Translations under genes and position numbers: made by a program
IMG/VR virus record: IMGVR_UViG_3300008110_000102
Span: 1 to 48,489 of that record
Reading direction: 5' to 3' (one strand)
DNA: 48,489 nucleotides
Source of the DNA: a virus
Shown: positions 1-48,489 of the stretch, in pieces
Numbering within the stretch: the first letter of the stretch is position 1
How the letters are laid out: each line of letters starts with the position of its first letter
Notes under the pieces: model-generated
Database searches by the model: none
Seen by the model: the letters and a program-made list of their open reading frames with translations, nothing else
Told to the model about the DNA's origin: nothing

Positions 1-137
1 ATATATATCAATATGTTATATATATTTTAGTGTGTAATTGTTTGGTTTTTCATACAGTCTCGAGCACTGTGATGTGTTACGCGAACACAATTTTGCTATT
101 TAACAGACCGAAAGTTTTGGAGTTGAAGGTGTTGTGT

Positions 138-171
138 ATACATGATAGATTTTATACATGATGATACATGA
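138..171. repeat. Three ATACATGA direct repeats before the first gene
   Basis: The octamer ATACATGA occurs at 138-145, 154-161 and 164-171, just upstream of the first gene at 184. Closely spaced copies next to a start codon could be an operator or leader element, but AT-rich sequence makes chance repeats likely. The rest of positions 1-137 is AT-rich and I see no gene in it. Confidence 0.3.
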
Positions 172-183
172 AAGGATAAGCAG

Positions 184-414
184 ATGAGTCAATCGAACCT
201 GAAACGTGTGATAGCTAGCCTTATGGCTACTTTGTTCGTAGTCGTCACTACCCCCCGCGAACAAAATGCAAAAGCAGGGGTTGTGTATGTTGATAAAAGC
301 ATTGAAAGAGCTAAGGAAATGAGGCCTAGCCTACGGGGTCAACGTGTGTTCCTAGGGAATACTCAACTCGAATGTAAACCACAGCCTAGAATGCAAAAAA
401 TTGAATGTCGTTAA
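184..414 (+). CDS. Small putative secreted protein
   Basis: A 76-residue protein of unknown function. The N-terminus has Lys/Arg followed by a short hydrophobic stretch (about residues 9-22), which resembles a weak signal peptide. The mature part is basic, with a single Cys near residue 64 and another near residue 75. An AAAGGA sequence lies a few bases before the ATG, which supports this start. It heads a run of three genes whose products all seem to go to or through the membrane, the third being a lytic transglycosylase, so a role at the cell envelope is plausible but inferred only from context. Confidence 0.5.
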   Translation: MSQSNLKRVIASLMATLFVVVTTPREQNAKAGVVYVDKSIERAKEMRPSLRGQRVFLGNTQLECKPQPRMQKIECR

Positions 415-479
415 TCTCTTGTTAATCCAGTTCTTGTATGTTGTTCTTATCTGAAACACAACAACACAAGGAATATAAC

Positions 480-695
480 ATGAACAAGCAGAACATTCTA
501 CGATTGATGACTTTAGGTGCTCAAAAAGCACAAGCACTGCTGATAAGATTGGTCATCTATCTTTTGATTGCTATCATCTCAATGTATGGTATGATTAAAG
601 GATATGAAGCTATCAAGGATTGGTACTACAACAAATACATTGTAGAAGTCTTTCTTGAGCATCACGGTGAGGAAGATCTATCATGTGGAAAATAA
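480..695 (+). CDS. Small single-pass membrane protein
   Basis: A 71-residue protein, unknown family. One strongly hydrophobic segment at about residues 19-38 would span the membrane, followed by a short tail with Tyr/Lys and a Glu/His-rich C-terminus. An in-frame ATG exists at 438, but the ATG at 480 is preceded at ideal distance by AAGGA, so I use 480. The last bases overlap the start of the next gene (683), which suggests translational coupling with the secreted transglycosylase. It could assist lysis or envelope entry; this is inference from its neighbour. Confidence 0.55.
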   Translation: MNKQNILRLMTLGAQKAQALLIRLVIYLLIAIISMYGMIKGYEAIKDWYYNKYIVEVFLEHHGEEDLSCGK

Positions 696-1294
696 TAGCA
701 CTCTGTGTTGCGGCCGCTGTCTCTTATAAGGTTGCCGCATACACTCCTGTAGAGACTGTAGTTCAGCCGATAAAGCGTACAGCAAAAGTTGAGACAGGTA
801 TTGATATAGTTAAGCAGTACAATGGTAATCTTTGTTTAGATGCGGTATTGAAAACTAAGCAGATTGATAAGGTGGTTCTTATGGCCGTCTTGTTGACTGA
901 GTCTCGATACTATTACAAGGGTGATGTTCTGCCTAATCCATGGGCTGTTAATTATGGTGGCAAAGGTGTTCATTATAAGACAAGAGCTGAAGCATTAGCA
1001 GGCATCAGGAAAGCTATTAAAGCTGGCCAAACAAATATAGATGTAGGATGTGGTCAGTTAAATTATAGATGGCATAAGGATAAGTTTAAAAGCTTAGAAG
1101 AGATGATAGATCCATACAGGAATGTGCATGAAGCAGAAAAGTTCCTTATGTCTTTGAAAGGTAATAACAGCTGGATGAAGACTATAGCTATGTATCATAA
1201 TTCTGTAGACAAAGCTAAGCAGCAAAAGTATCTTAAGAATTTTAGAGCTTTGCTTAAAGAACATCGAATTGAAGGCTATAGAATTTGGAATTGA
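683..1294 (+). CDS. Secreted lytic transglycosylase (SLT-like)
   Basis: A 203-residue protein. Residues 1-19 form a signal-peptide-like segment, so the enzyme should act in the periplasm. The body resembles the SLT lysozyme-like fold: the catalytic-Glu motif region 'LTESRYYYKG' (about residues 71-80), then a 'VGCGQLNYRWH' segment (around 142-152) matching the GxxQin...W block, and a late 'IAMYHNS' segment (about 169-175) matching the AxYNxG block. Such enzymes cleave the MurNAc-GlcNAc bond of peptidoglycan. The phage also has an M15-type endolysin at 35711, so this may be a second lysis or wall-remodelling activity. Family confidence is good; its exact job is inferred. Confidence 0.75.
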   Translation: MWKIIALCVAAAVSYKVAAYTPVETVVQPIKRTAKVETGIDIVKQYNGNLCLDAVLKTKQIDKVVLMAVLLTESRYYYKGDVLPNPWAVNYGGKGVHYKTRAEALAGIRKAIKAGQTNIDVGCGQLNYRWHKDKFKSLEEMIDPYRNVHEAEKFLMSLKGNNSWMKTIAMYHNSVDKAKQQKYLKNFRALLKEHRIEGYRIWN

Positions 1295-1634
1295 AGAATA
1301 CAACCATAATTATTATTCTGTAGATATGATTAAAAATTTACAACACTTTAGAAAATATGTTGAAGCAAACAAACAGTTTCGAGTGTATGGCTTTTTTAAT
1401 GGTCTTGACAAAGTTAGCTCAGAGTATGATGCAATCATTGGCAAGTACATTGTAGTAAAGCATAAGAATAGACGGGGATTTATTGTTTCCTGTGATGATG
1501 TTGATTACTGGATACCATATCCTTGGGGTATAGGGTTTAGTTGTGAACGACGGCTTAATAAAACTGTTGTGATACTGTTTCGACCAGGTCACCGCAGTGG
1601 TAAACATCTAATTTTGGAGTTAACAGATGAATAA
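1269..1634 (+). CDS. Hypothetical protein
   Basis: Up to 121 residues, no family recognised. Start is uncertain: the longest form uses TTG at 1269, overlapping the transglycosylase gene; an in-frame ATG at 1326 gives 102 residues, and neither has a strong ribosome binding site. The sequence is rich in aromatic and basic residues with a 'WIPYPWGIGF' segment, and reads as a globular cytoplasmic protein. Its end overlaps the start of the next gene by eight bases, consistent with an operon of small genes running from 184 to 2546. Confidence 0.5.
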   Translation: MKAIEFGIEEYNHNYYSVDMIKNLQHFRKYVEANKQFRVYGFFNGLDKVSSEYDAIIGKYIVVKHKNRRGFIVSCDDVDYWIPYPWGIGFSCERRLNKTVVILFRPGHRSGKHLILELTDE

Positions 1635-1899
1635 TTTTGCCTACACTGATGGTGAACTTAAGGAAAATCCACACAAACATCTTTGTAGGATTAATTGGAA
1701 TATCGCAGTAATTCTTAAAACAAGTTCTGCTGATAGTGTATTGAGCTTAATAGCAAGATACTTTAAAGTACCGGACCACATCATAGATAATGTTGATGAG
1801 CTAGCAGATTTTATGGTTATCAATAACTATTCTGATTGGTCTATCACAAGACTTAGCAATCATGCTTGGGTCTTAAAATATGGAGAAAGAAATGACTGA
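1627..1899 (+). CDS. Hypothetical protein
   Basis: A 90-residue protein of unknown function. GGAG lies about eight bases before the ATG, and both ends overlap the neighbouring genes, which supports it as a real operon member. It contains no evident transmembrane segment or metal motif. The C-terminal end overlaps the start of the GapR-like gene, whose ribosome binding site lies inside this coding region. Confidence 0.5.
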   Translation: MNNFAYTDGELKENPHKHLCRINWNIAVILKTSSADSVLSLIARYFKVPDHIIDNVDELADFMVINNYSDWSITRLSNHAWVLKYGERND

Positions 1900-2131
1900 A
1901 GTAAGCAAAAGATTAGAAAGCTATATCTCAAGATTAGAAAATTTACATGAAGAAGTGAAAGCTCTTAAAGGTGATATTAAGCTTGTATTAAAAGAAGCTA
2001 AAGGTGAAGGTCTTGAACCAAAAGCATTAAAAGCGATTGTGTCTATGAAGAAAAAAGGCCTAGAAACAGTTAGAGAAGAGATGACAGTTGTAGAGATGTA
2101 CTGTAGTGCTATCGGAATTGAAATCTTATAA
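1892..2131 (+). CDS. GapR-like DNA-binding protein (DUF2312)
   Basis: A 79-residue, highly charged, all-helical protein. It matches the DUF2312/GapR pattern: an N-terminal 'RLESYISRLENLHEE' coiled-coil helix, a 'DIKLVLKEAKGEG' helix and a 'KALKAIVSMKKK' helix, followed by a short C-terminal helix. GapR is a small nucleoid protein of alphaproteobacteria that clamps overtwisted DNA ahead of polymerases and aids topoisomerases. An in-frame ATG lies at 1880, but GGAG at 1882-1885 sits correctly before the ATG at 1892, and family members begin like this. A phage copy suggests an alphaproteobacterial host and a role in replication or transcription of phage DNA. Family assignment is from pattern recognition. 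Confidence 0.8.
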   Translation: MTEVSKRLESYISRLENLHEEVKALKGDIKLVLKEAKGEGLEPKALKAIVSMKKKGLETVREEMTVVEMYCSAIGIEIL

Positions 2132-2188
2132 AAAGTGCCTTAAGCAAAAGGGCCTAGACCGAAAAGTGCCTTAGCGAAAAGTTCCTTA
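2131..2188 (+). repeat. Three AAAAGTKCCTTA direct repeats
   Basis: AAAAGTGCCTTA occurs at 2131-2142 and 2162-2173, and the variant AAAAGTTCCTTA at 2177-2188, all in the gap between the GapR-like gene and the next ORF. The spacings are 31 and 15 bases. The copies could be protein-binding sites controlling the gene at 2217. Function unknown. Confidence 0.5.
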
Positions 2189-2216
2189 ACACCTTACATC
2201 CTGTAGAAAGAATTAT

Positions 2217-2546
2217 ATGGATCCGATTGTAGAAACAATACTTGATGAGTACTTTAATAAAGAAGTAGTACCAAACAACAATGCTTTAGTCTATTATGAA
2301 GTTAGAGTATTAGATGAGTCTATAAAGTTAACTGATACTATCTTTTTAACACATAGAATGGCTGCTGAATTTATTAAAGGCTATAAAAGTCATCATGGAA
2401 TTGGTGAAGATGATATATCAAAGTTCAGGATAGCAAGAAAACAATTTATAGTTGGATGTGACTTATATTTAGTTATGCAAAGCTTAATGAAAGGTAGAGC
2501 ATATTATCATACCAAAAGAAATTTAAATTTGGTAGAGACAAAATAA
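2217..2546 (+). CDS. Hypothetical protein
   Basis: A 109-residue, acidic-to-neutral protein with no recognised family or motif. Only a weak purine-rich sequence (AGAAAG) precedes the ATG. Its last codons include the first of the TTGGTAGAGACA repeats, so coding and repeat overlap. It is the last gene before the AT-rich island, and its A/T content already rises relative to the upstream genes. Confidence 0.45.
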   Translation: MDPIVETILDEYFNKEVVPNNNALVYYEVRVLDESIKLTDTIFLTHRMAAEFIKGYKSHHGIGEDDISKFRIARKQFIVGCDLYLVMQSLMKGRAYYHTKRNLNLVETK

Positions 2547-2634
2547 CTAATAAAATCAAAATGGTAGAGCTAAATTGGTAGAGAGCTTTGTATATAGATG
2601 ATAAAAAATTGGTAGAGACATCTTGGTAGAGACC
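2529..2634 (+). repeat. TTGGTAGAGACA repeat cluster, left
   Basis: The dodecamer TTGGTAGAGACA occurs at 2529-2540 and 2609-2620, TTGGTAGAGACC at 2623-2634, TTGGTAGAGAG at 2575-2585, and a shorter TGGTAGAGC at 2562-2570. The same dodecamer returns as a pair at 3554 and 3578. All copies have the same orientation and sit upstream of island genes. They look like binding or promoter elements rather than a CRISPR, because spacing is irregular and the repeats are short. Confidence 0.75.
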
Positions 2635-3029
2635 TATTCTTGCTACGACAGAGTGGACACTATACACATGCTATTTATTCAAATACATATCAAAAATGTA
2701 TCAAATAAACATAAAAGGTGTATAAAAAGTACATAAAAAGTGTATAAAATTATATATACCTTATATGGAAAGGTTCCCATGTAATTGTATCAAATTTTAT
2801 CCATTAATATAAATACATGCATGAAAAAATTTAATCAACCTATATTTTTATTCACCCTTTTACATATAATATAATGTGTGATGATGAATAATTTTTTTTT
2901 CACTACCATACATTTTTTTATTGCAATCCTCATCACAATCATGCATATTGTTTTTATGAACATGAATCACACAACAATTAAAACATGTTCATATTAACAT
3001 CAACCATCAAACATGAAATGAAAAAAATT
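2547..3029 (+). other. AT-rich leader region before the island HTH gene
   Basis: About 480 bases with no convincing gene. It holds the right part of the left TTGGTAGAGACA cluster, then an AT tract with repeated ATACAT/ATGTAT words (about 2681-2760), then a poly-T stretch followed by TTGCA (about 2890-2925), and finally a purine-rich sequence before the ATG at 3030. The same order of elements recurs at 3551-3920 before the next ORF, so I read this as a promoter/regulatory module. An in-frame ATG at 2985 would add 15 residues to the HTH gene. Confidence 0.45.
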
Positions 3030-3497
3030 ATGAAAAATGCAATCAAAATTGAAACAACCCCTGTTGTTAAAACCAAAAAAACCCCTAATCAAAAATTGCC
3101 TAAACATCCTAACCCTGTTGCTGATGCACCTGATGTTTTGCCTAATACCTCCATCACTGACACATTACCTATTGTGTCACCTATATCAAATTTAATTGAA
3201 TTTGAAACATTTAAACATTTTGAAAATATCAAAAATTTTATTGAAACAAACAATCAACCTTTCATTAAATTAACACAAATTGCAAAAATCATTGATTGTG
3301 ATGCAAAAACATTGCGACAAAAATTCCGCAAAATTTATTCAATTTTTGATATGAATAAATTGCCACAAATTATTGCATCAAAAAATGACAATGAAAAATG
3401 GATTTTTGAATTTAATGAAAAAAACATGCATGATTTATTAAAAATGTCATATATGCAAAACATTAAAATTGAAATGCCATTGTCACAAATTGCATAA
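3030..3497 (+). CDS. Helix-turn-helix DNA-binding protein of the island
   Basis: A 155-residue protein. Residues 1-60 are Lys/Pro-rich and probably disordered. Residues about 80-130 hold a helix-turn-helix of the small phage type: 'LTQIAKIIDCDAKTLRQKF' followed by a 'KWIFEF' strand, comparable to the HTH in the genes at 8627 and 36178. The only codons that break the local rule 'G only after T' encode Arg96 (CGA), Arg100 (CGC) and Trp124 (TGG), which are the expected conserved HTH and wing residues. This argues for a functional protein under selection. Gly is absent. Start: an in-frame ATG at 2985 is possible; I prefer 3030, preceded by an A-rich leader like those of the next ORFs. It may bind the TTGGTAGAGACA repeats (inference). 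Confidence 0.65.
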   Translation: MKNAIKIETTPVVKTKKTPNQKLPKHPNPVADAPDVLPNTSITDTLPIVSPISNLIEFETFKHFENIKNFIETNNQPFIKLTQIAKIIDCDAKTLRQKFRKIYSIFDMNKLPQIIASKNDNEKWIFEFNEKNMHDLLKMSYMQNIKIEMPLSQIA

Positions 3498-3550
3498 TGA
3501 TAAAATGTGTGTTGTGTGATTCATATAAAATTGTGTCACACAACATTTTT

Positions 3551-3596
3551 AAATTGGTAGAGACATTTTTATGTAAATTGGTAGAGACATTTTTAT
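3551..3596 (+). repeat. TTGGTAGAGACA repeat pair, right
   Basis: Two copies of a 22-bp unit, AAA + TTGGTAGAGACA + TTTTTAT, at 3551-3572 and 3575-3596. They lie just after the island HTH gene and before the next ORF module. They contain AG and GG, so they are conspicuous exceptions to the local dinucleotide rule, which suggests that their sequence is held by selection. Confidence 0.75.
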
Positions 3597-3920
3597 ATAC
3601 ATATAAACATTAATATATATATTTATATACAATAATGTATGTATAAACATAAAATATATACAAAATACATACAAAATATGTATCAAATACAAATAAAATA
3701 TGTATAAAATTTATGTAAATTCATCAACCATTAAAATATACATAAAATATGTATTAAATACACCAATTTAATCATAATCACACAATTTGAAAATGTCAAT
3801 TAAAATCTTTATGTATGAATAAAATTATTTTTCATCATCATGCATTTTTTTGTTGCATTGTGAAAAATTTTTGTTATCATACATATATCAACAACACAAA
3901 CATGAATGTGAAAAAAAAAT
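3597..3920 (+). other. AT-rich leader region before the ORF at 3921
   Basis: About 320 bases without a gene. It contains many ATACAT and ATGTAT words that can pair with each other (about 3600-3770), a poly-T run followed by GTTGCA (about 3845-3857), and at 3902-3913 the word ATGAATGTGAAA, which recurs before the ORF at 4402. The element order copies that of the leader before 3030. No Shine-Dalgarno-like purine box is possible here because AG and GG are absent. Confidence 0.45.
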
Positions 3921-4361
3921 ATGACAAACACACAATGCATCATTATTTCATCATCAATTAATGAAAATGAAAAAAAATATTATTTATATTGTTTAAATGA
4001 TAAAAATGAAAAAAAATACATTAATGAATTGATGAAAAATAAAAAAATTAAAAATGATATTGCATACAATCATTTTAATCATAATGATATTACACAAAAT
4101 GAAATATTTTTGTGTGATGACACATTTGCACATATTTTTAATTTTATTGATGATTATGATGTTAATGATGATGATGATTGTGATACATTATATGAAAAAT
4201 CAATGCAATCATTAAAAAAATATCATTATGTTGTTTTTAAAACAAAAAATCATGCATTGCATCATTTGATAAATTTAATGTATATGTATGACAAAACACA
4301 AATGACAATAAAAAATGATAAAAATTATGATTATGATAATTTATTTGTTACAATCAATTAA
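3921..4361 (+). CDS. Island ORF of restricted amino acid alphabet (A)
   Basis: A 146-residue ORF, no family recognised. It contains no Arg, Gly, Pro or Trp, because the DNA has no AG, GG, CC or CG. A further effect is visible: every Asp, Glu, Val and Ala codon must follow a codon ending in T, so Glu-Glu, Lys-Asp or Lys-Glu pairs do not occur. It is rich in Asn, Asp, Lys, Tyr and Ile, with an acidic patch near residues 76-86. The start ATGACAA resembles those of the ORFs at 4402 and 4932. The length of the open frame in such AT-rich DNA and the shared leader support real coding, but a product is not proven. Confidence 0.5.
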   Translation: MTNTQCIIISSSINENEKKYYLYCLNDKNEKKYINELMKNKKIKNDIAYNHFNHNDITQNEIFLCDDTFAHIFNFIDDYDVNDDDDCDTLYEKSMQSLKKYHYVVFKTKNHALHHLINLMYMYDKTQMTIKNDKNYDYDNLFVTIN

Positions 4362-4401
4362 CACAAAAAAAACAACAATTAAAATGAATGTGAAACATAA
4401 T

Positions 4402-4824
4402 ATGACAACACAAATTACAAATGAAACAATTAAAAAAATTGATATTGATGATATTGATTTTTCAATCATTTATGATGATTTTAAAACAATTTTTCATAAT
4501 ATTGATGAAAATTACAATGAATATGAAAATGATTTTGTTTATCATTTTATAAAATTGTATGATGCACAACAATTTCATCAATTCATCATTGATTATTATT
4601 ATATTTTAAAATTATATGATGAATATAAAATCACAAAATCAAATGATTTTTTTGATGATTTATATATCATAAATAATATTGATTTTTATGATGATGCAAC
4701 AAATTGTATTTTATCACAAATTGATGATGATAATGATGTGTCATTTGATTACATCACAACAATCATGCAATTTGATAAAAATGATGTATGTGATATATTA
4801 TTTAACAACATTGTGAATGTGTGA
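4402..4824 (+). CDS. Island ORF of restricted amino acid alphabet (B)
   Basis: A 140-residue ORF, very acidic, rich in Asp, Ile, Tyr, Phe and Asn, with no Arg, Gly, Pro or Trp. The open frame extends upstream to 4315, but the ATG at 4402 has the same surroundings as that of ORF A: ATGAATGTGAAA 18 bases before, then TATGACAA. Runs such as 'DIDDIDFSIIYDDF' obey the DNA rule that G follows only T. It ends with TGA; TAG is impossible here. An acidic, aromatic-rich small protein could be a DNA mimic or an inhibitor that binds basic proteins, but this is speculation. Confidence 0.5.
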   Translation: MTTQITNETIKKIDIDDIDFSIIYDDFKTIFHNIDENYNEYENDFVYHFIKLYDAQQFHQFIIDYYYILKLYDEYKITKSNDFFDDLYIINNIDFYDDATNCILSQIDDDNDVSFDYITTIMQFDKNDVCDILFNNIVNV

Positions 4825-4827
4825 TTT

Positions 4828-4917
4828 ATGAACATTGATAAAATGATTAATGTAATGATGATTATCAACATGACAATGTTTGTTGTGCATATCATCACAA
4901 ACAATTTCAACATATAA
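4828..4917 (+). CDS. Possible tiny hydrophobic peptide
   Basis: A 29-codon ORF that begins four bases after the TGA of the preceding ORF and ends fifteen bases before the next likely start. The peptide is rich in Met, Ile and Val and could lie in a membrane. Its tight fit between neighbours is the only support, and such short frames arise easily in this DNA. Confidence 0.2.
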   Translation: MNIDKMINVMMIINMTMFVVHIITNNFNI

Positions 4918-4931
4918 AAATGTGTGCAATT

Positions 4932-5243
4932 ATGACAATCCCACAATTATCAATCAAAATTAAATCATTTATATTATTTATTTGTGATGTTGAATATCAA
5001 AATGATGATGAAACATACACAAATGAAATTGTTAAATATAAATATAAATGTGAATTAACATTATATGAATACAAACAATTATTGTTTAATGATGTTGTGT
5101 TGTTATCATCATTGAATGATGAACATCCATTCATAAATGTTTATGAAAATAATGACTTTGATTGTTGTGAAACAAAAATAAATGTTATGTTAATTGATGA
5201 ATATAATTATAATCAATTACATGATTGTATTATCATTAAATAA
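4932..5243 (+). CDS. Island ORF (C), hypothetical
   Basis: A 103-residue ORF of unknown family, beginning with TATGACAA like ORFs A and B. An in-frame ATG at 4920 would add four residues. It lacks Arg, Gly and Trp. Two Pro codons (near residues 4 and 62) account for two of the rare CC words in this part of the island. It is acidic, with Cys at several places, including a Cys-Cys pair near the C-terminus. No motif recognised. Confidence 0.45.
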   Translation: MTIPQLSIKIKSFILFICDVEYQNDDETYTNEIVKYKYKCELTLYEYKQLLFNDVVLLSSLNDEHPFINVYENNDFDCCETKINVMLIDEYNYNQLHDCIIIK

Positions 5244-5302
5244 TAATTAATACATTACATAATAATTATGCATCATGTTTAAATATGTGATGCATTTTTA
5301 TT

Positions 5303-5479
5303 TGTTTATATATTTACAATTTTATATAATCTTTATACATATATGATATGTTATTGATATGTGTTTATATATTTACAATTTTATATAATCTTTATACATA
5401 TATGATATGTATTTAATATGTGTTTATATATTTACAATTTTATATAATCTTTATACATATATGATATGTTATTGATATG
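5303..5479 (+). repeat. Three tandem copies of a 59-bp AT-rich repeat
   Basis: Units at 5303-5361, 5362-5420 and 5421-5479 are nearly identical; the middle copy differs near its end (ATTTAA where the others have TTATTGA). Each unit begins TGTTTATATATTTACA and contains TATAATC, CTTTATAC and the palindrome CATATATG. The repeat closes the island; ordinary sequence resumes at about 5497. Tandem AT-rich iterons suggest a replication origin or a partition-like or regulatory site; no function is shown by sequence alone. Confidence 0.9.
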
Positions 5480-5587
5480 TATTTGAAACAAATGTGTCTC
5501 GCCATCTACCCATACCCACCACCCATTCATTGTCAAGCACAAAACTTAGGGGATAGATGTAAGAGAAATTATTACTTGGCCAAAGTA

Positions 5588-5616
5588 TTGTAACAATTAG
5601 GTTCAAAAAATTATAA
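5588..5616 (+). promoter_or_regulatory. Putative sigma-70-like promoter for the DUF932 gene
   Basis: TTGTAA at 5588-5593 and TTATAA at 5611-5616 are separated by 17 bases, about 85 bases upstream of the ATG at 5702. The 200 bases between the tandem repeats and the gene hold no other feature I can support. Confidence 0.4.
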
Positions 5617-5701
5617 GGGTAAAACTTACTATAGGAAAAAATCTTGTATCCCTATGATTTCTTATCTATTATATTCTTATCACTTAAACAAAGGAGTTCT
5701 T

Positions 5702-6655
5702 ATGACACACGAAATAGAAACTACAGCATATACGAATGAAGTACCTTGGCATGGCCTTGGGACCTACATTCAAGATGCACCATCTGTAGATGAAATGCTC
5801 ACTAAAGCAGGACTTGATTGGACTGTAGTGAAAACTCCAGTACACGCTAATCACGAGAGTGGTCTTGTATCTACGAACGAACACTTTGCTCTTGTTCGTA
5901 GCACTGATGGCAAAATACTTGACGTCTGTGGAAAACAGTACAATCCTGTACAAAATAAGGATGCACTAGGGTTCTTCAGGTCGTTCGTTGAAGCTGGCGA
6001 TGCTACACTTGAGACTGCGGGTTCACTAAGAGGTGGGAGAAACATTTGGGGATTAGCTAACCTCGGTCAAAACTTCCACCTGAAGAATAACACGTCCGAC
6101 CAATTAAAGTCGTACTTGCTTATCTCTTCACCTCACGAGGTCGGTAAATCACTACAGATTAAGTTCACATCTGTCCGTGTAGTGTGTAACAACACTCTAA
6201 CCTTAGCTCTTAACTCTGCTGCTCAATTTCGCATGTCACATAGACTACAGTTCGACGAGTTCAATCAAGAACGAGCTCGTGAAGTACTTGGCATTGCAAG
6301 AGATGAGTCAAGAGACTTTGAGCGAACTGCTAACTTGTTGTCAACACAAGCACTGTCCCATGATGATATTATCAGAGTGCTGCAGCCCATCTATCAACCT
6401 GACCATAATCCTGTAGACCTTATTAATAGTGCGGACAAATACCTGTCACCAACTATTAAAGCTATCATGTATGCTAACGAGAATGCACCTGGTGCTGACC
6501 CAACTACAGCATGGGGTCTTTTAAATGCAGTGACTTACTACTCCGACCATTTGGCATCTCGTACTGTAGATAAGAGAATGTACAATGCTTGGTTCGGCAA
6601 GACTGCTAATCACAAAAAGAAGATACTCGACACATTGGTGTCTATGGCTGCATAA
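5702..6655 (+). CDS. DUF932 phage/plasmid-like protein
   Basis: A 317-residue protein matching the DUF932 (TIGR03299-type) family found in phages and plasmids. The typical N-terminal 'VPWHGLGT' motif is at residues 16-23. The core 'SSPHEVGKSLQIKFTSVRVVCNNTL' region is interrupted here in words: a Ser-Pro-His turn, a Phe-Thr-Ser-Val-Arg-Val-Val-Cys-Asn-Asn strand near the middle, and a C-terminal 'AWGLLNAVTYYSDH' helix with 'MYNAWFGKTANHKKK' at the end. The start is 5702 because AAAGGAG precedes it; an upstream in-frame ATG at 5654 lacks one. The biochemical role is unknown. It is transcribed alone between the island and a terminator. Confidence 0.85.
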   Translation: MTHEIETTAYTNEVPWHGLGTYIQDAPSVDEMLTKAGLDWTVVKTPVHANHESGLVSTNEHFALVRSTDGKILDVCGKQYNPVQNKDALGFFRSFVEAGDATLETAGSLRGGRNIWGLANLGQNFHLKNNTSDQLKSYLLISSPHEVGKSLQIKFTSVRVVCNNTLTLALNSAAQFRMSHRLQFDEFNQERAREVLGIARDESRDFERTANLLSTQALSHDDIIRVLQPIYQPDHNPVDLINSADKYLSPTIKAIMYANENAPGADPTTAWGLLNAVTYYSDHLASRTVDKRMYNAWFGKTANHKKKILDTLVSMAA

Positions 6656-6684
6656 ACCAGCTCACCATTACACTACGACCAACT

Positions 6685-6720
6685 ATATGGCTTAGTATCA
6701 AAAGTACTAGGCCATATTTT
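6685..6720 (+). terminator. Terminator after the DUF932 gene
   Basis: An inverted repeat, ATATGGC at 6685-6691 with CTTAGTA, pairs with TACTAGGCCATAT across an AAAA loop and is followed by TTTT. It sits between the plus-strand DUF932 gene and the minus-strand zinc ribbon gene, so it may serve both directions. Confidence 0.7.
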
Positions 6721-6771
6721 CGTATAGCATAGCTACGTCATCACAAATAAAGGGTGTGTCTGTCCAGCTAA

Positions 6772-7059
6772 CTAAGACAAACGCAACAATAATCCACAGT
6801 CTGAACATAATAACCTCTTGCCTTTGCTAGTCTTTGTAAGGTAAAATAGCTGACAACCGCACTGGCATTCTCTGCGCTCAGTGTTAGTAATAGGCTTCAC
6901 TCTGTGAACACGTCTACCTGTAGGTTGTTCGCAATCCGGACAGGTTAGCTCTACAATCCCTGCAGGTGCAACAGATATCCAGTTGTAGTTGCACAGTAAG
7001 CATACTGCTTCTCCAGTGATATGAGGCATTCTTGCTGTTAGGTTAATAACGTCGCTCAT
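6772..7059 (-). CDS. Zinc ribbon protein
   Basis: A 95-residue protein with four Cys pairs: CLLC (20-23), CPDC (40-43), a CQCGC cluster and CSDC near the C-terminus. This arrangement fits two zinc ribbons in tandem, often DNA- or RNA-binding or structural. AGAGGA precedes the ATG. Its start overlaps the end of the small membrane protein gene at 7043. No specific function can be given. Confidence 0.65.
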   Translation of the reverse strand: MSDVINLTARMPHITGEAVCLLCNYNWISVAPAGIVELTCPDCEQPTGRRVHRVKPITNTERRECQCGCQLFYLTKTSKGKRLLCSDCGLLLRLS

Positions 7060-7204
7060 TCAGGTAGTCCTCTATAAGCTTACAGACGCCTATGATAAAG
7101 ATAGGTAACCAAAGTGGTGAAAGTATCCAAAACCATGACCAAGCTAAGTAGCCAGTCAGCTTAAGGGTAATAAAGATGACTAATAACCAATCCCCTAAGC
7201 TCAT
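7043..7204 (-). CDS. Small membrane protein
   Basis: A 53-residue ORF, too short for usual gene calls. It starts with ATG immediately after the TAA of the preceding gene (7206), with AAGGG upstream, and overlaps the next start by 17 bases, so it fits the operon exactly. The sequence is dominated by Leu, Ile, Trp and Phe: hydrophobic residues about 6-20 and 22-41 could form one or two membrane spans, followed by a charged tail ending in Arg-Arg-Tyr. Function unknown. Confidence 0.5.
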   Translation of the reverse strand: MSLGDWLLVIFITLKLTGYLAWSWFWILSPLWLPIFIIGVCKLIEDYLNERRY

Positions 7205-7205
7205 G

Positions 7206-7469
7206 TTATAGACCCTTAACCCTATTAGCTAACTTGACTGCTATATAGTAGAACATACGATTGCCTTCTCGGTCCTTTAACTTTGAGACCATGCTGATAG
7301 ACGTTATAAGCTTTTGATCTATTGCACGTCGTATTGCTGATGAACCCATTGGCGGAGCTTGGAACCCATAGATGACTTTCTCACCTATTGGCGCATTGTC
7401 GATGAAGTCATTAAAGTCATCATAAGACTTTAGTCTTTTTAATGATGTTATGTCAATCTTTTTTGTCAT
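7206..7469 (-). CDS. Hypothetical protein
   Basis: An 87-residue, basic protein of unknown family. The segment 'MGSSAIRRAIDQKLITSIS' looks like a helix-turn-helix or winged-helix recognition region, followed by a 'NRMFYYIAVKL' strand that could be the wing. AGGG lies just before the start. It could be a small regulator; not certain. Confidence 0.5.
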   Translation of the reverse strand: MTKKIDITSLKRLKSYDDFNDFIDNAPIGEKVIYGFQAPPMGSSAIRRAIDQKLITSISMVSKLKDREGNRMFYYIAVKLANRVKGL

Positions 7470-7535
7470 ACCCTGGCCCTAGCTCGTTTGTAGTGACGTG
7501 TGCTCTAAAATTTTAATGTGATACAATCAAGGAAA

Positions 7536-7772
7536 TTATTGTTCTGTGTTTAAAACGTCTTTTAAATGACCATTCTCAGGGTAGTTCTTAAGGAATTCGT
7601 TATAGTCAAAGCCATTAAGGTCAAACGCTATCCTCCAAGCATCATGTGTCTGTCCCTGTAGTTTCTCTGTACTAAGACCTCTATACTTTTTATCTGTCTT
7701 TTCCATTTTCAGGAATACTAAGTCTCTAAGTGACTTAGCCACCCGTGTATTATAGTCTAATTCTGTAGTCAT
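7536..7772 (-). CDS. Hypothetical protein
   Basis: A 78-residue charged protein with no family recognised. GAGGAG, which includes the stop region of the ligase gene, lies seven bases before its ATG, so it is probably translated from the same message as the ligase. Confidence 0.5.
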   Translation of the reverse strand: MTTELDYNTRVAKSLRDLVFLKMEKTDKKYRGLSTEKLQGQTHDAWRIAFDLNGFDYNEFLKNYPENGHLKDVLNTEQ

Positions 7773-7776
7773 AATC

Positions 7777-8664
7777 TTACTCCTCAGTCTTAAATCTCAA
7801 GAACACAGGGTGACGTGGCTTATCTTTAACACCTATTGGGAAGTGCTTGTAGGTAACTATTTTGCCTATCAAGTCTTCACCTGTAGACCAAAGCTGTTTT
7901 CTTAATTCTTCAGTGAAGCCACTACCGATGCTAAACTCCACATCAGCATAATGCGATGAGCCAGGCAAGCCTTTAACTAACAAGTTACCCAAAGTATTGC
8001 CAGGTCGCATATTAGCTTTATGACTTGAGCGTTCTTGCTTGCCAAGTTCATTTATTGTAGGCGGGTTGTCATTTATGAGCAATTCCTCATAACCGATAAT
8101 CACAGCCTCGTTGTCTAAGAACTTTTTAAGCTTAATCAAACCATTTTCACGAAGGGTTGACCGACCATGTTTGTAGAGACCTGTAGGACTACGCAGCATT
8201 ACACCTTCATAACCCTGCTTGAGGACGTGTTCTTCATAACGCACAAGGCCTTCTACTGACCTAACTGTTACATGAGGCCATGAGAAAAGCGGACAATCTG
8301 TCACAAGCTCTTTAACTAAGTCTAATCTTTGTTTATAGTGTAAGTCTTGTCTTATAATGTCAAAGACGTAGAACCTTACATCAGGCTCGCCATCGTGACT
8401 CATAACACCACTAGAGGTATTCCTGTAGGTATCAGGACTGTTTGGCTCACCAACTATAAGCTCGCCATCTAAGCCTTCATACTCAGGTTGAGCAAAAAGC
8501 TCTTGAGTATATCTATTAGGCACAAGCTTTAATGACCGAGTATACAGCACACCATTCTGCACTGTAGCTCGTATACCATCAAGCTTTGGGCTTGCCAAGT
8601 ATGGGAATTGTAAGTCGTTTAAATCTTCAGCTGTCGCTGACAGCATCGGTTTCCGTATCGTCAT
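7777..8664 (-). CDS. ATP-dependent DNA ligase
   Basis: A 295-residue ligase of the small phage type (like T7 ligase). The adenylation motif 'KLDGIR' is at residues 27-32, with Lys27 as the predicted AMP-accepting nucleophile. Further motifs are 'GLDGELIVG' (motif III region), 'FYVFDII', 'EGVMLRSP' (motif IV) and 'LIKLKKF' (motif V); an OB-fold domain follows to the C-terminus. It seals nicks during replication and recombination. The start at 8664 has GGGAGAAG before it and overlaps the end of the upstream DNA-binding gene; an in-frame start at 8694 is less likely. Confidence 0.9.
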   Translation of the reverse strand: MTIRKPMLSATAEDLNDLQFPYLASPKLDGIRATVQNGVLYTRSLKLVPNRYTQELFAQPEYEGLDGELIVGEPNSPDTYRNTSSGVMSHDGEPDVRFYVFDIIRQDLHYKQRLDLVKELVTDCPLFSWPHVTVRSVEGLVRYEEHVLKQGYEGVMLRSPTGLYKHGRSTLRENGLIKLKKFLDNEAVIIGYEELLINDNPPTINELGKQERSSHKANMRPGNTLGNLLVKGLPGSSHYADVEFSIGSGFTEELRKQLWSTGEDLIGKIVTYKHFPIGVKDKPRHPVFLRFKTEE

Positions 8665-9208
8665 TGTCTTCTCCCTTTTGTGGATATTTTTCAATTAGTT
8701 CTATAAGACATTTTCTCACATCTTCAACGTCTTTACCTTGTGGCCATGACCAGCCAGAGCGAGGCTTTTGGATGCCACCACGTTTTAGTAATCGTCTAGC
8801 TCGTTTCGGTGTAATACCAAGGCCTTCTACGACTTCAGGTAAATCGACCAAGTTGTCTATGTCTTCCTTAGTGGGCTCTTCTACAAAAGTCTTGAAGTTA
8901 TAGACCTTCTTCTTAATATCAGGTGTGAATTCTCTCTTTTTAGGGTCGATGCGCTTATCAGGTGCAGCTTGTATATTGTCAAACTTAAGACCTTTAATGA
9001 TAAGCATGTAGATTGTTGTGCCGTCTTCACAAGTGATTGTCTCTCGACTCTCGTGATTACCGACCATTAAAATACCTCTAGACACTTCAGGACTATCCTG
9101 TAGTAAAACTTTGAGATGCGCTTTAGCTTCTGATAGTGTATCAAATACCCATGATACTTTCTTCTTTTTATATTCTATGTAGAAGCAACATGCAGGATTG
9201 GGAGTCAT
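8627..9208 (-). CDS. DNA-binding protein with C-terminal HTH
   Basis: A 193-residue protein. The N-terminal half is an unrecognised alpha/beta region. Residues about 120-170 hold an HTH: 'LPEVVEGLGITPKRARRLL' followed by 'GGIQKPRSGWSWP', the same layout as in the protein at 36178 ('LSEALNIKPASARVRLRGA' then 'GRSYEW'). The tail is acidic. It is the first gene of the leftward operon that also carries the ligase, and faces the terminase operon across a divergent promoter region, so it could regulate the switch to structural genes; this is inference. Confidence 0.6.
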   Translation of the reverse strand: MTPNPACCFYIEYKKKKVSWVFDTLSEAKAHLKVLLQDSPEVSRGILMVGNHESRETITCEDGTTIYMLIIKGLKFDNIQAAPDKRIDPKKREFTPDIKKKVYNFKTFVEEPTKEDIDNLVDLPEVVEGLGITPKRARRLLKRGGIQKPRSGWSWPQGKDVEDVRKCLIELIEKYPQKGEDNDDTETDAVSDS

Positions 9209-9227
9209 ACTAATTCCTTATATACTG

Positions 9228-9256
9228 TTTACAAATGCTATGATATTATCTTATAA
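9228..9256 (+). promoter_or_regulatory. Putative promoter of the structural operon
   Basis: TTTACA at 9228-9233 and TTATAA at 9251-9256, 17 bases apart, lie in the 86-base divergent gap before the terminase gene. On the other strand a TATATAAGG sequence lies close to the start of the leftward gene at 9208, so both directions probably start here. Confidence 0.5.
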
Positions 9257-9294
9257 AGAAAGAGTCAAATAAAGGTCTTATGGTTGGAGGAATT

Positions 9295-9810
9295 ATGCCA
9301 GAGAGTAGAGGTTTTCATCAAAAGAGACTTTCTATTAAAGAACCTACAGTAAGAGCTAAGTTTTTAAGAGTGTTAGCAGAGACTGGTATGGTAAAGTTTG
9401 CTTGTGACTCATGTGGTGTTGTATACCAACAAGTCAGGAGACAGATACGAGAAGACCCTGAGTTTGCTGAAGAGGTTGAAGAAGCTAATGAGCAATACAA
9501 AGATACGCTTGAGATGGAGGCCCATCGTAGAGCTGTAGATGGTTGGAACGAGCCAGTATATAGCCAAAAGCTTGGGGTTAAGATTGGCACTATTCGCAAG
9601 TTTAGTGATAAGCTACTAGAACTCAAGCTTAAGAGACACGTCCCTGAGTATCGTGAGCGTAAGTTCGAGGACCAAAACGTCGTCGCTGGTGTGATGGTTG
9701 TTGGCTTAGTTCAAAATAGTCCACAAGCTTGGGTAGAACAATTTAAAGACGCAGAGGTAAAGTCACTTACCTTTGAAGGTACAGCTAAGGAGATAGATGA
9801 TGAAGACTAA
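9295..9810 (+). CDS. terS: Terminase small subunit
   Basis: A 171-residue protein typical of terminase small subunits. The N-terminal region contains a HTH-like segment in which the usual 'S..T.Y.W...DP.F' pattern appears as 'GVVYQQVRRQIREDPEF'. An 'EAHRRAVDGWNEPVY' helix follows, then 'GTIRKFSDKLLELKLKRH' and 'PEYRER', a set commonly seen in this family. It recognises the packaging site and regulates TerL. The ATG at 9280 is possible, but GGAGG at 9286-9290 precedes the ATG at 9295. A short gene separates it from terL. Confidence 0.85.
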   Translation: MPESRGFHQKRLSIKEPTVRAKFLRVLAETGMVKFACDSCGVVYQQVRRQIREDPEFAEEVEEANEQYKDTLEMEAHRRAVDGWNEPVYSQKLGVKIGTIRKFSDKLLELKLKRHVPEYRERKFEDQNVVAGVMVVGLVQNSPQAWVEQFKDAEVKSLTFEGTAKEIDDED

Positions 9811-10084
9811 GGTTTCTGTTAAGCTCGTGTATGAGACAGATGATGGTGAAACCTCTTATAGGGTACAAGTGTGGTCGATTATTAAGCCGACACTATCAGG
9901 TCATTTAGATGTTAATATAAAAGAAAAAAACTTGCCATTTAAGGTTATGACTGTAGCTGGTGCTATCGCTGAAAACTTCTGTAAGAAATATGGAGACCTA
10001 TTAGACCCAGATGCTGTAGCTAAAGCAGCTTATGAAGCCTATGTAGAACTACAAATAGATATGCGTAAGCAGGGCATTGCATGA
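9800..10084 (+). CDS. Hypothetical protein between the terminase subunits
   Basis: A 94-residue protein. AAGGAG at 9787-9792 fits the ATG at 9800 better than the one at 9797. The N-terminal half is predicted beta-strand ('KVSVKLVYETDDGET'), the C-terminal half helical. It overlaps terS and terL at its ends, so it is part of the packaging operon, but no family is recognised. Confidence 0.55.
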   Translation: MKTKVSVKLVYETDDGETSYRVQVWSIIKPTLSGHLDVNIKEKNLPFKVMTVAGAIAENFCKKYGDLLDPDAVAKAAYEAYVELQIDMRKQGIA

Positions 10085-11622
10085 AATTAGAGTGGCGAGA
10101 GGGTAAAGAAGGCGACGGTAAGCCTGCCTATTACGCTGTAATGGTGTATCCAGATGGTCGTGAGAAGGATGTAGTATGGGCACCACAGAAAGGTTCTCAG
10201 GAAGCCTTTTTGTCTTGTCCTATATTGGAGTGTCTATTTGAGGGTACTCGTGGTCCAGGTAAGACTGATGCACTTATAATGGACTTTGCTCAGCATTGTG
10301 GACCAAAGGTAAAGCCAGAGGATAAGAAGGGTTATGGTTCTGAGTGGCGTGGTGTATTATTCCGTAGAACATATCCAGAGCTACAAGACGTTATCGACAA
10401 GTCGAAGCGATGGCTACCAAGAATTTTTCCAGGCATTAAATATAATGAAGCTAAAAACTTTTGGGAGTGGCCTACAGGTGAGAAGCTATTCTTTAGACAG
10501 TTTGACAAAGCTTCTGATTATTGGTCTTACCATGGTCACGCTTATCCATGGATTGGTTGGGAGGAGTTGACGACTTGGCCAGATGACAAATGCTATAAGA
10601 GTATGTTCTCATGCGCTCGGTCAACTGTGCCTGGTATACCTATTAAGATTAGAGCTACCACTAACCCTTATGGTGTAGGTCATAACTGGGTGAAGAGAAG
10701 ATTTAAATTACCAATCGCTAAGGGCAAGATTGTTGGCCCAATCATTGACAATGCACCAGATGTTAATGGTGATATTGACCCACCAAGAGTTGCTATTAGA
10801 GGTCATATTAGTGAAAACCTAATTCTCTTAAAAGCTGACCCTACCTATGTTCAGCGTATTAGAATGGCTGCTCGTAATAAAAGTGAGATGTTAGCATGGC
10901 TTGATGGGAGCTGGGACATTATTGCTGGTGGTATGTTCGATGATATATGGAGTACTAAAATCCATGTGGTACCTGACTTGCCATTTGAGCTTATACCAGC
11001 GGGCTGGACTATCGACAGGTCGTATGACCACGGCTCCTCTAGGCCATTCTCTGTTGGCTGGTGGGCTGAGAGTAATGGAGAGCCTGTAGAGTACAAAGGT
11101 CATAAATATGGTACAGTAAGAGGTGACTTAATCAGGATAGCTGAGTACTATGGCTGTAGAGCTAATAGTCCAAACGAAGGCTTAAGGCTAAGTGGTACTG
11201 AGATTGCTAAAGAGATAGTGAAGCGAGAGAAGCAATGGGGTATATGGGGACGAGTGAAAGCAGGTCCAGCTGATACCAGTATTTTCGATGAGTACGAGAA
11301 ACAAAAAACCATATCAGGTGATATGGCTAAACATAAGGTCTATTGGCTTAAAGCTGATAAGGGTCCTAACAGTAGGATACAGGGTTGGGAACAGATAAGA
11401 AAGATGCTCAAGGCATCTAAGCCCAAGAAAGGTACACCAAGAGAAGAACCTGGCTTATTCATCATGGAAAGATGTGAAGATTGCAGAATGTTGTTTCCAG
11501 TTCTCCCGCGAGATGATAAAGTACTTGACGATGTAGATACCAATGCTGAAGACCATATCGGTGATGAGGTAAGATATCGAGTTAGGGTTAAAAGAAAAAC
11601 CATGTATAGAGGTAGTTTCTAA
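10081..11622 (+). CDS. terL: Terminase large subunit
   Basis: A 513-residue packaging ATPase-nuclease. Walker A 'GTRGPGKT' lies at about residues 55-62 and the Walker B region 'YPWIGWEEL' near 155-163, followed by the 'RATTNPYG' coupling motif. The C-terminal nuclease domain has the acidic positions expected: 'RSYDHGSSRPF', 'AGPADTSIFDEY' and 'EDHIGDEVRY'. It pumps DNA into the prohead at the portal vertex and cuts the concatemer. Length and motif order are normal for the Terminase_6-type family. It overlaps the portal gene by one base. Confidence 0.95.
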   Translation: MKLEWREGKEGDGKPAYYAVMVYPDGREKDVVWAPQKGSQEAFLSCPILECLFEGTRGPGKTDALIMDFAQHCGPKVKPEDKKGYGSEWRGVLFRRTYPELQDVIDKSKRWLPRIFPGIKYNEAKNFWEWPTGEKLFFRQFDKASDYWSYHGHAYPWIGWEELTTWPDDKCYKSMFSCARSTVPGIPIKIRATTNPYGVGHNWVKRRFKLPIAKGKIVGPIIDNAPDVNGDIDPPRVAIRGHISENLILLKADPTYVQRIRMAARNKSEMLAWLDGSWDIIAGGMFDDIWSTKIHVVPDLPFELIPAGWTIDRSYDHGSSRPFSVGWWAESNGEPVEYKGHKYGTVRGDLIRIAEYYGCRANSPNEGLRLSGTEIAKEIVKREKQWGIWGRVKAGPADTSIFDEYEKQKTISGDMAKHKVYWLKADKGPNSRIQGWEQIRKMLKASKPKKGTPREEPGLFIMERCEDCRMLFPVLPRDDKVLDDVDTNAEDHIGDEVRYRVRVKRKTMYRGSF

Positions 11623-13061
11623 TGAGTGATTTACCAGATCCATCTACACCCAGTAATCAGTATCTTCAGATGATACCCAAGTGGGATAAGATTAATACCT
11701 TAATAGAGGGTACTGAGGCTATGAGGGAAGCTGGTACTAAGTACCTTCCAAAATATCCACTTGAGAGTGAAGATAGCTATAGGGCTAGACTTGAGTGTGC
11801 AGTGCTCTATAACTTTATTGAGCTTACACTTAATAGTATGACTGGTAAGCCATTTAGTGATTTAATCAATTTGGATAAGATATCTCCAGACTTAGTACCA
11901 TATATGGATAACGTTGACTTACAGGGTAACCACCTATTAGTCTTTATAAGAAACTGGCTTAAGGACTCACTTGCTAAAGGGTATTCACATTGCTATGTTG
12001 ACTTCCCTCGTATTGATAAGGAAAACAGAACATTAGCTGATGATAGAGCAGAAGGTGTAAGACCATATCTAGTACCTATTAAGCCTGAGAATATCATCTT
12101 TGCCTATGCTGAAATTGAGAATGGCAAAGAAGAATTAAAGATGATAAGAATTAGGTCACAGGAAACCTACCTAAGTGGCTTTGAAACAGTATCTGTAGAA
12201 CAGATAAAGGTTATTACACCAGGCCTTGTTGAAGTATACCAAGAGAGAAAAGATGCTAAGACTAAAAAGATACAATGGGTAAAGATTGAAGAATATACCT
12301 ATGACTTAGACTTTATACCATTGGTAACTTTCTACAGTGAGAAGACCTCATTCATGTTGAGCAAGCCGCCACTGCTTGACCTTGCTGATTTAAACATAAG
12401 ACACTTTCAGTCTACAGCTGACCAACAAAGCATCCTAACTGTTACACGCTTTCCTATATTAGCAGGAAGTGGTGTAACACCTGATGAAGCTAAGCTGGCT
12501 ATTGGGCCAAAAACTTATCTTATTACAAGCGACCCACAGGGCAGGTTCTATTATGTAGAACACACTGGTAAAGCTATTGAGGCTGGCCGACAAGAGCTGC
12601 TTGACCTTGAGGAACGCATGGCTAATTACAGTGCTGAGTTCTTAAAGAAACGAGTTGGTCGTACAACAGCTACTGCTAAAGCTATTGATACTGCAGAGTC
12701 ATTCTCAGTCCTACAGGACATCACATACCGCTTTGAGGACGCTGTAGCACAAGTGCTATATTATATGGCTAAGTGGATTGGTAAAGAAGATGGCGGTATA
12801 ATCGAGCTTAATAAAGACTTTGGCCCGGATGTTTCTGATAAACAGGATTTGGATGCTATTCTTGAGGCTCGTAAAAATGGCGACTTATCACGAGAAAGCT
12901 TCTTGAACCAGCTCAAGAGAAGAGGAATACTTGAGCAAGACTTTAACTTAGAAGAAAATGAGATGCACCTTGAAGAAGAAGGTGAGTCATTATTAAAGCC
13001 AATCAATGGCAATCTTGACCCTAACAATCCAGACAACCTCGATGACCCGAGTGAGGATTAA
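11622..13061 (+). CDS. Portal protein (DUF4055 family)
   Basis: A 479-residue protein. It fits the DUF4055 portal-like family: an N-terminal 'YLPKYPLESEDSYRARLE' segment, 'NSMTGKPFS' next, 'GYSHCYVDFP' in the middle, and 'GRTTATAKAIDTAESFSVLQ' near the C-terminal third, which is the helix lining typical of portals. The tail is acidic. Twelve copies would form the ring through which DNA enters. Position directly after terL and before the MuF-like gene agrees with this. Confidence 0.88.
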   Translation: MSDLPDPSTPSNQYLQMIPKWDKINTLIEGTEAMREAGTKYLPKYPLESEDSYRARLECAVLYNFIELTLNSMTGKPFSDLINLDKISPDLVPYMDNVDLQGNHLLVFIRNWLKDSLAKGYSHCYVDFPRIDKENRTLADDRAEGVRPYLVPIKPENIIFAYAEIENGKEELKMIRIRSQETYLSGFETVSVEQIKVITPGLVEVYQERKDAKTKKIQWVKIEEYTYDLDFIPLVTFYSEKTSFMLSKPPLLDLADLNIRHFQSTADQQSILTVTRFPILAGSGVTPDEAKLAIGPKTYLITSDPQGRFYYVEHTGKAIEAGRQELLDLEERMANYSAEFLKKRVGRTTATAKAIDTAESFSVLQDITYRFEDAVAQVLYYMAKWIGKEDGGIIELNKDFGPDVSDKQDLDAILEARKNGDLSRESFLNQLKRRGILEQDFNLEENEMHLEEEGESLLKPINGNLDPNNPDNLDDPSED

Positions 13062-14278
13062 TGGCTGAAAAAACAAAGAACCAAGCTTATTTTGATGCGA
13101 GCCTTTTGCATCAGATAGCTGTCCGTAGATTTACGGCTATGCAGATAAAAGAGTTATTAGCTGTAATAGAAAAAGCTGATATAGAGATATCCAAAAAACT
13201 TAGGAACTTTTTACCAGGAGTAAAAAGCTATGAGTCAGCTAGGTTACAAGACCTTTTAGATGATATTAAGGTAGCTCGAAAAGAGCTAATGAAGCAAGTC
13301 AATAAGAATATCACCGAAACGCTTACTGGCTTTATTAAATCAGAAGCTGATTTTGAGAATAGAGCTATAGACTTAGCACTAAACGTAGCAATAGTTTCTA
13401 CAAGTGTACCATTAAGCGTATTAAAAGAAGTGGTATTTAAGAAGCCATTTTCTGTAAGTCAGGTGGGTGCTCAAAACCTTAAAGGTTGGTTAGACCAGAT
13501 GGCTTTAACAGATGTAGAGAATATAACTAATGCTATTAAGTTGGGAGTTATAAATGGTGAGTCAATCAACACTATTGTGTCTAGGGTTGTTGGTAGTCGT
13601 GATAATGACTTTGACAATGGTGCTCTTGCAATTACAAGGCGTAACCTGGATACAATAGTTAGGACAGCCATAAACCACGCAACCAATTCTGCGAGGGAAG
13701 AGATATGGAAAGAGAATGAAGATATTATAGATGGCTTAAGGTGGACTTCTACACTTGATGGAAGGACCTCAGCCATCTGTAGGTCAAGGGATGGTCATAT
13801 AGCACCTGTAGGTAATAAAGAAGTGCCAGTGGGTTCTAAAAAACTTAATCCAGTTGATGCTAGGCCTCCGGCCCACCCAAGGTGTAGGTCAGTTATGGTG
13901 GCGGTATTTAATGGACTTGGTGTTATTGGTAAAAGACCCTTCGTAGCGGATGGTCGTACAGCTAATCAAAGAGAGATAGACTTTCAAGCTGAAGCCAAGC
14001 TAGCTGGTGTACCATTAAGGGAATACAAGAAAATGTGGGCTGATAGAAATGTTGGCAGAGTTGCTGCATCAGTTACCTATGAAGAATGGCTAAGAGGCCA
14101 AAGCCAAAAATTTAAAGAAGAAGTACTTGGCAAAACAAAAGCTAAGCTTTTTAATACCGGCAAGATAAAGCTAAATGAGTTTGTTGATGTGCGTGGTAAA
14201 GAGATGACGCTAGAGCAGCTAGCTAATAGCCATGGGAATGTTTTTGAATTAGCTGGCTTGAACCCAAAAAGCTATTGA
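13061..14278 (+). CDS. Mu F-like minor head protein
   Basis: A 405-residue protein with a C-terminal Mu gpF/SPP1 gp7-like domain: 'RRNLDTIVRTAINHATNSAR' (shown in part), 'LRWTSTLDGRTSAICRSRDG' and 'RPPAHPRCRSVMV'. The Cys and His residues of these last two blocks, 'TSAICRSRDG' and 'AHPRCR', are the family signature. The protein attaches to the portal inside the prohead and is needed for head assembly. The C-terminal 100 residues are an additional region of unknown role. Start ATG directly follows the portal stop. Confidence 0.85.
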   Translation: MAEKTKNQAYFDASLLHQIAVRRFTAMQIKELLAVIEKADIEISKKLRNFLPGVKSYESARLQDLLDDIKVARKELMKQVNKNITETLTGFIKSEADFENRAIDLALNVAIVSTSVPLSVLKEVVFKKPFSVSQVGAQNLKGWLDQMALTDVENITNAIKLGVINGESINTIVSRVVGSRDNDFDNGALAITRRNLDTIVRTAINHATNSAREEIWKENEDIIDGLRWTSTLDGRTSAICRSRDGHIAPVGNKEVPVGSKKLNPVDARPPAHPRCRSVMVAVFNGLGVIGKRPFVADGRTANQREIDFQAEAKLAGVPLREYKKMWADRNVGRVAASVTYEEWLRGQSQKFKEEVLGKTKAKLFNTGKIKLNEFVDVRGKEMTLEQLANSHGNVFELAGLNPKSY

Positions 14279-14309
14279 GTAATTGGATAGCCTCTGTCAT
14301 AATGGCTAG

Positions 14310-14357
14310 GCTTGCTAATGGGTGACCCATTAGTGGGTGATCCTTAAACAAGCAAAT
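14310..14357 (+). promoter_or_regulatory. Hairpin between MuF-like and scaffold genes
   Basis: The perfect inverted repeat TAATGGG-TGA-CCCATTA lies at 14316-14332, within a larger pairing of GCTTG (14310-14314) and CAAGC shortly before the scaffold start. There is no T-run, so it is more likely an RNA processing or stabilising element than a terminator. Confidence 0.45.
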
Positions 14358-14367
14358 GGAGACTTAA

Positions 14368-15129
14368 ATGAATTTCGACTTTGAAAAGAACATGACTGTA
14401 GATACTATCGATGTAGTACCAGACCAGTTCAAGCCACTCTATGTTGAGAAAGATGGCAAATACTCTATTGATAATTCTGACCCTAAGACTAAGTCAGTAG
14501 TTGAAGCTATCTTAGGTTTTAATAAAGCCTTAAGAGCATCTAGGGGTGAAGTTGATAGTCTTCGTAAAAAGACTGTAGACCTTTCTGCATTAAGAGAATT
14601 TGGTGATACGCCAGAAGCTATTAGAGCTGCATTTGATGCCAAGCTTACTGAACTAGCTAAAGACCCCAAGATTGATATTGAGAAAATTAAAGCCGATATC
14701 TCCAAAGGCTTCTTAGTTGAGAAAGATGCAGTAGTCAAAAAAGCTGAGGCTCTTCAAGGTCAGCTATACAATGTACTTGTAGAGAATACCGCATTGGCTG
14801 CTATCACTGAGTTAAAGGGTATCCCTGAACTCATCATGCCTTTTGTTAAAGGTCAAGTAAAAGCTACCACTGAAGATGGTAAGTTTAAGGTGGTTATTGT
14901 AGATGCTGATAATAACACACGGTATAGCACTACCACAGGTGAGCCAATGACTGTAAAAGAATTCATCTTAGAGATGAAAGGTACAGAAAGGTTTGGCCGT
15001 TTGTTTGAGAGTGAAACAAAGAGTGGTGCTGGTGTTAAGCCAACCAATGGGAGACCACCAGTAAACCAAGACAATCTTAGCCCAGTAAATAAGATTGCTA
15101 TGGGCCTAAAAAATGCTAGTAAAGAGTAA
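14368..15129 (+). CDS. Capsid scaffolding protein (putative)
   Basis: A 253-residue protein, rich in Lys, Glu, Asp and Ala, with long predicted helices in the centre (about 45-150), ending with a disordered Asn/Pro-rich stretch and a short C-terminal helix. It lies just before the major capsid gene, where scaffolds are normally encoded. The sequence pattern 'KALRASRGEVDSLRKKTVD' is typical of phage scaffolds. GGAG precedes the start. Assignment rests on position and composition. Confidence 0.65.
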   Translation: MNFDFEKNMTVDTIDVVPDQFKPLYVEKDGKYSIDNSDPKTKSVVEAILGFNKALRASRGEVDSLRKKTVDLSALREFGDTPEAIRAAFDAKLTELAKDPKIDIEKIKADISKGFLVEKDAVVKKAEALQGQLYNVLVENTALAAITELKGIPELIMPFVKGQVKATTEDGKFKVVIVDADNNTRYSTTTGEPMTVKEFILEMKGTERFGRLFESETKSGAGVKPTNGRPPVNQDNLSPVNKIAMGLKNASKE

Positions 15130-15159
15130 AATCCTATTGACGTAGTAGCTAAGCAGTGG

Positions 15160-15240
15160 TAAAGTGGCTGTGTAGTTAATCTACACACCACTCCACTTAA
15201 AGTGATTTTTTGATGGAGTAAGGCCATCCAGGTGACCTGG
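15160..15240 (+). terminator. Hairpins before the major capsid gene
   Basis: Two structures lie in the 145-base gap. AGTGGCTGTGTAG (about 15163-15175) pairs with CTACACACCACT (15181-15192) with one bulge, followed at 15195 by the palindrome CACTTAAAGTG and TTTTTT, which looks like a rho-independent (possibly partial) terminator. Then CCAGG-TGA-CCTGG at 15228-15240 is a second perfect hairpin. Similar structured leaders often set the high level of capsid mRNA. Confidence 0.5.
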
Positions 15241-15274
15241 CTCAATTCAACAATTATTTTAATGGAGAAGTATC

Positions 15275-16243
15275 ATGCCTACAGTTACTCTTGCAGAGTC
15301 GGCAAAACTTACCCAGAACATGCTAGTTCAGGGTGTTATCGAAAACGTCATCACCGTAAACCGGATGTATGAAGTTCTACCTTTTATGGGTATTGAAGGA
15401 AACGCACTCAGCTATAACCGTGAAAACGCACTTGGTGCTGTTGCTACTACGGGTGTTGGTGATGCTGATGGTACTATCGGTGCAACTGCTTCCGGCACAA
15501 ACGCTGCTGAGAGACAAGCTGCTAAAGATGCTGCTACCTTTACCAACATTACAGCTTCGCTTACAACCATTATTGGTGATGCTGAAGTTAACGGGTTGAT
15601 TGAAGCAACTCGTAGTAATAGTGGCAATGACCAAGCGGCAATTCAAATTGCCTCTAAAGCAAAGTCAGCTGGACGTAAATATCAACAGATGTTGATTACT
15701 GGTGATGGTACTAACTTTACCTTTGCTGGATTACTGTCCCTAGTTGTTGCTGGTCAACAAGTTGCTACTGGTACTAACGGTGGTGTTCTATCTTTTGCAT
15801 TCCTGGATGAATTGCTTGACCTGGTTACTGATAAGGATGGCCAAGTTGACTACATCACTATGCCTGCTCGTACTATCCGCTCATACAAAGCCTTGTTAAG
15901 AGGTCTTGGTGGTGCTGGTGTTAATGAAGTAGTTGCTCTACCTTCAGGTGCTGAAGTACCGGCTTATTCTGGTGTACCAATCTTCCGTAACGACTATATC
16001 CCAGTTAACCAAGTAAAAGGCTCTGGTTCAAACCAGACAACCATTATTGCTGGTACTGTTGATGATGGTTCTATGACTCATGGTATTGCTGGCCTTACAG
16101 CTTCTGCTGAGTCTGGTATCAAGGTTGTTGATGTTGGTGAGTCACAGACTAAAGATGAACACATCTGGCGTGTTAAATGGTACGCTGGATTAGCTCTTTT
16201 CTCTGAAAAGGGTATTTCCTTTGCAAATGGTATCACTAACTAG
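15275..16243 (+). CDS. Major capsid protein
   Basis: A 322-residue protein of the HK97-fold type judged by position, length and composition: Ala/Gly/Thr-rich, beginning with 'MPTVTLAESAKLTQN', a 'FMGIEGNALSYNRE' strand and ending with 'RVKWYAGLALFSEKGISFANG', which resembles the C-terminal region of coat proteins from related DUF4055-portal phages. It builds the icosahedral shell. TGGAG precedes its ATG, hairpins flank the gene and a strong terminator follows it, which fits a highly expressed gene. Confidence 0.88.
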   Translation: MPTVTLAESAKLTQNMLVQGVIENVITVNRMYEVLPFMGIEGNALSYNRENALGAVATTGVGDADGTIGATASGTNAAERQAAKDAATFTNITASLTTIIGDAEVNGLIEATRSNSGNDQAAIQIASKAKSAGRKYQQMLITGDGTNFTFAGLLSLVVAGQQVATGTNGGVLSFAFLDELLDLVTDKDGQVDYITMPARTIRSYKALLRGLGGAGVNEVVALPSGAEVPAYSGVPIFRNDYIPVNQVKGSGSNQTTIIAGTVDDGSMTHGIAGLTASAESGIKVVDVGESQTKDEHIWRVKWYAGLALFSEKGISFANGITN

Positions 16244-16249
16244 TATAAT

Positions 16250-16278
16250 GGGGGGTAATGATAAAAAGTTACCCCCAA
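16250..16278 (+). terminator. Terminator after the major capsid gene
   Basis: GGGGGTAA at 16251-16258 pairs perfectly with TTACCCCC at 16269-16276 across a ten-base A-rich loop. The sequence after the stem is A/T-rich but has no clear T-run, so it may attenuate transcription or protect the 3' end of capsid mRNA rather than fully terminate. Confidence 0.65.
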
Positions 16279-16294
16279 AATATATGAGGATAAA

Positions 16295-16744
16295 ATGGCT
16301 GAACCCATCACACTTACACTAATACTTGTTGGACCATACGCTGGTAAAAGTATTACTCTTAATAACCGTATCTTTAGAGGCGGTGAATGTGTCCTGTCTG
16401 GTCAACCAGAGCAGATTTGGGGTGCAGTTAATTACCTAAGAAATTATTACAATGCCCATATTAAGGGTAGTAAAGAGCATGCTGAAGCTGAAGAAGCTTA
16501 TAAACTAGCTTTAGCTGAAGGCCAAGCTGGTACAGCTGATGTAGAAAATGAAGCTGAAGACGAAGATACCAGCAATCAAATAACAAAGCTTAAAGAACTA
16601 CTTGGCCAACTTGACCATTCTGTAGATGAGCAATGGACTAAGGGTGGAAGACCTTCATTGGCATTTCTTGAAGAAACCCTTAAGTTTAAAGTATCTAAAG
16701 ATATGATTGAAAGTGTAGCACCAGGTATAAAAAGGTCTATCTAG
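16295..16744 (+). CDS. Putative head-associated protein
   Basis: A 149-residue protein. The N-terminal 50 residues form a small beta domain ('LTLILVGPYAGKSITLNN', 'IFRGGECVLSG'), then an acidic Ala/Glu-rich helix, then 'VDEQWTKGGRPSLAFLEETL', a short C-terminal helix-loop motif (W-T-x-x-G-x-P) I recognise from several phage head or neck proteins. GAGG precedes the start. It lies directly after the capsid gene, so a decoration or connector role is plausible. Confidence 0.5.
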   Translation: MAEPITLTLILVGPYAGKSITLNNRIFRGGECVLSGQPEQIWGAVNYLRNYYNAHIKGSKEHAEAEEAYKLALAEGQAGTADVENEAEDEDTSNQITKLKELLGQLDHSVDEQWTKGGRPSLAFLEETLKFKVSKDMIESVAPGIKRSI

Positions 16745-16783
16745 TTAGGCTAGGTAGTACTATTCAAAGAATAGGACTGAGCC

Positions 16784-19009
16784 ATGAGAGTACCAAGCCC
16801 TATCGGCAAATTACAGGATGTAGCACCCCAAGTTATTAGTAGAACTGGTATTATTAATAATAATAACCGTGGTACAATCTCAGGTTCTTCAGATAACATA
16901 GCACCCTTTTTACCTAATGGTACTATAACTAAAACTTCACTTGGGTCAGTTTGGTTTGACGGTGTTGATGACTCTTATAGCTATGCCGATAGTGCTAGCT
17001 TTGATTTCCCCGATGGTGATTGGTTTTTAGCTGCTTTAATACAAGTAGAAGTATCAGCTTTAACACAATACATAGCCTCTATAGGTACACAAGGTGGACC
17101 TAATAACGTACAACTCTACATGGTTAGTGGTGTAATAAACGTACAGGTACGAGGTCCCGCTAGTAACACTGGTGTTTATCTTGGTACTGCTACCCTTACT
17201 GCACCAGGCTGGTATGTAGTTGGATTACAGAGAAATGCTGGTACTATTGAGGTGTTTACAGCACCATTAAGTGGTACAATAACCAAGACTACAACTACCA
17301 GTACAGCATGGTCACCCTTTAGTGGTATAACGCCATCAGGGACTCATCAGTGTGGTATAAGAAGCTCATCACCTACTGGTACTCAGTTTAAAAGTAATAT
17401 AGCATACCTTGTGAAAGGTGCTGGTACACTTAGTGATGCAGACGTTAATAATTTAGCTTCATTAACTTTACCTACAGCATTAGGTAAATCTTTATCCTTC
17501 TACACTGAGTTCGATGAAGCATTACCCACTATACCTGACCTTACTGGTAATGGTAATACTGCTACAAGAGTTAGTAACCCAATGACACGAGGTGGACCTG
17601 ACCTAGCTGGTCAAGCTGTTCGCATTAATGGGGTATCCAATAGAGCTTGGGGTAGAGTATATCAAAGAGCTAGTGGAGGTAACAGCAGAGCTATAACCTT
17701 TACTGGTACCTATGCTGGCTCACCTACTAGCCTACAAGCAAGAATAATTGGCTTAAATGATGTAGAGGTTGTAACTTGGGCCAACTGCATAGCTACTGGT
17801 GTAGGTACCTGGTCTATCACTATTACAGTGCCTCAAGGCTTATCATATTATATACTTGAGGTAAGGCATACCAATGATATAACTCAATTCGCTAAAACAT
17901 TTTACCCTTTTGGTGTAGGTGAAGTGATATTAGGTATTGGCCAAAGTAACTTTAAGCTTTTAGCTACTGGTGCTGGTGATTCTGGTATTACTGCGGATGT
18001 TCACAAGGTATGTTATTATAATGGCGGTAGTGGTGGCCCCGCTTATAGGGATGATAGGATAACCAGCTTAGGGGCTGGTATAAAGAGTTTAGCAGTACTT
18101 GCTCAGGCTAACATCGGTGCAAACATACCAGTAATGATTGCTGATGCCTCAACTAGTGGTTCAGCCCTACTGGGTACACCTAACACCTGGTCAGATTTAG
18201 GTGGAACTGTATGGGCAACCTTAAACAGTACACTAGCTGCTGTAGGCGATGTTGGTGCTATAGTGTGGAACCAGGGTGAAGCTGATGCTAGTGCTAATGC
18301 CACAAAGACTAACTACTTTAATGGACTAGTTACTCTTGTAAGCAATGTAAGACTAGCAATAGGTCGTAATGCTGCATCATGCCCATTCTTTTGTTGGAGC
18401 TTAGGTCATGCCGGTACCTTACAAGGTGGTAACTGGGGGGGTATAAGAGAAGCACACCTTGATGCTATTGCTAGTATACCAAACTCCAGATATACAGGAC
18501 CAGCTCACGACCTTGACCTTGCCGATGCACTACATTATCTTACATCTGAACGTGGCTATTATGACCTAGGTAGAAGGATAGCTCATGCTATCTCTAACTA
18601 CTATAACCCTGTGGGTATACCAACTAATATGGATGGACCATTCATCACAGGTGCTACAAGGTCAGGTAGTACTATTACCATAACCTTTAACCTTAATAGC
18701 AATGCCTCAATTTCTATACCATCAGCATCGCCAGCTAACATTGATGGCTTAGAAGTAAGAAGGTCTGGTACACTACAGACTATAAGTAGTTGGGTTATAT
18801 CTGGTAACCAGCTTACTCTTACTATGGCTGCAGCTGTAAATGCTGGGGACACTGTAGATTATGCTGCTAGGGACCTTATTCGTACCAATACTGGTGCAGC
18901 TTATGCATTAACTGATAACGACAACATGATATATGGTAGTAATATAGTTACCGGAAGCCCAAGAGGTGTACCGGTAAGACCAATGCCAACAGCGATAGTA
19001 CTAGTGTAA
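16784..19009 (+). CDS. Lectin-like plus SGNH esterase protein
   Basis: A 741-residue protein. Residues about 30-230 look like a laminin-G/concanavalin-like lectin domain ('VWFDGVDDSYSYADSASFDF', then 'GTIEVF'). Residues about 375-600 are an SGNH/sialate O-acetylesterase-type domain: 'GIGQSN' with the predicted nucleophile Ser388, 'VWNQGEAD' near 492-499, and Asp581-x-x-His584 in 'LADALHY'. The C-terminal 130 residues are beta-rich, Ig- or fibronectin-like. Such enzymes remove acetyl groups from surface polysaccharides. It is encoded between the capsid and connector genes, not with tail fibres, so it may be displayed on the head, though delivery to the tail cannot be excluded. Confidence 0.75.
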   Translation: MRVPSPIGKLQDVAPQVISRTGIINNNNRGTISGSSDNIAPFLPNGTITKTSLGSVWFDGVDDSYSYADSASFDFPDGDWFLAALIQVEVSALTQYIASIGTQGGPNNVQLYMVSGVINVQVRGPASNTGVYLGTATLTAPGWYVVGLQRNAGTIEVFTAPLSGTITKTTTTSTAWSPFSGITPSGTHQCGIRSSSPTGTQFKSNIAYLVKGAGTLSDADVNNLASLTLPTALGKSLSFYTEFDEALPTIPDLTGNGNTATRVSNPMTRGGPDLAGQAVRINGVSNRAWGRVYQRASGGNSRAITFTGTYAGSPTSLQARIIGLNDVEVVTWANCIATGVGTWSITITVPQGLSYYILEVRHTNDITQFAKTFYPFGVGEVILGIGQSNFKLLATGAGDSGITADVHKVCYYNGGSGGPAYRDDRITSLGAGIKSLAVLAQANIGANIPVMIADASTSGSALLGTPNTWSDLGGTVWATLNSTLAAVGDVGAIVWNQGEADASANATKTNYFNGLVTLVSNVRLAIGRNAASCPFFCWSLGHAGTLQGGNWGGIREAHLDAIASIPNSRYTGPAHDLDLADALHYLTSERGYYDLGRRIAHAISNYYNPVGIPTNMDGPFITGATRSGSTITITFNLNSNASISIPSASPANIDGLEVRRSGTLQTISSWVISGNQLTLTMAAAVNAGDTVDYAARDLIRTNTGAAYALTDNDNMIYGSNIVTGSPRGVPVRPMPTAIVLV

Positions 19010-19012
19010 GAC

Positions 19013-19363
19013 ATGACCATAACCTACTATACTATAGAGGATGTTGAAGTCACTAAAGGTGATGACTGGGTGCCAGTTTATACCTACCTAGATGGAGATG
19101 GTATAGCTGTGGATATTACTGGCTATACCTTTAGGCTTTCTATTAAAGAGTCAAAAAATAGTTCAACACCCATCATTGGTCCAATCACTGGTACTATAGT
19201 GAATGCTGCTCAGGGTAAATTCTCCTTTGCTGTAACTTCAACTCAGACTAATACTCTATTAGAAAGAGTATACGTTTATGATATACAGGTTATAGACAAC
19301 AATGGCGTTATCACTACTCGTAGAAAAGGCTCGCTAACTATAGGCTATCAGGTAACACCCTAA
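19013..19363 (+). CDS. BppU-N-like beta-sandwich protein
   Basis: A 116-residue protein with the pattern of the BppU N-terminal / phage Ig-like domain: an opening 'GDDWVPVYTYLDGDGIAVDI' stretch, 'TGYTFRLSIKESK', 'AQGKFSFAVTSTQT' and a closing 'YDIQVID' strand. In other phages this domain attaches receptor-binding proteins to the virion. It follows the esterase gene by three bases and overlaps the next gene, so it may anchor the esterase. Confidence 0.65.
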   Translation: MTITYYTIEDVEVTKGDDWVPVYTYLDGDGIAVDITGYTFRLSIKESKNSSTPIIGPITGTIVNAAQGKFSFAVTSTQTNTLLERVYVYDIQVIDNNGVITTRRKGSLTIGYQVTP

Positions 19364-19545
19364 TGAACATATCAACTGAACAAGATAAGAGGTATCTTAA
19401 AGATGGAAATCAGTTGACAATCTCAACGGTAGTTGATAACTATAGGATACAAAGGTTATCAATTCTCGGTATAAAGGCTATCCTTTTAATTGGTACTTGG
19501 GACTTTTCAGATGAAGATAACAGTGCTTTAATTCTAACTATCTAA
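19363..19545 (+). CDS. Small hypothetical protein
   Basis: A 60-residue protein, starting at the stop of the preceding gene (TAATG arrangement). No family recognised; mixed polar and beta-type sequence. Its place between a virion domain gene and the connector gene suggests a small structural or chaperone protein. Confidence 0.45.
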   Translation: MNISTEQDKRYLKDGNQLTISTVVDNYRIQRLSILGIKAILLIGTWDFSDEDNSALILTI

Positions 19546-19557
19546 TAAGAGGGTTAT

Positions 19558-20184
19558 ATGCCATTTATAGTTGAGATTGGCCAACAAAGCCCAGACTCAA
19601 ATGCCTATGTCTCAACTACCTTTGTTGATGACTATCAGTTAGCTAGAGGTAGAACTGATTGGTCAAATGAGCCAACCTCATTAAAAGAAGCCGCAATTAT
19701 CAGAGCTACTGATTATATAGAACAACGATTTGGTAAAAGATTTAGAGGCTATAAAAGGTCAAAGATACAAGGCTTAGAATGGCCAAGGAACAATGCCTCT
19801 GACAATGATAGCTGGTTCTTTATGGGTGAGCATGATATACCACCACAACTTAAAAAGGCCTGTGCTGAGTATGCGCTTATAGCATTGAGAGTTGGTGAGC
19901 TATTACCTAATCCGCCATCTCCAGTAAACCAACAAAGCTTAACTGCCAACTCATCTCAAACTATCCTACCAACAGGTGTAGTAATTAATAAAAGAGAAAA
20001 GGTTGGCCCTATTGAAGAAGAGACTAAGTATCAAAGCTCAGTCGAGTCTCAAAAAATAGGTGGAGTATTACCATCTAAGTCTAGCTTAGTTAGCAGTTTC
20101 TTTATACCTGAATACCCCCTTGCTGACCTGTGGATGGAAGAATTACTGACTAATCCTTATAGCCGGTCATTTGAGAGGGCTTAA
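19558..20184 (+). CDS. Head-tail connector, DnaT-like adaptor
   Basis: A 208-residue protein of the phage family labelled 'putative DnaT-like ssDNA-binding protein', which by position and fold acts as a head-tail adaptor. Typical features are 'NAYVSTTFVDDYQLARGRTD' at the N-terminus, 'ATDYIEQRFGKRFRGYK', and 'GLEWPRNNA'. GAGGG precedes the start. It probably binds the portal ring from below. The name DnaT-like is historical and a replication role is not supported here. Confidence 0.75.
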   Translation: MPFIVEIGQQSPDSNAYVSTTFVDDYQLARGRTDWSNEPTSLKEAAIIRATDYIEQRFGKRFRGYKRSKIQGLEWPRNNASDNDSWFFMGEHDIPPQLKKACAEYALIALRVGELLPNPPSPVNQQSLTANSSQTILPTGVVINKREKVGPIEEETKYQSSVESQKIGGVLPSKSSLVSSFFIPEYPLADLWMEELLTNPYSRSFERA

Positions 20185-20603
20185 TGGTTGATTACGTTCG
20201 TTTTAAATCACTTGCTAAAAGGCTTATAGAAACTAATGGTAGGTCTATAACGCTTCTTAGGTCGGGTAATACGCCAGTTGATAGTAATAAGCCATGGAGA
20301 GGCTCAACCAATCAAGCGAGTAACTCAACTAGCTTTACTATTACAACTATAGGTCTTTTTGTTCACCCATTCTTGGATAGTGACCTATTATCACTTGTAT
20401 CCTCAATAGAGTCACCCTATAACACTACTCGGGACTCTGAGAATGTTCTTATACATGCAGATCTACTTGACGGAGTAGCTGAAGCTGAGATAGAATCTTT
20501 TGACCTTTTAAAAGATGGTAATACCTTATATAAGATTAATAGGGTAAAGTTATTATCTCCTGGTAGTGTTAGAATAGCTTATGCTTTAGAGGTATCACAA
20601 TGA
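20184..20603 (+). CDS. Head closure / stopper protein (putative)
   Basis: A 139-residue protein in the position of the head-tail stopper, overlapping the adaptor gene and the tail terminator gene. The N-terminal helix ('YVRFKSLAKRLIETNGRSIT') and beta-rich remainder fit the small neck proteins of siphoviruses. No catalytic motif. Confidence 0.6.
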   Translation: MVDYVRFKSLAKRLIETNGRSITLLRSGNTPVDSNKPWRGSTNQASNSTSFTITTIGLFVHPFLDSDLLSLVSSIESPYNTTRDSENVLIHADLLDGVAEAEIESFDLLKDGNTLYKINRVKLLSPGSVRIAYALEVSQ

Positions 20604-21037
20604 CGTCGATAGCTACAGCAAGAGATGACATACTAAGTCTATTTTATAGTGCATGGAATGCTGGCCCACCATCACAAGGCATAGCTGTAGTCTATGATGA
20701 TACAATGGGCTCAACACCAAAAGATGGTCAACCAGCTTTACCATGGGCTAGGGCTGTAGTGAAACATTTGAATGGTGGTCAAGCTAGCCTCGCTAATTTT
20801 AATGGTACTAGCAGATACAGAAGAGCTGGTATTTTTACAGTTCAAGTTTTTACACCCTATGGGGGTGGTTTAAGTTTGTCAGATACCCTGGTTAGTGTTA
20901 TTGTAAATGCGTTCGAAGGGAAAGCTTCTACTAATGGTGTTTGGTTTAGGCAAGTAAGAATTAATGAAGTAGGCCAAGATGGTCTTTGGTATCAAACCAA
21001 CGTCTTGATTAACTTTGAATACGACGAAGTCAAATAG
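20600..21037 (+). CDS. Tail terminator protein (DUF4128-like)
   Basis: A 145-residue protein. It fits the DUF4128/tail terminator pattern: N-terminal helix 'TARDDILSLFYSAW', strand 'ALPWARAVVKHL', 'YRRAGIFTVQVFTPYG' and a final 'WYQTNVLINFEYDE' strand. A hexamer would cap the tail tube and join it to the head. Overlaps the gene before by four bases; the tail tube gene follows. Confidence 0.75.
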   Translation: MTSIATARDDILSLFYSAWNAGPPSQGIAVVYDDTMGSTPKDGQPALPWARAVVKHLNGGQASLANFNGTSRYRRAGIFTVQVFTPYGGGLSLSDTLVSVIVNAFEGKASTNGVWFRQVRINEVGQDGLWYQTNVLINFEYDEVK

Positions 21038-21046
21038 GAGAGTATC

Positions 21047-22576
21047 ATGGTTCAGGTAAGTAAAATTGATAGCAACATTACAGGCTTAAGATATGCTGAA
21101 GAGCTTAGCTTAAAAGTTTTACCTGGGTCACCAGTTTGGATACCTTTGGAGCCAAACAGCTATAGTGATTTCGGTGGAAGCTTAAAGACTGTAGCAAGAA
21201 ACCCCATTAACCCTTCTAGGCAAAAGAAAAAAGGTGTTATAACTGACCTTGATGCTTCTGGTGGCTTTAATACCGACCTTACTCAAACTAACATCCAAGA
21301 CCTCTTTCAAGGCTTCCTGTTCGCTAATATGAGACGTAAGGATGAGCTAGCTGTAGCAACTGTAGATGGTGTTGGTGAAGCTTTCCAACCAGCCTCAGGT
21401 GGTACTGGCTATCGTGCTAACGACCTGCTGTTTGCTAAAGGTTTTGGAGCTACGGCTAACAATGGATTACATCTTGTAAGTGGTACACCTACTGGTACAA
21501 ACGTTGGGGTTACTACTAACCTTACAGCTGCTACAGGTCAAACCGGTACTATTAGTAGGGTTGGTTTTCAGTTTGCTTCAGGTGATGTAACAATAACTAA
21601 TAGCGGCAGTGCTTACCCCACTCTTGGTAGTACAACTAAAGACTTGACCCAGTTAGGTCTTATCCCAGGTGAATGGGTATTTATTGGAGGTGACCTTACA
21701 GCTCAGCAATTTGCTACAGCTGCTAACAATGGGTTTGCCAGAGTTAGGTCTGTTGCTACTAACTTGATAACCTTTGATAAGACTCAGAATACCATAGTAA
21801 CTGATGCTGGTACTGGTAAAACCATTCGCATCTTTTTTGGGAGAGTACTTAAGAATGAGTCTACAAGTTCACTTATTGTAAGACGAAGCTATCAACTTGA
21901 AAGAACCCTTGGTGCACCAGATGATGCACTTCCAGCTCAGATACAATCAGAATATCTTGTTGGTGCTATCCCCAATGAGCTTACGTTGAATGTACCAACA
22001 GCTGATAAAGTTACGGCTGACCTATCCTTTGTAGCATTAGACAATGAACAAAGAACTGGTGCAACTGGTGTTAAATCTGGTACAAGACCATCACTTGTTG
22101 AAGCTGATGCACTTAATACCTCATCAGATGTAAGCCGTATATCCATGTCTGTAGTGTCACCCATCAACAGTAATCCTAGCAACCTGTTTGCTTATCTAAC
22201 TGAGGCTACTATCAACATTAACAATAACGTATCACCAAACAAAGCCGTTGGTGTACTGGGTTCTTTCGATGCAAGTACTGGTACTTTTGATGTTAGTGGC
22301 AGTGTTACTGCCTACTTTAGCAATATCAGTGCCATACAAGCAGTACGGGATAACTCCGATATTACTATTGACATTCAACTAGTAAAAGCTAATACTGGAA
22401 TAACTATCGACCTTCCCTTACTTTCACTTGGTGATGGAAGAGCAAATATAGAGCAAGATCAACCAATCACGATACCACTAACCATGGATGCTGCTACTGG
22501 TGCTAAACTTAACAGTGCACTAGACCACACTATGCTTATGGTATTCTATGATTACTTACCATCATTAGCAGGATAA
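21047..22576 (+). CDS. Major tail (tube) protein
   Basis: A 509-residue protein, beta-rich and highly polar. It opens with '[20 protein letters not shown]' and contains '[13 protein letters not shown]' and '[15 protein letters not shown]', which are the hallmarks of the large tail tube proteins of this phage group. A Gly/Thr-rich insert around 120-180 is probably an exposed Ig-like domain. GGAG precedes the start. Its length is greater than simple tube proteins (about 200-300 residues) because of such inserts. Confidence 0.8.
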
Positions 22577-22577
22577 T

Positions 22578-22979
22578 ATGAGCGTTTACTCAGCATTTAA
22601 AACCGACAAGACCCTTGAAGAAGCTGGCATCTGGCTTAACTATGGTGATTTTAAAATCAAAATAGCTAGAGCTGGAGGTGGCAATAAACGTTTTGAGAAC
22701 TCATGCAAGAATAGGCTTAAGGGTTATGAAAGAGCACTACAGATTGGTGCACTAAGTAATGATAAGGCTAATGAGCTAATGCAAGAGATTTATGCTGAGT
22801 CTGTAATACTTGATTGGGAAGGTGTTGAAGATGAACAAGGTAATCAACTTGAGTTTAATAAAGCTAACGTTGTTAAAGTTCTTAAAGACCTTCCTGAACT
22901 GTTTAAGGACATTGAAGAGAATTCCAAAAAGATTGCTCTCTTCCGTCAAGACGTTCTGGAGAAAGACTCAAAAAACTAA
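22578..22979 (+). CDS. Tail assembly chaperone, short product (G-like)
   Basis: A 133-residue protein in the position of lambda gpG. N-terminal 'LEEAGIWLNYGDFKIKIARA' and 'ILDWEGVEDEQGNQLEFN' match tail chaperones that hold the tape measure protein ready for tube assembly. The gene ends just after the heptamer A AAA AAC (22970-22976), and an overlapping -1 frame continues to 23308 without a start codon of its own, so this is the unshifted product of a programmed frameshift pair. Confidence 0.85.
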   Translation: MSVYSAFKTDKTLEEAGIWLNYGDFKIKIARAGGGNKRFENSCKNRLKGYERALQIGALSNDKANELMQEIYAESVILDWEGVEDEQGNQLEFNKANVVKVLKDLPELFKDIEENSKKIALFRQDVLEKDSKN

Positions 22980-23308
22980 TTAGCTTCCTGCTTTATAGCC
23001 TTGAGCAGGGTGCTGTTGAGTCAAAGATTATTAAGGCTGCCTTAAGTTGTGGTCATCCCATACCTAAAAAAATACAGGATGCCCCAACTATTGATGAAGG
23101 CTTATTCTTTTATTATTTAGCTTTTAGTGACCTACATACCTGTAGAGCTTTTAATGGGTTTGATGAAGGTCCAATACCATGGGTTCATGTTAGCCAATAT
23201 GCCGATAGGCATAACTTTTCTGATGACGAGTTTCAGGAATTATGGTATTTTATAAAGGAGATGGATAGAGCCTATCTAAACTTTATTAGGTCTAAGAAAG
23301 CTAAGTAG
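22578..23308 (+). CDS. Tail assembly chaperone, -1 frameshift product (GT-like)
   Basis: If ribosomes slip -1 on A AAA AAC at 22970-22976, reading continues as Leu-Ile-Ser-Phe from 22976 for 110 more codons to the TAG at 23306-23308, giving about 243 residues. The extension has no ATG near its beginning, is fully open, and reads as a folded helical domain ('SLEQGAVESKIIKAAL', 'EGLFFYYLAFSDLH', 'DDEFQELWYFIKEMDRAYL'), as the T part of lambda gpGT. The slippery heptamer fits X XXY YYZ, and the zero-frame stop follows immediately. The next gene begins directly after the stop. Confidence 0.85.
22970..22976 (+). other. Slippery heptamer A AAA AAC for -1 frameshift
   Basis: The zero-frame codons are TCA AAA AAC TAA. 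The heptamer obeys the X XXY YYZ rule for simultaneous slippage of P- and A-site tRNAs, and the stop codon right behind it would help pausing. It joins the two tail chaperone frames. Confidence 0.85.
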
Positions 23309-23743
23309 ATGGCAACAGCTAATGAATTTGTCCGCAGAATAAATCTTAGAGCTTCGAAGATACCTGAGAATGCCAACAAGATAAAGCGTAAAGCGGCATT
23401 AGCTATAGACCAGACTGTGGTATTGTCCACACCTGTAGACACTGGTCGTGCAAGGTCCAACTGGCAAGTCCAACTAAACTCACCTAACACCACAGTAAGA
23501 AGCGCTTACTCACCTGGTAAAAAACTAGGTAAAGGTGATAGCTCTAATGCCTCAGCAGCTATAGCCCAAGGTTCACTGGTTATTGGGCAATCAAAGCCAG
23601 GTGATAGCATATACGTCTCAAACAACCTAGACTATATCGCTAAACTTAATGCTGGTTCATCTGCTCAAGCACCGGCACAATTCGTAGAAGAAGCTATTGA
23701 TGACGCTATAGCAGCAATCTCTAAAGAAAGGTTATTAACATGA
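23309..23743 (+). CDS. HK97 gp10-like tail/neck protein
   Basis: A 144-residue protein related to the HK97 gp10 / minor tail family: N-terminal helix with Arg/Lys, 'TVVLSTPVDTGRARSNWQV' (the conserved TPVDTGRARxxW motif) and 'IYVSNNLDYIAKLNAGSS' (the N..YA..lE.G. motif) are clear. The family takes part in the head-tail junction or tail completion. ATG directly after the stop of the frameshift product; overlaps the tape measure gene by four bases. Its position after the chaperones rather than among the connectors is slightly unusual. Confidence 0.8.
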   Translation: MATANEFVRRINLRASKIPENANKIKRKAALAIDQTVVLSTPVDTGRARSNWQVQLNSPNTTVRSAYSPGKKLGKGDSSNASAAIAQGSLVIGQSKPGDSIYVSNNLDYIAKLNAGSSAQAPAQFVEEAIDDAIAAISKERLLT

Positions 23744-26478
23744 CCACTGAGAGATTTGATATTATCGTTAGGGAAGATGGTGCTAAGGAAGTAGACAGGA
23801 GGATCCGTAACATCGGTTCTAGCGCTAAAGATACTGGTAATGCAGTATCTAAACTCAATAACCTTCTTAGGGGTGTGATAGCTGGTGGCATTGTTGAGAA
23901 GTTAAGACAATATGCTGACACCTATACTAATCTACAGAACAGATTAAAACTTGTCACCACTAATACCGCTCAATTAACTGTAGTTCAACAAAAGCTATTT
24001 GATATATCACAAAGGACTAGATCCTCACTCCCAGCTAACGTTGAATTGTTCACAAGACTAGCTTTTGCAACTAAAGAGCTTGGTGTTTCACAGGGTGAAT
24101 TACTGGGATTAACTGAAAGAATTAACAAGGCGATTGTTATCTCTGGTGCTAATACTCAAGAGGCTCAAAACGCACTTATTCAGTTCTCACAAGGTTTATC
24201 ATCAGGGGCATTACAGGGTGAAGAACTTAGGTCAGTTCTTGAACAGTTACCAAGGGTAGCTGATGTTATCGCTAAGCAGTTGGGTGTACTTAACCCTAAT
24301 GTGGATATTACAAGGGCTGCTTTAAAGAAACTTGGTTCAGAAGGCAAGATTACCGCTGAGGTAGTACTAGCCGCATTCAAGAACTTTGGTGGTACTCTTG
24401 ATGAGGAATTTAGCAGGACTAGTGCTACTATCGGTCAATCACTATTACAGCTTAATAACGCCTTCCTTAAAAGCTTTGGTGAATTAGATGCTAAGATAGG
24501 AATATCAAGTGGTATAGTTGCCGCTATTGACTTTATAAGGCAGAACCTAGATACACTTGGCCGTATAGCTATAGCAACAGGCTTAGCTATTTCTGTAGGG
24601 TTAGTTGCTAATGGCTTAAAAAAAGCTGTGATTGCTCTTAAGGATTTAGCTTTCTACATTGTAAAAAACCCATTTGCCTTCTTAGCTCAATCCATTGTAG
24701 TGGCTACTAGCTTACTTGCGGCATTCTCTGATAGGATTACTATTAGTAAAGATGGCCTTGTAACACTTCAAGACTTTGGCAAAGCAGCCTTTGATGTTCT
24801 TATAGGTGGTACTACTGAAGCAACTAAAGCTACTAAAGACTCCACTGATGCAGTCAACCAACTGTCTATAGATGGCTCAAGTGCCTTTGACACAATAGGT
24901 AAATTTGTTATAGGTGTAGTTGCTGCATTAGTTAATGCTAAAGATTCTGTTGGTATCTTCTACGAGACCATGGTACTTGGCTACAGACAGATAGTTGTAT
25001 CATTTGGTAATCTACCAACCGATTTTAAAATCATCTTTACTGAGGCTATCAATGCAGCCATACAAATTGTAGAAGATGGTGTAAACAGAATAGGAAAGTC
25101 AATAAGCTCAGTTACTGAATTTGTAGGAGCAGGCTCTATAGCTCAACAGTCACTCGGTAGGCTATCAGTTAAGGATGATAGAAAAAGCGTTGTAAATGAC
25201 CCTAGAGCTATAGAGGCATTTAACAGGATAAAAGAACTACAGAATAATAAAGACTCCAGGGTTGATAATCTTAACAAGCTATTTGATAGTATAAAAGATA
25301 GAGCTAAAGAGATTAGCAGTAAACGTGTCTCAGATGCCGCTAAAAACAAAGCTGATGAAGAAGCTGCTACTAAAGCCTTAAATGACGCGCTTGCGGCTGC
25401 TACTAAGCCAACAGCCTTAGCTGGAGGTAATGGCTCAGGCGGAGGTAACGGTGGAGGCGGTGCTGCTAATGACAATCAACAACGCATCAGTCTAAAAGAT
25501 ACCCTAGCTGATATTCAACAACAAGGTAAGCTATTACAACTTAATAACCGTGAACGTGAAGTTCAGAACCAGCTTATTAACATTGAGAACCAATTTAAGC
25601 AAGATGGTATACCATTAAATGAGAGTGAAAAACAGTTACTTGAAAGCAGACTTAAAAACCTACAAGCTTTAAATGACCAAGCTCAGGTATATGATGAGAT
25701 TAAAGGCCCACTGCTTGAAAACCAGCAAACTCAAGAGGCCTTAAATAAGCTTTATGAAGATGGTAAAATTTCGGTTGATGAATACAGCCAAGCTATGAAC
25801 AATCTTAAAGTCCAAGCACTTGAGACTGATAGGACACTAGAGGGTGGGCTACAAAGAGGTCTTGGTAAAATCTCTGAAGAATTTGGTAATGTGTCCAATG
25901 TAGCAGAAGACCTTGTAGTTAATGCTTTTGGTAAAGCCGAAGATGCATTAGTCCAATTTGTAGAAACTGGTAAGCTGAATGTTAAAGACCTTGTAAGCAG
26001 CATCACTGCTGACTTATCAAAGCTCGCTGTACGTCAGCTAATCACAGCACCACTTGCTGGTGCATTAGGATTAGGCGGTGGAGGTGGTGCTGGCGGTATT
26101 GCTTCATTATTTGGTGGAGGCGGCGGAGGTAGTCCATTAGAGACAGCATCATCACCAGCTGGTAATCTATCTTATACTGCAGCTAGTAGTGCAGCTGACT
26201 CAGGTGGCTTCCTATCAAGCCTATCAGGGCTATTTGGCTTTAAAGATGGTGGCCAATTCCAGGTTGGCGGACAAGGTGGAACTGATAGTCAACTTGTAGC
26301 ATTTAAAGCTAGCCCTGATGAAACAGTAACAGTTACTAAACCAGGTCAAGGTAACCAAGGCGGAAACATTACCATAAACATACAGACACCTGATGCAGCA
26401 TCCTTCCAAAAATCACAAGGCCAAGTATTAAGCCAGTTTGCTACCAACCTTGCAAGAACTAAGAAGAGAATGACATAA
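23740..26478 (+). CDS. Tape measure protein
   Basis: A 912-residue protein. The N-terminal region (about 35-190) matches the TIGR02675-type tape measure N-terminus: 'YADTYTNLQNRLKLVT', 'FDISQRTRSSLPANVELFTR', 'ALQGEELRSVLEQLPRVAD'. Hydrophobic segments lie near 275-330 and 385-400, which may cross the membrane during DNA entry. A Gly-rich linker near residues 565-580 separates long coiled coil regions, and a second Gly-rich stretch (about 780-800) precedes the C-terminus. Its length would give a tail of roughly 130-140 nm using the usual 0.15 nm per residue. It overlaps the DUF2460 gene by one base. Confidence 0.93.
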   Translation: MTTERFDIIVREDGAKEVDRRIRNIGSSAKDTGNAVSKLNNLLRGVIAGGIVEKLRQYADTYTNLQNRLKLVTTNTAQLTVVQQKLFDISQRTRSSLPANVELFTRLAFATKELGVSQGELLGLTERINKAIVISGANTQEAQNALIQFSQGLSSGALQGEELRSVLEQLPRVADVIAKQLGVLNPNVDITRAALKKLGSEGKITAEVVLAAFKNFGGTLDEEFSRTSATIGQSLLQLNNAFLKSFGELDAKIGISSGIVAAIDFIRQNLDTLGRIAIATGLAISVGLVANGLKKAVIALKDLAFYIVKNPFAFLAQSIVVATSLLAAFSDRITISKDGLVTLQDFGKAAFDVLIGGTTEATKATKDSTDAVNQLSIDGSSAFDTIGKFVIGVVAALVNAKDSVGIFYETMVLGYRQIVVSFGNLPTDFKIIFTEAINAAIQIVEDGVNRIGKSISSVTEFVGAGSIAQQSLGRLSVKDDRKSVVNDPRAIEAFNRIKELQNNKDSRVDNLNKLFDSIKDRAKEISSKRVSDAAKNKADEEAATKALNDALAAATKPTALAGGNGSGGGNGGGGAANDNQQRISLKDTLADIQQQGKLLQLNNREREVQNQLINIENQFKQDGIPLNESEKQLLESRLKNLQALNDQAQVYDEIKGPLLENQQTQEALNKLYEDGKISVDEYSQAMNNLKVQALETDRTLEGGLQRGLGKISEEFGNVSNVAEDLVVNAFGKAEDALVQFVETGKLNVKDLVSSITADLSKLAVRQLITAPLAGALGLGGGGGAGGIASLFGGGGGGSPLETASSPAGNLSYTAASSAADSGGFLSSLSGLFGFKDGGQFQVGGQGGTDSQLVAFKASPDETVTVTKPGQGNQGGNITINIQTPDAASFQKSQGQVLSQFATNLARTKKRMT

Positions 26479-27077
26479 TGACTTTCCATGATATACGATT
26501 CCCAGAAGATATTAGTTATGGTGCTCAAGGTGGACCAGAGTTCAATACCACTGTAGTAACTATGAAGTCAGGTCAAGAAAGCAGAAACCAGAACTGGATA
26601 GAGTCAAGAGTAAGATGGGATATTAGCACTGCTATAAAAGATAAGGGTGATGCTGAGATACTTCTTGCATTCTTTAGAGCTAGAAAAGGTAGAGCTCATG
26701 CATTTAGATTTAAAGACCACTTAGACTATATAGCTACTCTACAGCCTATAGGTACTGGTAACTCCGTACTTACAACCTTTCAACTATCTAAAACCTACAA
26801 TGATGGATTAATATCTACTAACCGTGTTATCACAAGGCCAGTAGCTGGGACTGTAAGGATTTATTTTAATGGTGTAGAACAACTAAGTGGCTGGACAGTA
26901 AACAGTACTACAGGTGTGGTTACTTTCTCTTCTGCACCTGGTACTGGTGTAGCTATTACAGCTAGCTTTGAATTTGATATACCAGCAAGATTTGATACTG
27001 ACCAGCTAAGAGTGACCATACAAGGATATGATGCTTTTATAGCGGACTCAATAAACATTGTGGAGATAAGGGAATGA
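26478..27077 (+). CDS. Distal tail protein, DUF2460
   Basis: A 199-residue protein of the DUF2460 (TIGR02217-type) family. The opening 'FHDIRFPEDISYGAQGGPEF' with 'TTVVTMKSGQESRNQNW' is diagnostic, and 'FFRARKGRAHAFRFKDHLDY' follows. These proteins form the distal tail ring that joins the tube to the tip in alphaproteobacterial siphoviruses and gene transfer agents. It overlaps the next gene by four bases. Confidence 0.93.
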   Translation: MTFHDIRFPEDISYGAQGGPEFNTTVVTMKSGQESRNQNWIESRVRWDISTAIKDKGDAEILLAFFRARKGRAHAFRFKDHLDYIATLQPIGTGNSVLTTFQLSKTYNDGLISTNRVITRPVAGTVRIYFNGVEQLSGWTVNSTTGVVTFSSAPGTGVAITASFEFDIPARFDTDQLRVTIQGYDAFIADSINIVEIRE

Positions 27078-27937
27078 CCCTAAGTATACCATCAGCTATA
27101 CAAGCTACATTAGATAGTGGTTTTACTACCCTCTGCACACTTATCCTTATAACTAGAGAAGATACCACAGAGTTTGCCTTCACCGACTTGGATAGAGACA
27201 TAGTGTTTGATGGCAAGACCTATAAAAGTAAAGGTGGCTTCAGCTCATCAGCTATACAGTCAAGCTCAGGTTTATCTGTAGATAACTTAGACTTTGATGC
27301 TGTAATAGATGATGTAACTATTACTCAGGATGACCTTAAAAGAGGCCTGTTTAATAATGCAGAGGTATTGGTATATCTTGTAGATTATAATAACTTGGGT
27401 AGTGGTGATAAAGTCATATTACGCCATGGCTCACTTGGCGATGTAATCATTAGAGATGATGGTTCATACTACGCAGAGATAAGAGGTCTTAGCAATAGGC
27501 TACAAACTCGTATTGGTTTAGTCTATACACCTTTGTGCAATGCAAGACAATTAGGAGACACTAGATGCAAGAAATCGCTGACGGGTCTAAGTTTTGTAAC
27601 ATCAGTACTAGCAGTAACTAATAACCGCACCTTTACACACAACACGTCAGTACAGAGTACTGGCTTTTTTAACTATGGTTTAGTTGAGTGGTTATCTGGT
27701 TCATCAAATGTTGGTGCAAAGATGGAGATTAAAAGCTACACAGTATCAGCTGGTGTTGGCACTTTTGTGCTTCAACTGCCGATGCCTAAAGATATTGTAG
27801 CTGGTAATAGCTTTAGGGCTATAGCTGGTTGTGATAGAAAGTTTGAGACCTGTAGAGATAGGTTCAGCAATGTGGCTAACTTTAGGGGCTTTCCTCATTT
27901 ACCTGGCCTCGATGAAATGTTAAAGTCTGGTGCATGA
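27074..27937 (+). CDS. Baseplate hub protein, DUF2163 (BR0599-like)
   Basis: A 287-residue protein of the DUF2163 / TIGR02218-type family. It has the usual 'LCTLILITREDTTEFAFTDL' N-terminal strand pair, 'VDNLDFDAVIDD', and a Cys-containing C-terminal half ('YTPLCNARQLGDTRCKKSL', 'AGCDRKFETCRDRF', 'NFRGFPHLPG'). The four or more Cys in the last part bind a metal cluster in the homologous gene transfer agent hub. It is followed by the partner NlpC/P60 gene as in relatives. Confidence 0.93.
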   Translation: MTLSIPSAIQATLDSGFTTLCTLILITREDTTEFAFTDLDRDIVFDGKTYKSKGGFSSSAIQSSSGLSVDNLDFDAVIDDVTITQDDLKRGLFNNAEVLVYLVDYNNLGSGDKVILRHGSLGDVIIRDDGSYYAEIRGLSNRLQTRIGLVYTPLCNARQLGDTRCKKSLTGLSFVTSVLAVTNNRTFTHNTSVQSTGFFNYGLVEWLSGSSNVGAKMEIKSYTVSAGVGTFVLQLPMPKDIVAGNSFRAIAGCDRKFETCRDRFSNVANFRGFPHLPGLDEMLKSGA

Positions 27938-28371
27938 TAAATTCATCCGAAATAGTAAGGGTTGCAAGAGAATGGATTGGTACTCCATATCATCATCAGG
28001 CGTCACTTAAAGGTATAGGCTGTGACTGCATCGGCTTGCTTGTGGGTGTATGGAGAGAGCTTATAGGTAATCTACCTGTAGAGCCACCTGTATACTCACC
28101 TCAGTGGCATCTACATCAGCAAGAGAGCCAACTGATTAAAGTACTTGAAGAAGTATATGGCTTTAAGAAAATAAACTGCAGTAACCCACCTATGGGTTCT
28201 GTATTATGTATAGGACTTAAGAAAGGTCCAGCTCATCATGCTGCTATAGCTACTGGTGACAATACCTTTATACACTCATTCATAACAGCTAAGAAAGTTG
28301 TTGAAGTTACACTTGATAGTAACTGGAGAGATAGAACTCATGCAGTACTAGTATATCCGGAGGTAGTGTAA
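27934..28371 (+). CDS. NlpC/P60 cysteine peptidase of the tail tip
   Basis: A 145-residue peptidase of the TIGR02219-type phage family. 'GTPYHHQASLKGIGCDCIGL' contains the nucleophile Cys32 in 'CDCIGL', and the catalytic His lies in 'PAHHAAI' (His101 or His102). It cleaves peptidoglycan cross-links locally when the phage injects DNA. Gene overlaps with neighbours on both sides (4 bases and 1 base) show tight coupling with the hub genes. Confidence 0.92.
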   Translation: MINSSEIVRVAREWIGTPYHHQASLKGIGCDCIGLLVGVWRELIGNLPVEPPVYSPQWHLHQQESQLIKVLEEVYGFKKINCSNPPMGSVLCIGLKKGPAHHAAIATGDNTFIHSFITAKKVVEVTLDSNWRDRTHAVLVYPEVV

Positions 28372-28997
28372 TGGCACAGTTAACACTAAGCTTGGCTGGT
28401 GCTGCAGTTGGTGCATATTTTGGTGGACCAGTTGGTGCAAGGATAGGCTTTGCTGCTGGGTCATTATTAGGTGGAGCACTATTCCCTGGTGATGGTCCAC
28501 CTGACCAAGTGAATGAAGGTCCAAGGCTAAGTGATACACGAGTACAAAGTAGTGCTTATGGCCAATACCTGCCTAAGCCTTATGGTACAGTAAGAGTATC
28601 AGGTAATGTGATATGGGCTAGCCCTGTTAGGGAAGTCATACAAGAGTCAAGTCAATCCGTTGGCGGTAAAGGTGGTGGAGGAAGCGATATAACCTCAAGG
28701 ACATACCTTTACTACAGGTCTTTTGCTGTAGGTGTTTGTTTAGGGCCGATAACCTCTTATAAAAAGATATGGGGTAATACCGAAGTCATATATGATGCAG
28801 CTACCGCTGAGTCAACCTATGACCATACAAGATACCTTGGTGATGAGACACAAGTGGCCGACTCAATAATGGAGTCATTTGAGGGTGTGGGTAATGTGCC
28901 ATCATACAGAGGCCTAACCTATGTAGTCTTTAATGATATGCTTATCTCCAACTTTGCTAACTCTATACCCTCTTTAAGTTTTGAGATAGAGGTTTAA
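28371..28997 (+). CDS. Tail tip protein, N-terminal J/GTA-like part
   Basis: A 208-residue protein. It begins with a Gly/Ala-rich hydrophobic stretch (about 5-40), then 'VQSSAYGQYLPKPYGTVRVS' followed by 'GNVIWASP', the characteristic opening of large tail host-specificity (J-like) proteins of the gene transfer agent group. It ends with 'MESFEGVGNVPSYRGLTYVV' and 'LPSLSFEIEV'-type strands. In relatives this part is the N-terminus of one long protein of over 1000 residues; here the chain stops and three more genes follow before the family resumes at 32030. Confidence 0.8.
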   Translation: MAQLTLSLAGAAVGAYFGGPVGARIGFAAGSLLGGALFPGDGPPDQVNEGPRLSDTRVQSSAYGQYLPKPYGTVRVSGNVIWASPVREVIQESSQSVGGKGGGGSDITSRTYLYYRSFAVGVCLGPITSYKKIWGNTEVIYDAATAESTYDHTRYLGDETQVADSIMESFEGVGNVPSYRGLTYVVFNDMLISNFANSIPSLSFEIEV

Positions 28998-30638
28998 ATG
29001 GCTATCCTTGCTATTGGTCTTGTAGGTGCTGGTATTGGCTCTAGTGTAGGTATGACCGCACTCGGCTTTGCATTGGGTACAGCTATAGGCTCTATGCTAT
29101 TCCCAGGCAATGAAGCTAACTCAGTTAAGCCTGAAGATGGCAAATTAAGAATAGGTGACAACTTAGTACAGACAAGTTCTTATGGTGCATATCTACCTGT
29201 AGGTTATGGATTATATCGTGCAGCTGGCAATGTTATTTTTGCAAGCCCTATAGAACAAGACATGGAATATGTGGTAAATGCTACAGTAGCTTCTTCTGGT
29301 AAAGGTATAGCTGGTGGGGCATCTGCAGCAAGGCCACTAAAAAGTGAGAGAAGGTTCTTTAAATCTAGTATAGCTATAGCGTTCGCTGAAGTACCACAAC
29401 ATAGGCTTGAGACTATAGTCTACAGTACAACCCAAGAAAGTCAAGAGGATGGTGATACTGTAAACCTTACTGAGAGAAGAAGCTTTGTTGGTATTAGAAG
29501 ATTATGGCTTAACAATTATCTTGTAAGAGATGGCAGATCTAATCAGCTTGAGCCACCTGATATCCTTACTATAGAAGAATACCTTGGCGATGAAAGCCAA
29601 AGACCTAGCCCAACTATGGAAGCTTTTAAAGGTGTAGGCAATGTACCATCATACAGGGGTTTATGCTATGTGGTATTACCTGACTTAGAGCTTACACCAT
29701 TTGGTGATAATTTACCATCAGCTAATGCGGAGCTATATGAAAGAGCTGATAGAATAGACAATCTAGAAGAAGGTGTTGAGGGTCTTACCCTTGATAGCAA
29801 CAACTTCCTGTGGGTTACAAGTCATACTAAAAGAGTTATACAAAAGGTTGATGCTATTACACTAGAGGTAGTAGCTCGTGTAGGTAGAGATACTCAAACA
29901 CCTGGTGAGTACCTAGGCCTATTACCTCCGCACCCTTGGAGGTGTGATGCAAGTCCTGATGGTCAGTATATATGGATTGTTCACAAGGGCGATAAAAAGC
30001 TAACTCGTGTAAATATAGCTGATAATACTTGGGTATCTTATGATGTAGATAAGAAATATGCTATGGATGTTGCTACAGATGCCAGCAATAATGTATGGGT
30101 TACTTATCCATTCTACAATAAGGTTACCAAGTATAATTCAAGTGGTGTTAAACAGCTTGATATAACTATTAATGATGCTCCATGGACTATAAGCTATGAC
30201 CAGGAGTATGACTGCTTATGGGTTGGTGGTAACAGACAAGTCCATAAAATAAAGAACGACCTATTAGATGTTAGCATAACAACTCAGAGGTACTTTCACT
30301 CAGACTGTGGATATGGTACTCGTAATTCGGACTTATGGTCATCATCTAGTGGTAATGATGTAGCAGTATTAATAGATAGAGATACTGATACACTTAGAAG
30401 GACAAGAAATACACCTACATACCCTGTAGGCTGTTCATCTAACTATAGTGATGAATATGGCACAATCTACATAGCATCCTATGCTGGTAACCGGTTAAGA
30501 GCTTTTAGTTTTCAAGCGAGAGGTCATATAAATGCTGGTACTATTGCTTTCCCAGGTCAATGCCTAGCTATGCCAAACGGAAAGTGTTTTGTAACTAACA
30601 CGAGGCTTGGTATAGTTCAACAAATAGACACGAGATAA
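28998..30638 (+). CDS. J-like N-terminal paralogue fused to a beta-propeller
   Basis: A 546-residue protein. Residues 1-240 repeat the fold and motifs of the preceding gene ('VQTSSYGAYLPVGYGLYRAA', 'GNVIFASP', 'MEAFKGVGNVPSYRGL'), so they arose by duplication. Residues about 250-546 form an NHL/YVTN-type beta-propeller: repeated 'NNFLWVTSHTKRVIQKVD', 'GQYIWIVHKGDKKLTRVN', 'NNVWVTYPFYNKVTKYN', 'YDCLWVGGNRQVHKI'. Such propellers bind or cleave carbohydrate in phage tail spikes. The N-terminal part is likely a virion anchor for the propeller. It has its own start directly after the preceding stop. Confidence 0.75.
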   Translation: MAILAIGLVGAGIGSSVGMTALGFALGTAIGSMLFPGNEANSVKPEDGKLRIGDNLVQTSSYGAYLPVGYGLYRAAGNVIFASPIEQDMEYVVNATVASSGKGIAGGASAARPLKSERRFFKSSIAIAFAEVPQHRLETIVYSTTQESQEDGDTVNLTERRSFVGIRRLWLNNYLVRDGRSNQLEPPDILTIEEYLGDESQRPSPTMEAFKGVGNVPSYRGLCYVVLPDLELTPFGDNLPSANAELYERADRIDNLEEGVEGLTLDSNNFLWVTSHTKRVIQKVDAITLEVVARVGRDTQTPGEYLGLLPPHPWRCDASPDGQYIWIVHKGDKKLTRVNIADNTWVSYDVDKKYAMDVATDASNNVWVTYPFYNKVTKYNSSGVKQLDITINDAPWTISYDQEYDCLWVGGNRQVHKIKNDLLDVSITTQRYFHSDCGYGTRNSDLWSSSSGNDVAVLIDRDTDTLRRTRNTPTYPVGCSSNYSDEYGTIYIASYAGNRLRAFSFQARGHINAGTIAFPGQCLAMPNGKCFVTNTRLGIVQQIDTR

Positions 30639-30640
30639 TT

Positions 30641-32029
30641 ATGGGCGGTAAAGCTGAATACTACTTTGGTACAGAAGGCTCCCAGCCTATAGGCTCGCTA
30701 GACAGAGCTGCACTATTTTTAGAAGGTAATGACGAGCTACTAAACTTTTATGATACTCAAAGAAAACGTGTCCAAAAGTTTGCTGACAGCTATCTACAAG
30801 ATGCTGCTAACCCTGTAGTAACGATGATTTCAGCTGGTTCAACCACTACTACACCTGAGGTTGCTAAGACACGACTGGGCTTTCAAGACTTCAGACGTAT
30901 GCAAGTATTAGTACAAGGTTGGAAGACCTTTAATAATACTGACTACCGAGACCATGCTATGCAGATGATACTTGATTGGGCTGATATTAATATACCTAAT
31001 GGACACCCTATTAACCAGACACACCTTGAAGGTCTGCATTATGCTCTTAGGGATTTAGCACCTAATGGTACAGCTGGTGAATTTACAACCACCGATTACA
31101 ATACAAGAGTTAAGCCTTGGCTAGAACTTATAAGAGATGCTAGTGAAGCTTGGGCATTCCCACCAGAGCCAGGCGGTGGAACACTATTATATGGAAACCA
31201 CTATACCCATCACTACATGCAACTTTATATGTGTTATAGGTCATTAGGTGAGACAGCCTCAGCTAGTGCACTTTTAACTTCTGTAGATACTCACGCTACT
31301 GAGAATTTCCCATTTGGGAATAGCAGTATAACTTATCCACAAGTCTTTACTATAGTCAGTCTTAACCAAGGGAGTAAATGGTATGAGTTCACAGGAAACG
31401 AAACTAGTCGCTTTGTCACGGGCGTTACTTTTAATGTCATTAGTAGTACTGGGAATAACGGCCTATATACTTGTGCCTCTAATTCATCCTTTATCGGTGG
31501 AAAAACAAGAGTCTTTGTCTCAGAGACCATTAGCTCTGCCATTGCTGACGGCTCCATAAGCGAGATATTCCAGACACCACCTCACCAGATGCCCAGAGCT
31601 GCAGTTGATGCTGGCGAAAGCATTGACTTTATCCGTAGGGATGCCTTTCATTATCATACCTATGATATACAGCCATGGCTTACGCTAGCATTAGCTGAAG
31701 GTTCAAGCAGATACCAAACCAAAATGACTGAAGCATGGGATTGGTGGTGGACTAAAGTTTTGGATGTATCTGACCTACACACCGAGTTTACAAATAGCTC
31801 AGATGACTTTGACCAACTCCGGTGGGAGGGTTCTCGCTCTGAGTATCTACAGCCTGGTACCTTTTGGCTACCTGATGAAGCATCTAGGACAATTTGCCTA
31901 TATTATCAATACCAGTTAACTTTAAACCCAAGTTATGTTATAAATGATGCTATATTAGCTATGGCATTAAGAAGCGATAGGATTAATACAGAGTGGCCTT
32001 ACTGGTTTAGATTTACGTTAGGTGTTTAG
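30641..32029 (+). CDS. Alginate-lyase-like tail protein
   Basis: A 462-residue protein that looks like an alpha/alpha-toroid polysaccharide lyase (alginate lyase, PL5-like). 'FQDFRRMQVLVQGWKTF' and 'HLEGLHYALRDLAP' are helices in the toroid; 'YGNHYTHHYMQLYMC' has the Asn-His pair (about 185-187) and 'RRDAFHYHTYDIQPW' (about 330-345) the Arg/His/Tyr cluster expected in the active groove. A Thr/Ser-rich beta insertion (about 230-300) interrupts it, perhaps for virion attachment. It would degrade capsular or exopolysaccharide. Its place inside the tail tip block suggests a virion depolymerase. Fold assigned by pattern only. Confidence 0.65.
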   Translation: MGGKAEYYFGTEGSQPIGSLDRAALFLEGNDELLNFYDTQRKRVQKFADSYLQDAANPVVTMISAGSTTTTPEVAKTRLGFQDFRRMQVLVQGWKTFNNTDYRDHAMQMILDWADINIPNGHPINQTHLEGLHYALRDLAPNGTAGEFTTTDYNTRVKPWLELIRDASEAWAFPPEPGGGTLLYGNHYTHHYMQLYMCYRSLGETASASALLTSVDTHATENFPFGNSSITYPQVFTIVSLNQGSKWYEFTGNETSRFVTGVTFNVISSTGNNGLYTCASNSSFIGGKTRVFVSETISSAIADGSISEIFQTPPHQMPRAAVDAGESIDFIRRDAFHYHTYDIQPWLTLALAEGSSRYQTKMTEAWDWWWTKVLDVSDLHTEFTNSSDDFDQLRWEGSRSEYLQPGTFWLPDEASRTICLYYQYQLTLNPSYVINDAILAMALRSDRINTEWPYWFRFTLGV

Positions 32030-33661
32030 ATGGCTTTACTTTCCAACGTAATCGTTGATATTTGTCAGAGAGCTGGGTACGACCCTTCAGAGATAGACGT
32101 AAGCTTAATAACAGGCACTGTAGATGGATTTGTGCTTTCTAACAGGTCTACAGCAAGGTCAATGATAGAAGAGCTTCAGAAGGCCTTTTTATTTGAAGGT
32201 ATAGAGAGTGGCTCAACCATTAAGTTTGTGCCTATCAATCAAGCATCCAGTGTATCCATTAACATTGATGAACTTCTACCTATGGGTTCAGGTCAAGATG
32301 CTAAGTACCTTGAGATAGGTCGTATAGATACTAATGAGTTACCTAAGACACTGTCTATTAACTATATAGCTAAGACAGCCGACTATCAACAGGGTACTCA
32401 AGAGGCTATAAGGCAGATTGCTGACTCAGGTGAAGCTGAGACTGTATCAGTAGCTGTAGTGATGGATAATGATGTAGCTAGGCAGCTAGTTGAGAAGATG
32501 CTCTATATACGATGGACAAAGAGTGTATCATTTAGCTTCTCACTACCTATAAAATATCTTAGACTTGAGCCATCAGATGTTATCTCACTTGTAGACACAA
32601 GCATCACACATAACATAAGAATTTTAAAGAAACAGTTCTCAGGCCAAACACTAATCTTTGAAGGTGAAAGAATAGATGGTGAAGCTTTCACTCAAACTAT
32701 TACTGGCGGTAATATCTCAGTTGTAGGTGGTGTAGTATTTGACCCAGGTGATAGCTCATTGTTCTTATTGGATATACCAGTCTTAAGAGAAACCGACAAC
32801 AACGCTGGCTTCTATATAGCTTCCGGTAGGGATAAGTCAACATGGAGAGGTGCTCAGGTATATAGGTCAACTGATGATATAACCTATAACCTATTATCAA
32901 GTATACCAGTACCAACTATTGCTGGTCAAGCACTTACAGCATTACCGACTGGTCCACATAACTATATGGATAGGGTCAACACTGTAGACGTACAGCTACT
33001 ATTCGCTGACCAATTAACCTCTACAAGTATAGATAACCTGTTGAACTCAGTTAATAGCTGTGTGTTAGGTGATGAGCTAATTCAGTTTCAAACAGCCACA
33101 CTTATAGGCACTCGCACTTATAGATTGTCTAATCTGTTAAGGGGTAGGCTTGGTAGTGAACAGTTTAAAGGGTCTCATGTAATAGGTGAGAGATTTGTTA
33201 TGCTGTCACCAGGCGGTAACCTTGATAGGGTACTCGACTCATCCAGCTCACTTGGCATCAGTAAATACTATAAGCCAGTATCTGTAGGCCAAGACATAAT
33301 GGACGTTACTGCTTCAACCTTTACTAATAGTGGTAAGGGTTTAAAACCCTATGCACCATGCCAATTTAAGTCAGTACAACAATTATCAGGTGATTTTGTT
33401 TTAACATGGACAAGACGTACCAGATTTAATGGTGGATGGCTTAATAACTCAGACGTACCACTTAATGAAGAGAGAGAAGAATACACTTTGAATATCTATA
33501 ATGGCTTAGTCATAGTAAGGACCGCTATTGTAAGTTCACCCACTTTTACTTATACTGCTAGTATGCAAGTATCAGATTTTGGCTCAACACAGTCAACTAT
33601 CAGTGCCAAGGTTGCTCAAAATAGCGCTATCATAGGTGCTGGTTATTATGAAAGCTTATAG
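32030..33661 (+). CDS. Tail tip protein, central and C-terminal J/GTA-like part
   Basis: A 543-residue protein. 'LSNVIVDICQRAGYDPSEID' at the N-terminus matches the middle of gene transfer agent-type host specificity proteins, followed by 'SRTVDGFVLS'-like 'TGTVDGFVLSNRSTARSMIE', then 'RILKKQFSGQTLIFEGERID' and 'TYRLSNLLRGRLGSE'. These are the domains that normally follow the N-terminal part now encoded at 28371. The protein therefore completes a split tail tip protein. An Ig/Fn-like C-terminal end is present. Translation starts right after the lyase stop. Confidence 0.82.
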   Translation: MALLSNVIVDICQRAGYDPSEIDVSLITGTVDGFVLSNRSTARSMIEELQKAFLFEGIESGSTIKFVPINQASSVSINIDELLPMGSGQDAKYLEIGRIDTNELPKTLSINYIAKTADYQQGTQEAIRQIADSGEAETVSVAVVMDNDVARQLVEKMLYIRWTKSVSFSFSLPIKYLRLEPSDVISLVDTSITHNIRILKKQFSGQTLIFEGERIDGEAFTQTITGGNISVVGGVVFDPGDSSLFLLDIPVLRETDNNAGFYIASGRDKSTWRGAQVYRSTDDITYNLLSSIPVPTIAGQALTALPTGPHNYMDRVNTVDVQLLFADQLTSTSIDNLLNSVNSCVLGDELIQFQTATLIGTRTYRLSNLLRGRLGSEQFKGSHVIGERFVMLSPGGNLDRVLDSSSSLGISKYYKPVSVGQDIMDVTASTFTNSGKGLKPYAPCQFKSVQQLSGDFVLTWTRRTRFNGGWLNNSDVPLNEEREEYTLNIYNGLVIVRTAIVSSPTFTYTASMQVSDFGSTQSTISAKVAQNSAIIGAGYYESL

Positions 33662-33669
33662 GACTCAAA

Positions 33670-35295
33670 ATGGTAAGTTATAGCGCAAGACACCAAGTAC
33701 CCTTCTTAGAGGTTGCTCAATCACAAAAAGAGACTACTCACAATGAGGCATTAAGAGTCTTTGATGTTATTGAGAACATGCTCATTAAGGATAGAGACTT
33801 AGCAACACCACCTGGTTCACCGGTTAATGGTGATACCTACCTTATTGCAGCTAGCCCTACAGGTGCCTGGGTAGGTCAAGCTGGTAAAATTGGTTTTTAT
33901 TATGATGGCTGGAGTTTTATTACACCATTTGAAGGCCTACAAGGTTGGGTTGATGATGAAGAAAAGTTTGTTATCTACAGTGATGGGCTTTGGAGAGAAG
34001 TTGCTTCATCGTTAAGTATGGGTGTCTCAAGTGTCTTTACTACAGACCAGGTAAATGTTCTTGCATCAGATGAGGGCAGTATGAAGCTTGTAGATACTGG
34101 CTCTGATGGTGCTATTGTGGTATTGCCACAGATATCGACTATTAGTGAAAGAGGCTCAGTCTCAGTAAAGAAGACGAACTCAGATGATGCAGTCTTGGTT
34201 GTTCATGGATTTCCACTTAACCTATTAACTTATGCCAATGACCTTAGCAATGCTGCATGGACTAAAACCTTTTGTACCATAGCAACCAATGTTGGTACTG
34301 ACCCAAGTGGTGCAGCTACGCTTGATAAAATACAAGAGGACAACACAACTAACCTACATGAGATAGCTCAAGTCTATGCTAAGCCATTTGGTATCACAAG
34401 ATTAGCTGCCAGCTTTGTCGTACAGGCTGTAGAGAGAGATGTAGTATTTGTAGCACTCGATAGAGGCAGTGGTACTCATAGAGCTGAGATGAGAGTAACA
34501 CTATCAACCAATACAGTAAGTAATACAGCTAGTGCTGGTGATGCTACGTTTGTTAGTGGTACCTGTGTTAACTTACCAAACAGTAATAAGCTTATAACCA
34601 TTGTAGCTGATGTAACCAATGCTGCTAACAACTGGTCTACAAGACTAAGACTGTTCAATGGTTCATCCACCTATCTTGGTGTAACTGGTAATGGTGTTTA
34701 TGCCGGTAGGGCACAAATGGGTTTCTATGCACCTTTACCAACTTGGAGTGCAGCACAAGATACTACAGCAACTAATGCTATAGAAACTATTGATGGTCTT
34801 ACAACCCGTGAGCTAAGAAGCTCAGGTGCAACCATACTAGCATTCAGGGGTTCTACTCAATGGCACACTGTTACCTCTGACCCAAGTGCCGACTCAGGTA
34901 CCTTTACACCAACAGTAAGTGGCTCAACTGTATCAGGCTCTCAGACCTATGGTACAAGGGTCGGTCATTGGACTCGAAGGGGTCGAATTATTGATTTCTT
35001 TGTAAGTGTTCAGGTTAGCACACTTGATGCAGCTACTTCAGGCAATCTTAGGATTACGGGTTTACCTTTTGCAGCACTCAATGTATCAGGGCTTCAGCAA
35101 CCCGTTACTATAAACGTACGCAGTAACCTTACACTTACTGCTGGTTATACTATGTTCTCTGCATACTTAACCAATAACAGCTCAATAATCAACTTAGCAC
35201 AGATGGGTAGTAACGTAGCTCAAGCATTGCTACAAGCTTCAGCTGCTGCTAGTGGACTAACCATCGATATCCAAGGCAGCATAAGGATTAATTAG
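33670..35295 (+). CDS. DUF2793 tail fibre protein
   Basis: A 541-residue protein. Residues about 5-120 are a clear DUF2793 domain: 'VPFLEVAQSQKETTHNEALR', 'TPPGSPVNGDTYLIAASPTG', 'AWVGQAGKIGFYYDGWSF'. This domain attaches fibres to the tail tip in alphaproteobacterial phages. The rest is Thr/Ser/Asn-rich beta sequence, including a carbohydrate-binding-like part near 180-360 and a C-terminal trimer-type domain, so it probably contacts the host surface. It is the last gene before lysis. Confidence 0.85.
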   Translation: MVSYSARHQVPFLEVAQSQKETTHNEALRVFDVIENMLIKDRDLATPPGSPVNGDTYLIAASPTGAWVGQAGKIGFYYDGWSFITPFEGLQGWVDDEEKFVIYSDGLWREVASSLSMGVSSVFTTDQVNVLASDEGSMKLVDTGSDGAIVVLPQISTISERGSVSVKKTNSDDAVLVVHGFPLNLLTYANDLSNAAWTKTFCTIATNVGTDPSGAATLDKIQEDNTTNLHEIAQVYAKPFGITRLAASFVVQAVERDVVFVALDRGSGTHRAEMRVTLSTNTVSNTASAGDATFVSGTCVNLPNSNKLITIVADVTNAANNWSTRLRLFNGSSTYLGVTGNGVYAGRAQMGFYAPLPTWSAAQDTTATNAIETIDGLTTRELRSSGATILAFRGSTQWHTVTSDPSADSGTFTPTVSGSTVSGSQTYGTRVGHWTRRGRIIDFFVSVQVSTLDAATSGNLRITGLPFAALNVSGLQQPVTINVRSNLTLTAGYTMFSAYLTNNSSIINLAQMGSNVAQALLQASAAASGLTIDIQGSIRIN

Positions 35296-35718
35296 ATGTT
35301 TGATGTAATCACCTTAGCCACTACTGTTATTGATAAGCTATTCCCAGATAAGACTGAGGCGGCAGCTCAAAAGGTAAGACTTGTAGAGCTACAGCAGAAT
35401 GGTGAATTAAAAGAGATAGAAATGTCTCTACAGGATGTAAAGAGTGCTAGGGATAGGGAGATAGCTGTTAAAGACAAGATGCCTGCAATCTTAGCATTAC
35501 TGTCTCTTGCACTGTTTGCCTTCACCTTATATGCACTGTTTACAAACATGCTTAGCAAGGAGACAAGCGAGGTAGCCTATATGTTGTTAGGTACTGTTAC
35601 AAGTCTTATAACCACAGTATTTGGCTACTATTTTGGTACAACACGAAACAGCGGCCTTAAGACAACAATGATGGCTGATATGCAAAAAGCAGCTGATTAT
35701 AGGAGGAAAGATGTTTAA
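35296..35718 (+). CDS. Holin
   Basis: A 140-residue protein with an N-terminal amphipathic, charged region and two clear membrane spans at about residues 62-82 and 93-112. It resembles the 'holin of 3TMs for gene transfer release' family from alphaproteobacterial elements. The gene overlaps the endolysin gene by eight bases and directly follows the tail fibre gene, as expected for a lysis cassette. Oligomers would open the inner membrane to release endolysin. Confidence 0.78.
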   Translation: MFDVITLATTVIDKLFPDKTEAAAQKVRLVELQQNGELKEIEMSLQDVKSARDREIAVKDKMPAILALLSLALFAFTLYALFTNMLSKETSEVAYMLLGTVTSLITTVFGYYFGTTRNSGLKTTMMADMQKAADYRRKDV

Positions 35719-36181
35719 TCTATCAAGTCGCTCTATAGCTAAACTAAGTGGTGTAAATCCACTTCTTGTTAGCATAGTAAAGCAAGCTATAAAAACTACT
35801 ACTGTAGATTTTGGCATCACTTATGGGCTAAGGACTAAAGAGGAACAAGCTGAACTAGTTAAAGCTGGTAAAAGTAGAACAATGAACTCAAGGCATTTAA
35901 CCGGCCACGCTGTAGACCTAGCTGCTTACGTCTATAATGTATTAACATGGGAAACAAAGTACTACTATGATATAGCTAGAGCTTTAAGGTCAGTAGCTAT
36001 AGAACAAAACATCCCTGTAGTATGGGGTGGTGTTTGGGATAGGTTATTAAACGACCTATCAGAGGACCTGGAGAGTGAAGTAAAAGAGTATCACTCAAGA
36101 TATAAGGCTGCAAACCCTAAGAAAAAGCCTCTCTTTGATGGTCCACATTTTGAACTATCTCGAGAGGCTTTCCCAGCTTAG
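35711..36181 (+). CDS. Endolysin, M15 peptidase (L-Ala-D-Glu type)
   Basis: A 156-residue zinc peptidase like T5 endolysin/CwlK. 'GLRTKEEQAELVKAGKSRT' is the typical substrate loop, 'SRHLTGHAVDL' provides the zinc His and Asp (about residues 60-70), and 'DGPHFEL' near residue 146-150 provides the third ligand. It cuts the peptide stem of peptidoglycan. No signal peptide, so export depends on the holin. AGGAGG precedes the start. Its last bases overlap the last bases of the convergent gene at 36178. Confidence 0.92.
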   Translation: MFNLSSRSIAKLSGVNPLLVSIVKQAIKTTTVDFGITYGLRTKEEQAELVKAGKSRTMNSRHLTGHAVDLAAYVYNVLTWETKYYYDIARALRSVAIEQNIPVVWGGVWDRLLNDLSEDLESEVKEYHSRYKAANPKKKPLFDGPHFELSREAFPA

Positions 36182-36534
36182 TATTCTTCGTCTACTGCGC
36201 CATTATCATTGAAGAATGGAACGTCATCCTCATCAGATACTGGCTGAGCAACTGCTTTAAGTTTTTTAGCTTTGGTAGCTTTTTCTTTTACAGGTGCTGG
36301 TACGTCATCAGCTTTAAGCTCAGCAATCACGTTATCAAATTCTTCTTGGGTCCATTCATAAGAACGACCAACTTTTTTGATACCAGCTCCACGGAGTCTT
36401 ACTCGTGCTGATGCTGGCTTGATATTCAATGCTTCTGAAAGCTCATTAATACCGAGTTTCTTTTCAACTTGAACCTGAACTTCTTGGTCCAATTCTACTT
36501 CTTTAATCTTAGCTTTTGCTTTTACGTTTGCCAT
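36178..36534 (-). CDS. Small HTH DNA-binding protein
   Basis: A 118-residue protein. Residues about 28-70 form an HTH: 'INELSEALNIKPASARVRLR' followed by 'GAGIKKVGRSYEWTQEEF'. The C-terminal 40 residues are a charged, Lys/Ala- then Asp/Glu-rich tail. The layout equals that of the domains at 8627 and 3030. AAGGAG precedes the ATG. It is the last gene of the leftward replication operon and its start lies inside the helicase gene end. Probably a phage gene regulator or nucleoid-type protein. Confidence 0.65.
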   Translation of the reverse strand: MANVKAKAKIKEVELDQEVQVQVEKKLGINELSEALNIKPASARVRLRGAGIKKVGRSYEWTQEEFDNVIAELKADDVPAPVKEKATKAKKLKAVAQPVSDEDDVPFFNDNGAVDEEY

Positions 36535-37846
36535 GGGTTACTCCTTTAAGGCTTTTAAGAACTGTGTCACTGATTGACTTTTTGGATAATATAGCTTCAT
36601 ATATCGCTTCGTCAATAGTATTCTTTGCATAGATGAGATAAATTTTTACCTCTTTAGTCTGGCCATGCCTATGGACTCTTGCTAAAGCCTGTTCATAATC
36701 TATAAAGCTGTAGGTTAATGAGTAGAAGATAACATTGCATGACCTGAATAAGTCTATACCAACTCCACCGGTTTTAATCTGGCATATTATCACATCATAG
36801 AGACCATCCTGAAAGTCTTCTATCATCTTGGCCCTGTTCTTTGTTTTACCACATAGTATAGCTAATTTAAGGTGAGATAGCTCCCGAGCTACTATTTCTA
36901 TCTCTTCAAGGTACTTGCAGAATATCACCACAGGTGCGGTTATTGTCTTTATGAGTGATGTTACACGACGTACTTTAGCCCGACCTATAGCTAATACTTC
37001 TCGGTCTTCATTCAGTATAAAACCACCACATATTTGTTGTAATTTAGCTATCTGAGTTATCTTAAGGTCTACAGCAAGTGTCTGGCCTTCTAGCGAGGTT
37101 ATCATCTCACTATTCATCTCATCATATATCCGTAGCTGCTTACCAAGTAGGTCTACAGGTGATAGTATTATCTCCATTGGTGGCAAGTCGAGTACATCAG
37201 ATTTTACTACACGGATACAATAGGGCTTAAGCTTTTCCAAGAATTCTGGCATCTTCTTGACTCTGAACTTTATTTCTTTACCCATAAAGCCAGTCTTGTA
37301 GCAGTACTCTTCTTCAAAGTCTTTCCACCTTGTACCAAACACCTCAGGTGCTACAAACCTGAATTGAGCCCACATATCTATTGGTGATTTATCAATGGGT
37401 GTGCCTGATAGGATTACCTTATGGTCAGCTAACTTTAATCTTGCTGCACGCTTTGATTGCTGAGTATTGCGACCTTTTATTCTTTGACTTTCATCTAGAG
37501 CAATTAATGTCCAGTGAACTCTGCATAGCTTATCAATGAATTTTGGTAGACCTTCATAATGAGTAAGGAATAGTTTTGGCCCATCTCTGTAGGCTTTATA
37601 CTCATTAAAATCTTTAAAGATAGCTAAATCTTTGAACTGTGATAGGGTCTTTACCCAAGTTGTATCTATGTTTGTTAATGGTACTATAAGAAGGTACTCA
37701 GCTTTAGGGTGAAGTAGTTTCTCTATTATACCAGCAGTAACCCAAGTTTTACCAGTGCCTTGGTCAAATAGTAACGCAGTGCTTGGCTGAACACATATAG
37801 TATCAACTGCGGCCTTTTGATAGTCGAATAGCTTTTCGTACAGCAT
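36509..37846 (-). CDS. SNF2-type DNA helicase
   Basis: A 445-residue superfamily 2 helicase. Walker A 'DQGTGKT' (residues 28-34), the 'ALDESQ' box as motif II (DExQ variant), 'ILSGTPIDKSP' as motif III, and the C-terminal 'TGGVGIDL' (motif V) and 'ARVHRHGQTK' (motif VI) are all present. Phage members of this group are small and lie next to a VRR-NUC nuclease, as here, and help replication or recombination. The ATG at 37846 has GAGGAGG six bases upstream; a TTG at 37849 is possible. The start overlaps the nuclease gene. Confidence 0.9.
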   Translation of the reverse strand: MLYEKLFDYQKAAVDTICVQPSTALLFDQGTGKTWVTAGIIEKLLHPKAEYLLIVPLTNIDTTWVKTLSQFKDLAIFKDFNEYKAYRDGPKLFLTHYEGLPKFIDKLCRVHWTLIALDESQRIKGRNTQQSKRAARLKLADHKVILSGTPIDKSPIDMWAQFRFVAPEVFGTRWKDFEEEYCYKTGFMGKEIKFRVKKMPEFLEKLKPYCIRVVKSDVLDLPPMEIILSPVDLLGKQLRIYDEMNSEMITSLEGQTLAVDLKITQIAKLQQICGGFILNEDREVLAIGRAKVRRVTSLIKTITAPVVIFCKYLEEIEIVARELSHLKLAILCGKTKNRAKMIEDFQDGLYDVIICQIKTGGVGIDLFRSCNVIFYSLTYSFIDYEQALARVHRHGQTKEVKIYLIYAKNTIDEAIYEAILSKKSISDTVLKSLKGVTHGKRKSKS

Positions 37847-38111
37847 CAATAGCCTCCTCAGCTGTAGTGATGGTCATTGATATACCACCATTTTCTATTA
37901 CTCTTTGTATCTCATACAGCTGTCTTTCTGTAGGTTCTTCACCAGGCTCTTTAACTTCAAACTCAAAGTATAGGCCTCGTACACAACCTACCAAGTCAAG
38001 CATACAAGGCTGAAAGGGACCGCCATGAATTTTTTTCCAGCGGCCCCCAACAGTAGCTTCCAGTGCTTTACGGATTTTTAATTGCCGTTTTGACTCTGGT
38101 TTTTTAGGCAT
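37803..38111 (-). CDS. VRR-NUC domain nuclease
   Basis: A 102-residue PD-(D/E)XK nuclease. Active site residues are visible: Asp39 in 'MLDLVG' and Glu52-x-Lys54 in 'FEFEVKEP', with the helix 'ERQLYEIQRVIENGG' following. The VRR-NUC fold cuts branched DNA. The ATG at 38111 overlaps the end of the SSB gene; a longer frame to 38156 has a Leu-rich N-terminus that is out of place for the family. Forms a pair with the helicase, and overlaps its start. Confidence 0.85.
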   Translation of the reverse strand: MPKKPESKRQLKIRKALEATVGGRWKKIHGGPFQPCMLDLVGCVRGLYFEFEVKEPGEEPTERQLYEIQRVIENGGISMTITTAEEAIDAVRKAIRLSKGRS

Positions 38112-38859
38112 CGTCTGCCATAAAGCCAGCAGCGATAAGAGCCTCAATAACCACATTGTACTTTTTACGGAGTGTAGTGTACTCAGACAAGTCTACATCT
38201 AGTCCTAACTTTTTAACCAAGTCTTCAAGCTCTTCAGCATCCATGTCCATAATATCATCAGAGGTATATTCAACCTTTGCTTTACTAGGCTTTTTGGTAG
38301 CTTTAGGTGCTTCTTCAACTTCTTCGTCTTCTTCAACTACTTCAGCCTTAGCTGGTGCTTTCTTAGCAGGCTTAGCTGGTTCTTCATCTTCCTCTTCGTC
38401 TTCTTCAACAACCTTAGCAGCTTTCTTCTTTACTAGTGTTGGCTCTTCATCAGAGTCATCATAAGAAGTATAGCCAGTAATACGGTGGCTGTTTTTACCA
38501 TCATAAGAGTTGTCTTCAACTGTAGCACTAAATCTTTTGCCAACCAACTCATCTAGGTCTAAGTCAAAAGCTCCAGCTGGTACGTCTACATCTACAGCTT
38601 CGATAAGCTGTCTCAACACCCATAATGACTGAGGTTGAAGGTTAAGCTGGATATTGAGCACTTTACCAATAAACTTAGGATAAGGCGAGTCAATGATGCT
38701 TGTCTTAACTTGTACTTGTTCTTGACCAGATGAACTGCTTTTACCAAAAACCGCTGAGGTGATTTCGAAAGCATACTGACCACTAAATCCATACAGATTA
38801 AGTCTGCTGTCAACAGCTGATAAGTCAATTCTGATTGTATTCTTTTTAGCTCTAGCCAT
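38104..38859 (-). CDS. DUF669-like single-stranded DNA-binding protein
   Basis: A 251-residue protein. Residues about 1-125 are an OB-type domain resembling DUF669/phage SSB: 'RLNLYGFSGQYAFEITSAVF', 'GKVLNIQLNLQPQSLWVLRQ', 'LVGKRFSATVEDNSYDGKN'. A long linker of Glu/Asp and Lys/Ala/Pro follows (about 135-195), then a small helical C-terminal domain ('DAEELEDLVKKLGLDVDLSE', 'LRKKYNVVIEAL') seen in several phage SSBs. AGGAG precedes the ATG at 38859. Neighbour of the Sak4-like ATPase, as usual. Confidence 0.7.
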   Translation of the reverse strand: MARAKKNTIRIDLSAVDSRLNLYGFSGQYAFEITSAVFGKSSSSGQEQVQVKTSIIDSPYPKFIGKVLNIQLNLQPQSLWVLRQLIEAVDVDVPAGAFDLDLDELVGKRFSATVEDNSYDGKNSHRITGYTSYDDSDEEPTLVKKKAAKVVEEDEEEDEEPAKPAKKAPAKAEVVEEDEEVEEAPKATKKPSKAKVEYTSDDIMDMDAEELEDLVKKLGLDVDLSEYTTLRKKYNVVIEALIAAGFMADDA

Positions 38860-38860
38860 G

Positions 38861-39646
38861 TTAGTCTCCTTTGATAATGGCGTTAATTTCCTCAAAACTT
38901 GGGTTCTTTATGAACTTAGGTATTGAGATATTCTTTGGTTTTCTTACTTTAGTTGTATACACTGAGTTTGGTGCTAAACGTAAACAAAAATCATAAACTT
39001 CCTCCTCTACTTTTTTACCTTTGACTTCAGTAACTTTTATCCTAGAGCGGATAAAGGTATTAGCAATCACCGAAACTACAGAGTTCAGGTGATCTTTTAC
39101 TGCTGGTGATAAGCGAGCTCCAACTTCTGGATTGACTGTGTCTTCATCAATCTCTGCTTCTTCACCAGCATTAAATATGCGTTCTTGAGCTAAAAAGATA
39201 ACATGCATCTTTAAGTCTCTTAAACGGGTTATCCAGTCTTTCATAAGTGAGCTTACTTCACCCCACTCTTTCTTGGTCATTGTGCCCCAGTCACCGGCAT
39301 TTTCGACCTTCTTATTCTTCTTAGCTAATACATGCTCAAGTGCTAAGCCCTGAACCTGTGTGATAGTATCAATAGTAAGTGTTTGGTAACCATGGGTTTT
39401 ATTGGCTATCAGCCACCAGTACACATCCTCAAATTCTTCCCAGCTATCAACACGAATAAGGTCGATACCTTCAACGTCAGCAATACTATCGGTACCATCA
39501 TCTCTTACATCAAGGTGAAGTATCTTCTTTGGAAATGTTGAGGACAGTGTGGTTTTACCTGTACCACTTCTTCCATAAATAGCATAGCTTCTATAACCTC
39601 TACCTGTAGAGATAGGTACTATCGGTAATTTACTTGGGGTTTTCAT
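38861..39646 (-). CDS. Sak4-like RecA-type ATPase
   Basis: A 261-residue AAA/RecA-core protein. Walker A 'GRSGTGKTTL' is at residues 25-34, the Walker B-like strand 'TLTIDTITQ' near 86-94, and 'HVIFLAQERI' near 153-162. It fits the Sak4 single-strand annealing/recombination ATPase family of phages, which act with the neighbouring SSB and Cas4-like nuclease. The gene order Sak4-SSB is conserved in many phages. It starts within the end of the nuclease gene. Confidence 0.85.
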   Translation of the reverse strand: MKTPSKLPIVPISTGRGYRSYAIYGRSGTGKTTLSSTFPKKILHLDVRDDGTDSIADVEGIDLIRVDSWEEFEDVYWWLIANKTHGYQTLTIDTITQVQGLALEHVLAKKNKKVENAGDWGTMTKKEWGEVSSLMKDWITRLRDLKMHVIFLAQERIFNAGEEAEIDEDTVNPEVGARLSPAVKDHLNSVVSVIANTFIRSRIKVTEVKGKKVEEEVYDFCLRLAPNSVYTTKVRKPKNISIPKFIKNPSFEEINAIIKGD

Positions 39647-40604
39647 CTTTGGTTTCTCTCTTTTCTATTTTATACTGACCTTTTATAATCATGTCCACAT
39701 CTGAGCCGGTCAGCTCAGCTCTACAGATAGGTTCATAGTCACACCACTTGCAGTGCATTCCAATGTTCTTAACCTTTTTCTTTCCATGATTCTCTATTAA
39801 TTCTTGGGCACTGTCAATAAAATCTTTATAAACAGACTCCACGATATTCTGGTTAATTGGTGTGAATACCCTCATAAAGTAATTGGGTATGTTTTGTTGA
39901 GCAGCATCAATAAGCTTCTTGGAGAAGTTAGGGTCATAGCCTTGTTCTTCAGCATACCTACGAATAACACTCGGTAATGTATTCAATTTAGCTTCTGATA
40001 ATTTGCCGCTTTTTAGTATCTTGGGAACCTCGGGTGAACCACTGTGAATATAATCCCAGCACATCCCGTCAGCCTCACCTAAACCAGTTATCTGTAGTGC
40101 TTTTAGATATACCGCTGACTGAATGTTTCTCCACCTTTCATCATTCTCAGGCATCCTTTTAAAGGTCTTATGCTCAACAATCCATAATAGCTTATTAGGT
40201 GTTTTAGCTATAGCATCTATTTTACCATTAAAGATAATACCATCAGCTATCTCTATATTAAACTCATGCTCAGCATAACGATTACCTCTTCTAAGATACA
40301 TCAGTGAGTCATCACCCCAGTACTCAAAGTACTCAGTCATAATGCTGCGAACATCCTCTATAATATCGCCATATAGCTCAAACTCTGCTTCGAACATCTT
40401 ACCTTTCTCAGCCTGTATAGCGTCTAGCTTTTTGAAGGGGTCTCTATTGTTAGCATACTCCTCAATAAGCTCATGCACTATACCACCAAAGGTAAATGGT
40501 CTTTTAACCACTTTTTTCTTCAGGAACTCCACATACTTCTGATGATAGGCGAATTGGCATTGACGCCAAGTCTTGATTTTTGATTGACTTACTTTGATAG
40601 CCAT
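39630..40604 (-). CDS. Cas4/RecB-like PD-(D/E)XK nuclease
   Basis: A 324-residue nuclease. 'SQSKIKTWRQCQFAYHQKYV' is the typical N-terminal motif with one Cys, 'FGGIVHELIEEYA' gives the His, 'GKIDAIAKT' the Asp and 'WIVEHKTFK' the Glu-x-Lys catalytic pair. The C-terminal 'HCKWCDYEPICR' has three Cys, which with the N-terminal one would bind an iron-sulfur cluster. Function: 5'-3' or end-processing nuclease in recombination. It begins with ATGGCTATCAAAG, shared in another frame with the end of the polymerase gene. Confidence 0.88.
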   Translation of the reverse strand: MAIKVSQSKIKTWRQCQFAYHQKYVEFLKKKVVKRPFTFGGIVHELIEEYANNRDPFKKLDAIQAEKGKMFEAEFELYGDIIEDVRSIMTEYFEYWGDDSLMYLRRGNRYAEHEFNIEIADGIIFNGKIDAIAKTPNKLLWIVEHKTFKRMPENDERWRNIQSAVYLKALQITGLGEADGMCWDYIHSGSPEVPKILKSGKLSEAKLNTLPSVIRRYAEEQGYDPNFSKKLIDAAQQNIPNYFMRVFTPINQNIVESVYKDFIDSAQELIENHGKKKVKNIGMHCKWCDYEPICRAELTGSDVDMIIKGQYKIEKRETKDENPK

Positions 40605-43069
40605 TTTTCTAAACTAACCCCTTTACTCCATGGACCAATCTGTGCTTCACCTAAAATTGGTACCCTAAGGTCAACACCAAAGTCTTTTAATAGGTCAGGG
40701 CCAGACATCACCTGTAGTATTCTATTATACACTTCTTGAACATACTCATCCTTGACTAAGAACATAGTAGCGTCATGGACAGTACCAATAACCCTTACTT
40801 TATCTACACTGTACTCTTTAGAGATTTGTAGTGCTGTCATAAGATTAAGGTCGTTAGCGAATGATTGAACAGGTGAGTTGATTGCTTGTCTTTCAGCTTC
40901 TTTCTTACCTGGTGTGTCATAAGCAGCCTTAGCTTCTGGTAATCTTCTTCTTCTACCAATAAGGCTTTCTACATAACCGTGTCTTCTTACAAAGCGTTTT
41001 TGGTCATTGTGCCAATTAACAAACTCTGGATACAATTCGAAGAATGCATCACGGCTAGCTTTAGCTTCTTCATCAGTAACTGTTACTCCATAGTTGTCAC
41101 GAGCATAGTCTTTAAACTTTACCCACCACATACCATATAAGAAACCAAAATTAATAGCTTTAGCTTTCTTTCTTAATTCTTTCCAGCCTTTATCAAACTC
41201 TTGAGCTTTCTCAGGACCATACTTTAATAGTACCTGTATAGCTTCACCATAGTTAATTGGCTTATCAAGTATGGTTTTCTCATATTTCTTTATTAAACAA
41301 GTAGCTGTATGTTTGATTAAGTCAGGCTCACTACCCTGTCTACCCAATTCTCTTATCAATGTAAGCCAGTGAACATCCACGTTTGTAGCAAACGCATGTA
41401 GCATTGTTGTTTCATTAGCTACCTCAGCCGCTACCCTTAACTCAATTTGTGAAAGGTCGGCATCTATTAATTGCCAGCCTTCGGGTGCTGTAATCAATGA
41501 CCTAATTCTTGGGTCTCTAGGTACTTGCTGTAGGTTAGGTCGTTCACATGATAATCTACCAGTTACAGTACCATGCAGTTTAAAGCTTGGATGTAGTCTA
41601 CTATCTACAATAAAAGGTTTCCAACCTTCAATGAAAGCACTCAGCTGTTTTGATGCTTCCCGGTATCGTAGGAGCGATGCACACATTGGATGGTCTATCT
41701 GTTTAATAACAGACTCGCTTGTAGCTCTACCACCTTTAGGTGTATATGATACTACAGGTATCTTAAGCTTATCATAGAGTAGCTCACCAAGCTGTTTAGG
41801 TGAATTCCAGTTTGTACCTGGTCCCCACTTCTCAAGTACCTTTAGTGCCTCAGTAAGCTCATTCTTGAGGTAATCCTCAGCATCTTGCATACGAGACAAG
41901 TCAATATAGATACCATAGTATTCAATGCTGATAAAGAGTCGTGCACATGGCATGATGATCTTATCAAATACCTTCTTAGTTTTTGGTTCTTTTGATAGCC
42001 TTCTACTGAAGATGTAGTATAGCTTTAATGTGTATAGTAAATCTAATCCATGATACTTTGAGACTACTTCTAATGTACCCTTTATTTTGTCTTCACCACC
42101 AATATCATAGTTAGGTGCACCACAGTAAATAGAGGATAGGTATTTTAGGCCATGTTGACTATTCTCATCTAATGCATAGTGAGCCATCATCGTATCAAAG
42201 TCTAAGTACCAATCTACATCGTAGTGTACTTTCATCCAAAGCATATCAAACTTGCCATTATGTGCTACAAGTATGCAATCATCAAGCTTAACTGTTAGCT
42301 CTTTTATGATAGCTTTTCTATTGCGATGACCCCACAGTGAGTACTGCTTAGCAAGGGGTATCGACCATTGATAATTCTTAGTGCCGAAGCCAATAAAGTT
42401 AATCTCTGCACCATTGTCCCAAGGATACAACCCTGTAGTCTCAATATCAAAAGAGATAACACCACTCAGGTCAGCTAACATCTCATCAAAGGTATCATCG
42501 TCATTTACAACCCTAAGATTGAGTGATTCCTCTTCTAATAGCCCACCATTCATTATGATGCTATTAAATGTGGATATATCAGCTTCAACTACCGAAGAAA
42601 GTGCTGGGTCATAGACGAGGTTACTGATTGAATAGGTTGGCATATATACTATATCGTTAACCTTCGTAGGTTTACCTCTAGCTTTCTTTATGCCTTTTAT
42701 ACCTAATGCTGCTTGCAATGCTACGTTGCCAAAAAGCAGAATGAATTGTGGTTTTACTAACTCTATTTCTTTCTCTAGCCAATACCTGCAAGCATTTATC
42801 TCTGTCTTTGTTGGTTCTTTGTCACCTGGCTTTCTACAGTGAACTGCATAGGTATAATAATAGTCTTGTATACCGGCACTGGATAGCAGGTCGTGAACAT
42901 TCTGACCATACTTACTACTGTAGGCTCTATCACACTCATCATCAGCTTTAGATGGCGAGTCAATGATAACCATTATCTTTGACTTAATATCTGTAGAATA
43001 GTTACCTAATAAGCATACGCTTTGGCAACCCGATGAAAGCTTGCATCTACTGCAATTAATATCCCTCAT
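40589..43069 (-). CDS. polA: Family A DNA polymerase with UDG-like N-terminal domain
   Basis: An 826-residue replicative polymerase. Residues 1-170 resemble uracil-DNA glycosylase family 4: the four iron-sulfur Cys are kept (Cys6, Cys9, Cys78, Cys94), but the catalytic 'GEAPG' loop reads 'IDSPSK' and the His of the 'HPA' motif is lost, so glycosylase activity is doubtful. Residues about 195-370 are a 3'-5' exonuclease ('SFDIETTGLYPW', 'LVAHNGKFDMLWM'). The polymerase domain has motif A 'DADLSQIELR', motif B 'RKKAKAINFGFLYG' and motif C 'GTVHDATMF' (HDA rather than HDE). Starts with ATGA overlap to the dCMP deaminase stop. Confidence 0.93.
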   Translation of the reverse strand: MRDINCSRCKLSSGCQSVCLLGNYSTDIKSKIMVIIDSPSKADDECDRAYSSKYGQNVHDLLSSAGIQDYYYTYAVHCRKPGDKEPTKTEINACRYWLEKEIELVKPQFILLFGNVALQAALGIKGIKKARGKPTKVNDIVYMPTYSISNLVYDPALSSVVEADISTFNSIIMNGGLLEEESLNLRVVNDDDTFDEMLADLSGVISFDIETTGLYPWDNGAEINFIGFGTKNYQWSIPLAKQYSLWGHRNRKAIIKELTVKLDDCILVAHNGKFDMLWMKVHYDVDWYLDFDTMMAHYALDENSQHGLKYLSSIYCGAPNYDIGGEDKIKGTLEVVSKYHGLDLLYTLKLYYIFSRRLSKEPKTKKVFDKIIMPCARLFISIEYYGIYIDLSRMQDAEDYLKNELTEALKVLEKWGPGTNWNSPKQLGELLYDKLKIPVVSYTPKGGRATSESVIKQIDHPMCASLLRYREASKQLSAFIEGWKPFIVDSRLHPSFKLHGTVTGRLSCERPNLQQVPRDPRIRSLITAPEGWQLIDADLSQIELRVAAEVANETTMLHAFATNVDVHWLTLIRELGRQGSEPDLIKHTATCLIKKYEKTILDKPINYGEAIQVLLKYGPEKAQEFDKGWKELRKKAKAINFGFLYGMWWVKFKDYARDNYGVTVTDEEAKASRDAFFELYPEFVNWHNDQKRFVRRHGYVESLIGRRRRLPEAKAAYDTPGKKEAERQAINSPVQSFANDLNLMTALQISKEYSVDKVRVIGTVHDATMFLVKDEYVQEVYNRILQVMSGPDLLKDFGVDLRVPILGEAQIGPWSKGVSLEKWLSK

Positions 43070-43530
43070 GGCATTATCACCTTATTATTGGAATGGTCAA
43101 GTAAATACCCAGATGGAGTAATTTGGTATACTTCTATACCGCTTTTAATGAGTAGAGCTAATGATGTAGTATCTCTATATGCTACTTCATAATATACAAC
43201 CTTAATACCTGCAGCTATTAATTTTTCAGCACACATAGGGCAAGGTGAATGAGTTACATAAAGCGACTTATCCTTAGGCCACTCACTATTAGGTATAAAC
43301 CTTATAGCATTGTCTTCAGCATGAATTGTTTTAGTGCATCCACCACTAGATGACAATGGACAGTCATTACCTTTACAGTGTTCTTCACCAGAGGGTGAAC
43401 CATTATAGCCAATAGATACTACTCGGTTTTCTACAACTATAACACATCCCACATTTAATCGATGACAAGTGGAACGTTTTGAAGCTGAGCGAGCCATCTC
43501 CATAAACATCTGGTTACGGCTTATTCTCAT
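43066..43530 (-). CDS. dCMP deaminase
   Basis: A 154-residue zinc deaminase. 'KTIHAEDNAI' carries His70 and the catalytic Glu72, and 'SPCPMC' the zinc ligands Cys97 and Cys100. An additional Cys/His set (His51, Cys52, Cys57, Cys65) corresponds to the second zinc site of phage T4-type dCMP deaminases. It converts dCMP to dUMP, the substrate of ThyX. In the same operon as two thymidylate-synthase-fold enzymes and the kinase/pyrophosphatase fusion. Confidence 0.9.
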   Translation of the reverse strand: MRISRNQMFMEMARSASKRSTCHRLNVGCVIVVENRVVSIGYNGSPSGEEHCKGNDCPLSSSGGCTKTIHAEDNAIRFIPNSEWPKDKSLYVTHSPCPMCAEKLIAAGIKVVYYEVAYRDTTSLALLIKSGIEVYQITPSGYLLDHSNNKVIMP

Positions 43531-43535
43531 ATTGC

Positions 43536-44381
43536 TTACTTTATTGGAGGTTGGCCAAACAGTCTTATATAGTCATTAGCGAATAGGTGAAGACTTACAA
43601 TATGCATCGTAAATAGACCTGGTCTTATTTTACCCCAATACTCAGGGTTTTTAAGTCGTAGCTGGTCAAGTACCCATAACTGTAGTAATACTGTAAGATA
43701 AATATCATCTCTAAAGTGTCTTACAAAGTCACATGACCTTAGGTAGTAGGTAATATGAAGCATATCCTGCCTAACTATAAAATGATACCCTAAGGTACAT
43801 GGCATTCTACCACCATTAACTGCACCAGTGTCTTCAGGAAAAAATATAGGTAGATATGCTTGTCTTGTTAGTGGTTGTTCTCTTAATAGATTAACTACAT
43901 CATTAAGGTCGCCAAGACAGCTATTTTGTCTTATACCCCTATTAAAGTTTGATGGGTCATACTCTGGATGATTGGGGTCAAACATGGTTTCTCTAAGCTC
44001 GCCTTGGTCTGTTAGTCCAGCGTATCTAGGCCAATATCTTTCCATGTAGTTATGATTGAATTGTCCATTATCATCACGGAATTTATCAGCTGAATGACTG
44101 TAAGGCCAGTTTGCCCATTCTACACCTGGATTGATTGGTTCACCACATACTCTTTCCTTAAAGTGGTCATCAGCCCATGGTAAATTTGGCTTAATCTCTT
44201 CAGCTAATAATGTTCTATCCTCAGTCCATACACGAGCAGTAAATGAGAAATTCAGTATCTCATAAGTAGCCATAGCATTTTGTTTAGATATATCAATACC
44301 TTGCCATTTTTCGGTGTGAACCCTACAGGAGTTGTCTTTAAGCTTTAGCTTAGCGTCTTCTATGTATACATCAAAGCCCAT
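43536..44381 (-). CDS. TS-fold enzyme, probable dCMP hydroxymethylase (1)
   Basis: A 281-residue protein of the thymidylate synthase superfamily. The catalytic Cys is Cys195 in 'RMPCTLGYHF', the phosphate and substrate site is 'YLRSCDF' (Arg215, Ser216, Asp218), and 'MHIVSLHLFAND' matches the His/Tyr block. Aligning 'RSCDFVRHFRDDIY' with ThyA 'RSADVFLGVPFNIA' puts Asp226 where ThyA has the Asn that selects dUMP. In T4 gp42 the equivalent Asp selects dCMP. I therefore favour 5-hydroxymethylation of dCMP over dTMP synthesis; phage databases usually call such proteins thymidylate synthase. ThyX near the right end would supply dTMP. Confidence 0.72.
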   Translation of the reverse strand: MGFDVYIEDAKLKLKDNSCRVHTEKWQGIDISKQNAMATYEILNFSFTARVWTEDRTLLAEEIKPNLPWADDHFKERVCGEPINPGVEWANWPYSHSADKFRDDNGQFNHNYMERYWPRYAGLTDQGELRETMFDPNHPEYDPSNFNRGIRQNSCLGDLNDVVNLLREQPLTRQAYLPIFFPEDTGAVNGGRMPCTLGYHFIVRQDMLHITYYLRSCDFVRHFRDDIYLTVLLQLWVLDQLRLKNPEYWGKIRPGLFTMHIVSLHLFANDYIRLFGQPPIK

Positions 44382-45144
44382 TTAGGTAATCCTTTGCTAC
44401 TTTTACTATTCTTCTTGTTTCTGCTGGATAAAGTAGTGACCTTGCTTTGTCTCGTGTAACAGTGGCTTGCTTAAACTTTAATATGCCCCTATCATCATCG
44501 AGATACTTTAAGGTCCACTTCATCACATGCCTTGTAAACCTATCATCTTTATCCAATGCCCTAAAGAACTCAATAGGTGACTCATGTAAGGCAGCTGCTG
44601 TAAGAAAGTACATTGGATGGAGAGTGATATTTGCAAAGTGACAATTTACACTCTTTAGCTTAACGTCTGTAAAATTAAAACCTGGTAATAGGTTGTTGTA
44701 GATAAAGTACAGGTCAGCTGGAAACTTTTTAAATAGCTCAGTCGTTCTATAGAATATGTCTACCTCAGCAGTCTCTTTATCTAGATAGGATATTACTACA
44801 GACTGTAGACATGGCCCTCTTGTACTTACCTTCTCAAGTGGTGATGTTGCACCAGGCTTTATAAGGTGATTGTAGCAGTGGAATGAGGTACTAGCATACT
44901 TACCTCTTGCTATAAAGTAATCCCACATCTGAATAGCCTTTTTATAGCTTTCATCATGTAGGTAAAGCTTTTTAAGCATGGTAATCTTGGTCTTTGTATA
45001 ACCAATATCCTGTAGAGTCATATCAGACGTGGGTGACTCAAACCTTATGGTTCTTGAGCGAAATATTTTCCTCTCAGAAGCATATAAGTCACCAGGCTGA
45101 CCAACAAAGGATAGACAGGCTTCTAGCCATTGATTAGTCAGCAT
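44371..45144 (-). CDS. TS-fold enzyme, possible dCMP hydroxymethylase (2)
   Basis: A 257-residue protein, distant from the previous one. The superfamily pattern is recognisable: 'RGPCLQSVVISYL' with Cys112 as likely nucleophile, then 'FYRTTELFKKFPADLYF', where Arg133, Glu136 and Asp144 align with Arg166, Asp169 and Asn177 of ThyA, and 'VNCHFANITLHPMYF' as the His-containing block. Asp at the Asn177 position again points to a cytosine nucleotide substrate. Glu replacing Asp169 is unusual. It could be an active second enzyme or a partner subunit. Overlaps both neighbours by about ten bases. Confidence 0.6.
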   Translation of the reverse strand: MLTNQWLEACLSFVGQPGDLYASERKIFRSRTIRFESPTSDMTLQDIGYTKTKITMLKKLYLHDESYKKAIQMWDYFIARGKYASTSFHCYNHLIKPGATSPLEKVSTRGPCLQSVVISYLDKETAEVDIFYRTTELFKKFPADLYFIYNNLLPGFNFTDVKLKSVNCHFANITLHPMYFLTAAALHESPIEFFRALDKDDRFTRHVMKWTLKYLDDDRGILKFKQATVTRDKARSLLYPAETRRIVKVAKDYLNGL

Positions 45145-46141
45145 TAACTATACCTCCTTTAAAGATACTTACAAGATTGTCGATGTTGTTCTGAACTTCT
45201 TCTGGCTCACTTGCTGTTTCAGCTACAAACTCAGAACCTTTCAATAAATCCATAAGTACTGGGGCTTTCCAGCCCTCAGGTTTAACAACATCAAGTGCAG
45301 AACCCCTCTTACTTTGAGAGCTATCTGTAGCACGGACTTTAGCCATATTAGCTGCATGAACTCTCCTCCAACCTTCAATGAATGGAAAACCATGTAGATA
45401 GGATGTACCAAACAAGACATAAGCTAAATCTATAAGACCGTCAAAGGCTTTTTCTAGATGGACTAATGTTTCTTGTGGTTCATACCCTGATAAGCCAGGT
45501 TGTTTAAGTGATAGGTGATGATTGTTCATAGCTTCAACATACTCATCTAGCTCTTCATGCATGAACTTTATTCTAAAGTCTTCAACTTGTTCTGGTAATG
45601 CACGAACACCATCTTCATAAGCTAGACCAAACTTCTGATGAAATAATGCTACATCAAGTACCGGGTTAAAAGCTATTACTCTGCTCAGCAGGTCAGGGAC
45701 ACTATCACCAATACGATAGATAAGGTGTGCATTATTCAATGCCCAATCATCATACTCAGCGGTAAGTGCATCATACTTCTCGTCAATTAGCTTAACATAT
45801 TCCGGCTCATCATAGTCTTTATTGATATGACCATTCATTCTGTTAAGTGCTTTGCAGTAAATAAAGATGGGCTTCTCTCTGTAGAATTGGTCGATAAGGT
45901 CGTCATCAACCTTGGTGTTCTTCACTATTAATGAGTATATTAGCTGAGACACTACAGGGTGTCTATCATAAATAATTGGCTTAGGGTCATCAAGGTATCG
46001 CTTAACTCGTTCGTTGATTTCACCTGGATATTTTTCTCTACCTTCACTATGCTTAACTGGTATGTTAAATGCTTCTGATAGGATTTTAGCCAGTGTTGAT
46101 TTACCAGAGTTGTCTGGGCCTTCAAGAACTATAATAGTCAT
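45134..46141 (-). CDS. dNMP kinase fused to MazG-like pyrophosphatase
   Basis: A 335-residue two-domain protein. Residues 1-165 are a deoxynucleotide monophosphate kinase of thymidylate-kinase type: Walker A 'GPDNSGKST' (8-16) and a 'YDRHPVVSQLIY' lid/base-binding motif. Residues about 175-295 are an all-alpha NTP pyrophosphatase (MazG/dCTPase-like): 'HEELDEYVEAM' and 'EKAFDGLIDLAYV' make the EExxE...ExxD metal site, followed by 'RVHAANMAKVR'. In T4 the separate enzymes gp1 (kinase for hm-dCMP) and gp56 (dCTPase) do these two jobs. First gene of the leftward operon, so all modification functions are made early together. Substrates are inferred. Confidence 0.78.
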   Translation of the reverse strand: MTIIVLEGPDNSGKSTLAKILSEAFNIPVKHSEGREKYPGEINERVKRYLDDPKPIIYDRHPVVSQLIYSLIVKNTKVDDDLIDQFYREKPIFIYCKALNRMNGHINKDYDEPEYVKLIDEKYDALTAEYDDWALNNAHLIYRIGDSVPDLLSRVIAFNPVLDVALFHQKFGLAYEDGVRALPEQVEDFRIKFMHEELDEYVEAMNNHHLSLKQPGLSGYEPQETLVHLEKAFDGLIDLAYVLFGTSYLHGFPFIEGWRRVHAANMAKVRATDSSQSKRGSALDVVKPEGWKAPVLMDLLKGSEFVAETASEPEEVQNNIDNLVSIFKGGIVNAD

Positions 46142-46172
46142 ATAAACTCGCTGTTGATTTTGGTTTGATTAT

Positions 46173-46201
46173 TAATTAATAGTAAATACTCAATAAGTCA
46201 A
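46173..46201 (-). promoter_or_regulatory. Putative promoter of the leftward replication operon
   Basis: On the minus strand TTGACT (46201-46196) and TAATTA (46178-46173) are 17 bases apart, upstream of the kinase gene start at 46141. It lies in the 74-base divergent gap with the small HTH gene. Confidence 0.45.
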
Positions 46202-46215
46202 CTGAAAGGTTAAAC

Positions 46216-46410
46216 ATGCTTTCCGATTATCTTACAGTAAAGGAAGCAGCTGCGATATTAGGACTCAAAACACCCACGTTAAATGCGAGAATAAGAAAAG
46301 GCCTTATAAAAAGTGAAAAAAAGGGCTGGAACGTATTTATTCACCAGGATGAAATAAAGAGGCTTAAGTCAGATGCTGATACTACAAATATGGGACAAAC
46401 AGCCCGGTGA
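46216..46410 (+). CDS. Small excisionase/MerR-like HTH protein
   Basis: A 64-residue protein with an N-terminal winged helix-turn-helix of the excisionase (helix-turn-helix 17) type: 'YLTVKEAAAILGLKTPTLNA', then 'RIRKGLIKSEKKGWNVFI' and 'HQDEIKRL'. AAAGG precedes the start. It sits on a divergent promoter region with the replication operon, so it may control both directions. No integrase is visible, so a regulator role is more likely than excision. Confidence 0.7.
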   Translation: MLSDYLTVKEAAAILGLKTPTLNARIRKGLIKSEKKGWNVFIHQDEIKRLKSDADTTNMGQTAR

Positions 46411-48023
46411 TTACTTCTTTATCAGCACGAAGTCAGCCGATAAGAAATGGTAACCTTTTCGTCAAAAGCGATTCTCCGTACCACCTTTCTTATTATGGGC
46501 TGATTTGGATGAAGCTAATCCTAACGAAATACCGGTAAAGCCATCGGTAGCTTGGGAGTCATCACCAGGTAGATATGCCTGCGTCTGGTTTGTAGATGAG
46601 AGAATAACCGATACTGTTAATCAAAGACTTACACAATTTGTAGGTGCAGACCCTGGTGGGTGGGATTACACTCAGGTGCTTAGGGTACCTGGCACTAGGA
46701 ATTACAAATATACCAGCTCACCAAAGGTAAGATATATCTTAAAAGATGGACCATCTTATGTATACAAAGAGCTGTTAAAAATAATACCAAAGATTAAAGA
46801 GGTCAAAAAAGAAGAACATGACTCCTCTGCTATCTTTAAGAAATATGAAAAGCAATTATCACCCTTTGTTAGAAAAGAGCTACTTAATGGTAAGCCACAA
46901 ATGGGTAAGAGAAGTGAAGTCTTCTGGAAATTAGCTAACGAATTAGTAGAAAGCGGTGTATCACGAGAAGAAACTAAAATCCTATTAGCTAATTCAGTAT
47001 GGAATAAATTCAAAGGTAGGAATGATGAAGACCGCCAGCTGAATGATGCTATCGAGAAAGCTGTAGAGGAAAAGTTCAGCAAGAAAGATGTTGAAGAAGA
47101 GCCCTACAAATTTTTGGCCAAAACATTAGAAGATTATGATGATGAAGAAACCGACTGGATAATACCAGGTTGGTTAGCTGCTAGCGAAGTCAACATTCTA
47201 CAGGGTGACCCTGGTATTGGTAAGAGCCAATTAGCTCAATACTTTGCAGGCTGTATAGCTGATGGTAGAGTATTCCCTACAGATAAAAGAATGAAGCCAG
47301 TCACAGGCTCTGTAGCACTATTTGACCCTGAGAATAGCCCATCTATTGTTACTAGAAAAAGAATGAGGAATAATGGCTTTAAGTGTCTTAACAAGATATT
47401 CTGTGAGATACAGTCATTCCAGCTCGATGATGAGACTACAGTGAATTACGTTATAGAAAGGCTCGATGCTGTAAAGGATTTAAAGCTTGTTATATTTGAC
47501 ACGATAGGCAACTTTACAGGCTCTGTAGATACTCATAAAGGCTCAGACGTTACCAAGATGTTTTATGTGTTGAAACAGATAGCTGTAAGAAAAAGATGCT
47601 CAGTTTTAGTACTTGCTCACCTTAACAAAAGCAGAGGAAACTCAGCACTCTACAAAGGTATGGGAAGCATAGCATCAGCTGGTGCAGCAAGGATTGTAAA
47701 TCAAGTAGCTAAGCATCCTGTAGATGAGAACATTCTCGTGCTATCACAAGTCAAGAATAACCTTGGTCCACATCAAAGAAGTAGGGTTTTCACAATAGAA
47801 AACTTACCTGACCTGTTAAATGAGACAGATAGATGTAAAATCATCATAGGTGATACAATCGACTTAAGTGCGGATGATGTTCTCAATTCAGATAAACACA
47901 AGGAACAGAAACCGGACAACACCCAACAGAAAATTGCGAGTTATAAAAGACAAGAAGGGCTTCGGCGGTAAGTCTTATTGGGGTTTACCAGGCAGCACCG
48001 CTAAGAAGGATGACCTTGAATAG
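46373..48023 (+). pseudogene. Primase/helicase (RepA-like AAA) gene with lesions
   Basis: A phage/plasmid primase-helicase. The segment from ATG 46373 reads 'PGDYFFISTKSADKKW', then hits an in-frame TAA at 46451-46453, after which the same frame continues 'PFRQKRF...PPFLLWADLDEA', a typical primase motif, into a long open frame to 47971. That frame has 'KPSVAWESSPGRYACVW' and an AAA25/RepA ATPase with Walker A 'GDPGIGKSQ' (about 47204-47230) and 'LVIFDTIGNF'. At the end the +1 frame gives 'KKGFGGKSYWGLPG' up to TAG 48021, the usual C-terminus of such proteins. Both breaks look like short internal deletions relative to the family. If translated as is, a 488-residue helicase from TTG 46505 remains possible. 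Confidence 0.6.
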
Positions 48024-48034
48024 CACACTAAAAA

Positions 48035-48066
48035 CCCACTAGGTGATTAATCTAGTGGGCTTATTT
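48035..48066. terminator. Bidirectional terminator between primase and thyX
   Basis: CCCACTAG at 48035-48042 pairs with CTAGTGGG at 48052-48059, loop of nine bases, followed by CTTATTTTT on the plus strand and preceded by AAAA on the other side, which gives TTTT for the minus strand. It separates the two convergent genes. Confidence 0.85.
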
Positions 48067-48081
48067 TTAGTAAAGTGGATA

Positions 48082-48489
48082 TTAAACTTTTGGATATTTT
48101 GAAGTAATAAAGTCTTCAGGTACCTCTAAGTCACCAAAGATAAGTGGGAAGATTTCTTTAACGTGTGGTAGGATGTATAAGCTAAGTCGTCTAATCTCAG
48201 CATCAGCACCTTCACCACCTCTTAACTCCAAGAAATGCCTTAATGCTCTTAGATTACAAGTCATCACAAGCCTTGTCTCAGCAGCATTGGGTAGTGATGC
48301 TCTAGCTGTTTCATTGATACGCTTTTTACGCTTACCATGTACTTTAACGTCAGCTCGTTTTGCCGCTATTACTCTTTCTAGGTCTTTTTGAGTCTTAATA
48401 TAGTAATCTAAGTTAGCTTGACAGCTTCTCTTAAAGTCCTCAATTAGCTCTTCATCACCTAGGTCAAGAAATAGGGGTGGAATAACAAA
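48082..48489 (-). CDS. thyX: Flavin-dependent thymidylate synthase ThyX (partial)
   Basis: The C-terminal 135 residues of ThyX; the gene runs off the right end of the window, so the N-terminal part with the RHRxxSxNxxSxR signature is not seen. Visible features are 'ARASLPNAAETRLVMTCNLR' followed by 'ALRHFLELRGG' and 'AEIRRL', the substrate and FAD-binding C-terminal blocks of the family. ThyX makes dTMP from dUMP using methylene-tetrahydrofolate and FADH2. A GTG at 48267 is internal and not the start. Its presence next to two TS-fold enzymes suggests that those two do something else. Confidence 0.93.
   Translation of the reverse strand, partial: FVIPPLFLDLGDEELIEDFKRSCQANLDYYIKTQKDLERVIAAKRADVKVHGKRKKRINETARASLPNAAETRLVMTCNLRALRHFLELRGGEGADAEIRRLSLYILPHVKEIFPLIFGDLEVPEDFITSKYPKV

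Follow-up and report, generated by a model that had tools for sequence, protein, structure and literature searches.

The locus and its genes

The stretch of DNA analyzed here (the window, positions 1 to 48,489 of IMG/VR record IMGVR_UViG_3300008110_000102) comes from a siphovirus-type phage whose terminase is about 58% identical to those of phages YuA and M6, and whose replication module has 34-57% identity with its counterpart in Brevundimonas phage Polewnik; its host is probably an alphaproteobacterium. Toward the left end lies a small group of genes and repeats, the island, in which G is found almost only after T and C almost only before A (Table 1). A gene for a GapR-like AT-rich-DNA-binding protein stands just upstream, and a counterpart adjoins the island of the related phage L006 (6872-7123). 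GapR matches were found in several further alphaproteobacterial phages, and all phages of the collection with such a match infect alphaproteobacteria; phage GapR was termed first seen in an Erythrobacter phage (PMC12185513).

The island of the window is built of two units, each having TTGGTAGAGAC repeats, an 11-bp AT array, a 30-bp conserved element (TTTTTCAYYMYCATNCATTTTTTTRTTGCA) and ORFs, and its operon ends in a rule-obeying intrinsic terminator, as do those of L006 and a third phage, L008. The tract at the right edge is C-rich and G-poor in all three (9300-9354 in L006, 820-910 in L008), its composition kept while its sequence has diverged; it could be a Rho site, or the source of a G-rich leftward RNA. 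Between the island and a DUF932 gene, positions 5534-5653 are non-coding and well conserved, with a 24-mer identical in every contig of the group. Rfam and tRNA searches gave no match.

The four island ORFs (107-170 aa, all on the + strand) are real genes; in Markov sequences with the same dinucleotides the longest ORF averages 75 aa. A helix-turn-helix-like stretch of ORF1 resembles an ordinary one from another phage, with 0 of 500 shuffles as good. Structure models of ORF1 and ORF3 reached a mean pLDDT of 39 and 48, too poor for structure search.

At the other end of the window is a gene set pointing to base modification. Alignment with MilA and the L. casei thymidylate synthase entry 1njc places Asp at the dCMP-specific position of a thymidylate-synthase-like protein that is 54-55% identical to those of Brevundimonas phages Polewnik and Strzyga. 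PF01503, PF00383/PF14437 and DNA ligase co-occur in the phage, and such a domain set is found on modified-cytosine contigs (PMC8670742). The preliminary description of this DNA had predicted a modified-cytosine phage, which is probable given the hydroxymethylase-like protein with its dCMP-type Asp, the dCMP deaminase and PF01503; on this gene content, the phage DNA likely contains modified cytosine. The scanned genes of the window and of L024, part of a related genome, included no transferase for 5-hydroxymethylcytosine. The segment of L024 at 2384-4298, absent from the window, encodes ThyX, a NikA-like small protein and a pyrimidine-dimer glycosylase. In the window, 40589-43069 encodes a family A DNA polymerase that has a 3'-5' exonuclease domain and carries a fused uracil-DNA-glycosylase domain, and 44371-45144 encodes a protein that also neighbors the hydroxymethylase-like gene in Brevundimonas, Pseudomonas and other phages, and is possibly a partner in base modification.

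Table 1. Features of the window discussed in the text
Feature	Position	Strand	Remarks
GapR-like AT-rich-DNA-binding protein gene	1880..2131	+	PF10073, E 1.9e-19
TTGGTAGAGAC cluster upstream of first unit	2529..2633	+	4 copies, one with mismatch; also in L006 at about 7560-7625
11-bp AT-rich repeat array, left end	2680..2750	+	
G solely after T (template-strand C solely before A)	2774..5500	+	exceptions: three codons and two repeats
Conserved element TTTTTCAYYMYCATNCATTTTTTTRTTGCA	2896..2925	+	precedes ORF1
ORF1, 170 aa, HTH-like domain	2985..3497	+	63% identity to L006 homologue
C nearly always before A	about 3190..5330	+	scattered exceptions
Second TTGGTAGAGAC cluster	3554..3588	+	2 copies; sole non-coding G-rule violations inside island
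Second 11-bp AT-rich array	3600..3760	+	3' of second TTGGTAGAGAC cluster
Strict core, without AG, GG, CG, CC, CT	3809..4939	.	
Conserved element TTTTTCAYYMYCATNCATTTTTTTRTTGCA	3828..3857	+	precedes ORF2
ORF2, 146 aa	3921..4361	+	no relatives found
ORF3, 169 aa	4315..4824	+	homologues in L006 and L008 islands, 35-48% identity
ORF4, 107 aa	4920..5243	+	no relatives found
Intrinsic terminator, rule-obeying spelling	5268..5295	+	counterparts in L006 and L008
59-bp tandem array, right end	5299..5487	-	inverted relative to left arrays
C-rich, G-poor boundary tract	5501..5533	+	C-rich in L006 and L008 too
dCMP deaminase	43066..43530	-	
Thymidylate-synthase-like gene, probable dCMP hydroxymethylase	43536..44381	-	Asp at dCMP-specific position
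P-loop kinase and PF01503 pyrophosphohydrolase	45134..46141	-	

A two-base rule on both strands

The strict core was originally described as free of AG, GG, CG, CC and CT, and counting bears this out: all five are at 0, where shuffles keeping the composition of 3809-4939 contain a mean of 119 such dinucleotides and at least 98, and have no rule-clean stretch longer than 83 bases. Comparison with shuffled sequence, which the preliminary description had proposed, thus sets the island well apart, and among the further phage loci checked, some on contigs of 32-34% GC, the longest clean stretch is 90 bases. The six exceptions first reported for 3597-5330 correspond to 7 violating dinucleotides at 6 places. 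With the islands of the three phages pooled, C/(C+T) is 49% before A (40% in the remainder of the window), as against 4.6, 0.3 and 1.2% before C, G and T, and G/(G+A) is 49.5% after T and 0.3-0.5% after A, C or G. Because C makes up 49% before A and 0.3-4.6% elsewhere, the island sequence is not AT-biased, and the original argument that simple AT-richness cannot explain it holds; the low GC of the island is a consequence of the ban. Since TG is the complement of CA, the G and C halves are one rule, C always followed by A, read on two strands. The ban spans genes, spacers and terminator alike, and third-order words in the island reveal no further strong constraint.

Depending on the criterion, the island measures 1.5-2.7 kb overall, and for 1.1-1.9 kb of it the rule has hardly an exception. 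On the template (-) strand the ban extends further than on the + strand. Within 2777-3185, 33 of 33 G follow T (p about 1e-16), yet half of the 82 C precede a base other than A, and the flanks of the L006 and L008 islands have the same strand difference. The rule had been taken to run from 2937 on, alike on both strands; this is correct for G after T, and fails for C before A in 2937-3190, where every G follows T and CC and CT are frequent. Across 2774-5500, the exceptions to G after T are three codons and the TTGGTAGAGAC repeats at 3554-3588, and no G violation was found in the non-coding island parts outside these repeats.

The effect on the encoded proteins is severe. Glycine codons number 0 of 1051 island codons in the three phages, AAG, CAG and GAG are likewise at 0, and Asp, Glu, Val and Ala nearly always follow a residue that has a codon ending in T. 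Arg and Trp have no rule-obeying codon at all, and the G-rule violations in ORF1 are exclusively Arg111, Arg115 and Trp139, which match Arg, Arg and Trp in the L006 homologue; both arginines are AGA there and CGA/CGC in the window. The C rule is broken 41 times in the window ORFs and 0 times in those of L006, being looser in the window's ORF1, in whose N-terminal part Pro and Thr are abundant. Judged from these sequences, the ban outranks protein sequence, its G half yielding only to conserved-domain Arg and Trp codons and to a repeat.

A stricter mRNA-sense strand is what selection at the RNA level would also produce, if transcripts may contain G solely after U and C solely before A, for instance to evade a ribonuclease, and antisense transcription makes the rule two-stranded. 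The sole non-coding violations, in TTGGTAGAGAC, precede the units, where promoters would sit, and the terminators are conserved, both as such a reading would have it. Against it, the G rule continues for about 200 bp beyond the terminator, and the half-rules complement each other exactly, something that RNA alone would not demand; we know of no antisense transcription of the island. Selection on RNA is therefore regarded as improbable, and is placed behind the alternatives considered below.

Related phages, and purging or conversion

In L006 (IMG/VR 3300042475_004015), homologues of ORF1 and ORF3 occupy the same locus, preceded by TTGGTAGAGAC repeats and followed by the DUF932 gene, and the rule is kept over 1.3-1.6 kb. 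The L006 contig has 128-bp end repeats, and its 62.6-kb genome is therefore closed (complete and circular); it contains a single island. L008 includes the right half of an island with a further diverged ORF3, rule kept, and L007, nearly the same strain as the window, has no mismatch to it across 1.9 kb of island. Outside the island, DNA identity among these phages is about 70-82% in aligned parts. An in-frame tandem duplication of an ORF3 segment (LQFDQNDQCDELFNNI), also rule-obeying, is present in L008 at 435-545. The more distant high-GC DUF932 phages are without an island, and none was found in the other GapR- or DUF932-bearing phages checked or in M6, YuA, Polewnik and MW202777. Searches for further islands by a conserved 20-mer, the repeat pair and ORF profiles gave only chance matches outside the phage group (L016, L018, L020, L028). 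A mobile element was considered and rejected, the island being confined to one locus within one phage group, with no matches at other loci or in unrelated genomes.

These relatives bear directly on mis-assembly, raised at the outset as a possible refutation and very unlikely given related contigs from other metagenomes. Together with contamination, or modified cytosines misread as T, it would make the pattern an artefact, and it is true that the L007 and L008 contigs terminate within the island and that the phage may carry modified C. The same island and rule at the same locus in the diverged L006 and L008 mean that no assembly error is involved; both junctions are spanned in the window and in L006, the L007 island equals that of the window without mismatch, and the related islands come from other metagenomes. 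Open ORFs, matching terminator hairpins and Arg and Trp codons retained where the proteins need them also speak against an artefact of any kind, which is highly improbable.

Two simulated equilibrium models were compared, one in which violation-creating changes are rejected, and one in which violations arise and rapidly become T or A. For non-coding island dinucleotides (n = 1193), hard exclusion fits at a GC of 0.42 (2nKL 5; genome GC 0.39), and a fast C>T mutator is rejected even at its optimal setting (2nKL 84). When coding sequence is added, the values are 59 for exclusion and 92 for the mutator, neither being a full fit, as expected for coding DNA, and one-step C>T conversion of ordinary phage DNA also fits worse. 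Purging, that is, selection against violating sequence, is favored over base conversion within these two simple substitution schemes, because the non-coding island agrees with an ordinary phage composition under a hard ban and not with a simple C>T mutator. Context-dependent base conversion, put forward early as a cause, is accordingly disfavored (5 for exclusion against 84 for the mutator).

Targeted hypermutation nevertheless has attractive features. A cytosine deaminase-like activity would turn C before C, G or T (CpB) into T on both strands and spare CpA, with essential Arg and Trp rescued by protein selection; the sharp region, two strands and two-base context are as expected, a strong one-way mutator readily yields a digital pattern, and the phage itself encodes deaminase and uracil-glycosylase domains. 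At equilibrium, however, such an activity would deplete C before A and lift AA/TT to about 20%, whereas AA/TT in the non-coding island is 14.5%, and the window and L007 show no difference in the 1.9 kb island, though these are near-identical strains. To our knowledge, no deaminase spares C before A alone. Hypermutation is thus unlikely.

Possible agents and known systems

Another candidate cause is a demand of DNA structure or protein binding. The island would then be an origin or nucleoprotein domain, to which the phage GapR perhaps binds, and CpB steps would interfere there with binding, with unwinding or, as CT/CC-type primase sites, with replication. The inverted AT arrays at both ends, the repeat clusters, the adjoining GapR gene and the C-rich, G-poor boundary tract would suit such a domain. 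GapR recognizes how phosphates are spaced along the minor groove, with AT-rich DNA preferred (PMC8510090), and this preference gives no reason for C to be 49% before A and about 0% elsewhere. Weak short-range signals of helical periodicity of CA/TG occur in the L006 and L008 islands, but no 10-11 bp periodicity of these steps was found in the window's island, the largest, and cumulative skew shows no clear origin signal. A structural demand is rather unlikely; among the three rival readings, it stands after hypermutation and before RNA-level selection. Selection against many restriction sites, also suggested at the outset, is too loose an explanation, with GATC, CATG, TGCA and GTAC staying possible. 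The third early suggestion, a ban that serves the modified-cytosine DNA, may hold. Avoidance of known PAMs or restriction sites was rejected more generally, many 4- and 6-base sites still being possible under the rule.

The reading preferred here, tentatively and with a probability of about 0.3, is cytosine-context cleavage, which would purge non-CpA cytosines from DNA whose early transcription must stay unbroken, both agent and timing being inferred. The island would be a small operon region from which purifying selection strips nearly every C not before A on both strands, most strictly on the strand templating the island's genes. The agent would be an endonuclease, a nickase or a base-excising activity acting on C, probably modified, in CpC, CpG or CpT, and this region alone would have to remain intact if its genes are read before protection of the rest of the phage exists. 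A nick in the template strand halts transcription, and this would explain why the ban is stricter and wider there; cleavage or base removal would likewise cover the two-base rule, its regional limits and its presence on both strands. Retention of locus and rule in L006 and L008, despite ORF3 at 35-48% identity, argues for a purging ban. Against cleavage, no nuclease, deaminase or defense system with such two-base specificity was identified, the circular assembly of L006 shows no fixed end from which the island might enter first, and the G rule extends about 200 bp beyond the terminator. The remaining genome is full of CpB cytosines, and a special need of the island must therefore be assumed. 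A variant held to be doubtful has a surveillance activity (a host defense, or the phage's own host-degrading nuclease) reading C by its 3' neighbor alone, with the phages rewriting a whole early operon in response, even to glycine-free proteins.

No account of such an island was found in the literature searched, with subscription journals largely outside its scope, and comparison is with partial likenesses. The modified-cytosine phages of MetaGPA (eLife 2021, PMC8670742), Polewnik and Strzyga share the thymidylate-synthase-like gene with the dCMP-type Asp, dCMP deaminase, PF01503 and DNA ligase; Polewnik and MW202777 differ in lacking the island. For the Pseudomonas phages M6 and YuA, hypermodified thymidine in TG/TC context has been described (PMC6449724). 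Besides the terminase, the likeness is that their preferred TG is the context retained in the island; the differences are that they have no island and that the M6 thymidine-modification genes are unmatched, the dUMP hydroxymethylase and 5hmdU kinase (gp54, gp58) giving no tblastn match at E 0.01 in the window or G001. M6-type hypermodification as a direct cause was therefore set aside, suggestive as the TG context is.

Repeat-induced point mutation (RIP) of fungi and AID/APOBEC editing are also regional, C-centered and guided by a two-base context. RIP destroys CpA, the only context that the island keeps, and AID/APOBEC enzymes read the 5' side of C; for both, the island spectrum misfits a mutator equilibrium. 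The pre-early (first-step-transfer) DNA of phage T5 is free of EcoRI sites, and here too avoidance of a presumed cleavable sequence is limited to one region, as the single island in the complete L006 genome illustrates. The T5 region is read early and encodes protection for the remainder, and the island may be read early as well; T5 lacks one 6-base site, whereas the island retains a single cytosine context. Known site avoidance by phages concerns four- to six-base words and also takes the form of a statistical tendency. The island's ban applies to two-base words, holds nearly without exception for 1.1-1.9 kb and dictates what its proteins can contain, and it has persisted between phages whose island proteins share 35-63% identity. 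Such a ban is the mark of strong selection by an as yet unnamed agent, and provides an exact sequence specificity with which to search for it.

Follow-up and report, generated by a model that had tools for sequence, protein, structure and literature searches.

A putative split version of the RcGTA-type tail-tip hub, with a beta-propeller and a lyase-like chain encoded between its halves

The RcGTA megatron is a single polypeptide whose domains are given in PMC7296036 as iris/penetration (residues 1-46), adhesin-like (47-229), peripheral (230-744), central (745-984) and fibre-binding (985-1304). The window analyzed here, a virus record of 48,489 bases taken at full length, raises the question of how such a hub might be built from several chains. 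Its baseplate block (~26.5-35.3 kb) follows the RcGTA-type gene order, running from a DUF2460 protein through a gp84-type hub protein and an NlpC/P60 peptidase to four ORFs, which we call A, B, C and D, and then to a DUF2793 fibre (Table 1). The original prediction had placed four ORFs here with gaps of 0-2 bases. The ORF coordinates (A 28371-28997, B 28998-30638, C 30641-32029, D 32030-33661) confirm both points: the spacers are 0 bases between A and B, 2 bases between B and C and 0 bases between C and D, and the first base of A is the last base of the upstream peptidase gene. By eye, purine-rich stretches resembling Shine-Dalgarno sequences lie ahead of A, B and D, with a weaker one ahead of C.

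Table 1. Features of the baseplate block, in window coordinates.
Feature	Position	Strand	Evidence
DUF2460 protein, RcGTA distal-tail type	26478..27077	+	PF09343, E 8e-72
gp84-type baseplate hub protein	27074..27937	+	PF09931, PF09356
NlpC/P60 tail peptidase	27934..28371	+	PF00877, E 3e-6
A: free-standing megatron N-terminal half (iris/penetration + adhesin-like)	28371..28997	+	PHROG 4271 1-203; 6tba 1-201
B residues 1-250: second, diverged copy of megatron N-terminal half	28998..29747	+	
B residues 251-546: beta-propeller in the TIM barrel's place	29748..30638	+	profile matches
C: alginate-lyase-like chain, 462 aa	30641..32029	+	PF05426
C beta insert, about residues 231-311 (~80 residues)	31331..31573	+	
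C motif RRDxxHYHxYD, residues 332-342	31634..31666	+	
D: megatron central + fibre-binding half	32030..33661	+	PF13550, PF23666; 6tba 766-1302
DUF2793 tail fibre	33670..35295	+	PF10983

Elsewhere in the window, the product of 35296-36181, beside an M15 peptidase, bears a weak likeness to the GTA 3TM holin (PF11351, 23.0 bits; cut-off 24.8), a hint that the lysis genes may be GTA-like as well.

We mapped the ORFs onto the megatron structures 6tba and 8gtc, using domain limits as they are described in PMC7296036 and PMC10276861. A profile of the A family aligned with residues 1-201 of the solved RcGTA megatron 6tba and a profile of the D family with residues 766-1302. These positions assign the iris and adhesin-like domains to A and the central and fibre-binding domains to D. 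Against PHROG 4271, a 1309-aa tail protein, A matched positions 1-203 (E 2e-72), the N-terminus of B positions 1-224 (E 4e-39) and D positions 752-1302 (E 3e-129); the PHROG profile matches gave positions 204-751 no counterpart among the window ORFs. GTA_TIM (PF13547) had no match anywhere in the window record. Judged from these alignments, the hub of this phage is a split version of an RcGTA-type megatron with the peripheral TIM barrel missing, and the cut falls at a domain boundary, between peripheral and central domains. The proposal of a tip protein encoded as several chains with modules interposed was borne out to this extent, since A, B and D are separate ORFs here and the gene is continuous in relatives.

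B had been described as a duplicate of the first part fused to a propeller, and this description held. Its N-terminus shares 31% identity with A over 249 columns (E 7e-31), and the remainder gave profile matches to Pizza designs, PknD and virginiamycin B lyase, with E values down to 2e-22. The Pfam Vgb_lyase model reached 16.1 bits against a cut-off of 50, and we therefore claim no Vgb function for B. AF2 models of B (pLDDT 43) and C (pLDDT 52) were poor and were taken only as hints.

A hub gene in pieces could also be a sequencing artefact or a gene in decay. Other split megatrons turned up in our survey (L035, L040, the second copy of L054, L058, L131, L136 and L139), some of which may be sequence errors and some real, so that the window lineage may not be the only one with a cut megatron. 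Five of these (L035, L040, L058, L136, L139) may be frame errors, which would speak for an artefact. In the window lineage, however, ORF limits are identical in independent contigs at 70-85% identity, and dN/dS between the window and L005 is low (A 0.11, B 0.09, D 0.06), which points to purifying selection and argues against decay. For C, synonymous change between the same two loci was saturated over the whole chain (dN 0.11), and residues 312-462 gave a dN/dS of 0.03. On the conserved ORF limits and the low dN/dS, artefact or decay was rejected for this lineage as extremely improbable.

In the relatives with a continuous gene, A, an insert and D form one ORF, with a TIM barrel or another module between the halves. 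We tabulated the insert in 74 loci that encode A and D in a single ORF, out of 86 dereplicated D rows (141 before rows within 75% identity were dropped). The gap between the halves measured 5-16 aa in 16 of the 74 and held a module of 284-466 aa in 37; in the other 21 it spanned 484-782 aa, and these inserts form one BLAST-linked set that contains an annotated GTA TIM-barrel protein. Because 16 single-gene relatives lack any insert, GTA_TIM does not define the wider megatron family. Insert type changes at least six times on the D tree (83 rows). Thus, the site is variable across the family, while the split form with B-C-D seems to have been inherited in a single lineage.

Surveys of what fills this site were mostly blank. 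Pfam searches of 36 inserts from single-gene relatives returned scattered weak matches and nothing else, and two insert groups had no match among PDB profiles. The insert group of Microcystis phage Mwe-JY26 could be likened to the B propeller (hhalign probability 68, E 5e-5), and another group showed no likeness to it. A propeller is therefore claimed for B alone and suggested for the Mwe-JY26 group. Two tandem megatron genes were also seen, in L017, L018 and L054 (giant Caulobacter and Brevundimonas phages and one IMG/VR contig).

Besides the window, C occurs in nine IMG/VR contigs (L001, L002/L008, L003, L004/L009, L005, L137/L174, L175, L176 and L177), with B directly upstream in all nine and D next in the eight that are not cut there. 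The order B-C-D was also found in three alphaproteobacterial genomes. The search of bacterial genomes gave matches in 2 of 317 genomes of the order and in 8 of 385 of the class, three of them weak. The Defluviicoccus locus L185 holds A, B, C and D plus the fibre, and genome G109 has two copies of B-C-D. In G327, B is followed by ~0.7 kb with a tRNA-Ser gene (L227:8391-8480) and then by C and D, within a prophage-like tail module. Genome G638 has C-D at a contig start plus a second copy in a decayed prophage (L231), in which a ParE-type toxin ORF (PF05016, E 6e-10) separates a shortened C from a partial D; by eye the toxin ORF has an antitoxin-like neighbour, for which Pfam gave no match (L231:1560-2477). 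Counting the window, and among loci that have hub genes and sufficient DNA ahead of C, B precedes C in all 14, 13 times adjacent and once across the 0.7 kb gap; D is the next gene after C in all 14 loci that are not cut at that point. The decayed L231 copy is the exception to both rules.

Genomes G558 and G460 carry C alone among chromosomal genes. In the contigs concerned (L228:2725-4191 and L229:1928-3346), C has the beta insert and no hub gene accompanies it; an MFS transporter lies near both, and TopA and RimM are near C in one of them. These would be orphan or domesticated copies.

Which chain supplies the first half for D? The original prediction made A the first half and D its continuation. 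The window, L003, L005, L008, L009 and L185 have a separate A, which is partial in the cut contig L001 and frame-broken in L177. Six loci (L137, L175, L176, L213, L214 and L227) have no separate A, and there the NlpC gene is followed by B, C and D. These six make B-C-D the core unit, with B and D as the minimal two halves and A as an added copy. The partner of D is thus most simply, and probably, B, and A an extra copy. The competing arrangement, in which A and D are the two hub halves and B and C are accessory chains between them, B docking by its N-terminal copy, has several points in its favor: A matches the canonical half better than B (245 versus 135 bits), which favors A-D pairing where both exist; A is under constraint similar to that on B, by the dN/dS values above; and A immediately follows the peptidase gene, at the place where the megatron of relatives begins. 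The six loci without A count against it. Moreover, in nine contigs of another lineage (L153, L155-L158, L160, L161, L163, L166) a lone A precedes an intact A'-TIM-D gene; an A of this kind is thus not necessarily the half that belongs to the hub. We consider A-D pairing unlikely.

In the A tree (71 chosen rows), the separate A rows group together as a clade (support 99). A single clade of B N-termini had a p-AU of 0.11, and A and B together a p-AU of 0.23. The lone A of the nine A'-TIM-D contigs groups with its own A' (support 92) in a tree from which duplicate loci of one contig had been dropped, and that duplication is apparently independent of the one in the window. For D, the halves of nine C-bearing rows, L185 included, fall into one clade (support 91, not starred) after removal of the long-branched rows L052, L062 and L066; the clade of C-bearing loci without L185 has support 64 and is likewise not starred. 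Because these D halves share one clade, B-C looks vertically kept. The original prediction of an exchangeable cassette thus survives in part: the site varies across the family, but B and C do not look like a freely moving cassette.

The label "alginate-lyase-like" for C also fared unevenly. In the window, C scored 17.3 bits against PF05426, below the Pfam cut-off of 22.2, and C of L137 missed it as well (21.4 bits), whereas C of L005 (25.4), L009 (23.2) and L185 (26.2) passed. All six C family members that were scanned matched PF05426 at E<=1. A profile of the C-terminal piece of C retrieved 19 loci in bacterial genomes, namely one in Defluviicoccus (48% identity) and 18 others, 13 of which are titled Mucilaginibacter; the three scanned among these 18 (L187, L188, L199) matched PF05426 with E values from 1e-14 to 2e-32. 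Genome contigs searched with a profile of the whole-C alignment yielded no relative. By eye, residues N186, H190, R333, D334, H337, Y338 and Y341 of the window protein are common to most or all cellular rows, as are D342, E382, F383, F390, D391 and R394; the H190 column differs in L188, and H339 differs in L204, a Klebsiella phage protein. The motif residues are ones that we take to be catalytic in PL5-type lyases. Structural searches added little: PDB profile matches of C were not significant (best lyase E 0.88), those made with separate pieces of C gave nothing useful, and Foldseek with the C model found no match at E<=0.001. On the PF05426 matches and the shared residues, C is probably a polysaccharide-lyase-like enzyme related to the cellular PF05426 lyase family.

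C is modelled, at low confidence, as an alpha-helical chain that has one beta insert. This insert is missing from the cellular rows, the Defluviicoccus copy and both G638 copies, and is present in most phage-side copies. It is the least conserved part of C, at 67% identity between the window and L005 against 88-89% elsewhere. It had no PHROG match, and among the protein loci compared it matched only relatives of C. Weak Foldseek matches of the insert (phage Chi tail tip, GH110, phi92 gp150; E 0.24-0.5) were not used.

Two further PF05426 and carbohydrate-related proteins came to light. Klebsiella phage P7641 encodes a 379-aa PF05426 protein (L204:4248-5387, E 1e-34) annotated as hypothetical; its gene is a few genes away from an integrase and precedes large genes on the reverse strand. 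In the window, a 741-aa protein among the structural genes (16784-19009) matches the SASA carbohydrate esterases (PF03629, E 1e-9) and, weakly, a tail-fibre PHROG. It is possibly a second polysaccharide-acting virion protein and might deacetylate the polymer cut by C.

C could instead be catalytically dead and serve as a carbohydrate-binding or spacer subunit. The weak family score in the window fits such a role, and the cellular NNWxSHR motif reads GNHYTHHY in the window protein. However, phage rows and most cellular rows have N186, H190, R333, H337, Y338 and Y341 in common, and conservation is higher in the core of C than in D, at 82% identity to L009 against only 70% for D. A dead subunit is quite unlikely.

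It is less easy to set aside that C is no fixed part of the virion but a depolymerase, soluble or only loosely attached, that is made with the tail genes and set free at lysis, in the manner of the detachable TspA of RcGTA. C is encoded as a chain of its own, it is comparable in order of magnitude and in fold to free cellular enzymes, it stands alone in the two bacterial contigs L228 and L229, and PMC13420450 provides a precedent for a detachable depolymerase that is a chain separate from its RcGTA-type baseplate. On the phage side, though, C lies between B and D in every non-decayed locus and nowhere else in the phage contigs examined. By eye it has no visible signal peptide, unlike the cellular protein L187 with its signal-like N-terminus, and most phage-side copies have the added beta insert. 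We regard free release as somewhat unlikely.

The reading that we favor, with some reservation, is a split hub of B and D in which a propeller replaces the TIM barrel, with the lyase-like C on the tip and A as an extra. It builds on domain identities, gene order, the missing TIM barrel, the relatives and selection, which the comparisons show; from these we infer the multi-chain assembly, the virion location of C, its lyase activity and its substrate. B would give the channel-closing iris/penetration helix and the adhesin-like domain, holding its propeller where the TIM barrel sat. D would give the central and fibre-binding domains, join the distal tail ring and carry the DUF2793 fibre. The two chains would assemble non-covalently, like the lambda hub chains. 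C, made between them, would most likely ride on the tip, perhaps on the propeller, and cut capsule or slime that contains uronic acids when the phage arrives at the cell. A would be an additional iris/adhesin half that may share the ring with B. A stricter form, in which C is stoichiometric between B and D, A and B share channel closure, and polymer cleavage is mechanically coupled to tip opening, is rather doubtful.

By these comparisons, the position of the TIM barrel is a natural insertion site, which is empty or holds a TIM barrel, modules up to 466 aa, or a propeller plus a lyase-like chain. These contents suggest that the position handles cell-surface polysaccharide, an idea that can be tested. 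The function of the peripheral domain in RcGTA-type baseplates has stayed unexplained, according to PMC13420450. In the R4C megatron this domain contains an extra carbohydrate-binding domain, according to the structural description in PMC10276861.

The kind of tail tip is already known. The RcGTA megatron (Rcc01698, 6tba) and the R4C megatron (8gtc) have the iris/penetration, adhesin-like, central and fibre-binding domains found in the window, within the same gene order (DUF2460, gp84-type hub, NlpC/P60, megatron, DUF2793 fibre). Unlike in those systems, the window megatron is split over B and D, comes with an extra A, lacks the TIM barrel, bears a propeller on B and has a lyase-like gene in between. 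The same A and D halves form a single gene in Microcystis phage Mwe-JY26 (XAI96059, 1163 aa), with a 384-aa propeller-like insert, and in Tetraselmis virus S20 (AGH31357, 772 aa), with a 5-aa joint and no insert. Megatron homologs of Rhodobacter phages are listed as single genes in PMC8601537, and Alteromonas phages with RcGTA-like baseplates are described in PMC8265664 as exchanging their fibre tips. Titles, abstracts and selected passages of the papers found by literature searches contained no description of a split megatron with a lyase gene, and the split B-C-D arrangement with propeller and lyase-like gene appears to be new.

The lambda hub (gpL, gpI, gpJ) works alike in that several chains make up one hub; the likeness is one of description, and the components are different. 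PMC13243795 describes that hub as divided over up to three chains, with variation concentrated near the division; its passages mention no enzyme gene between the halves, such as the window has. The cellular PF05426 lyases, for instance those of Mucilaginibacter and Pedobacter, share motifs and overall alignment with C and are set apart from it by the signal-like N-terminus seen in L187 and by the beta insert of most phage-side copies. TspA, as presented in PMC13420450, is a detachable depolymerase that associates with the RcGTA-type baseplate, contacts the peripheral domain of the megatron and lacks homologs in phages with RcGTA-like baseplates. TspA and the putative depolymerase C are both separate chains, and their likeness is one of role only: TspA is described as a trimeric beta-helix encoded outside the virion cluster, whereas the gene for the PF05426-like C lies within the hub operon. 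Should C be bound to the virion, it would represent a depolymerase of PF05426 type, made as a separate chain from a siphophage hub operon, comparable in role to the detachable TspA and, by the published description of the latter, unrelated to it.
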